Part shown: positions 1-64,000 of the stretch, piece after piece | Numbering within the stretch: the first letter of the stretch is position 1 | Layout of the letters: every line of letters begins with the position of its first letter | NCBI RefSeq assembly: GCF_000613125.1 | Contig: NZ_HG964497.1 | Location: 1,436,011 to 1,500,010 of the forward strand | Source: Bacillus sp. EB01 | GTDB lineage: Bacteria; Bacillota; Bacilli; Bacillales; Cytobacillaceae | Direction of reading: 5' to 3' | DNA length: 64,000 nt | Translations under genes and position numbers: made by a program | Notes under the pieces: generated by a model | The model's input: only the letters and a program-made list of their open reading frames with translations | The model's database searches: none | What the model was told of the DNA's origin: nothing

Positions 1-3000
1 TGATTGACCTAAACAAGCGACCAACCGCAAACCGGCCTCCTGAACCATTTCCTTCCTCCCAGTCAACGCTTGAATAATAGTCTCCAAACGCCTCTGCGGC
101 CTTCGCAAAGATTGCACTCTTCGTTTCATTATCGACATTCAACGCCTTCAGGAACTCTGGCGCCTTCATCCACTTTCCTGACCCGACATACATCGAAACC
201 AATGTCTCATAAAGTTCGTCCTCGCCGCCAAACTCCTCAAGCAGCTCTTTTAGAAGAACCCCTGCTTCCTTCCAGGCCCCGCGCTTCATCGCAAGCTTAG
301 CCCGGTGATGCCGCAATTCCGGCCTCTCCTCACCAGCCGCCACCACAGCAGCTTCAGCCGCAGCCTCCAAATACTCTGCCTCTTTTTCAAAATCACCAAG
401 TGCACCCCTTACATATGCAAGGCTATCCAACCGCCAGACCTCATCAATATCGGCACGCTCTTCCAATCCCTTCAAGGTATCAGCAAGCTTCCTCAAATCC
501 CCTGCATCCAGCAATGAACTCAATCGCTCGACATTAACCCGTTCCGGCGCAATCCCAAGGAGCTTCAGCAGCCAGGAAGCCTCCAGCTCTGAATCTCCTT
601 CCATCGCCGCTAGCTCAGCAAGCCTCGATAAAGCACCATCCACCTCCGGATCGAGCCTGAGCGCAGTCTCCAAAGCTTCCCTTGCCAGCCCGGGCTGTCC
701 GCACTTAACATATGTTTCACCGAGACGGAACCACGGGAACGAGTCCTCCTTCAGCGAAATTGCCTTTTCGTAATACGAAACCGCCACAGGATACATATCC
801 CCATATTCATAGAGAGCCCCTAAATAAACTAGATAGAGCGCATCTTCCGGAAACGCCTCCACCTTCTCCTCTAAAAATTCGATCCCGCGAGGCAAACAAG
901 GTGTTCCGACGACAATATCCACATACATATCAAGAGCATCTGAAAGATTTCCATAAATATAGGAAAATCCAGCTTCAAACAACCCCAATGCTTTTTCAAG
1001 CAGATCCGTATCCTGTTTGTCGGTTGCCCAGCGAGCCATCATCCGGCCGCCATTGATCAAATACTCGCTATCCTCCGCAAATCGTTCCCGGCACCCCGCT
1101 AAATATTCAACCGCCGCATCCACCTCGCCACGGGCGGCTAGCACGTCCGCATGTCCAATAAACGCATACCGCTCATCAGGGAACCTCTCCATACAGTCCG
1201 CATAAACCGTCTCTGCCTTGTCCAGCTCTTCCCGGCCGGCGTAAAAATCCCCGAGCCTCACATACAGCTCAGGAGAATCCGCTTCCTGAGCCCCTCGAAC
1301 AAGCACAGCTTCCACCGCATCCAAATCAGCAAGCTCATTCTCATAAACATCCGCTAGCGCCAAATAGCCGAACGGCAATTCTTTTTCAAGCCCGACAACT
1401 ACCCTGTATCCACGAACCGCCCTGGTAATCCTGCCCCGCTGCTCGTCAAGCTTCGCCCGTTTATACCAATAATACGCATTCCGCTTATCCTCTGCCAAAA
1501 GCCTACTCAGCAGTTCCTCCGCCTCCGTTACCCGGCCAGCCTCAGCGAGTATATCGGCATGATGCACAGAGGTGAACTGTTCGTCCCGCGAAACCTCCAT
1601 CGCAATCCCCGAAAACTCAAGCGCCAGCTCAGGTTGTTTCGAGTCCAGATAAGCGTGCGCCAAATACGTCCATGTATAATACTGGTCAGGGTCCATTTGA
1701 ACCGCATCCCGGAACAGTTGCATTGCTTTTCCATAATCATCCCTAAGCTGCGCAGCACGCCCGGCAAGATAGTGATAGAACGGACTCGATGATTTCTCCT
1801 TTACCCCGGCAAGCATTGCCTCCGCGCGAACCAACTCATCATGCTGAAAAAAGGCCTGGGCACTGTACAGCTTTACAAAATCACTTTCCGGCTGAGCTTC
1901 AGCCAGCCGTTCAATGCACTTTCTGACAAACGCCCAATCACCTTCCCCGGAAAACCGCTTAATCGCAAACATCTGTGCATAAAGCTGATGGCTGTTCTTT
2001 TTCAAAAAACCGAGCAGTGCATCTTTATACTCCTTTTCGTCGTCATCCATCAAGTCGGAAAGCCGGAACAGCTCCCGGAAGAACGCATCTTCCCCGGCAT
2101 CAAGTCCATCAAGCAGCGCTGACCTTTCACCCGGCACAACCGCTATCGATAAAAAGCTCGAATTCGCTGCCGTCCCTTCAACGTCTTCCTGCTTCAAATA
2201 AAGAGTCTCCAGCAAATTCGGATCCTGGATATGATAAATCCCGAAGCGGTCATCATAACCGGTCAAAAGCTGAACGTGCAGGCTGTTCTCCGACTCGATG
2301 CTGAGCACCACGAGAGCCTCCCCGTCAAGCAGCCCCTGCCAGCGAGCCTTGCCGCCGACAAAATACCTGCAGGCAAACCCGAGCGACTCCAGATATTCCA
2401 CCGTTTTCGAAAGCTTCGAGCCGGTCACATCGAAAATATGCCGTGCAATCTCGTCCTGCTTGTGCCCCTTTCCATAATAGCCAGTGAGCATCTCGAGCGC
2501 TGCAGGGACACAGAAATTATTCTTCTGGACCACCGGCGTGACCTGCAATTCCTTCCAGTTGCCATCGCCCAACGTTTCTCCAAAAAACACTGAACTCTTC
2601 AATTCCTCCTGCATCAAAAACCTGCGAAGTCCAGCAACATCCTGCTTCCGGTAAAGAGCCGCCGCCCGCAAATGCCCAAAATAGCCTTTCATCGAATGGA
2701 ACGGAACAAGCATGTCAACCTCATCCATCACAGCAAGCATCCGGCCATCATCGCCCAGGTCCCGATACCTGCGCAACTCCTCTACTAGCAGCGCCGGCAG
2801 GTTCGGGAACAGCATCTTCGCCTCCTGTAAAATCGCAAGCGACTCCGCATGCTCACCATTGGCCGCCTTCACATTCGCGAGAATAAGATAGCAGAAATAA
2901 TCAAGCTCAGGATCATCCAAACCCTTCTTCAAATACACCTCAGCCTTCTCCCTGTCCCCGGTCAACAAGCTGTAAAACCCAAGCCTGTCCCAACTAGGCC

Positions 3001-3466
3001 CATCAGCAGCAGCCTTCACCTTTTCCATAACAACCTCTGCCTCAGAAAACCTTTTCATTTCAATCAAACATCGAACCTGGCAAAACAACGCCCGCTCTAT
3101 ATGCTCAGCAGGAGTATCCGCATCCCTCTCTGCCTTTTCTATATAACCCGCAATCAGCTCCTCGGCATCGAGTGCCCGGCCGCTATCGAGCAGCTCGTCA
3201 CAATACCAGACAGCCGTCTGCAGCGTATTGAAACGTTTATGCGCAGCCCGGGAAAGAATTGAAACAAGCCGGTACATCGCCCCGCGGTCCGCCAACTTAA
3301 TCAGCGTATAAAACTCATCCACAGTCCCAATATCAGCAAGCGCCTTGCGCACAACCGAAAGCGGCTGCCCCTTCAGCTCCTCAAGCTCCGCATTCAAAAG
3401 GCCAAATGCCTCCCGATACGCCCGCTTCTCCAAAAGCTCCTTCAAAACCAGTATCCTATCCGCCAT
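1..3466 (-). CDS. TPR-repeat protein with C39-like peptidase domain (partial, C-terminus beyond the window)
   Basis: The minus frame stays open from the ATG at 3466 to the window edge, over 1150 codons. Most of the protein is degenerate tetratricopeptide repeats (pairs of about 34 residues with the A-x-x-Y and L-G/A patterns). A papain-like C39-type domain is embedded at about residues 310-420: a Cys in QKNNFCVPAALEM (about residue 320), a His in SLHVQLLTGYDD (about 395) and a QDPN segment (about 413) match the usual Cys/His/Asp(Asn) triad order. No signal peptide or membrane segment is visible, so it is probably cytoplasmic. C39 domains normally cleave double-glycine leader peptides; here no ABC exporter domain is attached, and the substrate is unknown. 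An in-frame ATG at 3481 abuts the SD-like AGAGAGG, so 3466 is preferred although its spacing is long. Family assignment is good; role is unknown. Confidence 0.82.
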   Translation of the reverse strand, partial: MADRILVLKELLEKRAYREAFGLLNAELEELKGQPLSVVRKALADIGTVDEFYTLIKLADRGAMYRLVSILSRAAHKRFNTLQTAVWYCDELLDSGRALDAEELIAGYIEKAERDADTPAEHIERALFCQVRCLIEMKRFSEAEVVMEKVKAAADGPSWDRLGFYSLLTGDREKAEVYLKKGLDDPELDYFCYLILANVKAANGEHAESLAILQEAKMLFPNLPALLVEELRRYRDLGDDGRMLAVMDEVDMLVPFHSMKGYFGHLRAAALYRKQDVAGLRRFLMQEELKSSVFFGETLGDGNWKELQVTPVVQKNNFCVPAALEMLTGYYGKGHKQDEIARHIFDVTGSKLSKTVEYLESLGFACRYFVGGKARWQGLLDGEALVVLSIESENSLHVQLLTGYDDRFGIYHIQDPNLLETLYLKQEDVEGTAANSSFLSIAVVPGERSALLDGLDAGEDAFFRELFRLSDLMDDDEKEYKDALLGFLKKNSHQLYAQMFAIKRFSGEGDWAFVRKCIERLAEAQPESDFVKLYSAQAFFQHDELVRAEAMLAGVKEKSSSPFYHYLAGRAAQLRDDYGKAMQLFRDAVQMDPDQYYTWTYLAHAYLDSKQPELALEFSGIAMEVSRDEQFTSVHHADILAEAGRVTEAEELLSRLLAEDKRNAYYWYKRAKLDEQRGRITRAVRGYRVVVGLEKELPFGYLALADVYENELADLDAVEAVLVRGAQEADSPELYVRLGDFYAGREELDKAETVYADCMERFPDERYAFIGHADVLAARGEVDAAVEYLAGCRERFAEDSEYLINGGRMMARWATDKQDTDLLEKALGLFEAGFSYIYGNLSDALDMYVDIVVGTPCLPRGIEFLEEKVEAFPEDALYLVYLGALYEYGDMYPVAVSYYEKAISLKEDSFPWFRLGETYVKCGQPGLAREALETALRLDPEVDGALSRLAELAAMEGDSELEASWLLKLLGIAPERVNVERLSSLLDAGDLRKLADTLKGLEERADIDEVWRLDSLAYVRGALGDFEKEAEYLEAAAEAAVVAAGEERPELRHHRAKLAMKRGAWKEAGVLLKELLEEFGGEDELYETLVSMYVGSGKWMKAPEFLKALNVDNETKSAIFAKAAEAFGDYYSSVDWEEGNGSGGRFAVGRLFRSI

Positions 3467-3866
3467 CTTCAAGCTGCACATCCTCTCTCGGTAAAGGGTA
3501 AAGATGGGATGGTTTTCATTAGCCATCCCTCTGTCCTAATCTCCAATTTCATATAATAAGCATAAAAAAAGTAACGCCAGAGCGCTACTAGTTTTAAAGA
3601 TTTTTTTCTTTTTTGGAAAAACTGGCCGATACACCGAGGCCCCATCTCATGCCTATACGCACAGCCCTCAACAAAAAACTGCAAAAAGGAAGAATAGCAA
3701 AGCTTCGATTATGTCCCCCCTCTTCTAGTCCCTACATCCCATACCCTCCAGCTTTCGATAGAAATCTATCCTTTCATTTCCAGCAGACAAGAACCCTCCT
3801 AGTTTGCATTCCTGCTTGTTTTTCCAGAAAGTACGTTTAAAATATAAAAGGGAAAGGTGTGTGCAT
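3467..3866. other. Intergenic region between the divergent TPR gene and yhdT-panF
   Basis: About 400 bases without a convincing gene; short open frames here have no ribosome site and no recognisable protein. It must hold the divergent promoters of the TPR gene and of yhdT-panF, but I see no strong -35/-10 pair. A segment near 3606-3635 (T-run, GGAAAA, GGCCGAT) resembles segments near 5766-5785 and 52115-52141. Confidence 0.5.
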
Positions 3867-4139
3867 ATGGAAGATAAACGCTTTAAAGTTGCACACCGGG
3901 AAGCAATTATCGGTGTGATTCTTGTAATAATAAACTTTATTATTTGGTATGGTTTTGCGTATGGGCTCGGAAATCAGGACCCGGCAACATATACGTATAT
4001 CCTCGGTTTTCCAGCATGGTTCTTTTATAGCTGCATTGCTGGGACGATTTTCATGATTGTTTTAATAGCCATAGTCATGAAATTCTTCTTCACCGAAGTT
4101 CCACTTGAAGAGGGAGATGAAGAATGCACTGGCAAGTAA
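3867..4139 (+). CDS. yhdT: YhdT-like DUF997 small membrane protein, partner of PanF
   Basis: Ninety-residue protein with two hydrophobic helices (about residues 13-35 and 47-70) and an acidic tail, typical of the DUF997/YhdT family, which is regularly encoded directly before the sodium/pantothenate symporter. The ATG at 3867 follows GGGAAAGGTG. Its 3' end overlaps the start of panF by 16 bases, implying translational coupling. The role as an accessory subunit is inferred from conserved gene order; no biochemical function is visible in the sequence. Confidence 0.8.
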   Translation: MEDKRFKVAHREAIIGVILVIINFIIWYGFAYGLGNQDPATYTYILGFPAWFFYSCIAGTIFMIVLIAIVMKFFFTEVPLEEGDEECTGK

Positions 4140-5566
4140 TCGCTCCACTCGCACTATTTCTTATTATTATTTTCTTTATTGGCTTTTGGGCAAACGCTTA
4201 TGTTCGGCGATCAAATTCGTTTCTATCGGATTATTTCCTGGGCGGCCGCGAAATGGGCGGCTTCCTGCTCGCGATGACGATGATGGCGACATATGGAAGT
4301 GCCTCAAGCTTTATTGGCGGTCCAGGTGTAGCCTATCAAACCGGCCTCGGCTGGGTGTTGCTTGCGATGGCTCAATTGCCAGCTGGCTACTTTGTCCTGA
4401 TGATTTTAGGAAAGAAGTTCGCGATCATCGCACGTAAATATGAAGCAATTACGTTAATTGACTTCCTAAAGGCACGCTATCAATCAAATGCAATCGTGCT
4501 GCTTTCCTCACTTGCGATCTTTGTGTTTTTATTTGCTTCAATGACCGCACAATGGGTTGGCGGAGCACGCTTAATCGAATCATTAACAGGCTTATCCTAC
4601 CGGGGAGCCTTGCTGATTTTCGCAGTGGCCGTCCTTGTCTATGTTATTGTCGGCGGCTTTGCGGCTGTTGCCCTAACTGATGCACTGCAAGGTTCAGTAA
4701 TGATTATTGGCACCGTGATTTTACTCGTCGCCGTTATAATCGAAGGCGGCGGAGTTTCTGCGATCATGGCTGAACTTGTTGCTGAAAATCCAAATCTAGT
4801 TTCACCGTACGGCGCAGATGCAAGCCTTTCGCCGCTCTATGTATCTACCTTCTGGATCTTAATTGGAATCGGCGTCATCGGCTTGCCGCAAATCGCCGTT
4901 CGCGCAATGAGCTACAAAGACTCAAAAGGCATGCATCGCGCGATTATCATCGGAACAATTGGCATCGGAACAATCATGTTTGGGATGCACTTGATCGGAG
5001 TTTTCGGCCGGGCCGTCATTCCAGGGATTGAAATTGGCGACAAAGTCATGCCGACCTTAACACTCGAAATTTTGCCGCCGGTACTTGCCGGAGTCGTATT
5101 GGCAGCCCCGATGGCAGCCATCATGTCCACAGTCAACGCATTGCTTATCTTAGTAAGCTCGACGCTTGTGAAAGACGTGTACTTGAACTATATCAAACCA
5201 GCTGCAAAAGAAGCGGAAATAAAGCGGATGAGCTTTATCGTCACAACCGTTGTCGGAATAGCCGTTGTGCTCTTTGCCTTAAATCCGCCAGAACTATTAA
5301 TTTGGCTGAACCTGTTCGCTTTTGGCGGACTTGAATCGGCCTTCTTATGGAACGTCGTGCTTGGCCTCTATTGGAAAGGCGCCAATAAATACGGAGCCAT
5401 CTCATCGATGATAGTCGGACTTGTTTCGTATGTTTATATTTATCAAGCTCATGGAAATTTATTTGGCATGCATAGTGTAACAATTCCAATAATTGCATCA
5501 CTCCTTGTATTCGTGCTCGTAAGCATAGCTACAAAACACAAAACCGAACACCAAAGCATTATATAA
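4124..5566 (+). CDS. panF: Sodium/pantothenate symporter
   Basis: 480 residues of almost continuous hydrophobic helices (about 13), the normal length for the solute:sodium symporter (SSS) family. The N-terminal part has the SSS hallmark of a helix followed by SDYFLGGREMGGFLLAMT (about residues 35-52), and there is a conserved GGFAAVALTDALQG segment around 177-190. It imports pantothenate with Na+ for coenzyme A synthesis. The gene overlaps yhdT, the usual partner, which supports the PanF assignment over other SSS members such as proline or sialic acid carriers. That CoA-dependent catabolism lies 1 kb away may be chance. Confidence 0.85.
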   Translation: MHWQVIAPLALFLIIIFFIGFWANAYVRRSNSFLSDYFLGGREMGGFLLAMTMMATYGSASSFIGGPGVAYQTGLGWVLLAMAQLPAGYFVLMILGKKFAIIARKYEAITLIDFLKARYQSNAIVLLSSLAIFVFLFASMTAQWVGGARLIESLTGLSYRGALLIFAVAVLVYVIVGGFAAVALTDALQGSVMIIGTVILLVAVIIEGGGVSAIMAELVAENPNLVSPYGADASLSPLYVSTFWILIGIGVIGLPQIAVRAMSYKDSKGMHRAIIIGTIGIGTIMFGMHLIGVFGRAVIPGIEIGDKVMPTLTLEILPPVLAGVVLAAPMAAIMSTVNALLILVSSTLVKDVYLNYIKPAAKEAEIKRMSFIVTTVVGIAVVLFALNPPELLIWLNLFAFGGLESAFLWNVVLGLYWKGANKYGAISSMIVGLVSYVYIYQAHGNLFGMHSVTIPIIASLLVFVLVSIATKHKTEHQSII

Positions 5567-5570
5567 GAAC

Positions 5571-5718
5571 AAAAGCGCAAGCGCCTCGATCATCGCCGTA
5601 CAAAATGGAGGGGCTTCGACTGAGATAAAGGAATCACGAAGAGCGATAGCGATTCGATGATGACTTATCGTAGGGAGGAGACCTGAAGTTTGCTAGGCGA
5701 TAGGCGCTGGAGCTAGAC
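5571..5718. repeat. Interspersed intergenic repeat of the bcr1-like type
   Basis: About 148 bases beginning AAAAGCGCAAGCGCC and ending GCGCTGGAGCTAGAC. These ends are those of an abundant non-coding interspersed repeat that I recognise from Bacillus genomes (bcr1-like). No open frame. It lies just after panF and before a terminator. Confidence 0.6.
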
Positions 5719-5731
5719 GAACGAGAGCAAA

Positions 5732-5770
5732 CAACCCGCTAACCAATTCAGGCTAGCGGGTTGTTTTTTT
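5732..5770 (+). terminator. Rho-independent terminator downstream of panF
   Basis: A perfect 10-bp stem (CAACCCGCTA / TAGCGGGTTG) with a 12-base loop is followed by seven T. It ends the yhdT-panF transcript, leaving the repeat at 5571-5718 inside the 3' untranslated region. Confidence 0.85.
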
Positions 5771-6017
5771 GGGAAAATCGGTCGATGCCATCAAGCCAGG
5801 CAGCCCCACCCCAGTTCGCCTACACTCCCAAATTTAGGAGCACCCACCTTAAAACCTCAAGCCACCAACCCTAAAACGACAAAAATCTACAGCAGGCTAG
5901 TCCCATTTAGACGAAAATTTGACACGAATTGGTCAACATGCTGCAACATTTAACTCACATTTCTAACGAAAACAATGTGATAATAGTGGTAACGAAAGAA
6001 TGAAAGGATGGTTAAGC

Positions 6018-6197
6018 ATGAAAACGACATTAGCGGAAATGCTTAAAAAACGCCCCGGGATGAGTATACTTCAGCTTAAGAAAGCCTTGCTCATACAACA
6101 AAAAAACGGCTATCTCTATATTGATGCAGATCTTGCAACCCTGGAGCTTACCCAGCCATTTTCATTCGAGTACACCCGGCTTAGCTCATCTTATTAA
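6018..6197 (+). CDS. Small hypothetical protein (59 aa)
   Basis: A 59-residue open frame starting at an ATG preceded by AAAGGATGG with good spacing. The protein starts MKTTLAEMLKKRPGMSI and is amphipathic, with no Cys motif, signal peptide or membrane helix; I do not recognise the family. An extended -10 (TGTGATAAT near 5981) lies just upstream and a strong terminator follows at 6265, so it looks like an independent single-gene unit. An in-frame ATG at 6000 lacks a good ribosome site. Confidence 0.55.
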   Translation: MKTTLAEMLKKRPGMSILQLKKALLIQQKNGYLYIDADLATLELTQPFSFEYTRLSSSY

Positions 6198-6264
6198 CAC
6201 ATGCACACTGAAAACGAATTAGATACCTTCATGTGATACATAAATTTACGGCAAGTATAGACGA

Positions 6265-6303
6265 GAAAAGGAAGCAGGGGACTATTCCCTGCTTCCTTTT
6301 CCT
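6265..6303. terminator. Bidirectional terminator between the small ORF and the SDR operon
   Basis: AAAAGGAAGCAGGG and CCCTGCTTCCTTTT form a long perfect stem with a short loop, A-rich on one side and T-rich on the other. It serves the plus-strand small gene and the minus-strand acyl-CoA mutase operon, whose last gene stops at 6319. Confidence 0.9.
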
Positions 6304-6318
6304 TCAAATAGCGCTAGA

Positions 6319-7056
6319 TTAAATGACCAGCCCGCCGTCAACGCTTAATACTGTGCCATTAATGAACCCTGCGTCCTCACTGGCTAAAAACAAATAGGCA
6401 GCGGCAATATCTTCGGGACGGCCGAGCTTTCGCAGCGGAGTTTTGGACTCCATCATATCAAGAATCTTTTGCGGCACCTTTGCCGTCATGTCGGTGACAA
6501 TGAAGCCTGGCGCGACAGCATTGACTCTGATTCCCTTAGGACCGAACTCCTTTGCCCAGCTTTTCGTCAAGCCAATTACCCCCGCCTTAGTAGCCGCATA
6601 ATTTGTCTGCCCTACATTTCCATGGATGCCGACCACCGACGAAGCATTCAAGATGACACCGGATCCTTGCTCGAGCATGAGGGGAACAACTTCTTTCGTA
6701 CACTTAAACACACCCGTCAAATTAACGGAAATCACTTTTTCCCATGAATCTTCATCCATTTTTGTCAGCAGCCCATCGATGGTGATTCCGGCGTTGTTGA
6801 CAAGAATATCAATCCTGCCAAAAGCGGCAACCGCCTCCTCAACCATTCGTTTTACGCCTTCCGTATCAGCAACGTTACCATGGACGAATTTTACTGTTCC
6901 AATTTCGGCAAGCTCCCGTTCCGCTTTTTGTCCCGCTTCTTCATTGAAGTCGCTTATAACAACTTTTGCCCCTTCACGCAGAAATTTCTCGGCTGTTACT
7001 TTGCCGATTCCATTCGCTCCGCCGGTTATCAATGCTACTTGATCTTTCAGCTTCAT
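6319..7056 (-). CDS. SDR-family 3-hydroxyacyl dehydrogenase/3-oxoacyl reductase (FabG-like)
   Basis: 245 residues, a classical short-chain dehydrogenase. The nucleotide motif TGGANGIG is at 11-18, NNAG at 87-90, and the catalytic set is N112, S139/S140, Y153 and K157 (NYAATK). It looks like FabG, but it is the last gene of an operon with a B12 mutase and a CoA ligase rather than fatty-acid synthesis genes. Inference: it oxidises the 3-hydroxyacyl-CoA produced by the mutase. Start chosen at ATG 7056 after GGGGAGG; an upstream in-frame start at 7101 has no ribosome site. It is 60 bases downstream of the ligase gene. Confidence 0.85.
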   Translation of the reverse strand: MKLKDQVALITGGANGIGKVTAEKFLREGAKVVISDFNEEAGQKAERELAEIGTVKFVHGNVADTEGVKRMVEEAVAAFGRIDILVNNAGITIDGLLTKMDEDSWEKVISVNLTGVFKCTKEVVPLMLEQGSGVILNASSVVGIHGNVGQTNYAATKAGVIGLTKSWAKEFGPKGIRVNAVAPGFIVTDMTAKVPQKILDMMESKTPLRKLGRPEDIAAAYLFLASEDAGFINGTVLSVDGGLVI

Positions 7057-7116
7057 ATGTATGCCTCCCCTTTCATGGCTAGAGAGGAAATGCAAAAACA
7101 TTCCCTCCCGTTGAAA

Positions 7117-8508
7117 TTACGACCTAAAATTCCGCTTATCAATTACCCGCTTCGCCTTAAATTGCGTCCTATCAAGTGTTCCCAGCGGAAGCAGGTCGAT
7201 GGCGAATGTGACACCGCATTCCCGCTTCAGTTCCCTTGAAAGCTGGTCCTTCAACTCGGTTTCATTTCTCGTTCCCAGGCTTTCACATTGGACGGTCACT
7301 TCGTCCATAATGTGGTCACGGGTAACGACCATTACGAATTCTTCCCCTAGTCCGTCGATTCTTCTTATGACATTTTCCAGCAGGCTCGCATAAACATTGA
7401 CGCCGCGCACTGTGACCATGTCATCAATTCGGCCATAAATCCCCTTTGGCAGGCGTGGATACACCCGCCCGCATGAGCATGGTTCATCTGTCCAGGTCGT
7501 TAAATCACCTGACCAATAGCGAATGACCGGCTGAGAGGTTCGTTCAAGCGGAGTGTAAACAGGAACACCTTCTTCTCCGTAAGGAACGAGACGATGAGTA
7601 TCGCGATCGACAACCTCCGTATACACCACATCCTGCCACAGGTGGACTCCCTGGCGATGCTCGCATTCGGTGTTGCTCATCCATGGCGTAACTTCAGCCA
7701 TTGTCCCGGAATCGATGCAAATTCCTCCGAACGTGTCTTCGATCTTCTTTTTCGTCGCCGGCACGCCAGCTCCTGGTTCACCTGAGAAGAACAGAATCCT
7801 GAATCCAAAATCCTTTGGATCAACCCCTAGTTCCCTTGCTTTTTCCGCAAGATACAGAGCATACGAAGGAGTCCCGTAAAATACGCTCGGCTTAACTTCC
7901 TTCAGCCAATAAACCGCCTTCTCTGTTTGTCCCGGCTGCCCTGCTCCGAACGGGAAGGTTTTTGCGCCAAGCCTTTCTGCGCCGATTAGCGCACCCCAGC
8001 TGCCAATATAAAGGCTGAGCGGTGACGCGATGAACATCAGGTCACTTGGCCTCATCCCGAAACTCCACATGATACGGGCATGCTGATGGGCTATCCGCTC
8101 CCAATCGTCCTTTCCAAACGAAAAGACGGTTGGCTTTCCTGTTGTACCGGATGTTCCCTGAATCCGATGCACCTCGGAGTACGGAATACAAACATTGGAC
8201 CCGAACGGCGCGTACTCCTCCAAATCCTCCCTTACCTCCGCTTTGGTTGTAATCGGCACCTGCTCGAAATCTTTTAAACTTTTAACATCCTCTGGATGGA
8301 ATCCATCCTTAGCCCACTTTCTTTGATAGAAACCTGATTTTTCCTGGGCATAATTGAGCACGTTTTTTATTTTTGCAAAAACAATCTCATCCAGTTCTTC
8401 CTTTGAAGCCGTCTCGATGTCTTTGTACCAATATTTTTCATCGGTTTCAGGAAGGTAGCTAGAATCATATTTGGGCGGCCATTGCTTGAGTAATGGCATT
8501 TTTAGCAT
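7117..8508 (-). CDS. Phenylacetate-CoA ligase-like acyl-CoA synthetase (PaaK family)
   Basis: 463 residues of the adenylate-forming superfamily, PaaK branch. Visible motifs are the phosphate loop QGTSGTTGKPT, the RYWSGDLTTW segment with the hinge Asp, and the PaaK-type C-terminal KGIYGRIDDMVTVRGVNVY. It would activate a carboxylic acid with ATP and CoA through an acyl-AMP. Clustering with an acyl-CoA mutase recalls the 2-hydroxyisobutyrate-CoA ligase, which is also a PaaK relative, so a short branched or hydroxylated acid is more likely than an aromatic one; that is inference. Start ATG 8508 follows AAAGGAGGGAG. Confidence 0.82.
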   Translation of the reverse strand: MLKMPLLKQWPPKYDSSYLPETDEKYWYKDIETASKEELDEIVFAKIKNVLNYAQEKSGFYQRKWAKDGFHPEDVKSLKDFEQVPITTKAEVREDLEEYAPFGSNVCIPYSEVHRIQGTSGTTGKPTVFSFGKDDWERIAHQHARIMWSFGMRPSDLMFIASPLSLYIGSWGALIGAERLGAKTFPFGAGQPGQTEKAVYWLKEVKPSVFYGTPSYALYLAEKARELGVDPKDFGFRILFFSGEPGAGVPATKKKIEDTFGGICIDSGTMAEVTPWMSNTECEHRQGVHLWQDVVYTEVVDRDTHRLVPYGEEGVPVYTPLERTSQPVIRYWSGDLTTWTDEPCSCGRVYPRLPKGIYGRIDDMVTVRGVNVYASLLENVIRRIDGLGEEFVMVVTRDHIMDEVTVQCESLGTRNETELKDQLSRELKRECGVTFAIDLLPLGTLDRTQFKAKRVIDKRNFRS

Positions 8509-8581
8509 AGGACTCCCTCCTTTTACTGGTTTAATAGAGGGCCGCACCGAAATTGTGCAGCCCTCTGGCATAGGCATTCGT

Positions 8582-8977
8582 CTATTTCGCAATTGTTTGA
8601 TTCACGTTCGAACGGATAAAGTCCGCGATATTCCCAATCAACGTTTCCGGGCCAAACACTTCGGCGATCCCTGCTTCCTTCAATGGTGGGATATCATCCT
8701 CCGGAATGACTCCGCCCATAATAATCAAGGAATCGACGCCTTTTTCCCTGGCGATTTGGACAACCTTTGGACCGAGAGTCAGATGATTTCCACCAAGCGT
8801 GCTGAGCCCGATGACATCCGCTCCCTCCTGGATAGCCGCATCGACAATTTGTTCAGGAAATTGATTACCAAGGTAAACTACCTCCATCCCTTCATCACGC
8901 AGCATCCGTGAAACAACAAGCGCGCCTCGCCAGTGAATATCCAAGCCCAATTTAGCCATGACGACTTTAACTTGCAT
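8582..8977 (-). CDS. Acyl-CoA mutase small subunit, cobalamin-binding
   Basis: 131 residues forming a stand-alone B12-binding domain. The cobalamin ligand motif D-x-H-x-x-G is present as D13-I-H15-W-R-G18; STLGG (about 59-63) and IIMGG (about 84-88) line the nucleotide tail site. Stand-alone small subunits occur in isobutyryl-CoA and 2-hydroxyisobutyryl-CoA mutases, while methylmalonyl-CoA mutases normally carry this domain fused. It partners with the large subunit encoded upstream. The ATG follows AAGAGGAGG. The 134 bases between the two genes contain the 30-bp repeats described at 9031. Confidence 0.88.
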   Translation of the reverse strand: MQVKVVMAKLGLDIHWRGALVVSRMLRDEGMEVVYLGNQFPEQIVDAAIQEGADVIGLSTLGGNHLTLGPKVVQIAREKGVDSLIIMGGVIPEDDIPPLKEAGIAEVFGPETLIGNIADFIRSNVNQTIAK

Positions 8978-9030
8978 GAACGAAAACCTCCTCTTATTTT
9001 GAAAAAGAAATGTATAGTTTTTGCGGCCAA

Positions 9031-9150
9031 CTGGACTTGCCAGAGGCCGATCTATTCTAATGAAACCTTCCAGCAGCCGGACCTTGCCGGCGGAACCTTC
9101 TGGAACCCAAATTATGCCAACGGGAACTGCCAGAGGCCGAATTCTTCACG
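9031..9150. repeat. Four degenerate 30-bp tandem units across the mutase stop codon
   Basis: Related blocks around CCAGAGGCCG recur at exactly 30-base spacing (9041, 9071, 9101, 9131 on the plus strand). On the coding strand the first unit encodes the final mutase residues FGLWQFPLA plus stop. The next three, outside the reading frame, still translate to related decapeptides such as IGLWQVQLAA, separated by a second stop. It looks like an old tandem expansion of the gene's 3' end. Confidence 0.7.
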
Positions 9151-10818
9151 GAATACTTCTTCAATTTCTCCAAGGGTCGCATATTCGAGGACGGCTTCCT
9201 TGATATATGGCATCAGGTTTACATCCTCATGGCATTTTTGGCGCAAGACGGCAAGCGCCTTTTCAACCTTTTCCTGGTTGCGCTTTTCACGAAGCTTCCG
9301 AAGTTTTTCCTTCTGGCGGGCTTCGGCTGTCTCAGGATACCTGAAGACCGGCACCTTTGTTTTATCCTGTTCGGATGGGAAGTAATTGAGCCCGACGATT
9401 TTGTGCTTGCCGCTTTCGATATCCTTTTGCATCTGATAGGCAAAATCGGAAATTTCGCGGTGCAGCCAGCCGGTTTCTACACACTCGACCAAACCGCCGC
9501 GGTCTTCGATTTCCGCAATATAATCACGGATACGCTGGGCCATTTCTTTCGTCAGGCTTTCTACAAAATAAGAGCCTGCCAGCGGGTCGACGGTATTGAC
9601 GACATTCGTTTCCGCCTGGATGATTTGCTGAGTCCTGATCGAAATAAGCGCTGACTCCTCAGTTGGGGCAGAGTATGCTTCATCAAACGAATCGACATGC
9701 AGTGACTGAGCGCCGCCGAGAACTGCCGCAAGTCCCTGGATCGCGGACCGGGCGATATTGTTGAGCGGCTCAACTTTTGTTAGCGTAATCCCGGCGGTCT
9801 GAACATGGAACCTCATCAACTGGGATTTCGGATGTTGGGCATTGAAGCGTTCAGTCATTACCTCGTGCCAAACCAGCCTTGACGCACGGCATTTCGCAAT
9901 TTCTTCAAAGAAATCATTGAACAGGTTCCAGAAAAACGACAGGCGCTTGGCAAAGTCATCAATTTTATTGCCGCGGCGGATCAATTCTTCCGAAGTGGCA
10001 ATCGCGTTTGCAATCGCGCAAGCCACTTCCTGAACTGCTGTCGTACCGGCTTCCCTCAGGTTATAGCCGTTATAGCTGACCGGATTCCACCTTGGCAGAT
10101 TTTTGCTTGCATATTCAATCGCGTCACATTGCAGTCGGAATGATGCTTTTGGCGGAAGGACCTCAAGCGAACTGCCAATTGCCGTTTCCATCAGGAAATC
10201 ATTCTGGTTCGTCCCAGACAATTTTTCCAGCGGAATCCCTTTCTTCTCGGCCGCTGCAGCAAACATCGCCATCAATACAACAGTTGTACTTGGCAGATGG
10301 GTAACGATATTACTCGAGACTTCGTCAATCGGAATTCCTTCATATAAAGCTTCAATATCTTCAATCGAATCAATTGCAACACCAGCCGCGCCGACATGGC
10401 CTTCTGCTTCAGGGTCGTCGGAGTTATAGCCGCGGATTGTAGGCAAGTCGAGCACCACGCTCGTCCCGGTTGCTCCATTTTTCAGGAGGAACTTAAAGCG
10501 CTCATTCGTATCCTCAGGCGTTCCGTAACCGGCAATTTGCCTAACCGTGAACAGCCGGCCGCGGTACATATTTGGATAAACACCCCTGACATATGGGGCC
10601 TCACCGGAAAAGCCAATATCTTTCTGGTAATCCAGGTCCTTTACATCATCCGGGGTATAAAGAAGTTTAACCGGAATGCCGGAGTCTGAATAAAAGTTGT
10701 CTCCGCCGTCCCTGCCTTTAACCGTTTCTTCCTGCCAGCGCTGTTTTTGCCTTTCAATTTCATTGACAATGTCCTGATCAAATAGTTTCCCAGTTTCTTT
10801 AGTTGTTTTTTGCACCAT
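9112..10818 (-). CDS. B12-dependent acyl-CoA mutase large subunit (hydroxyisobutyryl/isobutyryl-CoA mutase type, substrate uncertain)
   Basis: 568 residues aligning along the TIM-barrel half of methylmalonyl-CoA mutase: GVYPNMYRGR, TVRQIAGYGT, LDLPTIRGYNSDDP, LSGTNQNDF and GGAQSLHVDSFDEA are all recognisable. The B12-binding domain is absent and encoded separately. The position equivalent to Tyr89 of methylmalonyl-CoA mutase is Ile95 (RQIAG), as in 2-hydroxyisobutyryl-CoA mutase. The MCM Arg207 region has no Arg (around G215), so a carboxylated substrate is unlikely. The usual active-site His of GYHMQEAG is Asn253 (GYNLREAG), which is unusual. The start ATG 10818 follows GGAGG and overlaps the GTPase gene by 20 bases. 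Confidence 0.88.
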   Translation of the reverse strand: MVQKTTKETGKLFDQDIVNEIERQKQRWQEETVKGRDGGDNFYSDSGIPVKLLYTPDDVKDLDYQKDIGFSGEAPYVRGVYPNMYRGRLFTVRQIAGYGTPEDTNERFKFLLKNGATGTSVVLDLPTIRGYNSDDPEAEGHVGAAGVAIDSIEDIEALYEGIPIDEVSSNIVTHLPSTTVVLMAMFAAAAEKKGIPLEKLSGTNQNDFLMETAIGSSLEVLPPKASFRLQCDAIEYASKNLPRWNPVSYNGYNLREAGTTAVQEVACAIANAIATSEELIRRGNKIDDFAKRLSFFWNLFNDFFEEIAKCRASRLVWHEVMTERFNAQHPKSQLMRFHVQTAGITLTKVEPLNNIARSAIQGLAAVLGGAQSLHVDSFDEAYSAPTEESALISIRTQQIIQAETNVVNTVDPLAGSYFVESLTKEMAQRIRDYIAEIEDRGGLVECVETGWLHREISDFAYQMQKDIESGKHKIVGLNYFPSEQDKTKVPVFRYPETAEARQKEKLRKLREKRNQEKVEKALAVLRQKCHEDVNLMPYIKEAVLEYATLGEIEEVFREEFGLWQFPLA

Positions 10819-11785
10819 GGTAACCTCCATATTGGTTTGTCGTCTTGTCTCCTACCAAACTAGTAACAATCTCTTGTGAAATCGTGAAAGGATCATTGAT
10901 TCCATTTTTAACATCCTGGATCTTTTGCTGAAGATAATCACTGCGGTTAATTGTTTCGTCAACTGCCCTTGTTAAAAGCTCATGAATCATGCTGTCCAAC
11001 CTGGCAAGATTTCTCGCCTCGCGTTTTTTCTTCCACAAGCCTGTCGATTGAAGGTAGTCCTTATGGGCCATCATTTCCGAGATTAAGTCATCAATTCCTT
11101 CTCCTTGAGTGGCGATTGTTTTGCGGATCGGAGGGCGCCAGTCCATTTTCCCCGATTCACGGATCATAATAGTTAGATCCTTGACACTTTGGTCAGCACC
11201 CGGCCGGTCAGCCTGATTGATAACAAATACATCGGCAATTTCCATAATCCCTGCCTTCATCGTTTGCAGTGAATCACCGAGGCCAGGTACATTGACAAGC
11301 AGGACTGTATCGGCGACCTCCAGTACATCAAATTCAATTTGACCGACTCCGACAGTTTCGATCAAAATGATATCCATCCCGTAAGCATCCAGGACACTCG
11401 CTATATCGGCCGTCGATGAGGCGAGGCCGCCAAGATTTCCCCGTGTCGCCAGGCTTTTAATAAACACGTTCGGCAGCTTGGCCAATTCCTGCATCCGGAT
11501 CCGGTCTCCGAGAAGGGCACCTTTTGTAAAAGGACTGGTTGGGTCGACACATACTATAGCGAGGTTGACGCCTTCTTCAGCAAGTTTCTTGGCCAGCTTG
11601 CTGACTAGCGTACTTTTTCCCGCACCAGGCGGACCGGTAATGCCGACGATATGGGCATTTCCTTTTCGGAACGAACTTTCCTTCAGGATGTCGATACTTG
11701 CTGGAGTTTGGTTTTCAACTTCCTTCAAAAGCTTCCCTAAAGCAACGGCACTTTTTGATTCGAAAAATTGAGATAGCTTTTGCAA
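10799..11785 (-). CDS. MeaB/ArgK-family GTPase chaperone for the acyl-CoA mutase
   Basis: 328 residues. Walker A is GPPGAGKS at 51-58, followed by CVDPTSPFTKGALLGDRIRM and LIETVGVGQ, which are hallmarks of the MeaB/MMAA branch of G3E GTPases. These proteins gate adenosylcobalamin loading and protect or reactivate B12 mutases. The gene overlaps the mutase large-subunit gene by 20 bases, so it serves this mutase. The start is TTG (11785), supported by AAGGAGGTG six bases upstream; no better ATG exists. The C-terminal dimerisation part has the usual length. Confidence 0.88.
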   Translation of the reverse strand: MQKLSQFFESKSAVALGKLLKEVENQTPASIDILKESSFRKGNAHIVGITGPPGAGKSTLVSKLAKKLAEEGVNLAIVCVDPTSPFTKGALLGDRIRMQELAKLPNVFIKSLATRGNLGGLASSTADIASVLDAYGMDIILIETVGVGQIEFDVLEVADTVLLVNVPGLGDSLQTMKAGIMEIADVFVINQADRPGADQSVKDLTIMIRESGKMDWRPPIRKTIATQGEGIDDLISEMMAHKDYLQSTGLWKKKREARNLARLDSMIHELLTRAVDETINRSDYLQQKIQDVKNGINDPFTISQEIVTSLVGDKTTNQYGGYHGAKNN

Positions 11786-11809
11786 AACAGCACCTCCTTT
11801 TTAAATAGC

Positions 11810-12523
11810 TTAATCAGCCCGGACAACGCCGAGTTCTGCTTTCGCAAGGATTAAGTGTTGGGACATGACTTGCTGCGCCTTCACTGAATCTTTATCTTTT
11901 ATCGCCGCGAAAATGGCCCAGTGCTCCCGCTGGAATCGCTTCAGAATTTCCGGAGAGGTTGAAAGCTCACTTCGGGTATTCCGAATCTGTTCACTTAATA
12001 AGTCAGAAATGACCTCTACCAGCATTAAAAGCAACCGGTTCTGCGATGCCTTTACAATCGCTTGATGGAACAGGAAGTCGAACTGTGATTGTGCCTCTTC
12101 ATCCCCTGAAACATAGTGTTCATCCATTTCCAATAGAATTTGTTCAATATGCTCCAGTTCCTTTTCAGTTCTCCTTGCTGCTGTATAACTGGCCGCCGCT
12201 GCCTCCAGAATCGTCCGTACCTCAAACAATTCACTCGTATCAAGCCCACGCGAAATGGCCACTAAAGACATGATGCTTTTTAAATTCTCCGGGTCGGCCT
12301 GCTTGATGACAGTCCCCTCACCTGATTTTCCTTCGATGATGCCAAGAACAGACAGCACCTTGAATGCCTCTCTCAAGGAGGACCTGCTGATGCCCATAGA
12401 ATCGGATAATTCAATTTCATTAGGCAGCTTTTGGCCAATCCTTAGCTCTTTGCGAATTAACAGCGATTTAATTTGATCGAGCACTTCTTCAAATTTCTTT
12501 TTCTTGCCAATAACCTTAAACAT
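11810..12523 (-). CDS. FadR-subfamily GntR transcriptional regulator (FCD domain)
   Basis: 237 residues. A GntR winged helix (about 12-75, with KLPNEIELSDSMGISRSSLREAF) precedes an all-helical FCD ligand domain (about 90-220) with the metal-binding-type residues around D148 and the H of FLFHQAIVKASQN. FCD regulators sense small acids or acyl-CoAs. It is the first gene of the mutase operon, 24 bases before the GTPase gene. The palindrome ATTGTCTGACAAT lies 36 bases before its start, and the same 18-base block lies next to the promoter of the MFS gene, so it probably regulates both. Confidence 0.88.
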   Translation of the reverse strand: MFKVIGKKKKFEEVLDQIKSLLIRKELRIGQKLPNEIELSDSMGISRSSLREAFKVLSVLGIIEGKSGEGTVIKQADPENLKSIMSLVAISRGLDTSELFEVRTILEAAAASYTAARRTEKELEHIEQILLEMDEHYVSGDEEAQSQFDFLFHQAIVKASQNRLLLMLVEVISDLLSEQIRNTRSELSTSPEILKRFQREHWAIFAAIKDKDSVKAQQVMSQHLILAKAELGVVRAD

Positions 12524-12553
12524 CGCGCTCCCTCATTTTTTAATTGATAGTTT

Positions 12554-12571
12554 GTCTGATTGTCTGACAAT
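12554..12571. promoter_or_regulatory. Probable GntR operator upstream of the mutase operon
   Basis: GTCTGATTGTCTGACAAT contains the perfect palindrome ATTGTCTGACAAT, the shape expected for a FadR/FCD dimer. The identical 18 bases recur at 15105-15122 near the MFS promoter. Operator identity is inferred from this sharing and from position. Confidence 0.7.
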
Positions 12572-12590
12572 GGGAGTAGAGAAAAAATTC

Positions 12591-13349
12591 TTATCCTATC
12601 TTTCTTCTGATTTGGTCAAAAGCAGTAGCTAGGTGTTTCGTTACCATTGCCGGTGAGCATCCCATAATCCTCGAAACCTCCGTTTTGCTGAAGCCCTTGA
12701 AATAATGAAGATAAATAACCTTTCGCTGCTTTTCATTGACAAAATCCAAGTACATTTTTACAAGAATATTGTTCACTACCAGGTCTTCCACACTTTGAGC
12801 TTTAGCCCTGAATTGGTAAGCTGGCTCACTAGCAACAAGACTTGCTCGTTTGCGGGCGCTCTCCTGGTAGATGATTTCCTGCATGCCATAAACAAGGTCA
12901 AACGCATCGTCCTTACTTATGTTGAAATATTCCATTGTTTCCTGGATGGTTGGGTCAGCCTGGTGCATCACCCAATACTCCTCGTGGAATTTTTTATATT
13001 TCGGATACAGTTCACGTATTCGCTGCGAGATGACAATCATATTCGAATCATTGGAGCGCGAGAAATTCCTTAACTCACCTTTAATCGTAAGAAAAGCATA
13101 TTTTACCCACTCCTTTTGGGAGAGTCTCAAATCCATTCTCCGGATAGCATTGAATAATCCAATGTAAGAGGCCTGAAGAAGATCCTCCCACTCTACCTTG
13201 TTCACCGCCATGAATTTTGCCGGAGATTTCGTATATTCCTTAATCGAATATTTTACGAATTTAAAGGCCTCGCTGCTTTGAAGGAGATCATTCAGAAAGG
13301 CTTCATTTTGTTGTGCGGCTTTTAAGGTGTCTTTATCGGTTAAAAACAT
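12591..13349 (-). CDS. Sigma-70-family RNA polymerase sigma factor, orphan
   Basis: 252 residues with region 2 (about 20-100, including DLLQASYIGLFNAIRRMD, the polymerase-binding helix), a short region 3, and a C-terminal region 4 helix-turn-helix (KTEVSRIMGCSPAMVTKHL, about 222-240). Region 2.3 lacks the typical aromatic cluster of the housekeeping factor. The closest architecture is that of the general stress or sporulation group, but I do not recognise the subgroup and there is no adjacent anti-sigma gene. ATG 13349 follows AGGGGA. A 16-bp inverted repeat lies just upstream, between this gene and the MFS gene, and may regulate it. Confidence 0.75.
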   Translation of the reverse strand: MFLTDKDTLKAAQQNEAFLNDLLQSSEAFKFVKYSIKEYTKSPAKFMAVNKVEWEDLLQASYIGLFNAIRRMDLRLSQKEWVKYAFLTIKGELRNFSRSNDSNMIVISQRIRELYPKYKKFHEEYWVMHQADPTIQETMEYFNISKDDAFDLVYGMQEIIYQESARKRASLVASEPAYQFRAKAQSVEDLVVNNILVKMYLDFVNEKQRKVIYLHYFKGFSKTEVSRIMGCSPAMVTKHLATAFDQIRRKIG

Positions 13350-13371
13350 TTTCTTCCCCTGCTTTCATTTT

Positions 13372-13447
13372 TTGGTCAAGAGATATGATTTTCTCGCCAC
13401 TATAAAGGTTGACGGGATGAGCGGTACTCGCCATATCTCTTGACCAA
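13372..13447. repeat. Perfect 16-bp inverted repeat upstream of the sigma-factor gene
   Basis: TTGGTCAAGAGATATG at 13372-13387 is exactly complementary to CATATCTCTTGACCAA at 13432-13447, with a 44-base loop. It fills the MFS-sigma gap. There is no T-run on the minus strand after it, so it is not an ordinary terminator of the MFS transcript; an operator or an RNA switch before the sigma gene is possible. Confidence 0.75.
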
Positions 13448-13453
13448 CCTGCA

Positions 13454-14746
13454 TTAATCGAGAACTTGTTTCGCCGAAACCATGAAGCGTGTGAGAATTG
13501 CTCCCATTAAAGCAAGTGCTGCACCTAAGAACAGAACATATTGCCATGAACCGAGTGAGATGATCAAATACCCTGTGAGCGCAGGTGCAATGATCCCGGC
13601 AATCGTTCCGGAAGTGTTCATGATTCCCGACAATGTCCCGGCTGTCTTCGGCCCAATATCGATCGGGAGTGTCCAGAACATCGTAAAGTTAAGCCCTAAG
13701 CAGGTGACGGAAAGAGTAATATAGGCGAGTGCTGCCCATTCATTCGGCGTATAGGCACCCAATGCCATAAATATGGCTGTTCCGAGGAACGAAATATAAA
13801 TCGGTATTCTTCTTGCGGTTGTTAACGAGTGTTTTTTAGCAAGATGATCGGACAAAATTCCGGCCAGGTTCATTGCAATGAAGGCCCCAAGCCACGGGAG
13901 TGCACCATAAATACCAACCTTTAAAAGCGTAAACCCTCGTTCCTTCATGAAATAAGCCGGAAGCCAGGTAAGGTATAAATACCAATTATAATTCTGGAAA
14001 AAGTAGATGAGCGTAAGCCCCCATACTTCCTTGATCTTAAGCATTTTGGACCAGGGAATGTTGAACTCCTTCACAGGCTCTGCCGTTTTTTCCGGTACCA
14101 TTTCAGCCAGTTCCTCTTTTGTGATGAACGGATGGTCCTTCGGATCGTCTGTCGCCACTTTCAACCAAACGATTGACCAAATGATTCCCAAAGCTCCGAA
14201 AAAGTAAAAAGAAGCATGCCAGCCAAATTTTGACGTCAAATACGTTGTGATTGGCGCGGTTATCATAACCCCTACTGCCATCCCTGACATGTTCAGTCCC
14301 TGCCATCGTCCTCTCGTATGGATCGGAGACCATTTGGACACTACCGAAGTATGTGAAGGAAAGTTTACAGCCTCCCCGACCCCGAGCAAGAATCGGAACA
14401 AAACCATTGAGGCAAAGCTCCAAGCAAGTGGGGTTGCAATCGTAAAGACGGACCAAATCGCCACCCCGGCAGCGAGGAACTTTACACCGCCCCATTTATC
14501 CGACATCCACCCAGCAGGTATCCCCAACAATAGGTAACCGACAAAAAATGCCGAAGCCAAAAGGCCGAATTGCTGTTCGTTCCAGCCGAATTCCTCCATC
14601 ATCGTAACTGCTACAATTGATATATTGGAGCGATCGGTATAGGCCAGAACTGTACTGATAAAAATCAAAATCATAACCCACCAGCGGGCTTTTACTCTGC
14701 GCCCAGTGGGGATTCCTGCAGCGACCTTTGTTTCTGGAGTAGCCAT
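13454..14746 (-). CDS. MFS transporter, anion:cation symporter (ACS) type
   Basis: 430 residues, 12 predicted helices. The N-terminal WWVMILIFISTVLAYTDRSNISIV segment and GxxxDKWGG loop (GIPAGWMSDKWGG) are typical of the ACS family (glucarate, phthalate, 4-hydroxyphenylacetate and related carriers), which import organic anions with a cation. It shares an operator block with the mutase operon, so I infer that it imports the acid activated by the PaaK-like ligase. Its promoter (15141-15169) lies about 390 bases upstream and the leader carries two cre boxes, suggesting CcpA repression. Confidence 0.85.
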   Translation of the reverse strand: MATPETKVAAGIPTGRRVKARWWVMILIFISTVLAYTDRSNISIVAVTMMEEFGWNEQQFGLLASAFFVGYLLLGIPAGWMSDKWGGVKFLAAGVAIWSVFTIATPLAWSFASMVLFRFLLGVGEAVNFPSHTSVVSKWSPIHTRGRWQGLNMSGMAVGVMITAPITTYLTSKFGWHASFYFFGALGIIWSIVWLKVATDDPKDHPFITKEELAEMVPEKTAEPVKEFNIPWSKMLKIKEVWGLTLIYFFQNYNWYLYLTWLPAYFMKERGFTLLKVGIYGALPWLGAFIAMNLAGILSDHLAKKHSLTTARRIPIYISFLGTAIFMALGAYTPNEWAALAYITLSVTCLGLNFTMFWTLPIDIGPKTAGTLSGIMNTSGTIAGIIAPALTGYLIISLGSWQYVLFLGAALALMGAILTRFMVSAKQVLD

Positions 14747-14918
14747 TAATCAAACCCTCTCCTTTTTAAATAAAGAAATGGTCAAGCTGTCTGAAAGGCA
14801 CACGTGATGATGTCTGTTCAAAGCTTCTAAAATAGCTAGTTTTTAAAAGATTGCAGTTTTTACTTGTAGTGGGCTTTCCTAATTGAACCCTTGTAAAAAA
14901 CCTCCTTTCTAATAGTTT

Positions 14919-14932
14919 TGAAAGCGCTATTA
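14919..14932. promoter_or_regulatory. cre box (CcpA site) in the MFS leader
   Basis: TGAAAGCGCTATTA matches the cre consensus except at the 3' end. It lies downstream of the promoter at 15141-15169, a roadblock position for catabolite repression. Confidence 0.6.
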
Positions 14933-14965
14933 ATACTTTCGTTAAATTAAGTCGTGGTTGTATTA

Positions 14966-14979
14966 TGTAAGCGCTGACA
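14966..14979. promoter_or_regulatory. cre box (CcpA site), second copy
   Basis: TGTAAGCGCTGACA is a full match to TGWAANCGNTNWCA. Forty-seven bases from the first cre box, in the same untranslated leader. Confidence 0.75.
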
Positions 14980-15104
14980 TTTTAATGTAAAAATAAAAGG
15001 AATCATGACTACCCGAGGCTGAGGGACTAATGACATTTTGGAAGTAGTCTAAGATGAGAGTAAAAAGAGGAAAACATGGACGGTAAGTAAAAATTAGTCT
15101 GTCA

Positions 15105-15122
15105 GTCTGATTGTCTGACAAT
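15105..15122. promoter_or_regulatory. Second copy of the GntR operator, downstream of the MFS promoter
   Basis: The same 18 bases as at 12554-12571, including the palindrome ATTGTCTGACAAT, placed just after the -10 of the minus-strand promoter. Repressor binding here would block the MFS transcript. Confidence 0.7.
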
Positions 15123-15140
15123 CTTACCTGCTTGAAGCCT

Positions 15141-15169
15141 ATAATATAAAATTCATTTTGGGCTGTCAA
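15141..15169 (-). promoter_or_regulatory. Sigma-A promoter of the MFS gene
   Basis: On the minus strand TTGACA (15169-15164) is followed after 17 bases by TATTAT (15146-15141): a near-consensus promoter reading toward the MFS gene. Confidence 0.75.
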
Positions 15170-15268
15170 CTGAAAATTCTAAATATTTAGGTTAATTTCT
15201 TTCGACAGTATTTACTTTAACAACAGTGTAAACTATCCCAGCAAAACGTCCGTTTACATTAAAAGGAA

Positions 15269-15293
15269 ACCTTCCTTGAAGGTCAAGGAAGGT
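15269..15293. repeat. Perfect 11-bp inverted repeat
   Basis: ACCTTCCTTGA and TCAAGGAAGGT are separated by three bases. The minus-strand side continues TTTCCTTTT, so it could be a terminator on that strand, but no gene is seen feeding it. Confidence 0.6.
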
Positions 15294-15591
15294 ATTTAAA
15301 GGGAAGATATATTGGTGGCAGAAATGCATTCACTCTGGTCGGGCCAGGGGGACAAGTAAGCACACTTTGGATTTCATTAGCCCCTCAATGGACTAGCTTT
15401 CATCTCCGTACCAACCTAGATTCTGACAACTGGTCCGAGTTCCCTCCCTTTTCTAAAATAGCAATTATATAGCACGTTTCCGGTCGAAATTTTTTTATAT
15501 TTTTTTTAAAAAAATCAGCCCAAGAACATTATTTAATTGAATTAATCTCCTGCGACTATCCTCTTACTTCCCTTTAAAAGTGGTTACAAAA
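15294..15591. other. Non-coding stretch, no feature recognised
   Basis: Part of a gap of about 1.09 kb between the MFS and EamA genes. I see no open frame with a ribosome site and no RNA motif in these 300 bases. Confidence 0.4.
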
Positions 15592-15627
15592 AAGGTCGAT
15601 TTTTCTCTTAACAAGGAAATCGACCTT
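15592..15627 (-). terminator. Terminator of the EamA transporter gene
   Basis: AAGGTCGATTT and AAATCGACCTT form a perfect 11-bp stem; on the minus strand it is followed by a T-run. It lies about 200 bases after the stop of the EamA gene. Confidence 0.75.
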
Positions 15628-15680
15628 CTTAGGCTGGATTTTTTTGACCAACCCCACATTGGAATCCATCATTCAAAAAT

Positions 15681-15762
15681 ATATGAGCCATTTTCTGCGG
15701 ATATGAGCCTCGTATGAACCGATATGAGCCTCATATGAGCCGTTTTTGCACGGATATGAGCA
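15681..15762. repeat. Helically spaced ATATGAGCC word cluster
   Basis: ATATGAGCC or one-to-two-base variants begin at 15681, 15701, 15712, 15722, 15733 and 15754. The intervals are 20, 11, 10, 11 and 21, close to one or two DNA turns. Function unknown. Confidence 0.65.
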
Positions 15763-15833
15763 TTTAGACATTAACTGGAAAAAATCTATTGCCGATACTT
15801 CCCTGTTTTGTCTGCAGTATGATATACGTTCAC

Positions 15834-16784
15834 TCAAATTGTTTGGACTTGCTGAACGGATTCTTTCTTTTGTGACATCCTCACAAAAATATTATTAGAT
15901 AAAAGTGAAACGATGATAAGGACAGTACCAAGTAAATCGAATGTTGTTACATCATTCCCTTGAAAAATCGAAATGGAGAGTGTTGTAACGGGAACAAAGT
16001 TAATGAACAACAGTGCGTTTAATGGTGATAATAAACTCACACCAATATTCCAGCCAAGCAGCGCAATGACGCCAGGGAATATGATCATAAACAATAAATG
16101 CGGTCTTACTGCTTTGATGCCATCAACTGATGGGGTTGGTATATATCCAAACAGAGTTGCCCCTACTGTAACAACAACAGCTGTGATAGTTCCGAGTAAG
16201 CAGCTTAACGTTGAATACCGCAAAGCAGACCAACCTTTGAACTCATTGCCGCCCATCGTGTAAATGACCCATCCAACAACTGCAATCAAGATGAGCATCG
16301 AAGGAATAAAGTGATCCGTCGCTCCCATAAAGGCTTTAAAATCACCTTTAGTGATCACTAACATAGCCCCGATAAATGAGACAAGTACACATATTAATGT
16401 GAATAGATGAGGGCGGTCCTTAAAAATCATCCAAACAATCACTATGGAAATCATCGGCATTAGCGACTCCATAATGGATGCTACCATCACTCCTGATTCA
16501 CCTAATAAATCTTCTCCCCAGAAGATGAGTAGATTGTAAACCGTAAACGCCATTGTTCCGAAAAACCATAGGTAAAGCCCTTTTCCCTCAAATCGAAAAG
16601 CCTGCCTTCCTTCTTTCCATAAAAGTAACGCTAGTAAAATGATCGTAACAGCTCCGTAACGAAAGATTGTAAAATAGAATGGATCAATATGTTTGAAAGC
16701 CGCATGTGCTACAGGAAACATTGCTCCCCATGAAACCGCAGCAATAAAACATAAAATAGCCCCTAAGAATACCGAATTTCTCAA
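15834..16784 (-). CDS. EamA/DMT-family transporter
   Basis: 316 residues with ten hydrophobic helices in two EamA halves (about 8-140 and 160-300). The N-terminal AAVSWGAMFPVAH and the FRYGAVTIILLALLL segment are characteristic of drug/metabolite exporters. The substrate cannot be read from sequence. It is divergent from a LysR regulator, which is the usual arrangement for LysR-controlled exporters, so that regulator probably controls it. A Fur-like box sits between them. Confidence 0.85.
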   Translation of the reverse strand: MRNSVFLGAILCFIAAVSWGAMFPVAHAAFKHIDPFYFTIFRYGAVTIILLALLLWKEGRQAFRFEGKGLYLWFFGTMAFTVYNLLIFWGEDLLGESGVMVASIMESLMPMISIVIVWMIFKDRPHLFTLICVLVSFIGAMLVITKGDFKAFMGATDHFIPSMLILIAVVGWVIYTMGGNEFKGWSALRYSTLSCLLGTITAVVVTVGATLFGYIPTPSVDGIKAVRPHLLFMIIFPGVIALLGWNIGVSLLSPLNALLFINFVPVTTLSISIFQGNDVTTFDLLGTVLIIVSLLSNNIFVRMSQKKESVQQVQTI

Positions 16785-16858
16785 TTTCTCTTCCCTCTTT
16801 CATATAGCAATCGTAATCATCATTGTATATGGATTTTGATATCTCGTAAAATGAATGT

Positions 16859-16873
16859 TTATAATGATTATCA
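16859..16873. promoter_or_regulatory. Fur/PerR-like box in the EamA-LysR divergent promoter
   Basis: TTATAATGATTATCA differs by one base from the 7-1-7 Fur consensus TGATAATNATTATCA and by one from the PerR consensus. It lies 56 bases before the LysR start. AT-rich context lowers confidence. Confidence 0.4.
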
Positions 16874-16928
16874 TCATTTTTTTTGATATCATTGAAGAAA
16901 GGTGAGAATGGGCAAAGGGGGAGAAATT

Positions 16929-17795
16929 GTGGAATTTAAGGACTTAGAAATCTTTCTGAAGGTGGCAGAAAAAGGAACTGTTTCTGAAGTTGCAAAGGAG
17001 TTTAAATATGTTCAATCGAACATTACATCGAGAATTCAAAAGCTCGAAACTGAACTGAATACCCAGTTGTTTAACCGGCATCGCCGGGGTATGAGTTTGA
17101 CACCCGAAGGAAAAAAACTATTAATATATAGCAAAGAAATATTATTGCTAACAGATGAAATGAAAAAAGCCGTTCAAAATAAAGAAGAACCGTCTGGAAA
17201 ATTAGAAATTGGCACAGTTGAAACTGTTATTGATTTGCCAATTATATTATCTAAATATATTAAGAGATATAAAAATGTCGATTTATCTTTATTCACAGGT
17301 GTTACCGAAGCATTAGAAGAAGACGTATTGAATCATAAGCTGGACGGAGCGTTCGTTACAGAGTCAGCCTTTCACCCTGACCTAGTAGCTCATGAAGTGT
17401 TTGATGAGGAACTTGTTTTAATTTCAGCCAGGAGCGCATCAACACTGGAAGAGTTGAAAGAGGAACCGTTCTTATGCTTTAGCGAAGGCTGCGGATACCG
17501 GGCCAGGCTTGAATCCTGGTATAAGGACCAAAACATCACACCGCAAAAGGTCATGGAATTCGGTACACTAGAAACAATCTTGCGCAGTGTTTCGGTAGGA
17601 CTTGGCGTTTCGTTCGTTCCAAAGTCAGCAGTCACCCATATGGAACAAAGCGGACTTATTCAATGCCATACACTTCCTGATCAATACAGTAAGATTAAAA
17701 CCGTTTTTATTAGAAGAGCTGATACGTACTTAACTTCCACGATTGAAAAATTTATTGAAACAATAGAAATGGATAAAAGTAGAACATCTATATAG
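16929..17795 (+). CDS. LysR-family transcriptional regulator
   Basis: 288 residues: an N-terminal winged helix (about 1-60, SEVAKEFKYVQSNITSRIQKLE) and a type-2 periplasmic-binding-like effector domain (about 85-285). It resembles the CzcR/YofA group of Bacillus LysR proteins. The start is GTG 16929 after AAAGGGGGAG; an upstream frame extension to 16902 lacks a ribosome site. Divergent from the EamA exporter. A C-terminal piece of a close paralogue survives as a pseudogene at 30564-30910. Confidence 0.87.
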   Translation: MEFKDLEIFLKVAEKGTVSEVAKEFKYVQSNITSRIQKLETELNTQLFNRHRRGMSLTPEGKKLLIYSKEILLLTDEMKKAVQNKEEPSGKLEIGTVETVIDLPIILSKYIKRYKNVDLSLFTGVTEALEEDVLNHKLDGAFVTESAFHPDLVAHEVFDEELVLISARSASTLEELKEEPFLCFSEGCGYRARLESWYKDQNITPQKVMEFGTLETILRSVSVGLGVSFVPKSAVTHMEQSGLIQCHTLPDQYSKIKTVFIRRADTYLTSTIEKFIETIEMDKSRTSI

Positions 17796-17828
17796 TGAAC
17801 ATTGCTGTCGAAAAGTCCCTAAAATATA

Positions 17829-17870
17829 AACAGGAGGAGAAAAACGAATTGTTTTTCTCCTCCTGTTTTT
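17829..17870. terminator. Bidirectional terminator between lysR and the ArgH-like gene
   Basis: ACAGGAGGAGAAAAA pairs perfectly with TTTTTCTCCTCCTGT around a 6-base loop, followed by TTTTC. It separates two convergent genes. Confidence 0.9.
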
Positions 17871-17933
17871 CTTTGAAGGTTCAAACAGAACCTTCTCTTG
17901 TCGCGTACGCCAAACCAGACCCGTCCCATTTAC

Positions 17934-19424
17934 TCAAAGACTATACTCCAGCAGCTCTCTCCGTTTGTCCCGAAGTTTTTGGACAACCTGTTCATAGTCG
18001 CTGATTTTAGCCTCAAGAGTAGCTTTTCGGTTGTTGATCATGCGAGTGACTTCTTTCGGGCTGGGGCCTCCCTGGATGTCACGAATTTCTACGAAGTACT
18101 CTGGTGAAATGATTTTTTTCCATTCCTCGCTGGTCAGTTTTACATCGACAAATTTACCGATAGCCTCGTTAATCAGGTCGATATCCCATTCATACAGCTC
18201 TTTTCCCTGTTTAATGGTTTCTTTTGAAATGTAGCTGGCGATGGAGTGAGCTTTTCTGAAAGAAATACCGTATTCCCTCGCCAATGTGTCAGCCAGCTCG
18301 GTAATCGTAATGCTCGATTTACGGGCCATTTCCTTCGCGTGGTCCTTATTCACCTTCAGCGTTGCAATGACCGCGTACATAAGTGCCATAACCCGTGTGG
18401 CATTATCGAAAGCGCGATACAGATGAGGCTGCAGATCATCCTCAGTATCGACAATATCACCAAAAGGTGTATTGTGAATCATGCTCACTGCAGCGAAAGC
18501 TTCTCCGTAGGCACTGCTCGCAATCGAACGTGAATGCTCGATCGAAACCGGATTCCGCTTTTGCGGCATGATGCTTGAACACTGTACATATGGGTCAGCA
18601 ACATAGAAAGTCCCAAATTCCCTGGTGACGTGCTGAAGGAAATCCTGAATCCACCGGCCAGTGTTAACCATGCAAGTCATCAGCGCAGTTGCTGTTTCCA
18701 GCAAGTAATCCGCACCCCCAATGCAGTCATAGGAGTTTTCAATCACCTTGTCAAAACCAAGCAAGTCGCAAGTCCGGTCCCGGCTGATTGGAAAGCCGGT
18801 TGTTGTAAGCGCCGCAGCACCCAACGCAGATTGATTGACTGTTTCGTATGCAGCCCACAAACGTTTAATATCCCTTTGCAATACATCATAAATGGCTAGA
18901 AAATAATGGCCAAGAGTTGTCGGCTGCGCAGGCTGTGTATGGGTATAGCCCGTCATATAGGTTTCCTTGTTCCGTTCAGCCTGTTCCAGCAATGCCTCGC
19001 TGAGCCGATGGGCACTGCCAAGCAGCTTAAGGAGATGCTCCCTGAGCACAAGGCGGTACATTGCAATCCCCATATCATTGCGGCTGCGGCCGATGTGGAT
19101 TTTTCCAGCCAGTTCTTCCCCGATTTCCTCGCCGATTTTCGCCTCCATCATAAAAAACAGATCCTCGAATTCAGGCTGATAGGAAAGAAGAGTCCGATCC
19201 GATTCTCCCACTTTGTTGATACCCTCAAGCATCTGCTTCGCTTCCGATTCAGAAATGATTTTCTGCTCCGCAAGCATAATCACGTGGGCCCGATGAATAT
19301 CGAACATGACGTCGAACAAGTAATCCCTTTGGTCATTAAAAACCGGCTTCAACAGCTTTTCAACATAGGTCTTCCCCGGAAAAGCAACCCCTTCATCCGT
19401 AATAAAATCCTCTAGTTTACTCAC
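17934..19424 (-). CDS. ArgH-like C-N lyase of the aspartase/fumarase superfamily (divergent paralogue)
   Basis: About 496 residues, longer than canonical ArgH (about 460). The superfamily signature is present as SSIMPQKRNP, with TGYTHTQPAQPTT and GRSRNDMG. It is clearly different from the canonical ArgH at 35255, where the corresponding segments are TARSRNDQ and MPGYTHLQRAQ. Such enzymes release fumarate from an N-succinyl-type adduct. Argininosuccinate is one candidate; EDDS lyase is a relative that acts on a metal-chelating succinylated diamine, which would fit the Fbp-type importer upstream. That is inference. GTG 19424 follows GGAGATG; an in-frame TTG at 19475 is an alternative. Confidence 0.75.
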   Translation of the reverse strand: MSKLEDFITDEGVAFPGKTYVEKLLKPVFNDQRDYLFDVMFDIHRAHVIMLAEQKIISESEAKQMLEGINKVGESDRTLLSYQPEFEDLFFMMEAKIGEEIGEELAGKIHIGRSRNDMGIAMYRLVLREHLLKLLGSAHRLSEALLEQAERNKETYMTGYTHTQPAQPTTLGHYFLAIYDVLQRDIKRLWAAYETVNQSALGAAALTTTGFPISRDRTCDLLGFDKVIENSYDCIGGADYLLETATALMTCMVNTGRWIQDFLQHVTREFGTFYVADPYVQCSSIMPQKRNPVSIEHSRSIASSAYGEAFAAVSMIHNTPFGDIVDTEDDLQPHLYRAFDNATRVMALMYAVIATLKVNKDHAKEMARKSSITITELADTLAREYGISFRKAHSIASYISKETIKQGKELYEWDIDLINEAIGKFVDVKLTSEEWKKIISPEYFVEIRDIQGGPSPKEVTRMINNRKATLEAKISDYEQVVQKLRDKRRELLEYSL

Positions 19425-19492
19425 ATTTTCATCTCCATTTATGACAGTCGTTTTCGTTCGTATGTTTTTGGTCAAAACTTCAAGCTCCGTAC

Positions 19493-19804
19493 CCTGTTTC
19501 GTCTAGTAAACAATTTAGTAGACAAATCTCCGCCCTCACGAACCTGTTTCGTCTAGTAAACACCTTTTAGTAGACAAAACTTCGCTCTCACGAACCTGTT
19601 TCGTCTAGTAAACACCCTTTAGTAGACAAATCTCCGCCCTCACGAACCTGTTTCGTCTAGTAAACACCCTTTAGTAGACAAATCTCCGCCCTCACGAACC
19701 CTGTTCCGTCTAGTAAACACCCTTTAGTAGACAAATCTCCGCCCTCACGAACCCTGTTCCGTCTAGTAAACACATTCTATTGAATAATACTTCGTACTCA
19801 AACC
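19493..19804. repeat. Tandem array, six copies of a 52-bp unit
   Basis: Units start at 19493, 19543, 19595, 19647, 19700 and 19753. Each contains GTCTAGTAAA and, a few bases on, TTTAGTAGAC, which form a stem with one mismatch. The last copy is degenerate. There are no unique spacers. The array fills the gap between the ABC permease and the ArgH-like gene. Confidence 0.85.
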
Positions 19805-19830
19805 CCTATATTAGGTGATTACTAATCTTA

Positions 19831-19934
19831 GCAGCATTGGCACCATTTCGGGCTCTGGGAACAGTCAAAATGTACCCAATAAGCTGCATTGGCACCATTT
19901 CGACCTCTGGAAATAGTCAAAATGTGCCCAATAC
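19831..19934. repeat. Two tandem copies of a second, unrelated 52-bp unit
   Basis: GCATTGGCACCATTTCG recurs at 19834 and 19886, exactly 52 bases apart. Each unit also contains an approximate inverted copy (AAAATGTNCCCAAT), so each can form a stem-loop. It is directly next to the first array but has a different sequence. Confidence 0.8.
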
Positions 19935-19949
19935 AAAATACCTCACTAT

Positions 19950-21641
19950 TTACGAAAGCGAATTCTCTGCTTTTACCCCAAAGAATTTATTCGATACAAA
20001 CAGCACAACAGCAATCAACGTAATCTGAATCATCCCATACGCAGCAGCCTGCCCCATGTTAAACATCCGCAGCTGGTTCATAATTTCAATTGAAATTGGC
20101 CGATTGGAAATCGTGTAAAGCAGTACGGAAGTCGGGAATTCACCGACCGATTCCACAAATGCCAGTAACGTACCTGCTAGTACACCCGGCATAATGATCG
20201 GCAGGATGACTTTCCTGAATGTATAAAACCATTTCGCACCGAGGTTCCGTGATGCTTCTTCAATCGAATCGTCCATCTGCTCGAGTACGGCATTTGTCGA
20301 ACGCACAACCAATGGAATATGCCGGACAAAATAAGCCAAAGGCAGAATCCAGAACGTACCAACCAAAATGTGTCCGAATGAGAATATCGATGGTTCGTTG
20401 AATGCGAAGATCAAGTTCATCCCGATAACGGTCGCCGGCAATGCCCATGGAATCATGACGAGGATGTCGACGAAGCTTTTGCCGACGAACTTCCGCTTTA
20501 CAAGCAAATACGACGTCAGCACTCCGAAGACCAGGTTCCCCGCAGTCGCAATAAATGACAGGATCAAACTGTTTTTCAAAGGTTTGAAAATATTCGGATC
20601 CTGGAACAGGAGCCGGTAGTTTTCAAAATTAAACACGCTAGGATACGTCTGCCAAGTCCATGTCCCGTCCGGTACCAGAGACAATAGTAGAATCGTGAAA
20701 TGCGGCAGAAGCAGAATGATGACCCCGAATACGCCGATTGCAACGAGAATCCACTTCATCACTGGATTTTTGACTTCGCTTCGATGGGCGCCAATTCCTT
20801 TTGAAGCCATCCGATAATCCTTGCGGTTCTGGTACCAGCGCATGAACAGCAGAAACGCAATCGACACAACGGACAGAATGACCGATTGTGTAGCAGCGAC
20901 TTCCATATCACCGTTCAGTTTTGAAAAATAGATCTGCAAGCTCAAAACGCGATACCCGCCTGCAAGCAAAAACGGCGCACTGAACGAAGCCATTGAAATC
21001 ATAAACACCAACAATGAAGCCGCGACAATCGCTGGCGTCAGCAGCGGGAACGTCACCGTCCAGAACACCTTAAAGCGGGACGCGCCAAGGTTATAAGCTG
21101 ACTCTTCCAGCGACGGGTCGATTTTATGAATCGCCGATGAAACAGTCATGTAAAAATACACATACATCGTATAGGCGTGGACAATCAGGATGCCCGAAAT
21201 CCCGCCTATTTTGAACGGCACCTCGTCAAGCCGGAACAAATCCTTAATTAAATTCGGGATCAAGCCCGTTTCGCCGTACAGGAACATGAATGCCATAACG
21301 CCGACCAGTGATGGAAGGACAATTGGCATAATTGCTGCCGATGCAAAAAAGCTTCTACCCGGAAAATCGTATTTATTGAAAATAAACGCAAGCGGAATCC
21401 CAATCAGCGCGCTCGCCAGCACACTCAATACCGAAATGTATACCGAATTCCAAAGCGCCTGCAGGTTCGTCCGTGATTCCTGGACGAAGAAATCCTGATA
21501 GTTTGCGAGAGTGAAGCTGCCGCCCTTGTTCAAGCTTTCAAGAAATGTCCTTAGTGACGGGTAAAGCACATACGCAACCAGGACCAGCATGACAGGAATC
21601 AAGAGCCATAGTGTAAACCTCGTATCACGGTTTTTGATCAT
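19950..21641 (-). CDS. Fbp/Phn-type ABC transporter permease (fused double permease)
   Basis: 563 residues with two binding-protein-dependent permease halves in one chain. Each has an EAA loop: LEESAYNLGASRFKVFWTVTFPLL (around 175-200) and IEEASRNLGAKWFYTFRKVILPII (around 465-490). About 12 helices. Fused permeases of this kind are typical for ferric-iron, thiamine and 2-aminoethylphosphonate importers. The start overlaps the ATPase stop by 4 bases (ATGA). Confidence 0.88.
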   Translation of the reverse strand: MIKNRDTRFTLWLLIPVMLVLVAYVLYPSLRTFLESLNKGGSFTLANYQDFFVQESRTNLQALWNSVYISVLSVLASALIGIPLAFIFNKYDFPGRSFFASAAIMPIVLPSLVGVMAFMFLYGETGLIPNLIKDLFRLDEVPFKIGGISGILIVHAYTMYVYFYMTVSSAIHKIDPSLEESAYNLGASRFKVFWTVTFPLLTPAIVAASLLVFMISMASFSAPFLLAGGYRVLSLQIYFSKLNGDMEVAATQSVILSVVSIAFLLFMRWYQNRKDYRMASKGIGAHRSEVKNPVMKWILVAIGVFGVIILLLPHFTILLLSLVPDGTWTWQTYPSVFNFENYRLLFQDPNIFKPLKNSLILSFIATAGNLVFGVLTSYLLVKRKFVGKSFVDILVMIPWALPATVIGMNLIFAFNEPSIFSFGHILVGTFWILPLAYFVRHIPLVVRSTNAVLEQMDDSIEEASRNLGAKWFYTFRKVILPIIMPGVLAGTLLAFVESVGEFPTSVLLYTISNRPISIEIMNQLRMFNMGQAAAYGMIQITLIAVVLFVSNKFFGVKAENSLS

Positions 21642-22747
21642 GAAGGCTCACCACTTATGATTGGTATGATTCGAATCTGGTCTTCAGGCAGTGTCACCCA
21701 AACCTCTGCGCCGACTTTCAAATTGGTTTTCACATTGTTCAAAGCGTTCACTTCTAGGACGATTCCATCGATATTGACCTTTGCATTCACGAGCGAGCCG
21801 AAAAACGCAACCTCCTCGACCTTGCCCTTGAACACATTCGGCCCCTCGGCGATTCCCTCCGAAATCTTGATTGACTCCGGCCGGACCGACAACGCCAGCT
21901 GTCCTTGATGGGAAGGATTATAATTAAATGGGTCATTATGTACGACAATGGTTTTCGTTGACGACCCATCACCGTTCGGCACCGCAACCGTTACGAAATC
22001 ACTTTCAACCTTCTCAACTGCCACTGGCAAGAGATTAATCTCGCCGATGAACCCGGCGACGAAGTCATTGACTGGCTCATTGTAAATTTCCGACGGTGTG
22101 CCGACCTGGTGGCAAACGCCGAAGTTGAACACGGCGATCCGGTCGCTCATCGACAAGGCTTCCGCCTGATCATGCGTGACGTAAATGGTAGTAATTTTAT
22201 ATTCCTTTTGCAGCCGTAAAATCTCGCTTCGCATCTCGTCGCGCAGCTTGGCGTCCAAGTTGCTAAGCGGCTCATCAAGGAGCAGGATTTCCGGCTCGAT
22301 TACCAATGCCCTCGCAAGGGCGACGCGCTGCTGCTGCCCTCCACTCAACTGGCTGACTTGACGGTCCGAATATTGATCAAGCCTGACTTTTTTTAGGACA
22401 TCCTGGACCCTGGACTTCAGTTCCGCGGACTTGACCTTCCTGACCCTGAGGCCGTAGGCGACATTTTCGAAAACCGTCATGTGAGGAAAAAGGGCATAGT
22501 TTTGGAAAACCATGCCCGTATTTCTTTTTTCAGGAGGTACACGCGTCATATCTTTTTCGCCGAACCGTACGACACCTTTCGTCGGGTAATAGAACCCGGC
22601 AATCATCCGGAGGGTTGTTGTTTTGCCGCATCCGCTTGGGCCGAGAAATGTAAAGAACTCACCGTCTTTGATTTCGAGGTTCAAATGATCGACTGCGACC
22701 ACTTTCCCAAACGCTTTTTGGACATTCTCTATTTTTATCGACGCCAT
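21638..22747 (-). CDS. ABC transporter ATP-binding protein (FbpC/PotA type)
   Basis: 369 residues. Walker A is GPSGCGKTT (about 36-44), the signature is LSGGQQQR (about 133-140), Walker B is LLLDEPLSNLD, and a C-terminal TOBE-type domain (about 270-365) follows. It energises the fused permease. The start lies 14 bases after the binding-protein gene. Length and domain order match FbpC/PotA family members. Confidence 0.9.
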   Translation of the reverse strand: MASIKIENVQKAFGKVVAVDHLNLEIKDGEFFTFLGPSGCGKTTTLRMIAGFYYPTKGVVRFGEKDMTRVPPEKRNTGMVFQNYALFPHMTVFENVAYGLRVRKVKSAELKSRVQDVLKKVRLDQYSDRQVSQLSGGQQQRVALARALVIEPEILLLDEPLSNLDAKLRDEMRSEILRLQKEYKITTIYVTHDQAEALSMSDRIAVFNFGVCHQVGTPSEIYNEPVNDFVAGFIGEINLLPVAVEKVESDFVTVAVPNGDGSSTKTIVVHNDPFNYNPSHQGQLALSVRPESIKISEGIAEGPNVFKGKVEEVAFFGSLVNAKVNIDGIVLEVNALNNVKTNLKVGAEVWVTLPEDQIRIIPIISGEPS

Positions 22748-22761
22748 ACCGAGTACACTTC

Positions 22762-23859
22762 CTATTCCTTAATTTCTTTCTCTCCGCTCTTGATGTTTTC
22801 ATCCCAATACTTCATCCATGTATCGCTGTTTTCCTGGAATACTTTCCAGTCGATGTCCATTGGCTTGATTTCTGTTTCGGTAATCCATGCAGGGAGGCCT
22901 TCAACGTCATCCCTGGTTGGAATTCGGTAGAACTCTTCAGCCAAAATCTTGGCAGCTTCCGGAGTATTGACGAACTCATAAAATGCTTCAGCAGCCTTTG
23001 GATGTGGAGCTCCCTTCACTTTTGCAATTCCTTCAGTCAAAACAGGTGTGCCGCTTTCAGGAATGATGAAATCGAACGGATAGTTCTTGTTTTCCTTCAG
23101 CATAACAACGTCCGGCATTGCCCAAACAGATAGCGAGCCTTCGCCTTTGGCAACCTTGTTGTACATCATTTCAGGGTTTGCGGAATATTCCTTCGTGTTG
23201 GCATCAAGCTTTTTCAACCACTCATAGCCTTTTGCAGGATCCTTGGAATCCTTGAAATCACGGTAAATCATTGCTGAGAAAATAGTCCTCATCGTACCGG
23301 ACGCAAGCGGGTAACGGATGATGATTTCATCTTTCCATTTCGAGTCAAGCAATTCATCCCAATCCTTCGGAGCATCTTCCTTTTTCAGCTCTTTCGTGTT
23401 GAACATAATGACTTCAGGTGTCTGGCTAGTGCCGCTCCAGTGCCACTCCGGATCATGGAAGCCTTCAGCAAGGCTCTTTGCATAGGATGGCTCATATGGG
23501 TCGAGCAAGCCTTCGTCCTTCGCCTGGTCAAAGTTTACCGATGGCGCGCCCCACCAGATGTCTGCCTGTGGATTGTTCTTTTCGGAACGAATCCGGTCGA
23601 GGATTTCCTGGGAGCCCATATCAAGCCACTCGACATCAACGTTGTATTCTGCTTCAAATTGCTGTTCAAATTTGGAAAGAATGTCCTTGCCATGTGGTGA
23701 ATAAATAACGACTTTGTCCTCAAGCTTTTCCTTGCCTTCACCAGATCCGCCTGTTTTTGTTGAGCCGCCGGAGCCTTCATCCGCTCCGCCGCATGCTGCC
23801 AATAGAAGCGCGGCTGACATAGTCAGTGCAGTTAGTACGGAAACCTTTTTCTTTTTCAC
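22762..23859 (-). CDS. ABC transporter solute-binding lipoprotein (iron/phosphonate/polyamine type)
   Basis: 365 residues. A lipoprotein signal (positively charged MKKKKVS, hydrophobic core, LLAACGG lipobox with Cys at about 23) is followed by a Gly/Ser linker and a class-II binding-protein fold (VVIYSPHGKDILSKFEQQFE, DIWWGAPS, GMVAKVKGAPHP-like end). It is of the family that includes FbpA and AEP-binding proteins. The exact ligand is not readable; no obvious Tyr-Tyr iron pair is seen. First transport gene, 18 bases after the ROK gene. Confidence 0.85.
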   Translation of the reverse strand: MKKKKVSVLTALTMSAALLLAACGGADEGSGGSTKTGGSGEGKEKLEDKVVIYSPHGKDILSKFEQQFEAEYNVDVEWLDMGSQEILDRIRSEKNNPQADIWWGAPSVNFDQAKDEGLLDPYEPSYAKSLAEGFHDPEWHWSGTSQTPEVIMFNTKELKKEDAPKDWDELLDSKWKDEIIIRYPLASGTMRTIFSAMIYRDFKDSKDPAKGYEWLKKLDANTKEYSANPEMMYNKVAKGEGSLSVWAMPDVVMLKENKNYPFDFIIPESGTPVLTEGIAKVKGAPHPKAAEAFYEFVNTPEAAKILAEEFYRIPTRDDVEGLPAWITETEIKPMDIDWKVFQENSDTWMKYWDENIKSGEKEIKE

Positions 23860-23877
23860 AAATACTCCCCCTAAAAA

Positions 23878-25080
23878 TTAAAATTTGATGATGCTTTCGT
23901 ATTCCCGCATAAACAATGAGACAGCACCTAATGCCCCTGCGTTGTCACCTAGCTTCGAAACCTTTAATTCTACTTGACTAGGTAAATACTGATTCACAAT
24001 TTTCCGCAGATCAGGCATTAGCATTTCAGCAGATTTGAAGACACCACCTCCCAAAATAATCACTTCCGGATTTAATAGACTTGCAGCGTTAATAATCCCA
24101 TATGCCAAGTGCTCAACCACATCGTCCAGAACGGTGCGCGCAGTCTGGTCGCCGGTCTTTGCAAGCTTAAACGCCATTTCGCCGGGCAGCTCTCCCGCCT
24201 TTGCTTCCTCAAAAAGTGGATGGCCGGGCTGTTTAAGGATTTCTTTTGTCAGCTTCGTGCCGATGGCTTTGCCGCCGGCGACGCTTTCAAGGTAGCCATA
24301 TCGGTGAAAAACAGGCTTAAAGTCGCTCTTCATTTCATTTTTATCGGTTACCATATAGCCGATCTCCCCGGCGGCCGAGGACCCGCCCCGGTACAGCTTG
24401 TTGTGGATAATGATTCCGCTGCCGATCCCTGTGCCCACCGCAATGAACAGTACATTCCCCTTACTTCTAGCATTGCCAAGCCATTGCTCCCCAAGGGCAG
24501 CGACATTTACATCGTTATCGACGTAGACCGGAAACGGAAAGATTTCCTTCGCTTCCGTAATAAACGGGTAGCGCACCCAGTTGAGGCTCGGCGCTTCGAC
24601 TACGACTCCCCGCTCGGTTTCGGTAATGCCAGGTACACCGGCACCCATTCCAAGAATTTTCGCAGAATCAATACCACTTTTCTGAATCAGCACGTCAACT
24701 TCCTTGCCAATCTGCTTTAACAGCCCTTTTTCCAAAAAAGACTGTGTTTTGAAGCTGCTCGAAGCAAGGATCTTGCCGCCCAAATCACAAATGACCGTTT
24801 TCACTTTTGTACCGCCAATATCGGCTCCAATAATATAATGAGCTTTCTCGTTAAAATAAAGCTGGATTGGCCTTCTGCCTCCTTGCGTGGAAGCCTCGCC
24901 AATTCCTTTTTCAAACACCCAGTTTTCTTTAATCAGTTCATCCACCAAAAGAGATACAGTCGGTTTACTGACAGAGATCCTGCTTGAAATTTCCGTCCTC
25001 GAAATAGGGGAATTTTCCTTAATGCAAGTAAGGACCATTTTCTTGTTGTTCAGCTTGATCGTCATTCCATTTGTGTTCAT
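23878..25080 (-). CDS. ROK-family transcriptional regulator (NagC/XylR type)
   Basis: 400 residues: an N-terminal winged helix (about 8-70, SRTEISSRISVSKPTVSLLVDELI) and a ROK kinase-like sugar domain (about 85-395) with IGADIGGTKVKTVICDLGG and GVPGITETERG. The ROK zinc-site GHxxxxxxxxxCxCGxxGC pattern is missing (the region reads EIGYMVTDKNEMKSD), as in some regulators that have lost it. It is the first gene of the Fbp-type operon and is divergent from the PIG-L gene. Inverted TTAGT/ACTAA-type sites lie on both sides of the divergent region, so it probably controls both directions. Confidence 0.85.
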   Translation of the reverse strand: MNTNGMTIKLNNKKMVLTCIKENSPISRTEISSRISVSKPTVSLLVDELIKENWVFEKGIGEASTQGGRRPIQLYFNEKAHYIIGADIGGTKVKTVICDLGGKILASSSFKTQSFLEKGLLKQIGKEVDVLIQKSGIDSAKILGMGAGVPGITETERGVVVEAPSLNWVRYPFITEAKEIFPFPVYVDNDVNVAALGEQWLGNARSKGNVLFIAVGTGIGSGIIIHNKLYRGGSSAAGEIGYMVTDKNEMKSDFKPVFHRYGYLESVAGGKAIGTKLTKEILKQPGHPLFEEAKAGELPGEMAFKLAKTGDQTARTVLDDVVEHLAYGIINAASLLNPEVIILGGGVFKSAEMLMPDLRKIVNQYLPSQVELKVSKLGDNAGALGAVSLFMREYESIIKF

Positions 25081-25100
25081 ACAATCACGGCCTTATTAAA

Positions 25101-25127
25101 TTGGTTAGTAAACTTCACTAATTAACC
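25101..25127. promoter_or_regulatory. Probable ROK operator next to its own gene
   Basis: TTAGTAAACTTCACTAA flanked by GGTTA/TAACC forms an imperfect palindrome of the XylR/NagC kind, 20 bases upstream of the ROK start. A related site lies at 25289-25310. Confidence 0.5.
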
Positions 25128-25144
25128 CCAATATAACCCAACTA

Positions 25145-25158
25145 TGTAACCGCTGACA
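25145..25158. promoter_or_regulatory. cre box (CcpA site) in the ROK/PIG-L divergent region
   Basis: TGTAACCGCTGACA matches the cre consensus at every fixed position. Placement suggests catabolite repression of one or both directions. Confidence 0.7.
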
Positions 25159-25288
25159 ATATTTAATATTCAAAATTCATTCGACAAATGAATAATGGGA
25201 CTTAACTACTATTTTAATTTTCCCAATATTGCAATATTTACTTTCATGTCTAACCTGTGCTATTTCTTAAGTGAGGGGAAATAGGCAG

Positions 25289-25310
25289 TTGGTTAACCTC
25301 ATTAACTAAC
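25289..25310. promoter_or_regulatory. Second probable ROK operator, upstream of the PIG-L gene
   Basis: TTGGTTAA-N5-TTAACTAA has 8-base arms with one mismatch and shares its outer bases with the site at 25101. It is 33 bases before the PIG-L start. Confidence 0.5.
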
Positions 25311-25342
25311 TATCTATAAAATTCGTACGAAAGGAGAGTAAC

Positions 25343-27889
25343 ATGGGGGTAATGCAAACCAAAATGAAAGGGGTTACAAAGATGAAAAAGATTTTGAGTG
25401 TACTGCTTTCACTTCTTTTGATGATTACATTAATACCTTTTTCGAACAGCTCTGCCAAGGCGAATGAGCCGGATGTTGATCTTTGGAATGTCGTAAAACC
25501 GCTCGGGACGACCGTTACATTTGTTAATACGGGAGCCCACCCCGATGACGAACGAAGCGACCTTCTAGCTTATCTTTCCCGTGGACTTGGCGTCAAAACA
25601 GCAAGCCTGATTGCCAACCGCGGCGAGGGCGGACAAAATGAAATCGGTCCTGAACTGGACAATGGCCTTGGAATCATTCGTTCACGCGAAATGATTGAAG
25701 CCGCCAAAATCACCGGCGTTAAAGCCTATCATCTCAGCGAAACCACCTCTGACGAAATTTACGACTTCGGTTTTTCTAAAAGTCCGGACGAAACTCTGGA
25801 AAAATGGGGTGAGGAAGTTACATACGAAAGACTCATCCGCTTTATTAGGACGTATCAGCCAGATATCGTCATGCCATCGTTTTTGAACGTGGACACTCAG
25901 CATGGACACCACCGCTTAATCAACATTCTTAGCGAAAAAGCGTTCAAAGATGCTGCCGACCCAACAATTTTTCCCAACCAGCTAAAAGAAGGATTGAATG
26001 TATGGCAGGTTAAAAAGTATTACTTGCCAGTTTCAAAGGACGAAGCAACAACTTCAATTGAGATCGGAATGTATGACCCAATTTACCAAATGTCCTACCC
26101 TCAGCTTGGCGAAGCATCCCGCTATATGCACAAGAGCCAGGGAATGGGCAATGATATTCCGGTTGCTCCAAGGCAGGCTCACCTGAAACTGGCTCACACT
26201 GCCGTTGATACAAACGGGAGCAACGATCTGTTTGCAGGAATCCCCTACAACTTTACGGACTGGGCCAATGTTCTTCCAAAGAACGCAAATGATTTGAAGG
26301 TTCAGTTTACAAAGCTTCAGAATGACCTTGATTCAATTATCGATGCTTACCCAAGCAGAGAGGCCGTTTTTACAAAAACGCAAAAGGCACTTAAGGATGT
26401 TGAAAGACTTCTTGCCAAAACTGAAGAGAAAAACATTGATGAAGCACTGAAAAACGACCTGCTTCATAAGCTTTCCTTGAAATCCGAGCAGCTTCAAGAG
26501 GCAAGCTTTGTCGCTTCCAGCCTTGACGTTGAAGCAGAGGCAAAGGAAAACATCCTTACAAAAGGCCAAACAACAACGGTTACTGTGACACTTACCAACA
26601 ACGGCAGCCAAACGCTGAAAAATGCAGCGGCCGAGCTGATTGTTCCTGAAGGCTGGACGGTATCCGGTAATTCTTCTAACCTTAAGCTTAGTGCTGGTGA
26701 ATCAGGAACAGTAGCCTTTGAGGTAACCGTTCCGGAAAACGGGGATTTCTATCATGCGTATGTGGATCCTGCCATCCAGGCAAAGGTAAGCTTTGAAGAA
26801 AAAGGCGCGAAGACTACCCAAGTGAAGCAGCTCGAGGGCACAGTCGCTGTCCTTCCTGATGTGGGACTGACATTGTCGCCTGAAGATATTGTCGTGAACA
26901 CTGCCAAGGTACAAAAAGAAGTTCCTGTTTCTGTAAAGGTTAAGAACTTCCGAAGCGGAGCAGCTACTGCGAACGTTTCCTTGACTGTACCTGAAGGCTG
27001 GGGAGTCTCTCCTTCCAGCATAGCAGTTAATTTTTCGAAAAAGCTTGTGGAAAAAGAAGTTAAATTCACACTTATACCTCCTGCAGACATCGAGGATGGC
27101 AAATTCGAAATTGACGCAGCTGCCGAAGTAAACGGCAAAACATTCGACGCAACCGTCCAGGAAATCAGCTATGACCATATCGGCACGTTCTATTATCTGT
27201 ATGGGGCCAAGGTGAACGGCGTCGCATTTGAATTGCTGACTGACCCGAACCTGAAGATTGGCTATATTGACAGCGGTTTTGACATGGTTGCCGATTACCT
27301 TGCCAACACCGGCCTTAATATCACAAAACTGACTGAAGCGGACCTTGCTTCCGCAGACCTGAGCCAATACGATACAATCGTAACCGGCATTCGCGCCTAT
27401 CTGTCACGACCTGACTTGAAGGCCAATAACGAACGACTGAAAGAATACGTCGCAAACGGCGGACACCTGGTCGTTCAATACCATAAACCGGAAGACGGCT
27501 GGAACAAGGATACAACGGCTCCATATCCACTAACGATCGGAAGCCCATCCATCAAATGGCGGGTCACCGACGAAAATGCTGCTGTTAATGTCTTGAAACC
27601 GGCTTCCCCGCTGTTCAACTACCCGAATAAAATCGGCGACAGCGACTGGGCAGGCTGGGTACAAGAACGCGGACTGTACTACCCAATGGCGTGGGCGCCT
27701 GAATACGAAACCTTCGTCAGCATGCAAGACCCAGGCGAAGCACCATTCGACGGCGGCATCCTCATGGCCAAGTACGGTGAAGGCACCTACCTATACACCA
27801 ACCTTGTCTTCTACCGCCAGATTCAGGGGCAGGTACCTGGGGGGTATAGGATTTTCACCAACCTGATCAGCTACAGCGGCCAAGAGTAA
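25343..27889 (+). CDS. Secreted PIG-L (LmbE-like) deacetylase with Ig-like NEW3-type domains
   Basis: 848 residues. A signal peptide (MKKILSVLLSLLLM..., cleaved near SAKANE) is followed by a PIG-L domain with the zinc motif AHPDDE (H66, D69) and a second His cluster QHGHHR (around 182-187). Two Ig-like beta domains follow (about 400-610, with VPEGWTVSGNSS and VPEGWGVSPSS), and a C-terminal alpha/beta region (about 620-848) has DTIVTGIRAYLSRPDLKANN. PIG-L enzymes remove acetyl groups from GlcNAc-type sugars; a secreted version suggests action on an extracellular glycan. ATG 25343 follows AAAGGAGAG; a second start at 25382 also has its own AAAGGGG. Confidence 0.85.
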   Translation: MGVMQTKMKGVTKMKKILSVLLSLLLMITLIPFSNSSAKANEPDVDLWNVVKPLGTTVTFVNTGAHPDDERSDLLAYLSRGLGVKTASLIANRGEGGQNEIGPELDNGLGIIRSREMIEAAKITGVKAYHLSETTSDEIYDFGFSKSPDETLEKWGEEVTYERLIRFIRTYQPDIVMPSFLNVDTQHGHHRLINILSEKAFKDAADPTIFPNQLKEGLNVWQVKKYYLPVSKDEATTSIEIGMYDPIYQMSYPQLGEASRYMHKSQGMGNDIPVAPRQAHLKLAHTAVDTNGSNDLFAGIPYNFTDWANVLPKNANDLKVQFTKLQNDLDSIIDAYPSREAVFTKTQKALKDVERLLAKTEEKNIDEALKNDLLHKLSLKSEQLQEASFVASSLDVEAEAKENILTKGQTTTVTVTLTNNGSQTLKNAAAELIVPEGWTVSGNSSNLKLSAGESGTVAFEVTVPENGDFYHAYVDPAIQAKVSFEEKGAKTTQVKQLEGTVAVLPDVGLTLSPEDIVVNTAKVQKEVPVSVKVKNFRSGAATANVSLTVPEGWGVSPSSIAVNFSKKLVEKEVKFTLIPPADIEDGKFEIDAAAEVNGKTFDATVQEISYDHIGTFYYLYGAKVNGVAFELLTDPNLKIGYIDSGFDMVADYLANTGLNITKLTEADLASADLSQYDTIVTGIRAYLSRPDLKANNERLKEYVANGGHLVVQYHKPEDGWNKDTTAPYPLTIGSPSIKWRVTDENAAVNVLKPASPLFNYPNKIGDSDWAGWVQERGLYYPMAWAPEYETFVSMQDPGEAPFDGGILMAKYGEGTYLYTNLVFYRQIQGQVPGGYRIFTNLISYSGQE

Positions 27890-28006
27890 ACCAGTAAACT
27901 GGGGGCGGTCTCATGCTGCCTTTCAGTCGATGGCTGACTGAGAACGATTCGAAACCGCTGAAAAACAATCCTAAAACTTTGGGATAAAACAGAATAGAAA
28001 AAAAGA

Positions 28007-28072
28007 AATCCCCCACTTTTTGGTAGTTTGGAATCAACAAGAAACCATCTGCCAAACAGGGGGGATCTTCTA
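28007..28072. terminator. Possible terminator hairpin downstream of the PIG-L gene
   Basis: ATCCCCC near 28010 and GGGGGAT near 28066 can pair, with an inner TTTGG/CCAAA helix. It is followed by CTTCTATGC, very like the sequence after the hairpin at 36616-36656. No strong T-run; tentative. Confidence 0.4.
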
Positions 28073-28103
28073 TGCTTAAAAGCATAATCTACTGTATTTT
28101 TTA

Positions 28104-28195
28104 AGTAAACTTAGCAACTGACGGGTTATTATGGGCGGCAGCAAATAACATGATTTTTGCGTGAAACCCAGAAACATTAGAGGTTGTAAAAAGTA
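28104..28195 (+). pseudogene. Fragment of a beta-propeller gene (paralogue of 36674-39475)
   Basis: The bases from about 28120 read in one frame as remains of DGLLWGAADNMIFALNPETLEVVKS, the same segment as in the intact gene at 36674-39475, but with in-frame stops. Homology fades on both sides. It is a short decayed internal piece, opposite in strand to the intact gene. Confidence 0.7.
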
Positions 28196-28344
28196 AGGCT
28201 TCACAATGTAAGTTCTGAAGTTGTAAATGGTAAAAAGTAAAGTTTTAATAACATTCGAAAGGCTCAAATGGGATGCTAGTTGCAAAATTTAGATAGTTTG
28301 AGCCTAAACACCAGGAATAATACACTTTATTTGGAAAACTCTTT

Positions 28345-29604
28345 TTACTGTTTATCAAGTTCGGCTTTAATTGCTTTCGCTGCTGCATCAGCTGCTTCCT
28401 TAGGAGTTACGTCCCCTGCCATCATTGCTTGAACTTGAGCTTGGATATGAGGCATAATAGTACGTCCTGACGGATGAATAACACCAGGTAATACAAATTC
28501 GGTGTAAGAAGCCAATTGAGCCATGTGCGGATTATCAGCAAAGATATCTTTCGCATCTTCCCTGGATGGGATATATTGTGTCACTTCACCAAAGATCCTT
28601 TGGTTGTCAGTACTTGTTATGGATTTTAGGAACTCAGCAGCTGCATCTTGATTATCGCTGTTAGAAGGAACAACAAACATTCCTGTTGTACCATACGTTA
28701 GTTGCTCTTTATTTTGTAAAGGCGGTCCAATGACAAAATCAAATTCACCTTCCTTTATAAGGCTCGTTACATCGATACCTGAACCTAGAACAGCTAACAT
28801 TTCTCCACCGTACCACTCCGTAGTATGCTCGTTTGCAGTAATCGAATCTTTAGGGATGTATCCGTTTTTATACATATTATTAATGAATTCAAACGCTTCA
28901 ACGCTTTCAGCGCTATTGATTTTAATTTCGCCGTTCCGAGTCAGTACATCTCCGCCAGCTTGCCAAATCCATGGGTAAATTGTTAAGTTCAAGGAACCGC
29001 CGCCAGGATAGTTCATAGCATAGAATCCAGCATCTTTCGCTTTTTTAGCCCAAGCTTCAAATTCGTCCCAGGTTTTAGGAAGTTTGTTAGGGTCCTCTCC
29101 AATTGCTTTAATGATGTCTTGATTGTAGATGAATGTAACGGATGACTGTAAAATTGGAAGGCCATATAATTTATCCTTCCAAGTTGTTGAAACCAATGCT
29201 GAATCTACAAATCCTTCTAAATCAGAATCTTTTATGTAAGGATTTAGCTCTAAAAGCATTCCTGCTTCTGCATATTGCGGCATTTGGTCAGGAATTGCAT
29301 AGAATACATCCGGTCCATTGTTTGCAGCCAAAGCCGTTAATATTTTTTGGTCCCGGTTAGCCCAGGGAAGTGTTTCAATCTTAACGTCAACATCAGGAAA
29401 TTCCTTGTTGAAGTTCGCGACCATTTTTCCCCACATTTCTTCTTCAACCTTTGCATTCTCTGTATAAGGATGCACCCAAACTGTTATGTCACCTTTAACT
29501 TTCCCATCATCAGCTGGTGCTGATCCTTCTTCATTAGAACAAGCAGCAAGAATCGTACCCATTGCTATAAGAGATGTTAAAAACAATTTTAATTTCTTTT
29601 TCAT
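28345..29604 (-). CDS. Sugar ABC transporter substrate-binding lipoprotein (orphan)
   Basis: 419 residues. Lipoprotein signal with lipobox ILAAC (Cys about 22), then an MalE-type fold (ITVWVHPYTENAKVEEEMW, NGPDVFYAIPDQMPQYAEAG, a C-terminal helix). It is complete, but no permease or ATPase genes stand next to it; a decayed nanE follows upstream. It may work with the permeases at 43424-45130, or be the surviving gene of a lost second cluster. Its upstream region shares a block (CCACCTCCTTAAATC) and a cre box with the region before the binding-protein gene at 45197. Confidence 0.85.
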   Translation of the reverse strand: MKKKLKLFLTSLIAMGTILAACSNEEGSAPADDGKVKGDITVWVHPYTENAKVEEEMWGKMVANFNKEFPDVDVKIETLPWANRDQKILTALAANNGPDVFYAIPDQMPQYAEAGMLLELNPYIKDSDLEGFVDSALVSTTWKDKLYGLPILQSSVTFIYNQDIIKAIGEDPNKLPKTWDEFEAWAKKAKDAGFYAMNYPGGGSLNLTIYPWIWQAGGDVLTRNGEIKINSAESVEAFEFINNMYKNGYIPKDSITANEHTTEWYGGEMLAVLGSGIDVTSLIKEGEFDFVIGPPLQNKEQLTYGTTGMFVVPSNSDNQDAAAEFLKSITSTDNQRIFGEVTQYIPSREDAKDIFADNPHMAQLASYTEFVLPGVIHPSGRTIMPHIQAQVQAMMAGDVTPKEAADAAAKAIKAELDKQ

Positions 29605-29709
29605 AAAAATTTTTACTCCTCTTCTTTTTTTGATTTAGGCTGAGATAAATTCGTCGGTCCACCTCCTTAAATCCATTCCGGCTGTACGACACATTCGGTC
29701 TAACCACTA

Positions 29710-29723
29710 TGTAAGCCCTTTCA
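29710..29723. promoter_or_regulatory. cre-like box upstream of the orphan binding protein
   Basis: TGTAAGCCCTTTCA matches the cre consensus except at the central CG. It occupies the same relative position as the cre box at 46659. Confidence 0.45.
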
Positions 29724-29725
29724 TT

Positions 29726-30136
29726 TTAACTTGGAAATTCTTTTGCAATTTGTTTTGTCGTCACTTGCGGCCGGGTGATTGCAGAGCCTACAACGACTGC
29801 CAAAGCTCCTGCTTGAATACATTCCGCGGCTATATCGGGAGTATTGACCCTACCTTCCGCAATAACAGGGCACCCTGCCTTTTCGCTAATGTTGAAACAA
29901 GCGCTATATCAAATGCTGTGATGTGGTTGTTTTTTTTAGAGACCGATAACCGGCAAACTTATCACCTGTTTTATCGCTTTAATATTGGAAGGACTAATGC
30001 TCTTATCCCAACGGTTTGCCTTCCCGGACAGCAATCACCATCTTACTCATAATGGTAGATCCGTGCTATGGTTCATTTTCCACAGCCTAACAAGAAAAAT
30101 CAGGCCTTCTCCGAGTTTCTTTAGTAAAGGTTGCAT
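29726..30136 (-). pseudogene. Degraded nanE (N-acylglucosamine-6-phosphate 2-epimerase)
   Basis: The 3' part reads like the intact nanE at 46937 ([25 protein letters not shown], stop at 29726), and the 5' part keeps GAGAGGTGC-ATG and LLKKLGEGL. About 250 bases of the middle are missing and there are frameshifts and stops (for example after LWKMNHSTDLPL). It must be non-functional. Flanking non-coding sequence (GACGCTTATAC-like) is also shared with the intact copy. Confidence 0.85.
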
Positions 30137-30325
30137 GCACCTCTCATTGTATTATTCTCTTAATTTTCATTGTATTCTAAAAAAAAGGAATCTTCTCATT
30201 ATTTTATTTGAGAACGGAAATTCTTTCCACCTTTTTATGAGTCTTATTTGTGACGAAATAGTCAAATAACATTTACGCTTATACACCTTATTGAACGAGC
30301 CTTTATTTATCGAAAAAACACCGCC

Positions 30326-30565
30326 TCACGAAAACCGCAGAAACACTTCCTCATTACCTGACTGAGCACCGTCTGTCCACTTGGCTACTAGCTCAGGATT
30401 TTCAGCTATCCATTTTTCAGCAGCTTCAGCTGGAGTCATCCCCTCTTGGATATAAACCATTTCGGCTTCCATATCCCTCGTCTCCCAGGAAAATTGATCA
30501 AGGATTTGTATCGTATGAAGTGCTTCAAGAAGAGCTTGTTTTATTTCAGATATGAACAAATTCAC
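30326..30565 (-). pseudogene. C-terminal fragment of a glycine-betaine-type (OpuAC) binding protein
   Basis: About 60 residues, including MTPAEAAEKWIAENPELV and an EMVYIQEG segment, match the C-terminal end of OpuAC-family binding proteins of quaternary-amine ABC importers. The rest of the gene is absent; the reading frame runs into the LysR remnant on the opposite strand. No partner ABC genes are present. Confidence 0.6.
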
Positions 30566-30910
30566 ACTGCAGGAATTGAAAGAGGAACCGTTCTTATGCT
30601 TTAGCGAAGGCTGTGGTTATCGAGCACGGCTTGAAGCTTGGTATAAAGATCAAAACATCACTCTGCAAAAAGTGATGGAATTCGGTACATTAGAAACAAT
30701 CCTGCGGAGTGTCGCCATGGGACTCGGCATTTCATTCCTTCCAAAGTCAGCCGTCACCCATATGGAACAAAGCGGACTTATACAATGCCATACACTTCCC
30801 AATTAATGCAGTAAGATTAAAACCGTTTTTATCATAAGAGCTGATACCTACTTAACTTCCACACTTGAAAAATTTAGTCGAAACAATAAAAGGGAGAAAA
30901 ACAGAACGGT
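30564..30910 (+). pseudogene. C-terminal fragment of a LysR regulator (copy of 16929-17795)
   Basis: From ELKEEPFLCFSEGCGYRARLE onward it closely follows the intact LysR at 16929, differing mainly at synonymous or conservative positions. A stop appears after CHTLPN, yet homology continues to about 30910 in the nucleotide sequence. The DNA-binding half is missing. It joins the OpuAC remnant directly, marking a deletion or rearrangement point. Confidence 0.85.
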
Positions 30911-31091
30911 TTAATATAACAACCGAGCTATTAATTAGAAGCCGAGAATTGCCCCTGCTCCATATAAAATTAATTCGGAGATTTTGAATTCAACTCAGAT
31001 GGTTTTCAGCATTCAAACAAACGATTGATTGATGGTAGGCAATCTTATATAATCCATACGAAAGGGTTAATTTTCCAGGGGGTGTGGTGTA

Positions 31092-32126
31092 TTGAAGTTA
31101 TTGGCGGTAAGACCGGATTTTGTGATACGAGGAGGTGGAATTGACTCAGTTGAGGAAGTGACCCTTGGCGGAGTGTCCCAATCCATCTTAATTCAGGCAG
31201 AAAATCCTGAGAATCCTGTTCTTTTGTTCCTTCATGGAGGGCCTTCGATGCCGATTCCGGGGATTGCATCAAGAGGAAAGGATTATACAGTTGCAACCAA
31301 TACAAAGGAATTGGTAAAACACTTTGTTTTAGTCTTTTGGGACCAAAGAGGAACAGGAAAATCATACCATCCCAACTTATCCGACACCGGCTTTACCATT
31401 CGGCAATACGTTTCGGATGCAAATGAACTGACCGATTTACTCAGGAGCCGTTTTACTAAACGTAAAATCTTCCTTGCCGGCCATTCTTGGGGCAGTGTAA
31501 TCGGACTGCACCTGGCGAGTGAACATCCTGAAAAGTTCCACTCTTATGTAGGCATTTCCCAAATCATCAGCTGGACTGAAAACGATCGCTTGGCTTTAAA
31601 GTGGGCGAAAGAACAGGCTAGAATAAGAGGGAAGAAAAAAGCATTGAAAGAGTTGGAATCTGTCGGGCAGCCCCCATTTTTAAACAGCTATAAGCAGTGG
31701 AGCCTTTTAAGAAAATGGCTGATAAGATTTAATAGTATGGTTTACTCGGATGAACAAGTCAAACACCCTGGTATGTTGAAATCCTCAAAGGAATTATTTC
31801 AGTCGAAGGATTATACACTAAAAGATGTCTATAACACATTTGTTAAAGGATTTCAGCAAGTGTACAACGAAAAGATGGTCATGATTCGTGATCTATACAG
31901 TTTTAATTTCAAGGATTCAATAAAGAAACTCGACCTTCCAGTCACATTCCTGCATGGAGACAAGGATGGTCATGTCAACGTACTCCCAGTCCTCAACTTC
32001 TATGAGAGTATAGACTCAACATTTCCCAAAGACCTTTATACCCTTCCGAAAAGCTCACATCTTTTCCACCCAGACGACACCAAACTCATCGAAGGTCACC
32101 TTATTAATCAATTAAAATATAAATAA
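31092..32126 (+). CDS. Alpha/beta hydrolase, prolyl-aminopeptidase-like (S33)
   Basis: 344 residues. HGGPSMP at about 48-54 is the oxyanion loop typical of proline iminopeptidases, VFWDQRGTGKS follows (81-91), and the nucleophile elbow is GHSWGS with Ser132. LHGDKDGHVN near 295 supplies the acid and SSHLFHPDD near 327 the His. The substrate could be a peptide or an ester. The start is TTG 31092 after AGGGGGTGTGG. It is 25 bases upstream of a class-C serine hydrolase gene, a likely two-gene operon. No signal peptide. Confidence 0.83.
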   Translation: MKLLAVRPDFVIRGGGIDSVEEVTLGGVSQSILIQAENPENPVLLFLHGGPSMPIPGIASRGKDYTVATNTKELVKHFVLVFWDQRGTGKSYHPNLSDTGFTIRQYVSDANELTDLLRSRFTKRKIFLAGHSWGSVIGLHLASEHPEKFHSYVGISQIISWTENDRLALKWAKEQARIRGKKKALKELESVGQPPFLNSYKQWSLLRKWLIRFNSMVYSDEQVKHPGMLKSSKELFQSKDYTLKDVYNTFVKGFQQVYNEKMVMIRDLYSFNFKDSIKKLDLPVTFLHGDKDGHVNVLPVLNFYESIDSTFPKDLYTLPKSSHLFHPDDTKLIEGHLINQLKYK

Positions 32127-32151
32127 ATATAAAATCCTAAGAGGTGTATCC

Positions 32152-33294
32152 ATGGATCAGAAACAGGTACAAGTAATAATTGAGGATTTTTTCAGGAAAA
32201 AGGTGCGCAATGACCCCAAACTTAAGAATGCGATATTACTCGTTCATTCCGAAAAGCTTGGTATCAACTTGAATTTAGCAGAAGGAATGACGGGCACTAC
32301 ACCTGCCAATGAAAATCAGCCTTACTATATTGCGAGTGTAAGTAAATTATTTGCAGCTGTTCTCACTGGAATTCTCGTTGAAAAAGAAAAACTGTCGTTC
32401 GAAGATCCAATCTCTTCTTATATAGATCCTGACCTGTTATCCAACCTTCATGTCTATAAAGGTATTGATTACACCTCTCATATTAAGATTAAGCATTTAC
32501 TCAATCATACATCTGGTTTACATGACTTTATGGAGGATAAACCCAAACGAGGCAAAGCAATGCGCGAGTTAATGTTTGATGAACCTGACCGATCCTGGAC
32601 GCCGCGGGAGGTCATTCTATGGTCAACGGAGCACTTAAGTGCCCACTTTCCTCCGGGAAAAAGGTTCCACTACTCTGATACCAGCTATCACCTTTTAGGA
32701 CTCATTATTGAAAAAGTAACCGAGGTACCGTACCACGAGGCATTGCGTCGCTATATCTTTGAACCATGCGGGATGGTCCACTCTTCTTTTTCCCATTATT
32801 CAGAGCCCATAGTAAAAAGTGAATACCCTCTGGCCAAGTTATATGGCCGAAATATAGATATCTCCCAGCACAAGAGTCTAACCATCATGTTTGCAGGTGG
32901 AGGAATCATTTCCACCACAACCGATCAGCTAAAGTTTATGAAAGCATTGGTCAATGGGATGATTCTTAAGAAAGAAACGTTTGAAAAAATGAAAGACTGG
33001 GCTAAATTTTTTATGGGCATCGATTACGGTTATGGCTTAATGAATGTAAAAACCATTCCGATTCTAATGCCTGAAAAGTACAATGCCTGGGGAAATGCCG
33101 GCTCCACCGGCACATTCATGTTCTACCACCCGACCACCGAAACATACATCATTGGCGGATTAAATGAAGTAACCTATGGACCGAAGGGTATCCGTTTTAT
33201 GTTAAAAATTATCGATAAAGTAACAAAATGCAAAGAGGACAGTTTGGCTAAGACGGACGGTTCTACTTCACCGAAGGAACCGCTTAAGCTATAA
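32152..33294 (+). CDS. Beta-lactamase/PBP class-C-type serine hydrolase
   Basis: 380 residues with the active-site tetrad S62-x-x-K65 (ASVSK), the Tyr motif YSDTSYHLLG (about 183) and a late HxG-like region (WGNAGSTGTF, about 316). The NHTSGLHDF segment is typical of this family. No signal peptide or membrane anchor, so it is a cytoplasmic esterase or peptidase more likely than a resistance beta-lactamase. Cotranscribed with the S33-like hydrolase. Confidence 0.83.
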   Translation: MDQKQVQVIIEDFFRKKVRNDPKLKNAILLVHSEKLGINLNLAEGMTGTTPANENQPYYIASVSKLFAAVLTGILVEKEKLSFEDPISSYIDPDLLSNLHVYKGIDYTSHIKIKHLLNHTSGLHDFMEDKPKRGKAMRELMFDEPDRSWTPREVILWSTEHLSAHFPPGKRFHYSDTSYHLLGLIIEKVTEVPYHEALRRYIFEPCGMVHSSFSHYSEPIVKSEYPLAKLYGRNIDISQHKSLTIMFAGGGIISTTTDQLKFMKALVNGMILKKETFEKMKDWAKFFMGIDYGYGLMNVKTIPILMPEKYNAWGNAGSTGTFMFYHPTTETYIIGGLNEVTYGPKGIRFMLKIIDKVTKCKEDSLAKTDGSTSPKEPLKL

Positions 33295-33346
33295 AACAAG
33301 CTAAAAAGCGTTAAAATGATTCAGTTTTTAAAGATTACTATTATTA

Positions 33347-33384
33347 GCTTAAGCCCAATTGTTCGCTGACAATTGGGTTTAAGC
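33347..33384. terminator. Long hairpin after the serine hydrolase gene
   Basis: GCTTAAGCCCAATTGT pairs with ACAATTGGGTTTAAGC around a 6-base loop, one mismatch. No clear T-run follows, so terminator function is probable but not certain. Confidence 0.6.
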
Positions 33385-33726
33385 ATGTATTTAATCACGA
33401 AATCACTGGAAACTTTAGACACTCATGCATATCGAAAAAATAATTACTACTCTTGTTTTTTACGCGGACGCCAAAACGTAAATACTGTCTGTCACTTCTC
33501 GTGTCTGAATCCAATCCAAATTATAGCCCCTTCATTCCTCACTCTCCCCCCTAGCAAAGCAGAACCGCCCTTTCTATAGAAATGAATAAAAATACACCTT
33601 GGTTATAATTATATTTAAATAACGTATTGCAATCTCTCTATTTATCGAATATAATCGATTTTATTGTAAATTTAATAAATTTACTTTTTTATATTTATGC
33701 ATTTTATACAAAAAGGGGAAATGGTT
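33385..33726. other. AT-rich non-coding stretch before the antiporter gene
   Basis: No convincing gene. The last 150 bases are strongly AT-rich and must include the promoter of the antiporter-argH pair, but I cannot single out one -35/-10. Confidence 0.4.
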
Positions 33727-35235
33727 ATGGAACACTTGGGCTGGATATCTTTAATCCCACCTATTATTGCAGTCGTACTTGCAATTATTACGAAGAATGT
33801 GATTGTATCTCTATTCTCAGGGGCTTTTATTGGAGTATTGATTCTCATGGGCGGAAATCCTATTAAGGCAACAACAGAGACAATAGGAAACTACTTTTTT
33901 CCGTTAGCGGCGGATAGCTATAATGCAGCAATCATTGTATTGTTATTCTTTATCGGTGGATTTGTAGCGCTTATGGAGAAATCCGGCGGGGGCGCCGCTC
34001 TTGCCACGAATACGATTAAATTTATTAATACGAAGGCCAAAGCACAAATTTCCGCCTGGATCGGCGGAATTATCATCTTCTTCTCCGACTTGGGCACACC
34101 GCTTATTGTCGGTCCAGTTTTTGAAAAAATCTTCGATAAGGCGAAAATTTCAAGAGAAAAACTTGCCTGGATTATTGATTCAACCTCTTCCCCGGTCGCA
34201 GTATTAGTTCCGTTTATTGGCTGGGGTGTATACATTATGGGTCTCATTCAAAAGGAATACGAAGCGCTGAATATTACGACATCTGAATTTACGACTCTAG
34301 TTCAGGTGATACCTTTTCAATTTTATGCGATTCTCGCTGTTGCTATGGTTCCGTTAATTGCTCTCTCTAAGCTGGATTTTGGGCCGATGGCAAAAGCTGA
34401 GCGAAGGGTCCAAACGACTGGAGAATTGTACTGGCCGGAATCCAAGCCATTAAGGAGAGCGGAGAATAGTGAACAAGGAATCAAACACCAGCATGCAATC
34501 CTAATTTGGCTGCCATTGTTAGTATTATTGGTTACCCTGTTCAGTTTATTAATTTCATACGGCTTCCCATTTGAGCCAATTCCAGGAAATGATTTCAGGG
34601 TTGCCTTAAGTACAGCCTATTTATTCGCCGCAATTTCAATTATGATTTTAATGATTGTTTACAAGGTGAAAAAATTCGGTGATATTTTCAACATCTATAC
34701 AACCGGTATGCAAAAAATGGTTTATGTTGCTGCTACCCTCATCCTTGCCTGGTCACTTGGTAAAGTTATGAAGGAAATGGGCACTGCTGAATTTATTGTT
34801 GAGGCAATGGACGGAAATGTCCCTGCATTCATTATTCCAGCCGTTTTATTCCTAGTCGGAGTTCTTATGTCCCTTGCATCTGGAACATCGTGGGGAACAT
34901 TCGCAATCATGCTGCCAATCGCGATTCCGATGGCTGTTGCACTCGATGCACATTTACTGGTTTGTATTGGAGCTGTCCTTTCAGGAGGAATATTCGGCGA
35001 CCATAGTTCACCTATTTCCGATACAACGATTCTATCTTCAACAGGAGCCGGGTCCGATCATATTGACCACGTGAAAACACAATTTCCATATGCTGTTCTT
35101 AATGCATCGATTGCCTTAATCGGTTATATCGTTGCAGGGATAACAGGCAGTGCGCTTACGTTAATTTTAAACTTTGCCTTGCTTATCCTGGCTATTTTTA
35201 TCCTATCCAAGGTTTATAAAAAGAGCATGGACTAA
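33727..35235 (+). CDS. NhaC-family Na+/H+ antiporter
   Basis: 502 residues, about 12 helices. IPPIIAVVLAIITKNVIVSLFSGAFIGVLI and the paired GTSWGTFAIMLPIAIPMA / GGIFGDHSSPISDTTILSS segments (about 390-440) are hallmarks of the NhaC/arsB-like antiporter group. Proposed function is Na+ (or organic-anion-coupled) exchange. ATG 33727 follows AAAAGGGG; ATG 33721 is an alternative too close to it. The next gene, argH, starts 20 bases after its stop, so they are cotranscribed; an amino-acid or malate/lactate-type exchange linked to the lyase is possible. Confidence 0.83.
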   Translation: MEHLGWISLIPPIIAVVLAIITKNVIVSLFSGAFIGVLILMGGNPIKATTETIGNYFFPLAADSYNAAIIVLLFFIGGFVALMEKSGGGAALATNTIKFINTKAKAQISAWIGGIIIFFSDLGTPLIVGPVFEKIFDKAKISREKLAWIIDSTSSPVAVLVPFIGWGVYIMGLIQKEYEALNITTSEFTTLVQVIPFQFYAILAVAMVPLIALSKLDFGPMAKAERRVQTTGELYWPESKPLRRAENSEQGIKHQHAILIWLPLLVLLVTLFSLLISYGFPFEPIPGNDFRVALSTAYLFAAISIMILMIVYKVKKFGDIFNIYTTGMQKMVYVAATLILAWSLGKVMKEMGTAEFIVEAMDGNVPAFIIPAVLFLVGVLMSLASGTSWGTFAIMLPIAIPMAVALDAHLLVCIGAVLSGGIFGDHSSPISDTTILSSTGAGSDHIDHVKTQFPYAVLNASIALIGYIVAGITGSALTLILNFALLILAIFILSKVYKKSMD

Positions 35236-35254
35236 GTGAAGGAGTTGGAATGTA

Positions 35255-36583
35255 ATGAAATTATGGGGCGGGCGCTTTACAAAGCGGGCAGATCAAATTA
35301 TGGAAGAGTTCAATACATCTCTTCCTGTTGATCACAGACTTTACCATCAAGATATCACAGGAAGCATTGCTCATGTAAAAATGCTTGTAAAATGTGAATT
35401 GCTATCAGAGTCAGAAGGAATTCTGCTTATAGACGGCCTCCAATCTATTTTAAAAGATATAGAGTGTGGCGTTTTAAAAGTAGAAGGCAATTATGAAGAC
35501 ATTCACTCTTTTGTCGAGATGAATCTGACAGAAAGAATTGGCGACACCGGCAAAAAGCTGCATACAGCCAGAAGCAGAAATGACCAGGTAGCTGTCGACA
35601 TGAGGCTTTATGCCAAACAAAAGGCAGAGGAAGTGATTGCTGCCCTTCAGCAACTGATCGATTCTTTAAAAAACAAAGCAGCTGATAATAATGTCATTAT
35701 GCCTGGATATACTCATTTGCAGCGTGCCCAGGTTGTCACATTCAGCCATCACCTTGGCGCTTATGTCCAAATGTTTAGCCGCGATAAGAAAAGAATCGGC
35801 AATGCCATGGAAATATTGGATGAAAACCCACTGGGCTGCGGTGCGTTGGCGGGAACTACACATAACATAGACCGTCAAATCACGACTGAACTTTTAGGGT
35901 TTTGCAAGCCTGTCGATAATTTTCTGGACGGAGTCAGCGATCGTGATTACTTGCTGGAATTGATGTCCGGTTTCTCCATCACGATGATGCACTTAAGCAG
36001 ATTAAGTGAAGAGTTGATTCTCTGGAGCAGCCAGGAATTCCGATTCATTGAAATGGATGATGCGTACTCAACAGGCAGCAGCATTATGCCGCAGAAGAAG
36101 AACCCTGACGCTGCGGAATTGATTCGAGGAAAAACAGGAAGAGTTTACGGCTCGCTTTTCTCCTTATTGACAACCCTTAAGGGCTTGCCGCTCACATACA
36201 ACAAAGATATGCAGGAAGATAAGGAACAATTTTTCGATGCCCTTGATACCGTAATGGACTGCCTTGAAATCATGTCGAAAATGATTGATACCCTTCAGGT
36301 CAAGGAAGATAACATGAGAGCAGCTATTAAAGCAGGCTTCCTAAACGCTACCGAGGTTGCGGACTATTTGGTGGGGAAAGGAACTGCATTTAGGGATGCC
36401 CACGAAATCGTCGGAAAAATCATCATCTATTGCGAGCAGCACAAGAAAAGTATTGAAGACCTAACCGTGGATGAACTAGCCAACTTCAGCACCAGCATCT
36501 CAGATGATATTTACGAATACATCGATTATGAAAATATACTAAACAAAGGAAATAAGAAACTTTTAAAGCAAGTTACACAATAA
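35255..36583 (+). CDS. argH: Argininosuccinate lyase
   Basis: 442 residues, close to canonical length. It begins MKLWGGRFTKRADQIMEEFN as ArgH proteins do, and has HTARSRNDQVAVDMRL (about 105-120), MPGYTHLQRAQ (about 148-158) and the lyase signature GSSIMPQKKNPDAAELIRG (about 275-293). It splits argininosuccinate to arginine and fumarate. It stands alone with an NhaC antiporter and no argG, which is unusual; in most Bacillaceae argG and argH are adjacent. GAAGGAGTTGG lies before the ATG. Confidence 0.87.
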   Translation: MKLWGGRFTKRADQIMEEFNTSLPVDHRLYHQDITGSIAHVKMLVKCELLSESEGILLIDGLQSILKDIECGVLKVEGNYEDIHSFVEMNLTERIGDTGKKLHTARSRNDQVAVDMRLYAKQKAEEVIAALQQLIDSLKNKAADNNVIMPGYTHLQRAQVVTFSHHLGAYVQMFSRDKKRIGNAMEILDENPLGCGALAGTTHNIDRQITTELLGFCKPVDNFLDGVSDRDYLLELMSGFSITMMHLSRLSEELILWSSQEFRFIEMDDAYSTGSSIMPQKKNPDAAELIRGKTGRVYGSLFSLLTTLKGLPLTYNKDMQEDKEQFFDALDTVMDCLEIMSKMIDTLQVKEDNMRAAIKAGFLNATEVADYLVGKGTAFRDAHEIVGKIIIYCEQHKKSIEDLTVDELANFSTSISDDIYEYIDYENILNKGNKKLLKQVTQ

Positions 36584-36615
36584 AAGAGTCAAGCGGCGGT
36601 TCGCCAGCCGCTAAA

Positions 36616-36656
36616 AGAAAATCCTCCTTCTGTTGATACCAGAGGGAGGATTTTCT
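36616..36656. terminator. Bidirectional terminator between argH and the propeller gene
   Basis: AGAAAATCCTCC and GGAGGATTTTCT form a 12-bp perfect stem extended by TCTG/CAGA. T-rich on both outer sides; convergent genes end at 36583 and 36674. Confidence 0.88.
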
Positions 36657-36673
36657 ATGCCTAGAAGCAATAT

Positions 36674-39475
36674 CTACTTAATCTTTTTCTCTAAACTAAT
36701 ATAATCATAGTAAACAGTCCCGATTTGAAAGCTTGTAGTATACGCTATTACTCTCGCATATTTTGCATTTTCAGGAGCGATTCCCTTCGCTTGGACCTCT
36801 TCCCATTGTCCCAGCATGACCTTGAAATGATATGGATGCTCTGATACCTGACGATGATTCTCATCAAAATAGCGGAGCAATATACTGCCTTCGCCTTCCT
36901 CTACAAATACATTTGCGGACATCGTATATTCCTGCCCTGGCTGAATTGTAATTTCATCACTCATCAGCGCAACAGAGCCGTTTCTTACTTTATCAACAAT
37001 TTTCAAGCTGTGGCTGCCGCTTAGACTTTGCTGATTTGAGATTTCATAGTAGTTATTGTCTGTAACTGCAAACATGGAACGCCATCCAGCAAGTTGCCCA
37101 CTAACAACCGGCTCCTCAAAGCTTGGATTAACGACAGGCAAAGCTTCAGTTGGCGGTTCGCCTTCAGATGATAAAATGCTGATCATTTTTTCGGCTTTCG
37201 TATTAAACACGTTCTTGGCAGTATCGGAAATATACTGTGCCATATCCGGATTGTTTAAATGCTTCACGAAATTCCCCATATGTTTAATTGCCTGTTCTTT
37301 ATTCCCCTTAAGTAAATGATCTTCCGTTTGGTTTAATGCATTTGTCAGCTGAACTGCAAGAGGATGGCCTAATACACCGGAATTCTGATAGTTGCCAATC
37401 AGTGAGTGAAGACCTTCATAACTCGTAACCTCAATTTTGTTCAAGTATGTTCGGTTGGAACCTAAAATATAATAAATATTTCCGTCCTCGCCAAAGGTGA
37501 AGTGGTGGGCCGAATTTGTAACAAGCTTGCTTACTAAAGTCTCAGGATGAATCATCGTTAAGTTCTCATCAAAATTTGCAAATAGCATTCCGTTTGACCA
37601 CTTTAAATCGATTGGCTGCCAAGGGCTATAAAATAGCACTCCATCCGGGTAAATCTTTTTGCTTTTTACAACCTCTAATGTTTCAGGGTTTAACGCAAAA
37701 ATCATGTTGTCTGCTGCGCCCCATAATAATCCGTCAGGACCGAATGACAGTTCACCTATGGTATGCGGATTGTTAAGGCCTGGAATTTCAACAGTCGTTT
37801 CCTTAAGCTTTTGTTCGTTTTCAACGTCCCAAACGAAAACTTTAGCCTCTTGTGCTGTAGGGTCAATACCAAGGCCCCCGTTTATTGTTGTCGATCCGTA
37901 TACAAGACCGTCTTTATACGTAAGACTCACAACGCTATGATCTTGAACAACATTCCTATAAACCTTATACTTTTCTCCTTCAGCTGCCGGGTCATAAATG
38001 GTCAGGGCACCGCCAAGTTCTCCATAGAACGGTACACTGCCGATGAACGCTTTACCATCAGCCGCATGGATATCAATGATTCTGTTCTGGTTATCACCTA
38101 ATACAAACAAGTCCCTTGGGTTCGAAGCGGATGCTTCCTTCGTTGTATCATACTCAACAATTTTTCCTTCAGGATAAACGCCTACGAGCACTTTGTCACC
38201 AAGAGTTGCCATGCTATCCCCCTGGCCAAGTGCAAACGACCTTGTAGAACCATCACCTGGATCGTAAATAGCTCCTCTCGATGTTTGGACACCGCTCATG
38301 TATAAGTTGCCATCAGGACCGGCTTCAACTCTGGCCATTGTAGCAGCTGTACCTCTTACAACAGATGGCCGCTCAACCACCTTTTTTGTTTCAATGTTAA
38401 AAATATAAATGGAACCGCTGAAATTCACTGTTACAAGACTTTTTCCAGGAAGAGCGGGATCATCGAATTCAACCCAATCCACTCCTCTAAAACCACTGCC
38501 GTACTTCATACCGCTATCATGAATCTCTAACGTTTCCAGATTAATATATTTTAGTGCATTGCCCCCTAAATCCATATAATAGACATTTCCATTCAGTGAC
38601 TCTTCCTCCACGTGAAGTCCCCTGACCTTCGGAATGACAACATCCAGCCATTCTTCTGTCACAGTGTCATAGATATATCCGTTCGAAGAAAGCTCATAGC
38701 GGATAAACAGATACCGGTTGTCTACTCTATTCATATCATAAACATGCCCCGGTTCATTTAACGAAGCTGCAATTTCCGTTTTTTCACCAGTGGCGATGTT
38801 GTATTTCACGATTTTGCTGTGGCCAGTTCCTGCATAAATATTTCCATCAATATAAGCCAATGACCGGATATGCTCCTGCGTAATTTCGGGATTCATCTGG
38901 CCAAAATCTGTTACCTTATTCGCATCCGGATTATATTGAAATACCTTCCCGCTTGGGTATGTTCCGACATATACGTTTCCATCCGGATCAGAAGTAATTG
39001 AAAATGGATCTGATTGGCCGGCAAATGTTGTTACGACCGAAGCCTGCTTCGTAACAGGGGAGTATTTCCAAAGTTTTGCTCCTCCACCACTTGTCGCGAT
39101 ATACAAATCGCCATCAACGGTTACCTCATGGGCCCATGTATTTTCAGAATTGGTTAAGTCGATTACTCGCAATAGCTTGTTCGTATCTAAATCAACCACA
39201 TTCAGCTTGGCTGGGGTTCCTCTCGTCGTCGTAAACATGACGTTTTTGCCATCTTCCTTCCCGACGGTCCCATTAAAAATACTTACGGTTGAATTGAGCG
39301 GAGTTAACAGTTTTTCGGGTTCACCAAAATACGTTTTAGTCAATTCTTCCGGAACACTGTTGGTTTCTGCAGAAGCATGTCCTGGAGTGTGAAACGAAGC
39401 AGAAAATATGATGGCAATGGCTGCGGCTACAGCAAACAATTTGGTGATTAATTTGTTGATCTTCAATATGTCCAC
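36674..39475 (-). CDS. Large secreted beta-propeller protein with C-terminal carbohydrate-binding-like domain
   Basis: 933 residues. A signal peptide (KLFAVAAAIAIIFSASFHTPGHASA) is followed by some twelve repeats of about 45-55 residues (DGNVYVGTYPSGKVFQYNPD, DGNLYMSGVQTSRGAIYDPG and similar) that form one or two propellers. A helical linker (about 705-775) precedes a CBM4/9-like jelly-roll domain (about 785-930, VNPSFEEPVVSGQLAGWRS). No known catalytic motif is visible. The 773-residue protein at 47884 is a paralogue. Flanking cre box and neighbouring sugar importer suggest glycan binding or degradation outside the cell; the exact activity is unknown. Confidence 0.82.
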   Translation of the reverse strand: MDILKINKLITKLFAVAAAIAIIFSASFHTPGHASAETNSVPEELTKTYFGEPEKLLTPLNSTVSIFNGTVGKEDGKNVMFTTTRGTPAKLNVVDLDTNKLLRVIDLTNSENTWAHEVTVDGDLYIATSGGGAKLWKYSPVTKQASVVTTFAGQSDPFSITSDPDGNVYVGTYPSGKVFQYNPDANKVTDFGQMNPEITQEHIRSLAYIDGNIYAGTGHSKIVKYNIATGEKTEIAASLNEPGHVYDMNRVDNRYLFIRYELSSNGYIYDTVTEEWLDVVIPKVRGLHVEEESLNGNVYYMDLGGNALKYINLETLEIHDSGMKYGSGFRGVDWVEFDDPALPGKSLVTVNFSGSIYIFNIETKKVVERPSVVRGTAATMARVEAGPDGNLYMSGVQTSRGAIYDPGDGSTRSFALGQGDSMATLGDKVLVGVYPEGKIVEYDTTKEASASNPRDLFVLGDNQNRIIDIHAADGKAFIGSVPFYGELGGALTIYDPAAEGEKYKVYRNVVQDHSVVSLTYKDGLVYGSTTINGGLGIDPTAQEAKVFVWDVENEQKLKETTVEIPGLNNPHTIGELSFGPDGLLWGAADNMIFALNPETLEVVKSKKIYPDGVLFYSPWQPIDLKWSNGMLFANFDENLTMIHPETLVSKLVTNSAHHFTFGEDGNIYYILGSNRTYLNKIEVTSYEGLHSLIGNYQNSGVLGHPLAVQLTNALNQTEDHLLKGNKEQAIKHMGNFVKHLNNPDMAQYISDTAKNVFNTKAEKMISILSSEGEPPTEALPVVNPSFEEPVVSGQLAGWRSMFAVTDNNYYEISNQQSLSGSHSLKIVDKVRNGSVALMSDEITIQPGQEYTMSANVFVEEGEGSILLRYFDENHRQVSEHPYHFKVMLGQWEEVQAKGIAPENAKYARVIAYTTSFQIGTVYYDYISLEKKIK

Positions 39476-39495
39476 CTCACTTTAATTTTTTACAC

Positions 39496-39509
39496 GGTAA
39501 GCGCTTTCA
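39496..39509. promoter_or_regulatory. cre box upstream of the large propeller gene
   Basis: GGTAAGCGCTTTCA is a cre match with one deviating base at the first position, 20 bases before the start codon. Confidence 0.65.
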
Positions 39510-39941
39510 AATAATACAGGGTCCCTCCTTCCCATAAAAAAAGAACCATCAAAAAAGGTGTTAAATTTTTGATAGTTCATCTTCATTATGTTAATTTTGG
39601 TTTTCACACGTTTAAAAGACAAGTCTATTAAACGTCTTTAATATTTTCTATGTGTTGGGAAATTTTTTTGTGCTTTAAAAACCAGTTTAATTTGCGGTGG
39701 TTCATTATTACTATTATTATAGTTAATCTCGATGTACAACACATCAAAAAATCAGCATCCACTATATTTCGTCAATATTAAGACATTCTATTTATTTCGC
39801 GGAAATCAATAGACTTGTTTAACCACAGCCAAAAATCAAATAAAAATGATAATATAGACCTTAATTGGAACAAGCGGCAGTTGCTGTTGGATCCCTTTCT
39901 ATCGGAGATTATAAAAGTATTAAATACCAGGAGGTTTTATC
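39510..39941. other. Promoter region of the propeller gene; hairpin at 39545-39580
   Basis: GAACCATCAAAAA and TTTTTGATAGTTC form a stem with one mismatch near 39546-39580. The rest is AT-rich without a gene until the small membrane-protein gene at 39942. Confidence 0.45.
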
Positions 39942-40097
39942 TTGAAAAAGATTCACTATAACAACCCAAAGGTTGCAAGCTATCTATTAATCGGTAGTAT
40001 ATTCTTTATCTTAGGGTTTTCTAAGGGCCTTACCTTCTTTTTATTAGGAGCCATTTTAATTCTTAATGGTATCAGAGAAAATAAAAAGCTTTCTTAA
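39942..40097 (+). CDS. Small membrane protein (51 aa)
   Basis: A TTG start follows AGGAGG at ideal spacing. The 51-residue product has a basic N-terminus (MKKIHYNNPK), a hydrophobic stretch covering about residues 12-42 that could be one or two helices with a short K-containing turn, and a charged tail (RENKKLS). I do not know the family. Strong ribosome site and protein character argue that it is real although short. Confidence 0.7.
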   Translation: MKKIHYNNPKVASYLLIGSIFFILGFSKGLTFFLLGAILILNGIRENKKLS

Positions 40098-40120
40098 TAG
40101 TTTGGACCTCAAAAAATGCG

Positions 40121-40143
40121 AAAAAGGAAGCACGAGAGCTTCC
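40121..40143 (-). terminator. Terminator of the first esterase gene
   Basis: GGAAGC/GCTTCC stem; on the minus strand it is followed by TTTTTC. About 100 bases downstream of the AXE1-type gene stop. Confidence 0.6.
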
Positions 40144-40159
40144 CCAGCCTTCCTACGAA

Positions 40160-40240
40160 TTAATTCTAACAGTTTTGATATTAATTCGGCGGTTTTGAAA
40201 TTAATTCGGCGATTTTAAAATTAATTCGTCGGTTTTGAAT
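40160..40240. repeat. TTAATTC word cluster at 20-21 bp spacing
   Basis: TTAATTC begins at 40160, 40181, 40201 and 40221, in the later copies followed by GGCGGTTTTGAAA-like sequence. No coding capacity. Confidence 0.7.
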
Positions 40241-40245
40241 TTTAC

Positions 40246-41199
40246 TCAAAGGTTTTCATTCACAAAGGTAAGCGTGTCATCAAGATGAACCGTTAAACTT
40301 GGTGCGTTATGCCCTGAAAAAGGGTTAATGACCATGCTCTTGTCTGCTTGAATGTGGTTGTATACTCCGTATATCGTTTGCGGAGGACAAACCGGATCCT
40401 TTAGAGCGGCTGAAACCCGAATCCTGCTTTTAATCATTGAGGCGAAATTCAGATTATCAAAGTAAGATAGATTGTCGAATATGTGCTGTATCTTTTCTGG
40501 ATACGCTGCTAAATACTTTTCCAGGCTAACGAGTGATCCTTCGAGTTTTTGCTGAATGGCCAGCTCAATATTGCACATATTCGGAACATCCGCGATAACC
40601 AGCTTGGGCCGTTGGTCTAAAGCTGCTACCGCTAAGGCTATTCCGCCGCCCATGCTTGCCCCGTAAATACAAATACGGCTTTTATCGATTTCCGGCCGTG
40701 AAAAAATAAAATCGATTGCACGCTTATTATCTATATACACCTTTCGATAGTAATACTCGTATTTATCTAAAATACCATGCAATATCCATGTTCCATTGGT
40801 CCCTGTCGTATAGCCCGAAATATCCCCGCTAGCCCCGTGCCCTCTCGTATCAATGGCCAGAACCGCGTACCCCTGGATAACCCATTTTATATAATTCGAG
40901 ATAGACCCTTTGTCACTACCATAACCGTGATAACAAATGACACAAGGCACCTGATCCCCACTTAGTTCCTTTGGCAGAATATAATATCCGTATATCGGAT
41001 TTCCCCCAAACCCTTGGTAGGAAACAGCATAGGCTCTTATCTGCTTAATTGGATAGTCGACTTCCTCCAGAACACTATTTAATGGAATTTCAGCAGCTTC
41101 TTTTAGACTATCCTCCCAAAAAGAATGAAAATCCTCCTTTTTGGTTAAAGGAGGCAAATAGGTTTCAAACTCTTTCAATTGGTTTTCAAACAATAGCAA
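40246..41199 (-). CDS. AXE1-family carbohydrate/cephalosporin esterase, copy 1
   Basis: About 317 residues of the acetyl-xylan esterase (AXE1) alpha/beta-hydrolase family. YHGYGSDKGS is the oxyanion loop, GHGASGDISGY follows, and the nucleophile elbow is GASMGGG. DPVCPPQT carries the Asp and FSGHNAP the His. These enzymes remove acetyl groups from sugars inside the cell or from cephalosporin C. No signal peptide. The start is TTG 41199 after GGGAGG (7 bases); the longer frame from 41214 begins inside this ribosome site. Related in type to the gene at 41593. Confidence 0.83.
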   Translation of the reverse strand: MLLFENQLKEFETYLPPLTKKEDFHSFWEDSLKEAAEIPLNSVLEEVDYPIKQIRAYAVSYQGFGGNPIYGYYILPKELSGDQVPCVICYHGYGSDKGSISNYIKWVIQGYAVLAIDTRGHGASGDISGYTTGTNGTWILHGILDKYEYYYRKVYIDNKRAIDFIFSRPEIDKSRICIYGASMGGGIALAVAALDQRPKLVIADVPNMCNIELAIQQKLEGSLVSLEKYLAAYPEKIQHIFDNLSYFDNLNFASMIKSRIRVSAALKDPVCPPQTIYGVYNHIQADKSMVINPFSGHNAPSLTVHLDDTLTFVNENL

Positions 41200-41322
41200 A
41201 CTAATTCCTCCCAACAGGTAAACGGACCCCGCCTAACATACAAACAGACATACCGTAGGATATATATGTTGTCCATAAAAAGGCCTATTCAAAGTGGGTG
41301 GTTGCGGCGGGGGCTGTGGTTT

Positions 41323-41390
41323 GACCGATAAGTTATTTTTTGGACCGATAAAAATTTTACTAGACCGATAAACCGGAAAATCATTCGATA
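41323..41390. repeat. GACCGATA word cluster at exactly 20 bp spacing
   Basis: GACCGATA at 41323, 41343 and 41363, and a weaker TTCGATA at 41384, occupy equivalent positions of a 20-base period. Non-coding. Confidence 0.7.
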
Positions 41391-41592
41391 AAAAGAACGA
41401 ACAGGACCCAAATATGTCGATTTGGTAAAAAATGTAACAAGAGCTTGAATTGCCTTATCTTCAACATGTTGGAAAAAAGGTTTTAACGTTATCTCGCTGG
41501 TAATATCCGAATAAGCGTATCTTTATAATTAAGCCCTGGCCACGAAACCGCTCGTTAAGAAAAGGAAACGACAATTAGCCCCCCCCTTTATC

Positions 41593-42567
41593 CTATTTGC
41601 CGAAAATCTGCTCGTAGATGAAGGCGACTTTCTTTTCTTCGTGGAATGGGTTGTGTTCATGGATATATTGTGGATATGCGACAATGGTTTTGGTTTGGCT
41701 CGCTATATGGTTAAACGCTGCATAAGCAGATGATGGCGGTGTAGTTGAATCTTCCAGGCCGATTCCGATTAATACCGGCACGAAAATACCCGGGCAAAAA
41801 TGCAAAGCATCGACATAACCAAGCGTGTCCAGAGCAGCTGACTTCATGCTGTTGTCCGGATTATGGAATTTTAAAAAGTTGATGATTTCCATATATGGGC
41901 CAGTTAACGCGATCTCAAGTGCTCGTTCAAAATGAGTCAAAAATGGCCAATCACAAGCAACAAACTCAACGTTCTCCTCCAGGCCTGCTGCAACAAGGGC
42001 AAGTCCTCCTCCCTGGGAAGCACCATTGATCCCAAAGACTGTCGGCTTTACAGGCGAGCCATCCTTAACCCATTCCATTTGCGCAATGATGTCACGGTAA
42101 ACATTTGTATAATAGTAGTTTTCTTTTTCAAAAATACCAAGCGTCATCCATCCAGTGATTCTGCTGCCATTCGGGTAGCGTGCGTAATCCGGTGATTCAC
42201 CTTGTCCCCTTACATCAAATGCAATTACGGTTATCCCCTGGAGGACATATTTTAAGTATTCCGATGGCAAGCCCCTGCTCCCCGTATAGCCATGAAAACA
42301 TAACAAGACCGGCCCTTCCCCAACACCCTTTGGCCGAATTAGATTTCCCTTTATTGGGGTTCCATCCCAGCTATGAAGCGTTAAGTCAGCAACTTCGACC
42401 GCAGGCAGCGGGTAATCAGTCCACTGAACATCGACACGAAAGCTGGACCGTTTAATCAGCTCTTTCTCGGCTTCCCAAAATTGATCAAAATCAGCCGGTT
42501 TATTCACCAACTTGGGTGTATAAGAACGCAGCTGTTCTAAAGAAAAATCTCCTACATTTCTCCCCAT
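41593..42567 (-). CDS. AXE1-family carbohydrate esterase, copy 2
   Basis: 324 residues: FHGYTGSRG oxyanion loop, RGQGESPDYARYP, nucleophile elbow NGASQGGGLAL, GLEDSTTPP with the acid, HEHNPF with the His. This is a second acetyl esterase of the AXE1 family, similar in length but clearly diverged from copy 1. It is the last gene of the nanE-importer-RpiR operon, 16 bases after the regulator, so it likely removes O-acetyl groups from the imported (sialic-acid-like or acetylated) sugar. Confidence 0.85.
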   Translation of the reverse strand: MGRNVGDFSLEQLRSYTPKLVNKPADFDQFWEAEKELIKRSSFRVDVQWTDYPLPAVEVADLTLHSWDGTPIKGNLIRPKGVGEGPVLLCFHGYTGSRGLPSEYLKYVLQGITVIAFDVRGQGESPDYARYPNGSRITGWMTLGIFEKENYYYTNVYRDIIAQMEWVKDGSPVKPTVFGINGASQGGGLALVAAGLEENVEFVACDWPFLTHFERALEIALTGPYMEIINFLKFHNPDNSMKSAALDTLGYVDALHFCPGIFVPVLIGIGLEDSTTPPSSAYAAFNHIASQTKTIVAYPQYIHEHNPFHEEKKVAFIYEQIFGK

Positions 42568-42583
42568 CCAAAAAGCACCATCC

Positions 42584-43402
42584 TTAATACATCTTATCTG
42601 ATACAGCTTTTGCAGTAACTTTACGTACGGTTTGTGCCATGTCTTCTCTTTTGTTCATAATTGTTGAATGCAGGATGTCAATTACAGATAATTGAGCGAT
42701 TTGCGAGACGATTGAGCTTCCTTCGAGCGGGCCTTCTTTTGATGACGTTAACAGGACAATATCCGCTAATTTTGTGATTGGCGATTTTCGATTGCTGGTA
42801 ATACAAATGATTTTTGCTCCAGCCTTTTTGGCAATTTCGAGGTTACGGATTGTATCTTTTGTACTTCCCGAAACAGAAATCCCAATCGCACAGTCATCCT
42901 CATCTAACAATGAGGCGCTTATCGCTTGAAAATGGCTATCCTGCTTGGCGTCGCAAGTAATTCCGATTCGTGTAAAAACATTGACTGCTTGCAGAGCGGT
43001 TAAACTTGACGATCCGACCCCAAAAAAGAAGTTGTTTTTCGAGAAAAGCATGATTTGGACTGCTTTTTCGACCTGCTCTTCATCCAGCAGCTGCCTGCTT
43101 TCCTCGAGAATTTTCAAATGCCTCGCTGCTGTCTTGCTAATAATCGACTGCTCGCTTTCTACTGGTGCCGCCATCATAACAGTTTCCTGTGCGAGCGCCA
43201 GTTTAAAATCCTGAAAACCTGTAAAGCCAATCTTTCTGCACAACCGCAAAACCGTTGTTTCCCCGACATCAGCTTTATCGGCCAATTCGGTTACCGAACA
43301 ATAGATAATATCATTAAGATTGCCTACTATATAATCGGCTGCCTTTTTCTCGGTTTTTGTTAAGCTATTATAGTAGCTTTTGATTTTTAAAGTGGTAGAC
43401 AT
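42584..43402 (-). CDS. RpiR/MurR-family transcriptional regulator
   Basis: 272 residues. An N-terminal HTH_6 domain (about 1-75, LTKTEKKAADYIVGN and VTELADKADVGETTVLRLCRKIGF) is followed by a SIS sugar-phosphate domain (about 110-240, FGVGSSSLTALQAV and ISVSGSTKDTIRNLEIAKKAGA). This family senses phosphosugars such as MurNAc-6-P or ManNAc-6-P. ATG 43402 follows AAGGATGG; an ATG at 43423 abuts the permease stop and lacks a ribosome site. It most likely controls this importer-nanE operon. Confidence 0.87.
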   Translation of the reverse strand: MSTTLKIKSYYNSLTKTEKKAADYIVGNLNDIIYCSVTELADKADVGETTVLRLCRKIGFTGFQDFKLALAQETVMMAAPVESEQSIISKTAARHLKILEESRQLLDEEQVEKAVQIMLFSKNNFFFGVGSSSLTALQAVNVFTRIGITCDAKQDSHFQAISASLLDEDDCAIGISVSGSTKDTIRNLEIAKKAGAKIICITSNRKSPITKLADIVLLTSSKEGPLEGSSIVSQIAQLSVIDILHSTIMNKREDMAQTVRKVTAKAVSDKMY

Positions 43403-43423
43403 CTTCGTCCATCCTTCGTTCAT

Positions 43424-44254
43424 TTATTCTTTAACGGCCCCGGCAGTAGACCCTTCAATCAGCCGCCTTTGGAAAAGCAAATAAAACAGCGTTACCGGAA
43501 TGAATGATAATACAAGCCCGGCATAAAGGGCACCCCAGTCGGTATGGTATTGCTGAACCATCATGATGTTGGCAAGCTTTACCGGCAATGTCTTTAATTC
43601 ATCGTCGGTAATTAAAATCAGCGCCAGGATGTATTCATTCCAGATTCCGACAAAATTAAATATTGCCGCGGAAATAAGGCCTGGCTTTGCCAAAGGAAAC
43701 ATGACCATCCAAAACACCTTGAAAGGCCCGCAGCCGTCAATAATAGCTGCTTCCTCCAAAGAATCGGGAATTTGATTAAAAAAAGCAATCAACATAAATA
43801 TTGTAAACGATAATGAATAGGCAATATACACCAAAATCAAGCCAGGGAGGCTATTGACAAGCCCAAGGTCATTCATCAATAAAAACAGCGGAGCCATTGC
43901 CAAAAACGTTGGCAGCATCAATCCCATTAAAAATGTATTTTGAACCGCTATCCGGAAACGGAATTTTTTCCTGCTCAATACATAAGCTGCCATCGCGGAA
44001 ATGATGACAATCAAGGTTACTGTTATGAGTGTAACAATAACGCTATTAATAAATCCAATTCCCAATCCAGCTTCATTCCAAGCGTTCAGGTAATTTTCAA
44101 ACGTTATTTTTTCCGGAAAAGATAATGGTTTTAATAAAATATCTGCAGATGATTTGACTGAGTTCACAAAAACCCAAATGACCGGGATGATGATTAATAA
44201 TGATAAAAGAATCAGGAATACATGGCTGCCAATGTTTCGAAAAATTTTACTCAT
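43424..44254 (-). CDS. Carbohydrate ABC transporter permease (MalG type)
   Basis: 276 residues, six helices, with the EAA loop LEEAAIIDGCGPFKVFWMVMFPLAKPGL (about 174-200) typical of MalG-like CUT1 permeases. It adjoins the other permease gene (one base apart). Function: sugar uptake with the binding protein at 45197. No ATPase is encoded in the operon; such CUT1 systems often borrow a shared MsmX-type ATPase. Confidence 0.9.
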   Translation of the reverse strand: MSKIFRNIGSHVFLILLSLLIIIPVIWVFVNSVKSSADILLKPLSFPEKITFENYLNAWNEAGLGIGFINSVIVTLITVTLIVIISAMAAYVLSRKKFRFRIAVQNTFLMGLMLPTFLAMAPLFLLMNDLGLVNSLPGLILVYIAYSLSFTIFMLIAFFNQIPDSLEEAAIIDGCGPFKVFWMVMFPLAKPGLISAAIFNFVGIWNEYILALILITDDELKTLPVKLANIMMVQQYHTDWGALYAGLVLSFIPVTLFYLLFQRRLIEGSTAGAVKE

Positions 44255-45130
44255 CTAGCCTTCCCTCCTGGTAACCCTCAACGTCAACAGCGAAGCAAAC
44301 AATGTAAGAATTAAAAAGATAACTCCCAGTGCTGAAGCATAACCAAAATTGAAATTCGAAAACGCCTGCTCATAAATATAAAGCGAGATTGGCTGGGTCG
44401 ATCGGTTCGGCCCTCCGCCCGTCAACAATTGCGGCATTTCAAATATTTTGATTGTATTAATCAATGTAAAAATAGTAACGACTTGTAAAATGTCCTTCAG
44501 CAACGGAATCGTAATATAGATGCTCTTTTTAAATTTAGTCGCACCATCAATTTCAGCCGCTTCAAGGATATCCTGCGGAATATTCAGGATTGCCGCGAGA
44601 ATGAGAATGCTGTAAAACCCTACCATTCCCCATACATTAACGAAAACAACACTGCCGAAAGCCGTTTCTGTCCTTCCGAGCCACTCTGTCATAAGCGAGT
44701 CCAAGCCTATCACATCAAGCAATCCGTTGAACATTCCGTTAACCGGATTCAAAATCGTGGACCAGAGCATCGCGATGGCGACCCCGGGAAGAATATATGG
44801 AAAGAACGTAATCGATCGATAAAGATTCAGCCATCTTGTTTTTAAAAAAGAGGAAATCGCCAGGGCAATGACGACCGATAACACCAATACGACCGGGACC
44901 TGGATCAATATGTATTTTCCTGTTACCTTCAATGTGTTGATAAAAATGTCATCCTCGAGCATCCGCCGATAATTATCCATTCCGATAAACGTCTTTGTTC
45001 CAAGTCCGCGCCAGTTATATAAACTCATTAGCAACGCATTGAAGGATGGATAAAGCACAAATAAAAGATAGAGGGCGGAGGCTGGCAGTAAAAACACGGC
45101 AATTGCCCATCTTTCGCTTCTGTTTCTCAA
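44255..45130 (-). CDS. Carbohydrate ABC transporter permease (MalF/UgpA type)
   Basis: 291 residues, six helices. The EAA loop is LEAAEIDGATKFKKSIYITIPLL (about 195-217) and the N-terminal FLLPASALYLLFVLYPSFNALLMSLYNW is characteristic. Start TTG 45130 is chosen because AAAGG lies 9 bases upstream; the open frame continues upstream to 45163 without a ribosome site. Partner of the MalG-type permease. Confidence 0.88.
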   Translation of the reverse strand: MRNRSERWAIAVFLLPASALYLLFVLYPSFNALLMSLYNWRGLGTKTFIGMDNYRRMLEDDIFINTLKVTGKYILIQVPVVLVLSVVIALAISSFLKTRWLNLYRSITFFPYILPGVAIAMLWSTILNPVNGMFNGLLDVIGLDSLMTEWLGRTETAFGSVVFVNVWGMVGFYSILILAAILNIPQDILEAAEIDGATKFKKSIYITIPLLKDILQVVTIFTLINTIKIFEMPQLLTGGGPNRSTQPISLYIYEQAFSNFNFGYASALGVIFLILTLFASLLTLRVTRREG

Positions 45131-45152
45131 AAACTCACAACCTTTCAAAACA

Positions 45153-45180
45153 GAGAGGCCCAAGAACCCTCAGACCTCTC
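45153..45180 (-). terminator. Hairpin between the binding-protein and permease genes
   Basis: AGAGGTC and GGCCTCT pair around a 14-base loop. Stem-loops here are common in sugar ABC operons, where they stabilise the abundant binding-protein mRNA and lower downstream expression. Weak evidence for termination. Confidence 0.4.
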
Positions 45181-45196
45181 CGCAAAAAATATGAAA

Positions 45197-46525
45197 TTAC
45201 CAGGAGTATGTTGCTTTTTCTATATTGTCATCATTTCGGATTTGTTCTGCGAATTTCTCTGCCTGCTCCGTAAACTTTTCTGGAGTCAGTTCACCAAGCA
45301 TAAGGCTTTGATATATATTGTTCATGTTGCCGACCAGTTCAGGATAGTTATCGTTAATTGCTGTAGGCGCATAAGAACCGCCTGCATCCTGAAGGACTTT
45401 AAGTGCGCTCTTTAATGGCTCAGACTGAATCGCATCTTCTGTATTTTTTACAACACTGGCAAGACCTTTAGAAGAGACCATTTTCTCAACTTCTTTCTCG
45501 CTGGAAAGGAACTTCAGGAACTTAATTGTTTCGTCTTTGTTTTTCGAGCCGCTTGGAATATACCAGGCACCGCCCCATCCTGTGGACACTGGAGCAAGCT
45601 GCTCGCCTTTGCCGCCAGGGAATGCAGGCTGATTGAAGGCGCGAAGCTTGAAGTCAGCAGGAATAACATCCTTCATTTCGCCTTCAAGCCACGAGCCAGC
45701 CATAACAAACAAAGACTTGCGCTGGAAGAACAATGTTTGCGCTTCGGTGTGGGACAAGCCGAATGTTCCTTTCAGGAATAGACCTTCATCAACCATGCGT
45801 TTTGATTCTTTCGCAGCCTCAACAAACGCAGGCGATTTCCAGGCGCCTTCCTTCAGGTTAAACCCATCCAAAAGTGCCTGCTTGCCGCCGATTCTTTCAA
45901 CAAGCGGCAGGTACATTCCGAAGAAATAGTAACCTGGGTGCTTTCCTGGCACTGAGAAAACAGCAATTCCCTTTTTATCAGCCTCGGCCTTTAACTTATA
46001 AAGGTCTTCCTGTGTTTGAGGAAGCTCCCATCCATTGTCTTGGAAAAGCTTCTCGTCGTACCACCAAATATAGCCCGGTGAAAAGATTGTTGGAATTCCG
46101 TATGTTTTGCCATCCTTCTTTTGGTTGAATTGGCCTTGCTCAAACGTATCGACCCATTTTTCATCGCTGTCATAAGCCTTTTCTTCTAGCGCATCATCAA
46201 TCGGCTCAATCATTCCATCTTTAATAACACCCTGGATATCGAAGCTTGGTCCAGGAACCATCAAATCAGGGACATCTTTGGATAAAAATCTCGTTTGCAG
46301 CTGAGTGTGGATGTCCGGGCTTGCGGTAATCTTAATGTTTACATTCTTGTTTTTCTGCATATAGGCTTTGGCTGATTCCTTCACCCATTCTGAGCCAAAT
46401 CCGCCTTCAAACATCATAACCTCAATATCCGCCTTTTTATCTCCGCCTTTGCCCGAGCTTCCCTTTGAGCTACAGCCCGCAGCAATGACCATCAAGGCAA
46501 CCAACAGCAACAAGAACTTTTTCAT
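45197..46525 (-). CDS. Carbohydrate ABC transporter substrate-binding lipoprotein
   Basis: 442 residues. Lipoprotein signal MKKFLLLLVALMVIAAGCSS (lipobox IAAGC, Cys 18), then a low-complexity GSSGKGGDKK linker and a CUT1-type fold (MMFEGGFGSEWV, DLMVPGPSFD, WGGAWYIPSGSKN). Start ATG 46525 follows AAAGGGG; a longer frame reaches 46567 but contains this ribosome site. It starts the importer genes of the nanE locus and is not closely similar to the orphan binding protein at 28345. Likely ligand: an acetylated amino sugar or its polymer, inferred from nanE. Confidence 0.88.
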   Translation of the reverse strand: MKKFLLLLVALMVIAAGCSSKGSSGKGGDKKADIEVMMFEGGFGSEWVKESAKAYMQKNKNVNIKITASPDIHTQLQTRFLSKDVPDLMVPGPSFDIQGVIKDGMIEPIDDALEEKAYDSDEKWVDTFEQGQFNQKKDGKTYGIPTIFSPGYIWWYDEKLFQDNGWELPQTQEDLYKLKAEADKKGIAVFSVPGKHPGYYFFGMYLPLVERIGGKQALLDGFNLKEGAWKSPAFVEAAKESKRMVDEGLFLKGTFGLSHTEAQTLFFQRKSLFVMAGSWLEGEMKDVIPADFKLRAFNQPAFPGGKGEQLAPVSTGWGGAWYIPSGSKNKDETIKFLKFLSSEKEVEKMVSSKGLASVVKNTEDAIQSEPLKSALKVLQDAGGSYAPTAINDNYPELVGNMNNIYQSLMLGELTPEKFTEQAEKFAEQIRNDDNIEKATYSW

Positions 46526-46658
46526 ATACATCCCCTTTTTCGTTTGGATTTTTATTGTGGTACACATCCTGTATCATTGACCTCTTGCCTATGTAAATTA
46601 ACTAAATGCGTCCACCTCCTTAAATCGGGCATACAAATCGTCTGCCCTATATCACTTT

Positions 46659-46672
46659 TGTAAGCGCTTTTA
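46659..46672. promoter_or_regulatory. cre box upstream of the sugar-binding protein gene
   Basis: TGTAAGCGCTTTTA, one base from consensus. Suggests that the operon is under CcpA control. Confidence 0.7.
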
Positions 46673-46702
46673 TTTACTTTTAGGTTAAGCTCTTAAATTT
46701 GA

Positions 46703-46896
46703 CTGTTGATTTCCGCTCCGGCGCTTCGCTTTCCGCGGGCGGCCTGGGAGCCTCCTCGGCGCTAGCGCCTGTGGGGTCTCCCACTGACCTTTTCTCCCGC
46801 AGGACGTTGAATAATCATCCTTGAAAAAGCACCGCAGGAGAAAATGCGTTTTTTGCATTTTCGAACGAGTCTTCGCGCCTTACGCTCCAATCAACA
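46703..46896. repeat. Interspersed Bacillus-type repeat between nanE and the binding-protein gene
   Basis: The block begins TGTTGATTTCCGCTCC and ends CTCCAATCAACA, short inverted ends; between them is the GC-rich CTTTCCGCGGGC...CCTCGGCGCTAGCGCC sequence that I recognise as a common interspersed element of Bacillus genomes. Much higher GC than its surroundings. It interrupts the nanE-binding-protein spacing. Confidence 0.65.
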
Positions 46897-46936
46897 CTAT
46901 TAATAGTCAGCAATGCTCTTTTAACCAAGCCAAAGG

Positions 46937-47635
46937 TTAATCTATCTTTTTGGTAAGTAAGATTTCTTTTGCAAAATGTTTCGTAATCTCTTGCGGCCTG
47001 GTGATTGCCGAGCCGACAACAACTGCAAAAGCTCCTGCCCGGATGCATTCCGCTGCGAGTTCAGGCGTATTCACTCTCCCCTCGGCAACAACAGGGCATC
47101 CTGCTTTTTCTACTAACGTTGCAAGAAGATCTCTATCAAATTTCGTAATGTGCTCAGTGTACGGAGTATATCCAGCCAGAGTTGTAGAAATCACATCACA
47201 GCCTAACTCGACTGCATGCAGCCCTTCTTCAACGGTGGCTATATCAGCCATTAATAATGTTGAGGGAAAGGTTGACTTAATCTCTTTTACGAAATCGTCG
47301 AGCTGTTGTCCACCTGGGCGAACCCTGAAGGTTGCATCAAAAGCAACAATATCGGCACCGGCCGCAACTACCTCTCCAACTTCTTTAATAGTTGGCGTTA
47401 TATAAATTTCACTATCTTGATAGTTTTTCTTATATAAACCGATTACCGGTAAATCGACCGCCTGTTTGATTTCTTTAATATCGGTCGGACTGTTTGCCCG
47501 TATCCCAACGGCTCCACCTTCCTGGGCCGCAATCGCCATTTTACTCATGATAGTTGATCCGTGTAATGGTTCTTCTTCCAAAGCCTGACAAGAAACAATC
47601 AACCCTTCTTCAAGTTTCTTAAGTATATAATTCAT
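46937..47635 (-). CDS. nanE: N-acylglucosamine-6-phosphate 2-epimerase
   Basis: 232 residues, a TIM-barrel epimerase. Conserved segments are GAVGIRANSPTDIKEIK, the catalytic region PVIGLYKKNY, FDATFRVRPGG and [11 protein letters not shown], all typical of NanE. It converts ManNAc-6-P to GlcNAc-6-P in sialic-acid or ManNAc catabolism. ATG 47635 follows GAGAGGTG; the frame extends to 47650. No nanA or nanK gene is in the window, so upstream steps must be elsewhere or the substrate is ManNAc. A degraded copy lies at 29726-30136. Confidence 0.88.
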   Translation of the reverse strand: MNYILKKLEEGLIVSCQALEEEPLHGSTIMSKMAIAAQEGGAVGIRANSPTDIKEIKQAVDLPVIGLYKKNYQDSEIYITPTIKEVGEVVAAGADIVAFDATFRVRPGGQQLDDFVKEIKSTFPSTLLMADIATVEEGLHAVELGCDVISTTLAGYTPYTEHITKFDRDLLATLVEKAGCPVVAEGRVNTPELAAECIRAGAFAVVVGSAITRPQEITKHFAKEILLTKKID

Positions 47636-47769
47636 GCTGGCACCTCTCATGTTTTATTTTCTTTGAAATTTCATTTTGAAAAGGTGAATCTCTCCACCTA
47701 TTCTATATAATACGGATATTATTTTCATCGTCTTTTTGCGTCTTAAATGTGTCGAAATATTCAAACAAC

Positions 47770-47799
47770 ATTGACGCTTATACAGCTCCCTCTCTAATA
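47770..47799 (+). promoter_or_regulatory. Probable sigma-A promoter of the 773-aa propeller gene
   Basis: TTGACG and TAATAT are separated by 18 bases. The -35 region is partly retained in the rearranged copy near 30270. Confidence 0.55.
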
Positions 47800-47845
47800 T
47801 GTAGTTTGAAACAGAAATAACTAGTAAGGAGGATAGAAAAATTTA

Positions 47846-47859
47846 AGTAAGCGTTTACA
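47846..47859. promoter_or_regulatory. cre box upstream of the second propeller gene
   Basis: AGTAAGCGTTTACA, one base from the consensus, downstream of the promoter and 24 bases before the start codon: a roadblock position. Confidence 0.7.
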
Positions 47860-47883
47860 AATCGAGGTATAGGAGGGATTTTC

Positions 47884-50205
47884 TTGAAATCAAAGATTAG
47901 TAGGTTTACTAGTTTATTAGTCGCAGTCGTCCTTTTTTCATCAGCACTGCCTTATTCAACTCCGTTCGCTAATGAATCCACTTTCTCAGTTAAAAATCAA
48001 TTTGAGGATGCGGTGGATTTAGGAGAAGCGGTAAAAAGCCCGCTGTCACAGATTGCCGCATATGGCCAAAACAGCAAAGGCGAGAATTTGCAGTACATAG
48101 CCATCACAGGCTCTCCCGCGGTATTTTATGTTGTAAATGCTGAAACAGGCAAGCGTATATTCTCACAGCCGATTCCTAACTCAGACGTTATCTGGGCGAT
48201 GACCATCGGCAGCGACAATAATGTTTATTTTGCAAGCACTCAAAACGGTGTCCTGTACCGCTATCTCCCGGAAGAAAACAGGATGGAAACAATCGGGAAA
48301 AACCCTTCCGATAACTTTGTCTGGGATATAAAAAGCAGCTCGGATGGAAAAATCTACGGAGCTACTTATGATGAATCAAAAGTGTTTGAGTATGACATCG
48401 CCAGCAAAACATTCAGGGATTTGGGGCCAATGAAAGAAGGCGAGAAATATGCCCGTGGCCTTGGTGTAACCGACGAGTATCTGTATGTGGGGATTGGCAC
48501 GACTGCAGGTGTGGTCCGCTATGACAGGGAAACCGGAGAAAAAACGGAAATACCGACTCCTACGTCCGGTAAAGCCTCAACCATTTTTTCCGAAGTCGCC
48601 ATCTATAACGGCAAACTCTTTGTCTATGCGGGAGCAGACTTGTATGTTATAGACGAAGCAACCGGAGAACATATCCGGACAATGAAATTCCAAAGCAAAA
48701 TCTCACCACCGTCCCCTTACAACCCAGATCTCATCTACTACAAGCTTCAGGGTGACTTGTTTTCCTACAACACGGAAACCGATACTGTTGCAAAAGTAGA
48801 AAACATCCCGTCTCTGCCAAGTTCGACAGCAGTTAAGGCACACAGCTGGATTACATTGAGTACAGGTGAAACCGTTTTGGCAGGCATGACCGCATTTACA
48901 GATTCATTTTTCTACAATCCGGAAAATAATGCATACTCTGTTCATTTCCCGGATGTGGACGCCCAGGGAGCAGCCCTCCAAGCCATCGCTGTAATTGATG
49001 GTAATGTCTATTCCGCCGCCTACCAGCGGGGAATGAGCATTTACAACGAAGAACTTCAGGACTATACCTATACAAACTTCTCCTTCCACCAGGCGGAGGG
49101 CATTCATGAGTACAATGGCAAGGTGTATTTTGGAACGTATACTGGCGCGAAAATGTACCGTTACGACCCGAAATTGCCAATTGATTACAATGAAACCGGT
49201 AAAGCGAATCCGGGGTTATACCTCGATATCGAGGACGAGCAGGACCGCCCGTTCACAATGACTACCGGTGAAAACAAGCTCTTCATTGGGACCATTCCAA
49301 CTTATGGAGTGAATGGCGGTGCATTGACGATTTTGGAAGAAAAAGAGGCTCAAGACGGTACAGTTGAAGTGGAGTCCAAAACGTACCGGAATATCGTTGA
49401 AAACCAAAGCGTTTTCGGTCTTGCCTATAAGGACGGTAAAGTGTATGGCGGAACATCCATTTATGGCGGCCTTGGCATCGACCCTGTTGCCGAGGAAGCA
49501 AAAATGTTTGTTTTCGATGTGGAGAAAGGTGAAAAAATAGCCGAATTCACTCCGGAAATTCCAGGTTTGGAGGACACACCATTCCAGAACATCGGAGAAT
49601 TGTCATTTGGACCGGACGGCCTGCTTTGGGGAATAATTGATGGCACAATCTTTGCGATGGATCCGGAAACCTATGAAGTAGTGAAAAGCAAAGAAATCTA
49701 TGAAACTACCTTCCTCTCATCCAAGTGGCGGCCATTCTATCTTGTGTGGGGCCCAGACGGAAATCTCTACACGACGCTAAACCGAAAGCTGACTGTCGTG
49801 AATCCGGAAACACTCCAGTCCGAGCAGCTGGTCGAAGGTACAGTTGATTTAATGGATCTAAGTGAAGACGGCAGCATCTATTATGGGAAAGGTGCCAACT
49901 TGTATAAAATCCCGGCAAAAGTCGATCATATCGAGCTAAAAGTTGACCAAAAACTCGTTACCGCCAAAGCTGTCCAGCCAACCGCAACCGCCCATATGGT
50001 AAACAGCGCGAAGGTGGAATTGCCGGACAATCAGTATTCTCTGTCTGTAAGCAATCCAGATGTTGTGAAAGCAGATGACAACGGCCAGCTAATCGGATTG
50101 AGGCCTGGAACTTCACTCGTTACAATTAGCTCCGAACTTAATGGTAAAACCTATACCTCCAACGAAGTACGGGTTACCGTTGCTAATGGAACCCGAGGTA
50201 AATAG
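47884..50205 (+). CDS. Secreted beta-propeller protein with C-terminal Ig-like (Big) domain
   Basis: 773 residues. Signal peptide (FTSLLVAVVLFSSALPYSTPFANE), then about twelve propeller repeats (SDNNVYFASTQNGVLYRYLP, SDGKIYGATYDESKVFEYDI, FGPDGLLWGIIDGTIFAMDP) and a short C-terminal bacterial Ig-like domain (about 690-770, YSLSVSNPDVVKADDNGQL). Paralogue of the 933-residue protein at 36674, which has a jelly-roll domain instead. No catalytic motif recognised. Divergent from nanE; probably an extracellular glycan-handling protein. TTG start after AGGAGGG. Confidence 0.8.
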   Translation: MKSKISRFTSLLVAVVLFSSALPYSTPFANESTFSVKNQFEDAVDLGEAVKSPLSQIAAYGQNSKGENLQYIAITGSPAVFYVVNAETGKRIFSQPIPNSDVIWAMTIGSDNNVYFASTQNGVLYRYLPEENRMETIGKNPSDNFVWDIKSSSDGKIYGATYDESKVFEYDIASKTFRDLGPMKEGEKYARGLGVTDEYLYVGIGTTAGVVRYDRETGEKTEIPTPTSGKASTIFSEVAIYNGKLFVYAGADLYVIDEATGEHIRTMKFQSKISPPSPYNPDLIYYKLQGDLFSYNTETDTVAKVENIPSLPSSTAVKAHSWITLSTGETVLAGMTAFTDSFFYNPENNAYSVHFPDVDAQGAALQAIAVIDGNVYSAAYQRGMSIYNEELQDYTYTNFSFHQAEGIHEYNGKVYFGTYTGAKMYRYDPKLPIDYNETGKANPGLYLDIEDEQDRPFTMTTGENKLFIGTIPTYGVNGGALTILEEKEAQDGTVEVESKTYRNIVENQSVFGLAYKDGKVYGGTSIYGGLGIDPVAEEAKMFVFDVEKGEKIAEFTPEIPGLEDTPFQNIGELSFGPDGLLWGIIDGTIFAMDPETYEVVKSKEIYETTFLSSKWRPFYLVWGPDGNLYTTLNRKLTVVNPETLQSEQLVEGTVDLMDLSEDGSIYYGKGANLYKIPAKVDHIELKVDQKLVTAKAVQPTATAHMVNSAKVELPDNQYSLSVSNPDVVKADDNGQLIGLRPGTSLVTISSELNGKTYTSNEVRVTVANGTRGK

Positions 50206-50311
50206 GCACAGCTAAAGAGATGCAGGACCGTTACTGTTTACCGGTTTGAGTCTAGCCTAGTGGTTACCTAAAGCGGACCGTTCCCCTTGGATGCAAGTCT
50301 TTATTGAAAAT

Positions 50312-50363
50312 AAAAGGTGCGGCCACCAGCCCATTTAAGGGAAGGATGCACGCACCTTTTTTA
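50312..50363 (+). terminator. Terminator of the propeller gene
   Basis: AAAAGGTGCG pairs with CGCACCTTTT; six T end it. About 105 bases after the stop. Confidence 0.8.
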
Positions 50364-50562
50364 TTTGATTTGGGATCAATAATGAGGTATGTGGAAAGTT
50401 ATATTTGGTGCATGTCACTCCCCGGTAATTTTCTGACTATTCACCCTAACCGATAACCGTAATACCTCCAGGTTCCTCACAACATACGTCCAGTTGTTGC
50501 CAACTTTTATTTCATTATAAATAGAAGCCTTCCTCCTTACATTTGCATTTCCTTTTCGCGAC

Positions 50563-50585
50563 AAAAAAAAAGCGCAGAGCGCTTA
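50563..50585 (-). terminator. Terminator of the second riboswitch-microprotein unit
   Basis: AAGCGC-TCT-GCGCTT followed by a run of T on the minus strand, a few bases after the stop of the 31-residue gene. Confidence 0.85.
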
Positions 50586-50590
50586 ACATA

Positions 50591-50686
50591 TTACAGAGAT
50601 CTTTTTTTCCCACATCTTACACATTCATCTGTGTAGTAACTAAACTTGTGGTTACGACGAAAAAAACAGATAAAGGACTTGAACAA
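50591..50686 (-). CDS. 31-aa Cys-rich microprotein B under a c-di-GMP-I riboswitch
   Basis: TTG 50686, after AAAGGGGTGG, opens a 31-residue frame ending TAA at 50591. The protein has C7, H13 and CVRCGKKR (C22-x2-C25), the same spacing as its paralogue at 51345, with basic residues throughout. A zinc-ribbon-like or metal-binding role is suggested; it has some resemblance to small phage-type DUF1660 proteins, but that is tentative. It is preceded within 23 bases by a GEMM aptamer and followed by a terminator, so it is a complete self-contained regulated unit. Too short for routine gene callers. Confidence 0.75.
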   Translation of the reverse strand: MFKSFICFFRRNHKFSYYTDECVRCGKKRSL

Positions 50687-50709
50687 ATTAGCCACCCCTT
50701 TAAGGAAAA

Positions 50710-50784
50710 CGGCAGTCCAGCCATCATAGTGCTTCAGCACCTTAGACCTGTGACTTTGCGCCCGTAATTTTCACTACGTTTGCC
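50710..50784 (-). ncRNA. c-di-GMP-I (GEMM-I) riboswitch, copy B
   Basis: On the minus strand: GGCAAAC, a P1a hairpin with GTGAAAAT-type GAAA tetraloop, GGGCGCAAAGTCACAGG (A-rich J and tetraloop receptor), TCTAAGG, a hairpin, and TGATGGCTGGACTGCCG. All are the conserved elements of the c-di-GMP-I class. No terminator separates it from the ribosome site, so translational control is likely. Confidence 0.9.
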
Positions 50785-51132
50785 TTTATCAATTTATCAG
50801 AATAGTTAAATTTTACTACGAACAGAAGAGACAAGCACTCTTTTTCATTCGTAAAATATCGACAAAATGCCTAGATGTTTGCAAATACTGGTACTTACTT
50901 CCTATTCCTGGATGTACAATCCTATTCAAAGTGTCGATATTTGACAACGATGAGCAACGGTTCCCTAAGGTCACCCAGTTTTCACAACTCCTTTTTTGTG
51001 ATAGAACAGATTTAGGTTCCTTATCTTTTTATTGGGGAAAAGAAGATTCTGCGCAAGTTATTCCTATGGCATAAAAAGCACAGCCAATAAGGCTGCCTGC
51101 CGTAAACTCTAAAATATAGTTTCTTTTCCATT
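50785..51132. other. Intergenic region upstream of riboswitch B
   Basis: Must hold the promoter for riboswitch B (a TAGTAAAAT shared with the region before riboswitch A is a -10 candidate). A block GTGAAAACTGGGTGACCTTAGG near 50970-51000 on the minus strand superficially recalls a GEMM but lacks the GCAAAG core. No gene seen. Confidence 0.4.
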
Positions 51133-51165
51133 AAAAAAACCCGCCTGGCCATACCAAGCGGGTTT
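51133..51165 (-). terminator. Terminator after the Ig-like remnant
   Basis: AAACCCGC/GCGGGTTT stem with an inner TGG/CCA pair, followed on the minus strand by seven T. Evidence that an expressed minus-strand gene once ended here. Confidence 0.85.
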
Positions 51166-51175
51166 CCAAACAAAA

Positions 51176-51280
51176 TTAATAGACAGTTACTTTTGTAGCT
51201 TCGGTAGCAAACCCGGCCCTGTCATTTGCCGAAACATATAGAGCGTTTTTTTACTTTGGAATATATACTTTGTACTTTCC
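51176..51280 (-). pseudogene. C-terminal remnant of an Ig-like surface protein
   Basis: One minus frame reads GKYKVYIPK, a stop, then KNALYVSANDRAGFATEATK and a final stop at 51176. This is the end of a bacterial Ig/Fn3-like domain as found in cell-wall adhesins. The internal stop and missing N-terminus show decay. Located between the two riboswitch units and followed by a terminator. Confidence 0.55.
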
Positions 51281-51310
51281 GTATTATGGCGTCTGGCATT
51301 TCCTGCAGAC

Positions 51311-51337
51311 AAAAAAAATAGCGTTATTACACGCTAT
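51311..51337 (-). terminator. Terminator of the first riboswitch-microprotein unit
   Basis: ATAGCGT and ACGCTAT stem followed by eight T on the minus strand. Confidence 0.85.
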
Positions 51338-51344
51338 AGAATAA

Positions 51345-51440
51345 TCAAAGAGGCCGTTTCTTTCCGCATCTTACACATTGATTCGTATAGTAACTGTATT
51401 TATGCTTGCGACGAAGAAAACATATAATGGATTTAAACAT
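51345..51440 (-). CDS. 31-aa Cys-rich microprotein A under a c-di-GMP-I riboswitch
   Basis: ATG 51440 after AAGGGAGTGGG; 31 codons to a TGA at 51345. The protein shares about 70% identity with the one at 50591: MFKS-ICF-RR-HK-SYYT, then CVRCGKKR. C7, H13, C22 and C25 are conserved and could coordinate one zinc. Net charge is strongly basic. Preceded 26 bases upstream by a GEMM aptamer and followed by its own terminator. Not a recognised family with confidence. Confidence 0.78.
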   Translation of the reverse strand: MFKSIICFLRRKHKYSYYTNQCVRCGKKRPL

Positions 51441-51465
51441 GGAAACCCACTCCCTTACATGTGTA

Positions 51466-51540
51466 CGGCAGTCCAGCCATCATAGTGCTTCAGCACCTTA
51501 GACCCGTGACTTTGCGTCCTTGGTTTTCACCAAGTTTGCC
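51466..51540 (-). ncRNA. c-di-GMP-I (GEMM-I) riboswitch, copy A
   Basis: Minus strand: GGCAAAC, CTTGGTGAAAACCAAG hairpin, GGACGCAAAGTCACGGG, TCTAAGG, a GTGCTGAAGCAC hairpin, TATGATGGCTGGACTGCCG. Core identical to copy B with compensatory changes in the P1a helix (CTTGG/CCAAG versus CGTAG/TTACG), which supports structure conservation. The ribosome site of the microprotein follows 10 bases on. Confidence 0.92.
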
Positions 51541-51674
51541 TTTGTCTATTACTTTCATTTTACTACTAGCTGGCACCTACAATTTATGGCAATTTCGACA
51601 AAAACAGAACAGTTTTTAAAAAAAGTTAATAAATTTTCTAAAAAAAAGAACAGGGACCTTATCCCCGCTCCATA

Positions 51675-52028
51675 TCAATCGACAATCCCTTGTTCATGGT
51701 TGAAAAAGTGGCTGAAACTTACCCCATATTCATAAAAATCATTAATCAACGCCCGTTTCCGGACAATTTTTCCATAAAGGATCACGTTTTTACCACTCAA
51801 TTCAAACGGTATTTTATAGACTGTTAAATAATTTATATCCAGATTTCGTTTACTTGCTATTCTTAAGCCACCAGCGCTTATGTCGATCACGTAGATGTCA
51901 ATATTTTCTTCCTTATTCAATTTATAATCGGCCGGCAATGTCGCCAATTTCATAACTGTTTTAACAGGCTCCTGAAATGCAACTCTTTTAAACTGCCTGC
52001 GGCTTATCAAGTTAGCATGCACCCACAT
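51675..52028 (-). CDS. PilZ-domain protein, c-di-GMP receptor
   Basis: 117 residues. The c-di-GMP-binding motifs are both there: R-x-x-x-R in R11-Q-F-K-R15 and D49-x-S51-x-x-G54 in VIDISAGGLRIAS. The rest is a small beta barrel. Stand-alone PilZ proteins are c-di-GMP effectors. It is upstream of riboswitch A on the same strand; a possible weak terminator near 51640-51672 separates them. ATG 52028 (or GTG 52022, better spaced from GAGGTG). Partner unknown. Confidence 0.87.
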   Translation of the reverse strand: MWVHANLISRRQFKRVAFQEPVKTVMKLATLPADYKLNKEENIDIYVIDISAGGLRIASKRNLDINYLTVYKIPFELSGKNVILYGKIVRKRALINDFYEYGVSFSHFFNHEQGIVD

Positions 52029-52289
52029 TCACCTCTGCCGTTCTTAAAGAATAAGACTACGAAAAAATAATACCATAAATTTACACCTACTGTGAATATA
52101 ACAAATGCTAAAACCTTCTTTTTTGAAAAAATCGGTCGACGCTCAAAGAGCACTTTCTATAAGGTGTACCTACGCGCTGAATCTCCATACAAAACAAAAA
52201 AACAGAGGCTTCCCCCTGTTCGAAAACTCCTAATATATCGCTACAAAGGGCCTTTTTACGGTACCGTCTGTCCCACCCAGCAACCGGGA

Positions 52290-52631
52290 CTACCAAATCA
52301 GAATTTCATCATCGATTCGCAGCATCGCTGATTCAAGCCCCAACTCTTCATCCTGGTTCAAGGGAATTTCAAGCCTGTCATCATTATCAAAAACGAGCTT
52401 GATTTTCCACTCCTCCATTTCAGACCGCTTCACCTGGTGACTGATAAATGAACACAATGAATCCCGATAACCAGGAGTAGAATGATCAAACTCTCTTCCA
52501 CATACAATCGACTTCGGCAATGAATAGGCGGTAAGCGTTCCGCACTTTCTATCCCCTTCAAAATACAACTGTAAATAATCCCGGATAAAAATTACCGAAC
52601 TAACCTCTGAATTCTCCAAATCACGAATCAT
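52290..52631 (-). CDS. Hypothetical protein (113 aa)
   Basis: Acidic soluble protein (SSVIFIRDYLQLYFEG, LVFDNDDRLEIPLNQDEE, ending in a hydrophobic EILIW). No signal peptide or motif recognised; it has the look of a small conserved beta-rich Bacillus protein. ATG 52631 follows GGGGAGG eight bases away, so it is very likely translated. It stands alone upstream of the PilZ gene on the same strand. Confidence 0.7.
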   Translation of the reverse strand: MIRDLENSEVSSVIFIRDYLQLYFEGDRKCGTLTAYSLPKSIVCGREFDHSTPGYRDSLCSFISHQVKRSEMEEWKIKLVFDNDDRLEIPLNQDEELGLESAMLRIDDEILIW

Positions 52632-52784
52632 CTCTGATTCCTCCCCAAACATGGTCTAGTTAGTTTATAGTTTCCCCTCCCCCAAATCATCAATCGCTAT
52701 AATAGTGAACAATTTGCGACAAAAACATATACAACAAGCTCAAAACTTACATTTATAGTAACAGAAGAACAAAAAAACAATAAA

Positions 52785-52798
52785 TGAAAGCGTTTTAA
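52785..52798. promoter_or_regulatory. cre-like box upstream of the PTS gene
   Basis: TGAAAGCGTTTTAA differs from consensus at one position; it is just upstream of the -35. Confidence 0.45.
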
Positions 52799-52822
52799 AG
52801 CTTTCTGAATAAATAAAAATTA

Positions 52823-52851
52823 TTGACACAATTTTTAAAAAGTTATACTAT
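52823..52851 (+). promoter_or_regulatory. Sigma-A promoter of the PTS IIC gene
   Basis: TTGACA, 17 bases, TACTAT. Strong match; leader of about 110 bases before the start codon. Confidence 0.8.
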
Positions 52852-52965
52852 TATAACAATTATCAAATAAATTATAGTAGCTCTTATTACTAGGTATAAT
52901 GTTTGGCCACTTTTAAGGGTAAAATTCAGAAAATTTGATAAACAAACTCGGGAGGCAGTAACATC

Positions 52966-53994
52966 ATGAAACCATCAACAAAAAAATATTTGATTGACCG
53001 GATGTATAAAGCTTCACAAGGACTAGCCAATGCAGTCCTGGTTACACTCGGAATTGGCCTGCTTATAGAGTCTCTAGGAACCTTTACTGGCTGGGAAGGG
53101 TTCAATCAAATTGGAAAAGCAACACAGCTTATGCTAGCTCCGGCACTTGGCGCGGGAATCGCCTACCAGCTTGGCGGCAATACACTAGTGATTTTCAGCG
53201 CGATGGCTTCAAGTACTATAGGTGCCCAAGCCGTAAAACTTACTGAAGACGGCGGGGTAACACTCGTTACCGGGCAGCCGCTCAGTGCTGTATTGGCCGC
53301 AATTATCGCTACATGGGTAGGAAAGAGAGTAATGGGAAAAACAAAGCTCGATATGATGGCAATTCCATTTTCCGCTGTATTTGTCGGAGGTGTCTCGGGA
53401 GTATTCCTGGCAGCGATTACGACTCCGTTTATTAACTGGCTAAGTGCGCAAATTGCAACATCCGTTGAAGGATCGCCGATTATTGGTCCGATGGTCATTT
53501 CGCTTGTTTGGAGCATTTTCCTTATGTCACCAGCATCCTCCGCGGCGATTGCTGTTGCACTTCAGCTTGACCCTGTATCCAGCGCGGCGGCATTAATTGG
53601 CTGTACCGTACAGTTTGCAGCATTTACGGCAATGTCATATAAACAAAACGATGTTGGCGCAAATATTGCTCAATCACTGATTACACCAAAGGTTCAATTC
53701 CCTAACCTAGTGAAAAATCCTCGATTGGCGATTCCGCCATTTATCGCGGCCGTTATTTGCGCGCCGATTGCTACTGTAATTTTTGATTTTAAAGTACCTT
53801 ATGCGCTCGCCGGGCTCGGTTTGAATTCCTTGATAGCGCCAATCAACATCTTGGCGGAACAAGGCCCAATTGTCCTGGCAATCTATATTGCGGTTGGAAT
53901 TATCCTGCCAATCATTATTTCACTATCGATCTATAAACTTATCAGCCTAAAAGGATGGACAAAAGCAACTGACTTGAAGATGGAACTGCAATAG
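52966..53994 (+). CDS. PTS sugar transporter IIC-type membrane protein (PfoR-like)
   Basis: 342 residues, about ten helices, PTS_EIIC_2/PfoR family. LIDRMYKASQGLANAVLVTLGIGLLI, the APALGAGIAYQLGG loop and SPASSAAIAVALQLD are typical. No IIA or IIB domain is attached and none is next door, so its transport role is unproven; some family members were described as regulators. GGGAGG ribosome site. Under its own promoter with a possible cre box. Confidence 0.83.
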   Translation: MKPSTKKYLIDRMYKASQGLANAVLVTLGIGLLIESLGTFTGWEGFNQIGKATQLMLAPALGAGIAYQLGGNTLVIFSAMASSTIGAQAVKLTEDGGVTLVTGQPLSAVLAAIIATWVGKRVMGKTKLDMMAIPFSAVFVGGVSGVFLAAITTPFINWLSAQIATSVEGSPIIGPMVISLVWSIFLMSPASSAAIAVALQLDPVSSAAALIGCTVQFAAFTAMSYKQNDVGANIAQSLITPKVQFPNLVKNPRLAIPPFIAAVICAPIATVIFDFKVPYALAGLGLNSLIAPINILAEQGPIVLAIYIAVGIILPIIISLSIYKLISLKGWTKATDLKMELQ

Positions 53995-54067
53995 ACAACT
54001 TGAAAATTAGGTTCGGTTCTCGTTTGCCAGAAGACAAACAAGCACTTGTCCCTAATTCATGAAAAAG

Positions 54068-54097
54068 ACTAAACCAATCCCTGGTTTAGTTTTTTTT
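54068..54097 (+). terminator. Terminator of the PTS IIC gene
   Basis: ACTAAACCA and TGGTTTAGT stem with a 5-base loop and eight T. Confidence 0.9.
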
Positions 54098-54128
54098 GAA
54101 TCTGCCTAGCTATTGTAGATTTGAGCTT

Positions 54129-54581
54129 TTAATCTTGAATTGGCAAGTAAATTTGTACTTCCTCTTCTCCATCTCCCATAGGATGATATGTCTCGACAAT
54201 ATAAGAATCAAGATCTCTTTGATAACCCTGTTCTTTTGCCCAGTTCAATAAATTAGAATGAAGTTCTCTTAGATTAGAGATATTCCCTCTCGTGGTTATG
54301 TAACTTGTTTTAGTTTCAACATAATTCATTCCTGAAGGCACTTCTTCTAATTTTTCACTCACAATTAATCCCACTAAATAATGGCCTATCCTATGCTCCT
54401 CATTCTTTTTAGGCTCATATAATGCAATTTCGGTTTCTGTTTTATTCAGGATTTCGTTTGATCGGCTCAGTAGCTGTTTTGCAAGCAAGGGTATTTCCTT
54501 TCCAAAATTATCAAACTCCCCACTACCTTTTATCCCAACAATCTTAAATTCTTTTTCAACCATCATCATCGATAAATTCAC
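54129..54581 (-). CDS. GyrI-like small-molecule-binding domain protein
   Basis: 150 residues with the GyrI/AraC-effector fold pattern: VEKEFKIVGIKGSGEF at the start, IGHYLVGLIVSEKLEEVPSGM and the C-terminal EVQIYLPIQD that ends nearly all members. Stand-alone versions bind drugs or other small molecules. GTG 54581 is taken as start after AGGATAGGAG; TTG 54596 and ATG 54569 are alternatives. Converges with the PTS gene. Confidence 0.78.
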   Translation of the reverse strand: MNLSMMMVEKEFKIVGIKGSGEFDNFGKEIPLLAKQLLSRSNEILNKTETEIALYEPKKNEEHRIGHYLVGLIVSEKLEEVPSGMNYVETKTSYITTRGNISNLRELHSNLLNWAKEQGYQRDLDSYIVETYHPMGDGEEEVQIYLPIQD

Positions 54582-54712
54582 GTCTCCTATCCTCAATAGA
54601 TTCCAAAGTGTTCTAAATATTTATTACAGGGTAAATAATATTTAGAAAATTATACCATATTACCTTCTATTATATTATAATATTGGAAATATTTTAAAAG
54701 AGGTGAATTTCT

Positions 54713-55165
54713 TTGGCCGATTGCTTTATTTGTAAAAAACACGCTGGTACTATCCCAACTTCAGGAGTAACGATTTACGAAGACGAATATGTATATGTTG
54801 GCCACATTGATAGAAATGGAAATCCCAATTATTTAGGCCATATTATGATTGACTTAAAACGACACGCTCCAACACTTGGGGATATGACTATGATAGAAGC
54901 AAAGGCTTTTGGGATGATTATCGCAAGAGTAAGTAAGGCACTATTGGTCAGCGAAAATGCTGAACACATCTATTCTTATGTTTTGGGTGATGCTGTTCCC
55001 CATCTTCATATGCACCTGGTTCCTCGTTATCCGAACACACCTAAAGAATATTGGGGACCAAATGCAGTTTACGATTGGGAAGAGGCTCCTATGGGCGACA
55101 ATAGCGATGTTAGTAAACTTTGTAATCGCATTAAAACGTTCCTAGAGAATAATCGACATGAATAA
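54713..55165 (+). CDS. HIT-family nucleotide hydrolase
   Basis: 150 residues. The histidine triad is present as HLHMHLVPRYP near residue 100, and the N-terminal DCFICKKH is typical of the HIT branch. It hydrolyses nucleotide-phosphate or phosphoramidate bonds. TTG start after AGAGGTG. It overlaps the next gene, a PP2C-like protein, by 8 bases, implying coupled translation. Confidence 0.85.
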   Translation: MADCFICKKHAGTIPTSGVTIYEDEYVYVGHIDRNGNPNYLGHIMIDLKRHAPTLGDMTMIEAKAFGMIIARVSKALLVSENAEHIYSYVLGDAVPHLHMHLVPRYPNTPKEYWGPNAVYDWEEAPMGDNSDVSKLCNRIKTFLENNRHE

Positions 55166-55973
55166 TTTCTTCGAAGATTTCAGTTGGGTTGGCAGCCAGG
55201 AAAATTTCGTTGATCAGCCAGATGTTCTTCAGCTTAGCCATATTGTAGTGGGACGTTATGGTGGTAATTCATTTGCAGGACAGGATAAGAATGAAGATGG
55301 TTGTTTCGTATGCTTGAATGAAAAGGAAGATTGGGAATTCGTCATTCTCCTTGACGCTCATAATACATCAGAGAGTGCAAAACTAATTTTAGACCAATTC
55401 GCTCTTAAAAAGTCCCAGATTAGAGATCTATTATCCTTACAGACAAACCATGAAACTTTCAAAAAGTTGGAAGATACGATATTAGATATGTATCAATCTG
55501 AAGAGTTCTTATCCCTTTGCCGAAAAGTGACAGGAGAAACTGCTTGTTTAATTGTGGTAAGGAAAGATAAGTATGTGTGGTGGTTTTCGGTCGGTGACTG
55601 TATTCTTTATTTATTTCATCAAGAATTAGCTGCACTGGGTCAGTATCAGTTAAATCAAAGACAATTTTATGAATGGATAGGACAAGTCAATACTTTTGAG
55701 CAAGAAGTTCCTTGTTACACTGTTGGGATAAGGGAATTAAGACAAGGAGAAAATCGTCTTTTCCTTACCACTGATGGTTTAATTGAATGCCCAAATGAAC
55801 CATATTCAAACCCAATAACCATTTACAATGCGTTCAATAACCTTAATGACCCCGAGAGTACCATTCTGTCAATGTTAAAAAACATAAAGAATCATAATGT
55901 CAGAGATAGCACTACGGTGGTCTCATGGACAGTTACTATTTCAAAGGGTAGCACCAGACCAAGCAATCAGTAG
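55158..55973 (+). CDS. PP2C-like phosphatase
   Basis: 271 residues. PP2C motifs: GQDKNEDGCF (usual R/QNEDR region), LLDAHN (normally DGHGG, here degenerate), GETACLIVV, FSVGDCILYLF, LTTDGLIECPN and RDSTTVVSW. The metal-binding Asp residues seem present, but the DGHG motif is altered to DAHN, so activity is uncertain. The partner may be the overlapping HIT protein. No transmembrane part. Confidence 0.75.
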   Translation: MNNFFEDFSWVGSQENFVDQPDVLQLSHIVVGRYGGNSFAGQDKNEDGCFVCLNEKEDWEFVILLDAHNTSESAKLILDQFALKKSQIRDLLSLQTNHETFKKLEDTILDMYQSEEFLSLCRKVTGETACLIVVRKDKYVWWFSVGDCILYLFHQELAALGQYQLNQRQFYEWIGQVNTFEQEVPCYTVGIRELRQGENRLFLTTDGLIECPNEPYSNPITIYNAFNNLNDPESTILSMLKNIKNHNVRDSTTVVSWTVTISKGSTRPSNQ

Positions 55974-55975
55974 AT

Positions 55976-56016
55976 AAGTGTTAAAGGAGATATGGAAGGA
56001 ATCTCCTTTACACTTT
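55976..56016 (+). terminator. Terminator after the PP2C-like gene
   Basis: AAAGGAGAT/ATCTCCTTT stem extended by AAGTG/CACTT; TTTTTT follows. Confidence 0.85.
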
Positions 56017-56174
56017 TTTAATTTCCCCTAACAAAACTCATCACAAGCAATCCACTACAATTAAATTTTCTCTTACATAACAACAAAGAGTATAATTTTG
56101 TATTAGAGAATTCCCTTCTTCAATATAAGAACCTTTTTTAAAAGAAAATATGCTAGTAAGGAGCACCGGATTTA

Positions 56175-57440
56175 ATGGTAAATGTGACAATAAATCTCTT
56201 AATCAATCTGTTAGTCATTCTTTTAGGCATTATCATTCATCAAATTTGGAGGGAAAGCAATCCAAATAGCAGATACGCCCATAAACGCTCAATTTTACTT
56301 GTTTCAAGTATAGTAATGATAATATGTATGTCCTTTTCTATTTATCAAATTGCAGGGATTCAGTATGATTTACGCCGGATTCCTTTTTGGTTCGGCATTT
56401 TATATGGCGGTCCTTTAACAGGCCTTATCCTTACTATTCTTGGAATCATAGTAAGGTTAATTCAAGGGGGACCAGGTGTATTCATATCCATATCCATTTT
56501 TATCATACTCTTCGTTTTAACCGTATTTATATCTCCATTCTATTTCCGCTTGTCCTCAAAATTAAAAATCGTAATGGGGGTTGCTATAAATATTCTGTTT
56601 TCCTTGATATTTCTAATAGCAAGTTCCAGCTTTCAAAAACATTTGTTCCATCTTGGTATTTGGCTTGATTATATGTTATTTAATGCCTTTGGAATTATCC
56701 TGGTATGCTGTATGTTTGAAATGATTCATAGGAATTATTTAGTGAGGAGAAAAATTATCCAGGCGGAAAAAATGGACGTCCTAAGCCAGTTGGCCGCGGC
56801 TGTGAACCATGAGATTAAAAATCCATTAACAACTACCAGGGGAGTACTTCAGTTGTTGAAGGATGATCCAGACCTTCTCCACGAAAAGAAGGAATATTTT
56901 CTTCAATTAGCGCTGGATGAGATTGATAAGGTGGATAAGGTTGTAACTGATTATTTAACATTTGCAAAGCCATATACAGATAAAAGCGGTAAATTTAAAT
57001 TAGAATGTGCCCTTTCCAATTCATTTGACCTGATAAGCCCGCTTGCTTCCAGCAGGAATACTCAAATAAAAACGCATAATATCCCGTCATGCACCATTCC
57101 TGGTAACCTTGAGCAGTTTACCCAAGCCCTGGTCAATATTTTTAATAATAGTATTGAAGCCAATAGCAGCTTGATTGAGATTTATTGTGAAGTTACAGAT
57201 ACCGCTTGCAAAATTACAATAGAAGATAACGGGAAAGGGATAGAGGATGAACAACTGAAAAATTTAGGATTGCCCTTCTATTCAAATTCCTTAGAGGGAA
57301 CCGGTCTTGGAATGATGGTAGTATACAGAATTATTGAGAACTTGGGCGGAAACATCGAGGTTAAGAGTACTAAACATATAGGTACGAAAGTGAAAATAAC
57401 TCTTCCGATAACTATCCCTGCGAAAAATCCTGGCTCATGA
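56175..57440 (+). CDS. Membrane sensor histidine kinase (5TM, KinB-like)
   Basis: 421 residues. Six or so N-terminal helices with the 5TMR-LYT-like pattern (about 1-185), a HisKA domain with H212 (VNHEIKNPLTTTRG) and an HATPase domain (FNNSIEANSS, DNGKGIEDE, GTGLGMMVV). No response regulator gene is nearby. Similar to sporulation phosphorelay kinases such as KinB in architecture, which is an inference. Starts at ATG 56175 after AAGGAG with long spacing. Confidence 0.82.
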   Translation: MVNVTINLLINLLVILLGIIIHQIWRESNPNSRYAHKRSILLVSSIVMIICMSFSIYQIAGIQYDLRRIPFWFGILYGGPLTGLILTILGIIVRLIQGGPGVFISISIFIILFVLTVFISPFYFRLSSKLKIVMGVAINILFSLIFLIASSSFQKHLFHLGIWLDYMLFNAFGIILVCCMFEMIHRNYLVRRKIIQAEKMDVLSQLAAAVNHEIKNPLTTTRGVLQLLKDDPDLLHEKKEYFLQLALDEIDKVDKVVTDYLTFAKPYTDKSGKFKLECALSNSFDLISPLASSRNTQIKTHNIPSCTIPGNLEQFTQALVNIFNNSIEANSSLIEIYCEVTDTACKITIEDNGKGIEDEQLKNLGLPFYSNSLEGTGLGMMVVYRIIENLGGNIEVKSTKHIGTKVKITLPITIPAKNPGS

Positions 57441-57507
57441 GGTTATTCATACCGAAATTGCTTCACTAGCTTGCCCATTTCCGCTTTTTGGCTATTTATA
57501 AAATAAT

Positions 57508-57543
57508 CTCGGCTAGTGGCATCCCAATGTGCCGCTAGCCGAG
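57508..57543. terminator. Hairpin between the convergent kinase and BceB-like genes
   Basis: CTCGGCTAG and CTAGCCGAG outer stem with GGCA/TGCC inside; T-rich on the minus side. Confidence 0.65.
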
Positions 57544-57554
57544 GTTTAAAGTTG

Positions 57555-59501
57555 TTATATTAAGTACTTCATCATCTTATTCCTTAAATAGAAGAAGTAG
57601 ATACTTTGGATGGTTAGATAAATAAATGAAATCATAAAAAAGTGATACAACATGTCTAAGTTATTCATAATTCCTCCAACATCTTCAGACAAGATAACCA
57701 CGTAAAGGGCAGCCAATACGGTTCCAATCACGGTTGGAATAAAGAAGATTGTGATCAGTTCACTTGAGATATTCCTCTTTACTTCCTTCAAAGCCATTCC
57801 TATTTTATACAGCTTTCTGTATTTGGCTTTTTCCTCCTCAATCTCTGAAAAAAGGTTGAGGTACAGGAGAATGAATGTACCAAAGAAGAACATGATGCTT
57901 AAAAAGGTGGTCACGAAAAATATCATGCCATTGGAGTTCCTCTTGTTGCTGTAATCGCCTACCTTGGAGGCGACCTGGAGCAGTTCCTCTTCGGTTGTAT
58001 ACTCTATGCGCGTATCCTCAATCGGCGCTGTGCTTCGATTGTACTCAGCAAACTTGTTTTTCAGTTTTTCTACAGCAGATGCGGTTGCCTTCCAGTCAGC
58101 CATATTGATTAAATGGAGATTATATTCATACGCATTCAACGATTCAGTCAGAAATTCAAATTCGTTTTGGCTCACAACGATAAATTCATGCGCATTTGGC
58201 AATGGGTTAATCGTCTTTTGAACAACTTTCTCTTTAAAGTCATACTCTGCCTTTTCGTTGCCAATGGTTAGCTGAAGGGATTGGTTAACATCGACATCCC
58301 CATATTGGGGCTCCATATTTAAATAGAGGAGATATTCATCATCCTTCAGTGTCGCAGAACGAGATGTTAAGGTGGTGAAGTCATCGAGTCCCATTATAGA
58401 AAAGGGTTCAAATCCCTCAGCATATGGATGTTTTTGAAAGTGCGAAAGTATCGGTACAACGATATGTTCTTCAATGGGATGCTCGGGCTGGTTAAGCACA
58501 GCATCCAGCTCTTCCTCAGGCAGGTTATTTTTTGTTTCATTCTGGTAAAAGGCCACATCATAAGGATTGCTGCTGACGGCATCCTTTTCGGAGGACTTAT
58601 AGAACGTTAGCAGTAATGTACTGTAAAAAATCGTAATCATAGTCATGATCGAAACAAGCGTGATAATCGATGTCAGCTGTTTAAATTTGTAATCAAGACT
58701 TGTAAAAAACAGCATCCTCGGATAGTAAAAGCCCGGTATTTTCTTAGCGGCTGCAATTAGGAAGCTGGTAAACTGGTTTAGCGTAATATATAGACCCCCA
58801 AAAACGCCGATTGTCCAAAGCGGCAAAAACCCGTCTGATGAATTCTGATAATTAACATACATGGTTAGTAAGGAGCCGACCAAGACCACCAGCCCAAATA
58901 AGCCGATGATGGGACTTCTCAGTTTTATCGTTTCAGAAACCCTGTTGCTCTTCATGCTTAGCAGCACACTGCTTTTTAGCGTAAGAAAGAGCGAGTTCCC
59001 TACTGCTAGTAAAAAAACCGCCAAAAACACGCCAAGTGTGTACAGGAACATTTTGCCGCTTATATGGAATGAAACATCCTCAATCCCGACACGGTTCATT
59101 AACATCATGAAAAACAGTCTCGAGAATACAGACCCGGCCAGTATACCGGTTGCAATCGAAGAGGCCGCAATAACCCCATTCTCCAAAATGAGCAATCTCA
59201 TAATATCGCGTTTGGACATGCCCAACGTCATGAAAAGCCCAAACTCACTTCTTCTTCTTTTCATAAAAATAGTGTGAGCCATTGCAATAAAGAAAATGGT
59301 AAAAACAATCAGGGCAACCCCTGGAATCGCCAGGGCATCCTGGATTCCGTCGAGCTTTCTTGCCTTCTCAACCTGGGAGTTGAAATAAACGGTTGAGTAC
59401 ATAAAGAAAAACATAACGGCAAAGCTGTTGCACAAATAATAGAAAATGTACTTTTTGTAGTTGGCCTTGGCCATCTTCCAAATGACTCCATTAAATGTCA
59501 T
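57555..59501 (-). CDS. BceB-type ABC transporter permease
   Basis: 648 residues, FtsX-like, with ten helices and a large extracellular domain of about 200 residues (about 310-525) between helices 7 and 8, the signature of Bacitracin-resistance-type permeases. It works with the BceA-like ATPase and senses or removes cell-wall antibiotics from lipid II-cycle targets. It overlaps the ATPase gene by 11 bases. Confidence 0.88.
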   Translation of the reverse strand: MTFNGVIWKMAKANYKKYIFYYLCNSFAVMFFFMYSTVYFNSQVEKARKLDGIQDALAIPGVALIVFTIFFIAMAHTIFMKRRRSEFGLFMTLGMSKRDIMRLLILENGVIAASSIATGILAGSVFSRLFFMMLMNRVGIEDVSFHISGKMFLYTLGVFLAVFLLAVGNSLFLTLKSSVLLSMKSNRVSETIKLRSPIIGLFGLVVLVGSLLTMYVNYQNSSDGFLPLWTIGVFGGLYITLNQFTSFLIAAAKKIPGFYYPRMLFFTSLDYKFKQLTSIITLVSIMTMITIFYSTLLLTFYKSSEKDAVSSNPYDVAFYQNETKNNLPEEELDAVLNQPEHPIEEHIVVPILSHFQKHPYAEGFEPFSIMGLDDFTTLTSRSATLKDDEYLLYLNMEPQYGDVDVNQSLQLTIGNEKAEYDFKEKVVQKTINPLPNAHEFIVVSQNEFEFLTESLNAYEYNLHLINMADWKATASAVEKLKNKFAEYNRSTAPIEDTRIEYTTEEELLQVASKVGDYSNKRNSNGMIFFVTTFLSIMFFFGTFILLYLNLFSEIEEEKAKYRKLYKIGMALKEVKRNISSELITIFFIPTVIGTVLAALYVVILSEDVGGIMNNLDMLYHFFMISFIYLTIQSIYFFYLRNKMMKYLI

Positions 59502-60255
59502 GGGTTTTGCCTCCCAGGACAGCCAGGTTATCCATGATTTGATTCAGGAACTCCTTCCTGCTGCCTTTTTTTACAATTGTCGAGTAAATGAGTCCGTCTT
59601 TGATAAAAACAACCTTCTGGCAGTAGCTGGCGGCAAACACATCATGGGTCACGAGCAGCACCGTAGTGGAAAGTTCGGTAACAATTTTTTCAAAAAGCTC
59701 CATGATGACTGCGGATGATTTGGAATCCAGATTCCCGGTTGGCTCGTCAGCAAAGAGAATCGCCGGTTCATTCACAAGAGCCCGGCTTACAGCGGTCCGC
59801 TGCTGCTGGCCGCCGGAAATGGTATAAGGATATTTTGACAGAATTGGTTCGATTTCAAAAAGCTTCGCCAGTTCGCCGAGCTTCTCCTCCATTTCGGCTG
59901 CATTCTTTTTCTCAAGCACCATTGGGAGAAGGATGTTTTCTTTTACCGTTAAGCTGTCCAGCAGATTGAAGTCCTGAAACACATACCCGAGCTTTTTCCT
60001 GCGAAAAAGAGCAAGGTCGTCTCCTTTCATCTCGCCTATTTCCTTGCCCGAGATAACAACCTCCCCCGAAGCGGGCTGATCAATTCCGCTCAGAACATTC
60101 AGCAGAGTGGTTTTTCCGCTCCCCGAGGGACCCATAACGGCAATGAACTCCCCTTCCTTAACTGACAGGCTCACCCCGTCCAATGCAGTCGTCGAGCCTT
60201 CTCCACTTGACCCTCCGTATATTTTTACAATATCTTTCACATCTAAAATAACCAT
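59491..60255 (-). CDS. BceA-type ABC transporter ATP-binding protein
   Basis: 254 residues. Walker A GPSGSGKTT (about 40-48), signature SGGQQQR (about 147-153), Walker B ILFADEPTGNLD. MacB/BceA family. First gene of the transporter pair, preceded by an 11-bp perfect inverted repeat at 60330-60355 that is probably the binding site of the cognate response regulator. Confidence 0.88.
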   Translation of the reverse strand: MVILDVKDIVKIYGGSSGEGSTTALDGVSLSVKEGEFIAVMGPSGSGKTTLLNVLSGIDQPASGEVVISGKEIGEMKGDDLALFRRKKLGYVFQDFNLLDSLTVKENILLPMVLEKKNAAEMEEKLGELAKLFEIEPILSKYPYTISGGQQQRTAVSRALVNEPAILFADEPTGNLDSKSSAVIMELFEKIVTELSTTVLLVTHDVFAASYCQKVVFIKDGLIYSTIVKKGSRKEFLNQIMDNLAVLGGKTHDI

Positions 60256-60329
60256 AAATTTTCCTCCCGTCGTTCGGCTACCATCATTTTAAGATAACCG
60301 CAGAAACGCAACCATCGGAAACACTAAGA

Positions 60330-60355
60330 GATACCTTACATTTTTGTAAGGTATC
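60330..60355. promoter_or_regulatory. Perfect inverted repeat, probable BceR-type operator
   Basis: GATACCTTACA-TTTT-TGTAAGGTATC, arms of 11 bases without mismatch, in the promoter region 75 bases upstream of the transporter genes. BceR-type regulators bind inverted repeats with a 4-base spacer. Confidence 0.7.
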
Positions 60356-60457
60356 CCGTGAAATTTGGAATCTAGACAGCCCATTGAAATTATTGGTTTC
60401 CACGCCCGCTGTGGCACATACTTGCGTGAAACAAGAAAAACCGGGAGTGACAGGCAC

Positions 60458-61480
60458 CTAACCGGTTCCCGCTAAATACCCGATTGTGACGGCGGTCCCT
60501 TTAGACGGTTCAGACTCAATGGTTATGGCGGCACCAAGCTTTTCGGCAATTTTCTTGCTCAGATACAAACCAATTCCGGTGGAGCTCGAGTGGGTCCTTC
60601 CGTTATCTCCCGTAAAAAAGGGCTGGAATACCCGCTCAAGGTCATACGCTGGAATACCAATTCCTTCATCCTTTACGGTTAAGCTGACATGCTTACCGGT
60701 CTTTTCTATTTGCAGGATGAGCTTTTTGCTCCCAGGTTTGGGAGTGGAATACTTGATTGCGTTTGAAATAATCTGTTCCAGTAAAATCTCGTTCCACTTT
60801 GGGTCTGCCGCAATCATCGCTCTCTCGCCTTCGAATTCGATGGACGGGTAAATAGATTGATAGATACATTCTTTTTTTCTGTCGTTTATCATTTTTCGCA
60901 AGGTAGGGAGCAAATCGACCGACTTCACCTCAAGATCGTTTTCAAAGCCCTCCATCCTGATCATCGTAAGACCCTGCTGGATAGAAGTATGGAGCCGATT
61001 ATTCTCCTGCCTTATTTTTTCAAAAATATCAGCGTTGTCCTGAGCTTGATTTCCTTTGTTCGTAAGAAGCTCGATTACCGACACAGGCGTTTTTAAATGG
61101 TGCAGCCAGTGGGATAGAAAATAGAGCCGCTCTTTATTTTGTTCCTTCATTTCATTGTTTTTCCGGGTGTATTGACCGGTCATTTTATGTATTAATTTCT
61201 GAAAGGCCTTCTGTTCTTCCGTATGCGGCTGCAGCTCCGTATCCTGATTCATCAGCATAAGAACGATCGCCCGGTTGGCGGGGTAGTAGCGTAGCCAGTC
61301 AATGGCGAGGCATGCTGCTAATAAAAAAACGGCAATCGAAACGGGATAGAAAATCTCCGTGTTGGAGGGCTCACTTAGATGGAAAAAGGTAATGATGGCG
61401 GCCACGCCGGCCAGGTAAAGAATGATGGTTGGTAGTTTGTCTTTTAAGAAATTTATAAAGATTACTTTTTGCATCATCAA
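60458..61480 (-). CDS. BceS-type intramembrane-sensing histidine kinase
   Basis: 340 residues. Two close helices (about 15-33 and 44-62) with hardly any extracellular loop, then a DHp domain with HHLKTPVSV (H127) and an HATPase domain (SNAIKYST, DEGIGIPAYDLERVF, STGIGLYLSKK). This is the layout of kinases that receive their signal through a BceAB transporter. Overlaps the response regulator by 4 bases. Confidence 0.87.
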   Translation of the reverse strand: MMMQKVIFINFLKDKLPTIILYLAGVAAIITFFHLSEPSNTEIFYPVSIAVFLLAACLAIDWLRYYPANRAIVLMLMNQDTELQPHTEEQKAFQKLIHKMTGQYTRKNNEMKEQNKERLYFLSHWLHHLKTPVSVIELLTNKGNQAQDNADIFEKIRQENNRLHTSIQQGLTMIRMEGFENDLEVKSVDLLPTLRKMINDRKKECIYQSIYPSIEFEGERAMIAADPKWNEILLEQIISNAIKYSTPKPGSKKLILQIEKTGKHVSLTVKDEGIGIPAYDLERVFQPFFTGDNGRTHSSSTGIGLYLSKKIAEKLGAAITIESEPSKGTAVTIGYLAGTG

Positions 61481-62175
61481 TCCCTCATGGATACAGAATC
61501 GGAAAGTCTGTACCCGATTCCTCTTTTGCTTTTTACCACGTGACTGGTCCCCAGATCTGACAGCAAATGCCTGATTCTTGTCATATTCACTGTGAGCGTG
61601 TTGTCATCCACAAAGGTGACCGAATCCCACACTTCTTCAATCAGCTCTTCTCTGGACACGAACTCATCGTTGTGCTCCATCAATTTTTTCAGCAGTTTGT
61701 ATTCGTTTTTCGATAACTCGACCTGATTACGTCCATAAGTTAAAGTAAGTGCCTTGGCATCAATGCACAATGAACCACAACATACGGTATTCGTGTCCTT
61801 GGCTGCGTATTCTCCGTAAACCCTTCGGATAGAGGCCTTTACTTTGGATTGCAAAATTTCAAACGTAAAAGGCTTGGTAATATAATCATCTGCCCCTAAC
61901 TCAATGGCCATAACCTGGTCCATCTCATGGCTCCTCGCCGAAACCACCAGAATCGGGACATTAGACTGCTTGCGAAAGCTCCTGCACAAATAATACCCAT
62001 CGTAGTAAGGCAGGTTAATATCCAGCAGGACAAGGTCGGGATTCACCCTGTCAAATGTTTCCTCTATTTTTGAAAAATGTTCCGGTAGATGCACTTCATA
62101 GCCATACCGCTCCAGATTTTCCTTCATTAATTCGCACAGCTGAGGGTCATCCTCAATAAGCAAAATTTTGTACAC
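61477..62175 (-). CDS. BceR-type OmpR-family response regulator
   Basis: 232 residues: receiver domain with D8-D9, phosphorylation site D52 (LLDINLPYYDG), K of FITKPFTF-like YITKPFTF, and an OmpR-type winged helix (about 135-230). GTG 62175 after AAAGGGAG; the frame extends upstream to 62217 without a ribosome site. It should activate the transporter genes through the inverted repeat at 60330. Confidence 0.88.
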   Translation of the reverse strand: MYKILLIEDDPQLCELMKENLERYGYEVHLPEHFSKIEETFDRVNPDLVLLDINLPYYDGYYLCRSFRKQSNVPILVVSARSHEMDQVMAIELGADDYITKPFTFEILQSKVKASIRRVYGEYAAKDTNTVCCGSLCIDAKALTLTYGRNQVELSKNEYKLLKKLMEHNDEFVSREELIEEVWDSVTFVDDNTLTVNMTRIRHLLSDLGTSHVVKSKRGIGYRLSDSVSMRD

Positions 62176-62213
62176 AACCGTTCTCCCTTTTACATTAAAA
62201 TCTGCTGTCTCGG

Positions 62214-62906
62214 TCAACCAAGATATTCGGTTTCCAGTTCAGTCTCTTGGATTTCTTTGTCCATATACACTTTATATGCCTTAGCGTTAGGTCTTGAGCT
62301 CACGATTTTATGGATTTCCTCGCCAATGTAATGGATTGCTACTCCATCATCTGCCGCGATCCCGGGCTTTAACATATGTCTTGATATAAACGATTGATAA
62401 GCAGGCCTTCTATTCGATTCCCCATCATAATGTGGGCAATTGCTTCCCGGTAAAAATCCTAAAGCATCTAACGGTTCGAGTCCGTCTCCATATGAATCCG
62501 TAACACCTTCTTCAAACCAGCAAATAGAACCTGCACTGACTCCGGATAGAATGATACCTTGTTCCCAAGCCTTTCTGAAAATATGATCGAGGCCCCATTC
62601 TCTCCATAGCACCAATAAATTTTTCGTATTCCCGCCGCCGACAAAAATAATGTCTTTATCCAATACGAACCCCTCTAAATCCCTTGTTGGCGGATTGAAT
62701 AACGATAAATGAGACGTTTCACATTCAAGATTTCCAAAATAACGATAGAACCGTGATGTATACCCATCTGCATCACCGCTGGCTGTAGGCACAAAACAAA
62801 TTTTCGGCTTAATTTTATGAGATTGCTTTAAAATATATTGATCTAGTAATGGATTCTCCGGCTCCATAGAAAAGCCCCCACCACCAAGAGCGATAATTTG
62901 CTTCAT
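62214..62906 (-). CDS. Peptidase E-like (S51) serine peptidase
   Basis: 230 residues with LSGVSAGSICWFEEG (nucleophile Ser124), the usual GxSAGA/S motif of S51 dipeptidases, FVGGGNTKNLL and the late HYDGESNRRP. These enzymes cleave Asp-X dipeptides or cyanophycin-type products. It is upstream of the response regulator on the same strand with 38 bases between, so it may be cotranscribed with bceRS by chance. ATG 62906; weak ribosome site. Confidence 0.83.
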   Translation of the reverse strand: MKQIIALGGGGFSMEPENPLLDQYILKQSHKIKPKICFVPTASGDADGYTSRFYRYFGNLECETSHLSLFNPPTRDLEGFVLDKDIIFVGGGNTKNLLVLWREWGLDHIFRKAWEQGIILSGVSAGSICWFEEGVTDSYGDGLEPLDALGFLPGSNCPHYDGESNRRPAYQSFISRHMLKPGIAADDGVAIHYIGEEIHKIVSSRPNAKAYKVYMDKEIQETELETEYLG

Positions 62907-62946
62907 GTAATCATCCCTATCTTAAATTTAACTACACTGCATTCCT

Positions 62947-63222
62947 TCATTGCAGGAAGAAATTTAGAAACATTAAAGCCGATACAAAAAAGTGAGCAGC
63001 TATTGTTTTTCTCTGGTCTTTAACTAAATAACCTTCTATTCCACCGACTAAGAACATCATGCCGCCAAGCAAACATCCAGATTTTACAAAAAAGCCAAGT
63101 CCAAATTTAAATGCCAGAAGTGCTGTGATTATGAAAGAAAAAGTAATGAGCGTATGTATAATCTTAAAAGGTTTGCTGCTTTCTCTTGTTTGTTTTTCAA
63201 AGAAAAAATCTACTATTTTCAT
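62947..63222 (-). CDS. Small membrane protein of unknown function (91 aa)
   Basis: 91 residues with three hydrophobic helices (about 22-40, 45-62, 72-90) and a charged start (KIVDFFFEKQTRESSK). I do not recognise a family name. It is 40 bases upstream of the peptidase E gene on the same strand; probable operon. The ATG is preceded by GGTGGGATTC with partial SD complementarity. Confidence 0.65.
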   Translation of the reverse strand: MKIVDFFFEKQTRESSKPFKIIHTLITFSFIITALLAFKFGLGFFVKSGCLLGGMMFLVGGIEGYLVKDQRKTIAAHFFVSALMFLNFFLQ

Positions 63223-63357
63223 TTGAATCCCACCTGACAGTTATGGCTTAACTTCAACCCGCTTTTTTCAGACCAATGATAAAACTGATGGATATTCCTT
63301 CCTTTATAAGAATTTCAACAAAAACTGCGGTAATCCTTCATTAATTGATTCATCCTT

Positions 63358-63389
63358 CAAAAAAAGAAACCCGGCTGCAAGTGCCGGGT
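63358..63389 (-). terminator. Terminator of a minus-strand transcript from the right
   Basis: ACCCGGC and GCCGGGT stem; followed on the minus strand by TTCTTTTTTT. It probably ends the transcript of the gene at the right edge, with the repeat array inside its 3' untranslated region. Confidence 0.7.
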
Positions 63390-63456
63390 CATTTGAAAAA
63401 TTAGGTTGTAATTTATAAGGTTCAGGTCTATGAATGCTATTAGAGAGGCTCTATTA

Positions 63457-63824
63457 GATTAATCTGCTTGCCCCAGACACCGATTAATCTATGAGACAGG
63501 TCCTCTTGGATTAATCTGCTTGCTCCAGGTGCCGATTAATCTATGAGACAGGTTCTCTTGGATTAATCTGCTTGCCCCAGACACCGATTAATCTATGAGA
63601 CAGGTCCTCTTGAATTAATCTGCTTGCTCCAGATAACGATTAATCTACGAGACGGGTTCTCTTGGATTAATCTGCTTGCCCCAGACTCCGATTAATCTAT
63701 GAGACCGGCTCTATTGGATTAATCTGCTTGCTCCAGACTCCGATTAATCTATGAGACTGGCTCTATTGGATTAATCCGACTCTCCCGAACCCTGATTAAT
63801 CAATCTATGAGACCGGCTCTATTG
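63457..63824. repeat. Tandem array, seven copies of a 52-bp unit
   Basis: Units start at 63457, 63509, 63561, 63613, 63665, 63717 and 63769, exactly 52 bases apart. GATTAATC (a palindrome) occurs twice in each unit, 26 bases apart. The last copy is degenerate with a 4-base insertion. No variable spacers. Confidence 0.9.
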
Positions 63825-63919
63825 GATTCTCTAGCCTCTTTATAGCAGGATCACACAATTTTACCCCGGTTCATCTCTTAAGTTTTAGCAGGTGACCAAG
63901 TTGGATTACCCCTCACCGC

Positions 63920-64000
63920 CTATTGCTTATAATCCCAAACTATCTCATACTCCCCTTCAGCATTTTTCACCACATAAACATCCTGTACAAACGCAAACGT
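63920..64000 (-). CDS. C-terminal end of an unidentified protein (partial)
   Basis: Twenty-six codons and a TAG stop read FVQDVYVVKNAEGEYEIVWDYK plus Q at the end. It reads like the last beta-strands of a small alpha/beta domain. Rest is outside the window; no family can be named. Confidence 0.55.
   Translation of the reverse strand, partial: TFAFVQDVYVVKNAEGEYEIVWDYKQ

Follow-up and report, generated by a model that had tools for sequence, protein, structure and literature searches.

The closest described c-di-GMP riboswitches come from Bacillus species. In Bacillus thuringiensis, Bc1 is described with a long platform and two terminators (PMC11218506), Bc2 is reported to control a collagen adhesion protein (PMC4933901) and Bc3-5 is presented as a triple tandem (PMC4759541). 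For Bacillus methanolicus MGA3, a c-di-GMP riboswitch on sinI is reported, together with two further c-di-GMP switches whose downstream genes have no known function (PMC4342826). On the protein side, the abstract on one-domain zinc-finger micro-proteins of Haloferax volcanii states that they affect biofilm and swarming and that five deletion mutants indicated a counter-regulation of the sessile and motile states (PMC6562870).

We analysed a window of 64,000 nucleotides from Bacillus sp. EB01 (the whole stretch of DNA under study), in which two c-di-GMP-I aptamers each precede a gene of 31 codons. The explanation that we favour, with a probability as a whole of roughly 0.55, is that c-di-GMP would switch on a zinc-knuckle microprotein that may regulate sessility or the cell envelope.

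Two aptamer–microprotein units

We found two similar units on the minus strand with a spacing of 756, each with an aptamer, a ribosome site, a 31-codon gene and a terminator-like hairpin, much as the original prediction had described them. The aptamer of unit 1 (51464–51550, minus strand) matches Rfam RF01051 with 87.7 bits (E 5.3e-16) over the full length of the model (1–87), and that of unit 2 (50708–50794, minus strand) matches it with 82.8 bits (E 8.7e-15), also at full length. Both sites are far above the gathering score of 35, and the covariance model thus bears out the proposed class. In the cmscan alignments both aptamers have two helical arms, with the GAAA tetraloop arm and the conserved core, and no non-standard pair is marked in either. 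The compensatory changes that had been noticed between the two are also visible, by eye in these alignments, in the GAAA-capped hairpin, where CUUGGU/ACCAAG in unit 1 corresponds to CGUAGU/AUUACG in unit 2; two pairs are altered on both sides and one to G-U. The aptamers would bind c-di-GMP and thereby change gene expression.

The gene of unit 1 (51345–51440, minus strand) is an open reading frame that begins with ATG and encodes MFKSIICFLRRKHKYSYYTNQCVRCGKKRPL; it is further identified by family conservation and synonymous bias. The gene of unit 2 (50591–50686, minus strand) begins with TTG and encodes (M)FKSFICFFRRNHKFSYYTDECVRCGKKRSL, and an in-frame GTG three codons upstream of the TTG overlaps the Shine-Dalgarno sequence. 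On the same strand, 23 nt separate the aptamer from the start codon in unit 1 and 21 nt in unit 2, with the Shine-Dalgarno sequences AAGGGAG (51450–51456, minus strand) and AAAGGGG (50695–50701, minus strand), respectively. The two proteins align without gaps, are 77% identical and retain C7, H13, C22 and C25, in agreement with the earlier reading.

A terminator scan places an intrinsic-terminator-like hairpin with a T run after unit 1 (51318–51337, minus strand) and another after unit 2 (50570–50584, minus strand), starting 6–7 nt past the stop codon in each unit. Both strands of 50300–52100 hold six terminator-like sites, where shuffled sequences average 1.5. Each unit would be transcribed as a single gene whose product is a small basic protein of 31 residues. 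Because each has its own gene and its own terminator-like hairpin, the pair does not represent a tandem riboswitch, in which both aptamers stand in one leader of one gene.

A stretch common to both units (GTAGTAAAATG...; repeat D5) lies ahead of unit 1 (51550–51566, minus strand) and again ahead of unit 2 (50803–50819, minus strand), and in both places it may have a promoter role. The stretch possibly holds the -10 element of unit 1; it is absent from the promoter-like sites that a scan of 50300–52100 returned. Matches to other RNA families in 1.5 kb around the units were all below threshold and were taken as chance. Just upstream of the units is a PilZ-domain gene (51675–52028; PF07238, E 3.2e-09), which ends in its own terminator-like hairpin (51671–51647).

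Both predicted units are present in the window, but the genome total is three. The third aptamer with a gene for a 31-residue protein is located at genome positions 1525263–1525464, 38 kb away and outside the window, and three such units also occur in a congener (G021). Across the whole genome, the c-di-GMP-I model matches 12 sites, and GGDEF domains match 17 times, once over a short length. One of the aptamers (locus L009) precedes sinI, assigned by PF08671 and convergent with a sinR-like gene. When the first well-placed frame is taken as the gene behind each aptamer, which was our own choice, six of the 12 aptamers front genes of no more than 54 residues (the microproteins, sinI and two other proteins). 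This suggests that part of the c-di-GMP regulon is hidden by the annotation of small proteins.

A microprotein family with and without aptamers

For 28 members of the family, Pfam and NCBIfam returned no family over cut-off; PADLOC had no match for the microprotein, PDB sequences gave nothing over cut-off and plasmids and phages gave no tblastn match at E up to 1. The best Pfam zinc match, zf-C2HC5 (E 0.012), stays under the cut-off and concerns two of the 28 members. No family in PHROGs matches over the whole protein; phrog_37038, of unknown function, matches 25 of the 28 members weakly (best E 1.2e-4), and in member 1 covers residues 12–27 only. Two candidate identities were rejected, SinI since the PF08671 helix motif has no match in any of the 28 microproteins, and the phage family DUF1660 since the four Pfam families listed do not include it. 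Among the open-licence papers listed on c-di-GMP riboswitches and small or zinc-finger proteins, none described the family. Its absence from print is likely rather than proven, given that the two B. methanolicus targets of unknown function might be homologues. The small-protein family is new to the libraries searched, whereas the c-di-GMP-I switch itself is ordinary. To the original prediction a tiny metal-binding-type protein as sole output had looked undescribed, and no library match contradicts this; SinI and other small proteins are, however, also found behind c-di-GMP-I aptamers, so small outputs are not unique.

A profile built from three copies was searched against 193 genomes of the GTDB family; 66 of them, from 10 of 25 genera, contain a match (114 rows). 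With a wider profile, matches were obtained in 36 of 397 genomes of the order, from 11 GTDB families, and in nine of 299 genomes of the class, whose sample overlaps that of the order. Named carriers include species of Niallia, Cytobacillus, Peribacillus and Litchfieldia, as well as Bacillus sp. FJAT-27445, whose locus is identical to that in a genome of the window's genus (L020, L049).

Residues C7, H13, K14, Y17, C22, C25 and G26 are invariant in all 28 aligned members, and the four conserved Cys/His ligands that define a zinc knuckle or zinc ribbon are present in every one of them. In a larger set of 135 genes, which had been preselected by a looser C-H-C-C pattern and still contains poorly modelled ones (L191 has a wrong start), C-x5-H occurs in all 135, and the gap that follows before the second cysteine is x8 in 123 and x9 in 12. 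The C-x5-H-x8-C-x2-C set is of a type typical for a zinc knuckle, and judged by its sequence the protein probably binds metal. Ten of 125 loci lack the C-H-C-C motif and were dropped (L024, its duplicate L050, L087, L096, L125, L126, L130, L139, L140 and L141), some of them visibly degenerate copies. A set of 15 loci that again includes the motif-less L050 was excluded from the later counts; in 13 of them the protein duplicates one that was kept, so that L060 was the only one lost; L204, L205 and L206 yielded no gene and are not in the 135, and the counts also leave out two profile-match rows of the family search and the order and class rows without loci.

Pooled over 26 chosen and partly overlapping gene pairs, pS is 0.483 and pN 0.064, three of the pairs being identical and contributing sites with zero differences. 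The two window copies differ by 15 synonymous and seven nonsynonymous changes. The 31-codon frame is thus kept with synonymous bias across related genomes, as the original prediction implied, and by this conservation it is a real, conserved gene. That a riboswitch aptamer and a conserved gene stand together at this locus we regard as practically certain.

We searched upstream of the 135 genes with an aptamer HMM whose first version was built on this genome's 12 aptamers (including the three of its units) and which was then rebuilt from strong matches. A c-di-GMP-I aptamer precedes 29 genes, among which are near-copies (for example the units common to G021 and three Niallia-group loci); at a corresponding distance, six more genes have weak matches (13 to 30 bits) that we interpret as aptamers in decay, and 100 have no aptamer detectable by the HMM. 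Shuffled upstream regions gave no match in 1,350. Most of the aptamer-bearing genes (22 of 29) are within the window's GTDB family, and overall they are spread over no fewer than five GTDB families (f1, f18, f20, f40 and f42). The 193 genomes of the window's family contain 1,188 aptamers, by a search that possibly misses weak ones, and simple arithmetic puts the chance expectation for an aptamer at such a spacing well below 0.01.

With the covariance model, the distance from aptamer end to start codon is 22–29 nt across 21 rows in which a strong aptamer immediately precedes the gene; one locus appears twice among these rows, and the f40 loci are excluded. Of 20 chosen loci, all but the decayed L086 are also recognised by Rfam; among these 19, L091 and L128 have sinI as the gene behind the aptamer. 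On 40 other loci, one of which (L016) is not a member of the family, Rfam reports five with a c-di-GMP-I-type aptamer, of which two represent a single locus, and many homologues therefore lack an aptamer. On a tree of 115 short proteins, which is rough (35 columns, unsettled bootstrap, six genes omitted and identical proteins entered once), the aptamer label changes 16 times against a mean of 22.2 after shuffling, and at least five of the 16 changes are forced by well-supported branches. Microprotein genes have thus come to carry c-di-GMP-I switches, and to lose them, more than once. With 29 aptamers, six remnants and 100 genes without one, the pairing recurs, yet the protein is not tied to the riboswitch, and c-di-GMP is not the general input of the family.

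In four f40 loci (L195, L197, L198 and L209) the aptamer is 70–86 nt away, and a frame of 12–16 codons follows a ribosome site, its TGA overlapping the ATG of the microprotein gene (by eye), so that the short frame and the microprotein would be coupled. Such an additional frame between aptamer and microprotein gene could favour the idea that the 31 codons themselves are a leader peptide or regulatory uORF, with the RNA or a downstream gene as the real output, as could the position of a very short frame straight behind a riboswitch. We nevertheless consider this highly improbable: the terminator-like hairpins begin within a few nucleotides of each stop codon, clustering of neighbouring frames gave no downstream gene common to most loci, differences between copies are mostly synonymous, and the protein is kept by the 100 genes without a detectable aptamer.

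Direct repeats with a period of 11 bases are a pattern of OmpR-type regulators such as PhoP. Upstream regions without an aptamer contain period-11 repeats (score of at least 17) in 13 of 89 cases, against none of 89 for periods 10 and 12, and the aptamer-bearing regions contain them in none of 25; the PhoP-box pattern was devised after the sequences had been seen. At loci of phosphate-binding proteins, TTTACA-type period-11 repeats are found by eye in 17 of the 18 inspected. A matrix derived from 14 of these boxes, however, matches only seven of the 89 aptamer-less regions (0.9 expected) and two of 31 aptamer-bearing or decayed ones, and other periods give 0 to 2 of 89. A PhoP box ahead of aptamer-less copies is a possible lead, though the repeats may belong to another regulator. 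A Spo0A box was also considered and rejected, two exact matches in 12 leaders (0.17 expected) being too few. Speculatively, the widespread one-knuckle family might provide Bacillales with an output module that can be exchanged between second-messenger and stress control, its genes gaining and losing c-di-GMP-I switches while other copies have PhoP-type-like repeats of 11-base period; it would then be a portable regulator linking c-di-GMP, and perhaps phosphate, to the synthesis of matrix or envelope polymers.

Mode of switching

In the mechanism that we propose, the aptamer's 3' strand, which forms one side of P1, would, at low c-di-GMP, pair with or prop up a hairpin over the ribosome site. 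At high c-di-GMP the bound aptamer would retain that strand, the ribosome site would be freed and translation of the microprotein would rise. A hairpin that may serve this function is predicted in unit 1 between the aptamer 3' strand (ACU, CC, UAC) and the ribosome site (51449–51473, minus strand; -7.1 kcal/mol), and one formed by GCC of the aptamer and the ribosome site is predicted in unit 2 (50691–50713, minus strand; -5.8 kcal/mol). The hairpin of unit 1 has a z of -2.05, with nine of 200 shuffles equal or better, and for the third genomic unit seven of 200 shuffles are as good, whereas that of unit 2 is not above chance (z -0.58; 55 of 200 as good). In the relatives L020, L092 and L118, none of 200 shuffles is as good as the hairpin over the ribosome site.

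Translational control had been predicted on the ground that no terminator lies between aptamer and gene. In the terminator scan this is correct for unit 1, but the hairpin of unit 2 (50713–50691) was itself scanned as terminator-like; a run of U is missing from its tail, TAATTTGTTC, and none was seen between aptamer and gene in either window unit. We consider translational control likely, even though the sequestering hairpin of unit 2 is no better than shuffles.

The direction of the switch is less firm. Several relatives have a longer hairpin directly after the aptamer that covers the start region, and its beginning at the very next base would suit a switch of opposite sign, in which c-di-GMP turns the gene off, or acts on transcription, and the ligand-bound aptamer favours the ribosome-site hairpin or lets it stack on itself; the terminator-like score of the unit 2 hairpin could be read in the same way. 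Against this, the first bases of the start hairpin are the strand that would close P1, overlapping the flank that pairs with the 5' flank of the aptamer, so hairpin and P1 should compete; a switch acting on transcription is also at odds with the missing U run. This alternative appears doubtful to us, and we lean towards c-di-GMP turning the gene on.

Of some further comparisons, the P1 pairing in the smaller set of leaders supports the proposed switch, and the others count against it. P1 flanks pair better within than between leaders (permutation p 0.007) in 10 leaders with distinct 3' flanks, and with p 0.066 in all 20 leaders; both tests come from one script, and the smaller set favours the ON reading. 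When the aptamer and P1 are removed, the predicted accessibility of the ribosome site goes up in 12 of 20 leaders, is unchanged in five and is lower in three. An alignment of the start hairpin from nine leaders has changes on both sides in one of 13 pairs.

Protein function and comparison with known systems

Stabilised by zinc, the microprotein might act as an adaptor or regulator that tunes a sessile or cell-envelope programme, in a role akin to that of the small anti-repressor SinI, which is under its own c-di-GMP-I switch in the same genome. We put forward a metal-binding regulator of sessility or the envelope tentatively. Surface-polysaccharide neighbours, together with SinI under c-di-GMP-I control, point weakly to a possible role in sessility, matrix or envelope.

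We compared the neighbourhoods of 133 loci with those of 60 controls (30 aptamer loci and 30 loci from the search for phosphate-binding proteins, which are longer on average than the test loci). The neighbour queries were chosen after the clusters had been seen, and the labels were checked with Pfam for ten example proteins. LytR-type genes are near 10 of 133 loci against one of 60 controls (p 0.18). Pooling of LytR, glycosyltransferase, Wzz and epsC-type genes (we take epsC to be the name for the PF13727 neighbour protein) gives 15 of 133 against one of 60 (p 0.024), a post hoc and weak result. A 5'-nucleotidase is near five of 133 loci and none of 60 controls; GGDEF-type genes are not enriched (six of 133 against three of 60). 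An epsC RNA element (RF01735) is situated close to L209. In two genomes of different genera (G170 and G144), a microprotein gene that lacks an aptamer of its own is followed immediately by an aptamer and sinI, an adjacency weakened because SinI-type matches number 10 in G170 and six in G144.

The proteins are basic, with a computed pI of 10.2 (unit 1) and 9.8 (unit 2) and a computed charge at pH 7 of +8.5 and +5.6, respectively. Their basic character is compatible with a knuckle that binds RNA or the ribosome, c-di-GMP then raising a small protein that acts on translation or a target RNA, and YT..CVRCGKKR weakly resembles ribosomal protein S14 type Z, with 17.4 bits (E 0.0028) in NCBIfam and E 7.1 in the PDB. 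This likeness is local (YT.C.RCG), spacing and length differ, and the match is far under the family cut-off of 54 and occurs with NCBIfam in one of 28 members; we regard such a function as unlikely. Less plausible still is a peptide that acts on membranes or resembles a toxin and holds back cells as they become sessile. A hydrophobic SIICFL near the N terminus of an otherwise cationic protein might fit it, as might the copy number, which reaches five per genome in some species. However, SIICFL is only a short stretch, the invariance of the CHCC set suggests a metal site and PADLOC, as noted, has no match.

What a signal does in the cell is normally deduced from the targets of its riboswitches. 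In the present units the only target is a 31-residue protein that is uncharacterised and so small that annotation may miss it, and yet it is spread over 11 GTDB families of the order. Should it be a regulator, c-di-GMP would act via an RNA switch and a microprotein instead of a protein receptor. Intact, decayed and absent aptamers before one gene family also provide a natural series on the gain and loss of riboswitches.

Like the window aptamers, Bc1, Bc2 and Bc3-5 of B. thuringiensis belong to the c-di-GMP-I class (GEMM-I; RF01051). In contrast to these systems, each window aptamer has a 31-codon gene of its own, without a clear terminator ahead of it. The sinI switch of B. methanolicus resembles the window units in that a c-di-GMP aptamer stands before a small protein, as it does at L009 of this genome. 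SinI is an anti-repressor (PF08671), whereas the microproteins have the CHCC set and no SinI match. The micro-proteins of H. volcanii are likewise tiny single zinc fingers; they are archaeal, and the abstract that describes them makes no mention of a riboswitch. By analogy, they may offer a precedent for the function of the microproteins rather than a homologue.

Sequence features flanking the two units

Directly upstream of unit 1, which consists of a c-di-GMP-I aptamer (51464–51550), a 31-codon microprotein gene (51345–51440) and a terminator-like hairpin, the minus strand carries a gene for a protein with a PilZ domain (51675–52028), a domain of the c-di-GMP-receptor type. This gene is followed by a terminator-like hairpin of its own. 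Ahead of both unit 1 and unit 2 (aptamer 50708–50794, gene 50591–50686) stands the repeat TTTTGTCGA(A/T)ATT, at positions 51591–51603 and 50855–50867, respectively, which resembles a Spo0A box. Exact matches number two in 12 leaders, against 0.17 expected.

Between the two units, the minus strand contains an in-frame stub, KNALYVSANDRAGFATEATKVTVY* (51179–51250), which, judged by eye, resembles the 3′-terminal part of a surface-protein gene that has been lost. We found a single copy of the stub in the Bacillus sp. EB01 genome and no copy in the seven congeners searched.

Other small outputs in the EB01 genome

Three further c-di-GMP-I aptamers of this genome precede small frames. Those at genome positions 2806100 (L004) and 1668890 (L006) lie ahead of frames of 54 and 52 residues, respectively, neither of which has a match in Pfam. 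The third (L009, 1816596) lies ahead of sinI (PF08671), which is convergent with a sinR-like gene.

Microprotein paralogues and small-protein outputs in relatives

Loci L119–L123 and L132–L138 encode longer microprotein paralogues (56–59 residues) that show C-x9-C spacing and end in a charged tail; no aptamer was detected for them. At L209, an epsC RNA element (RF01735; 2285–2408, other strand) is located near a divergent aptamer–microprotein unit.

A second small-protein group (67–86 residues, KVxFGSIEYFEREI...) was repeatedly found behind strong c-di-GMP-I aptamers, at 9 of the 30 best-scoring aptamer loci of the GTDB family (L144, L148, L149, L153, L154, L160, L162, L163 and L170); for one member, residues 1–70 gave no Pfam match.

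At L105–L107 and L109, the microprotein gene lies approximately 800–830 nt downstream of a c-di-GMP-I aptamer. At L109, the protein encoded behind this distant aptamer has 61 residues and contains CxC and CxxC motifs; its start recurs at L105.
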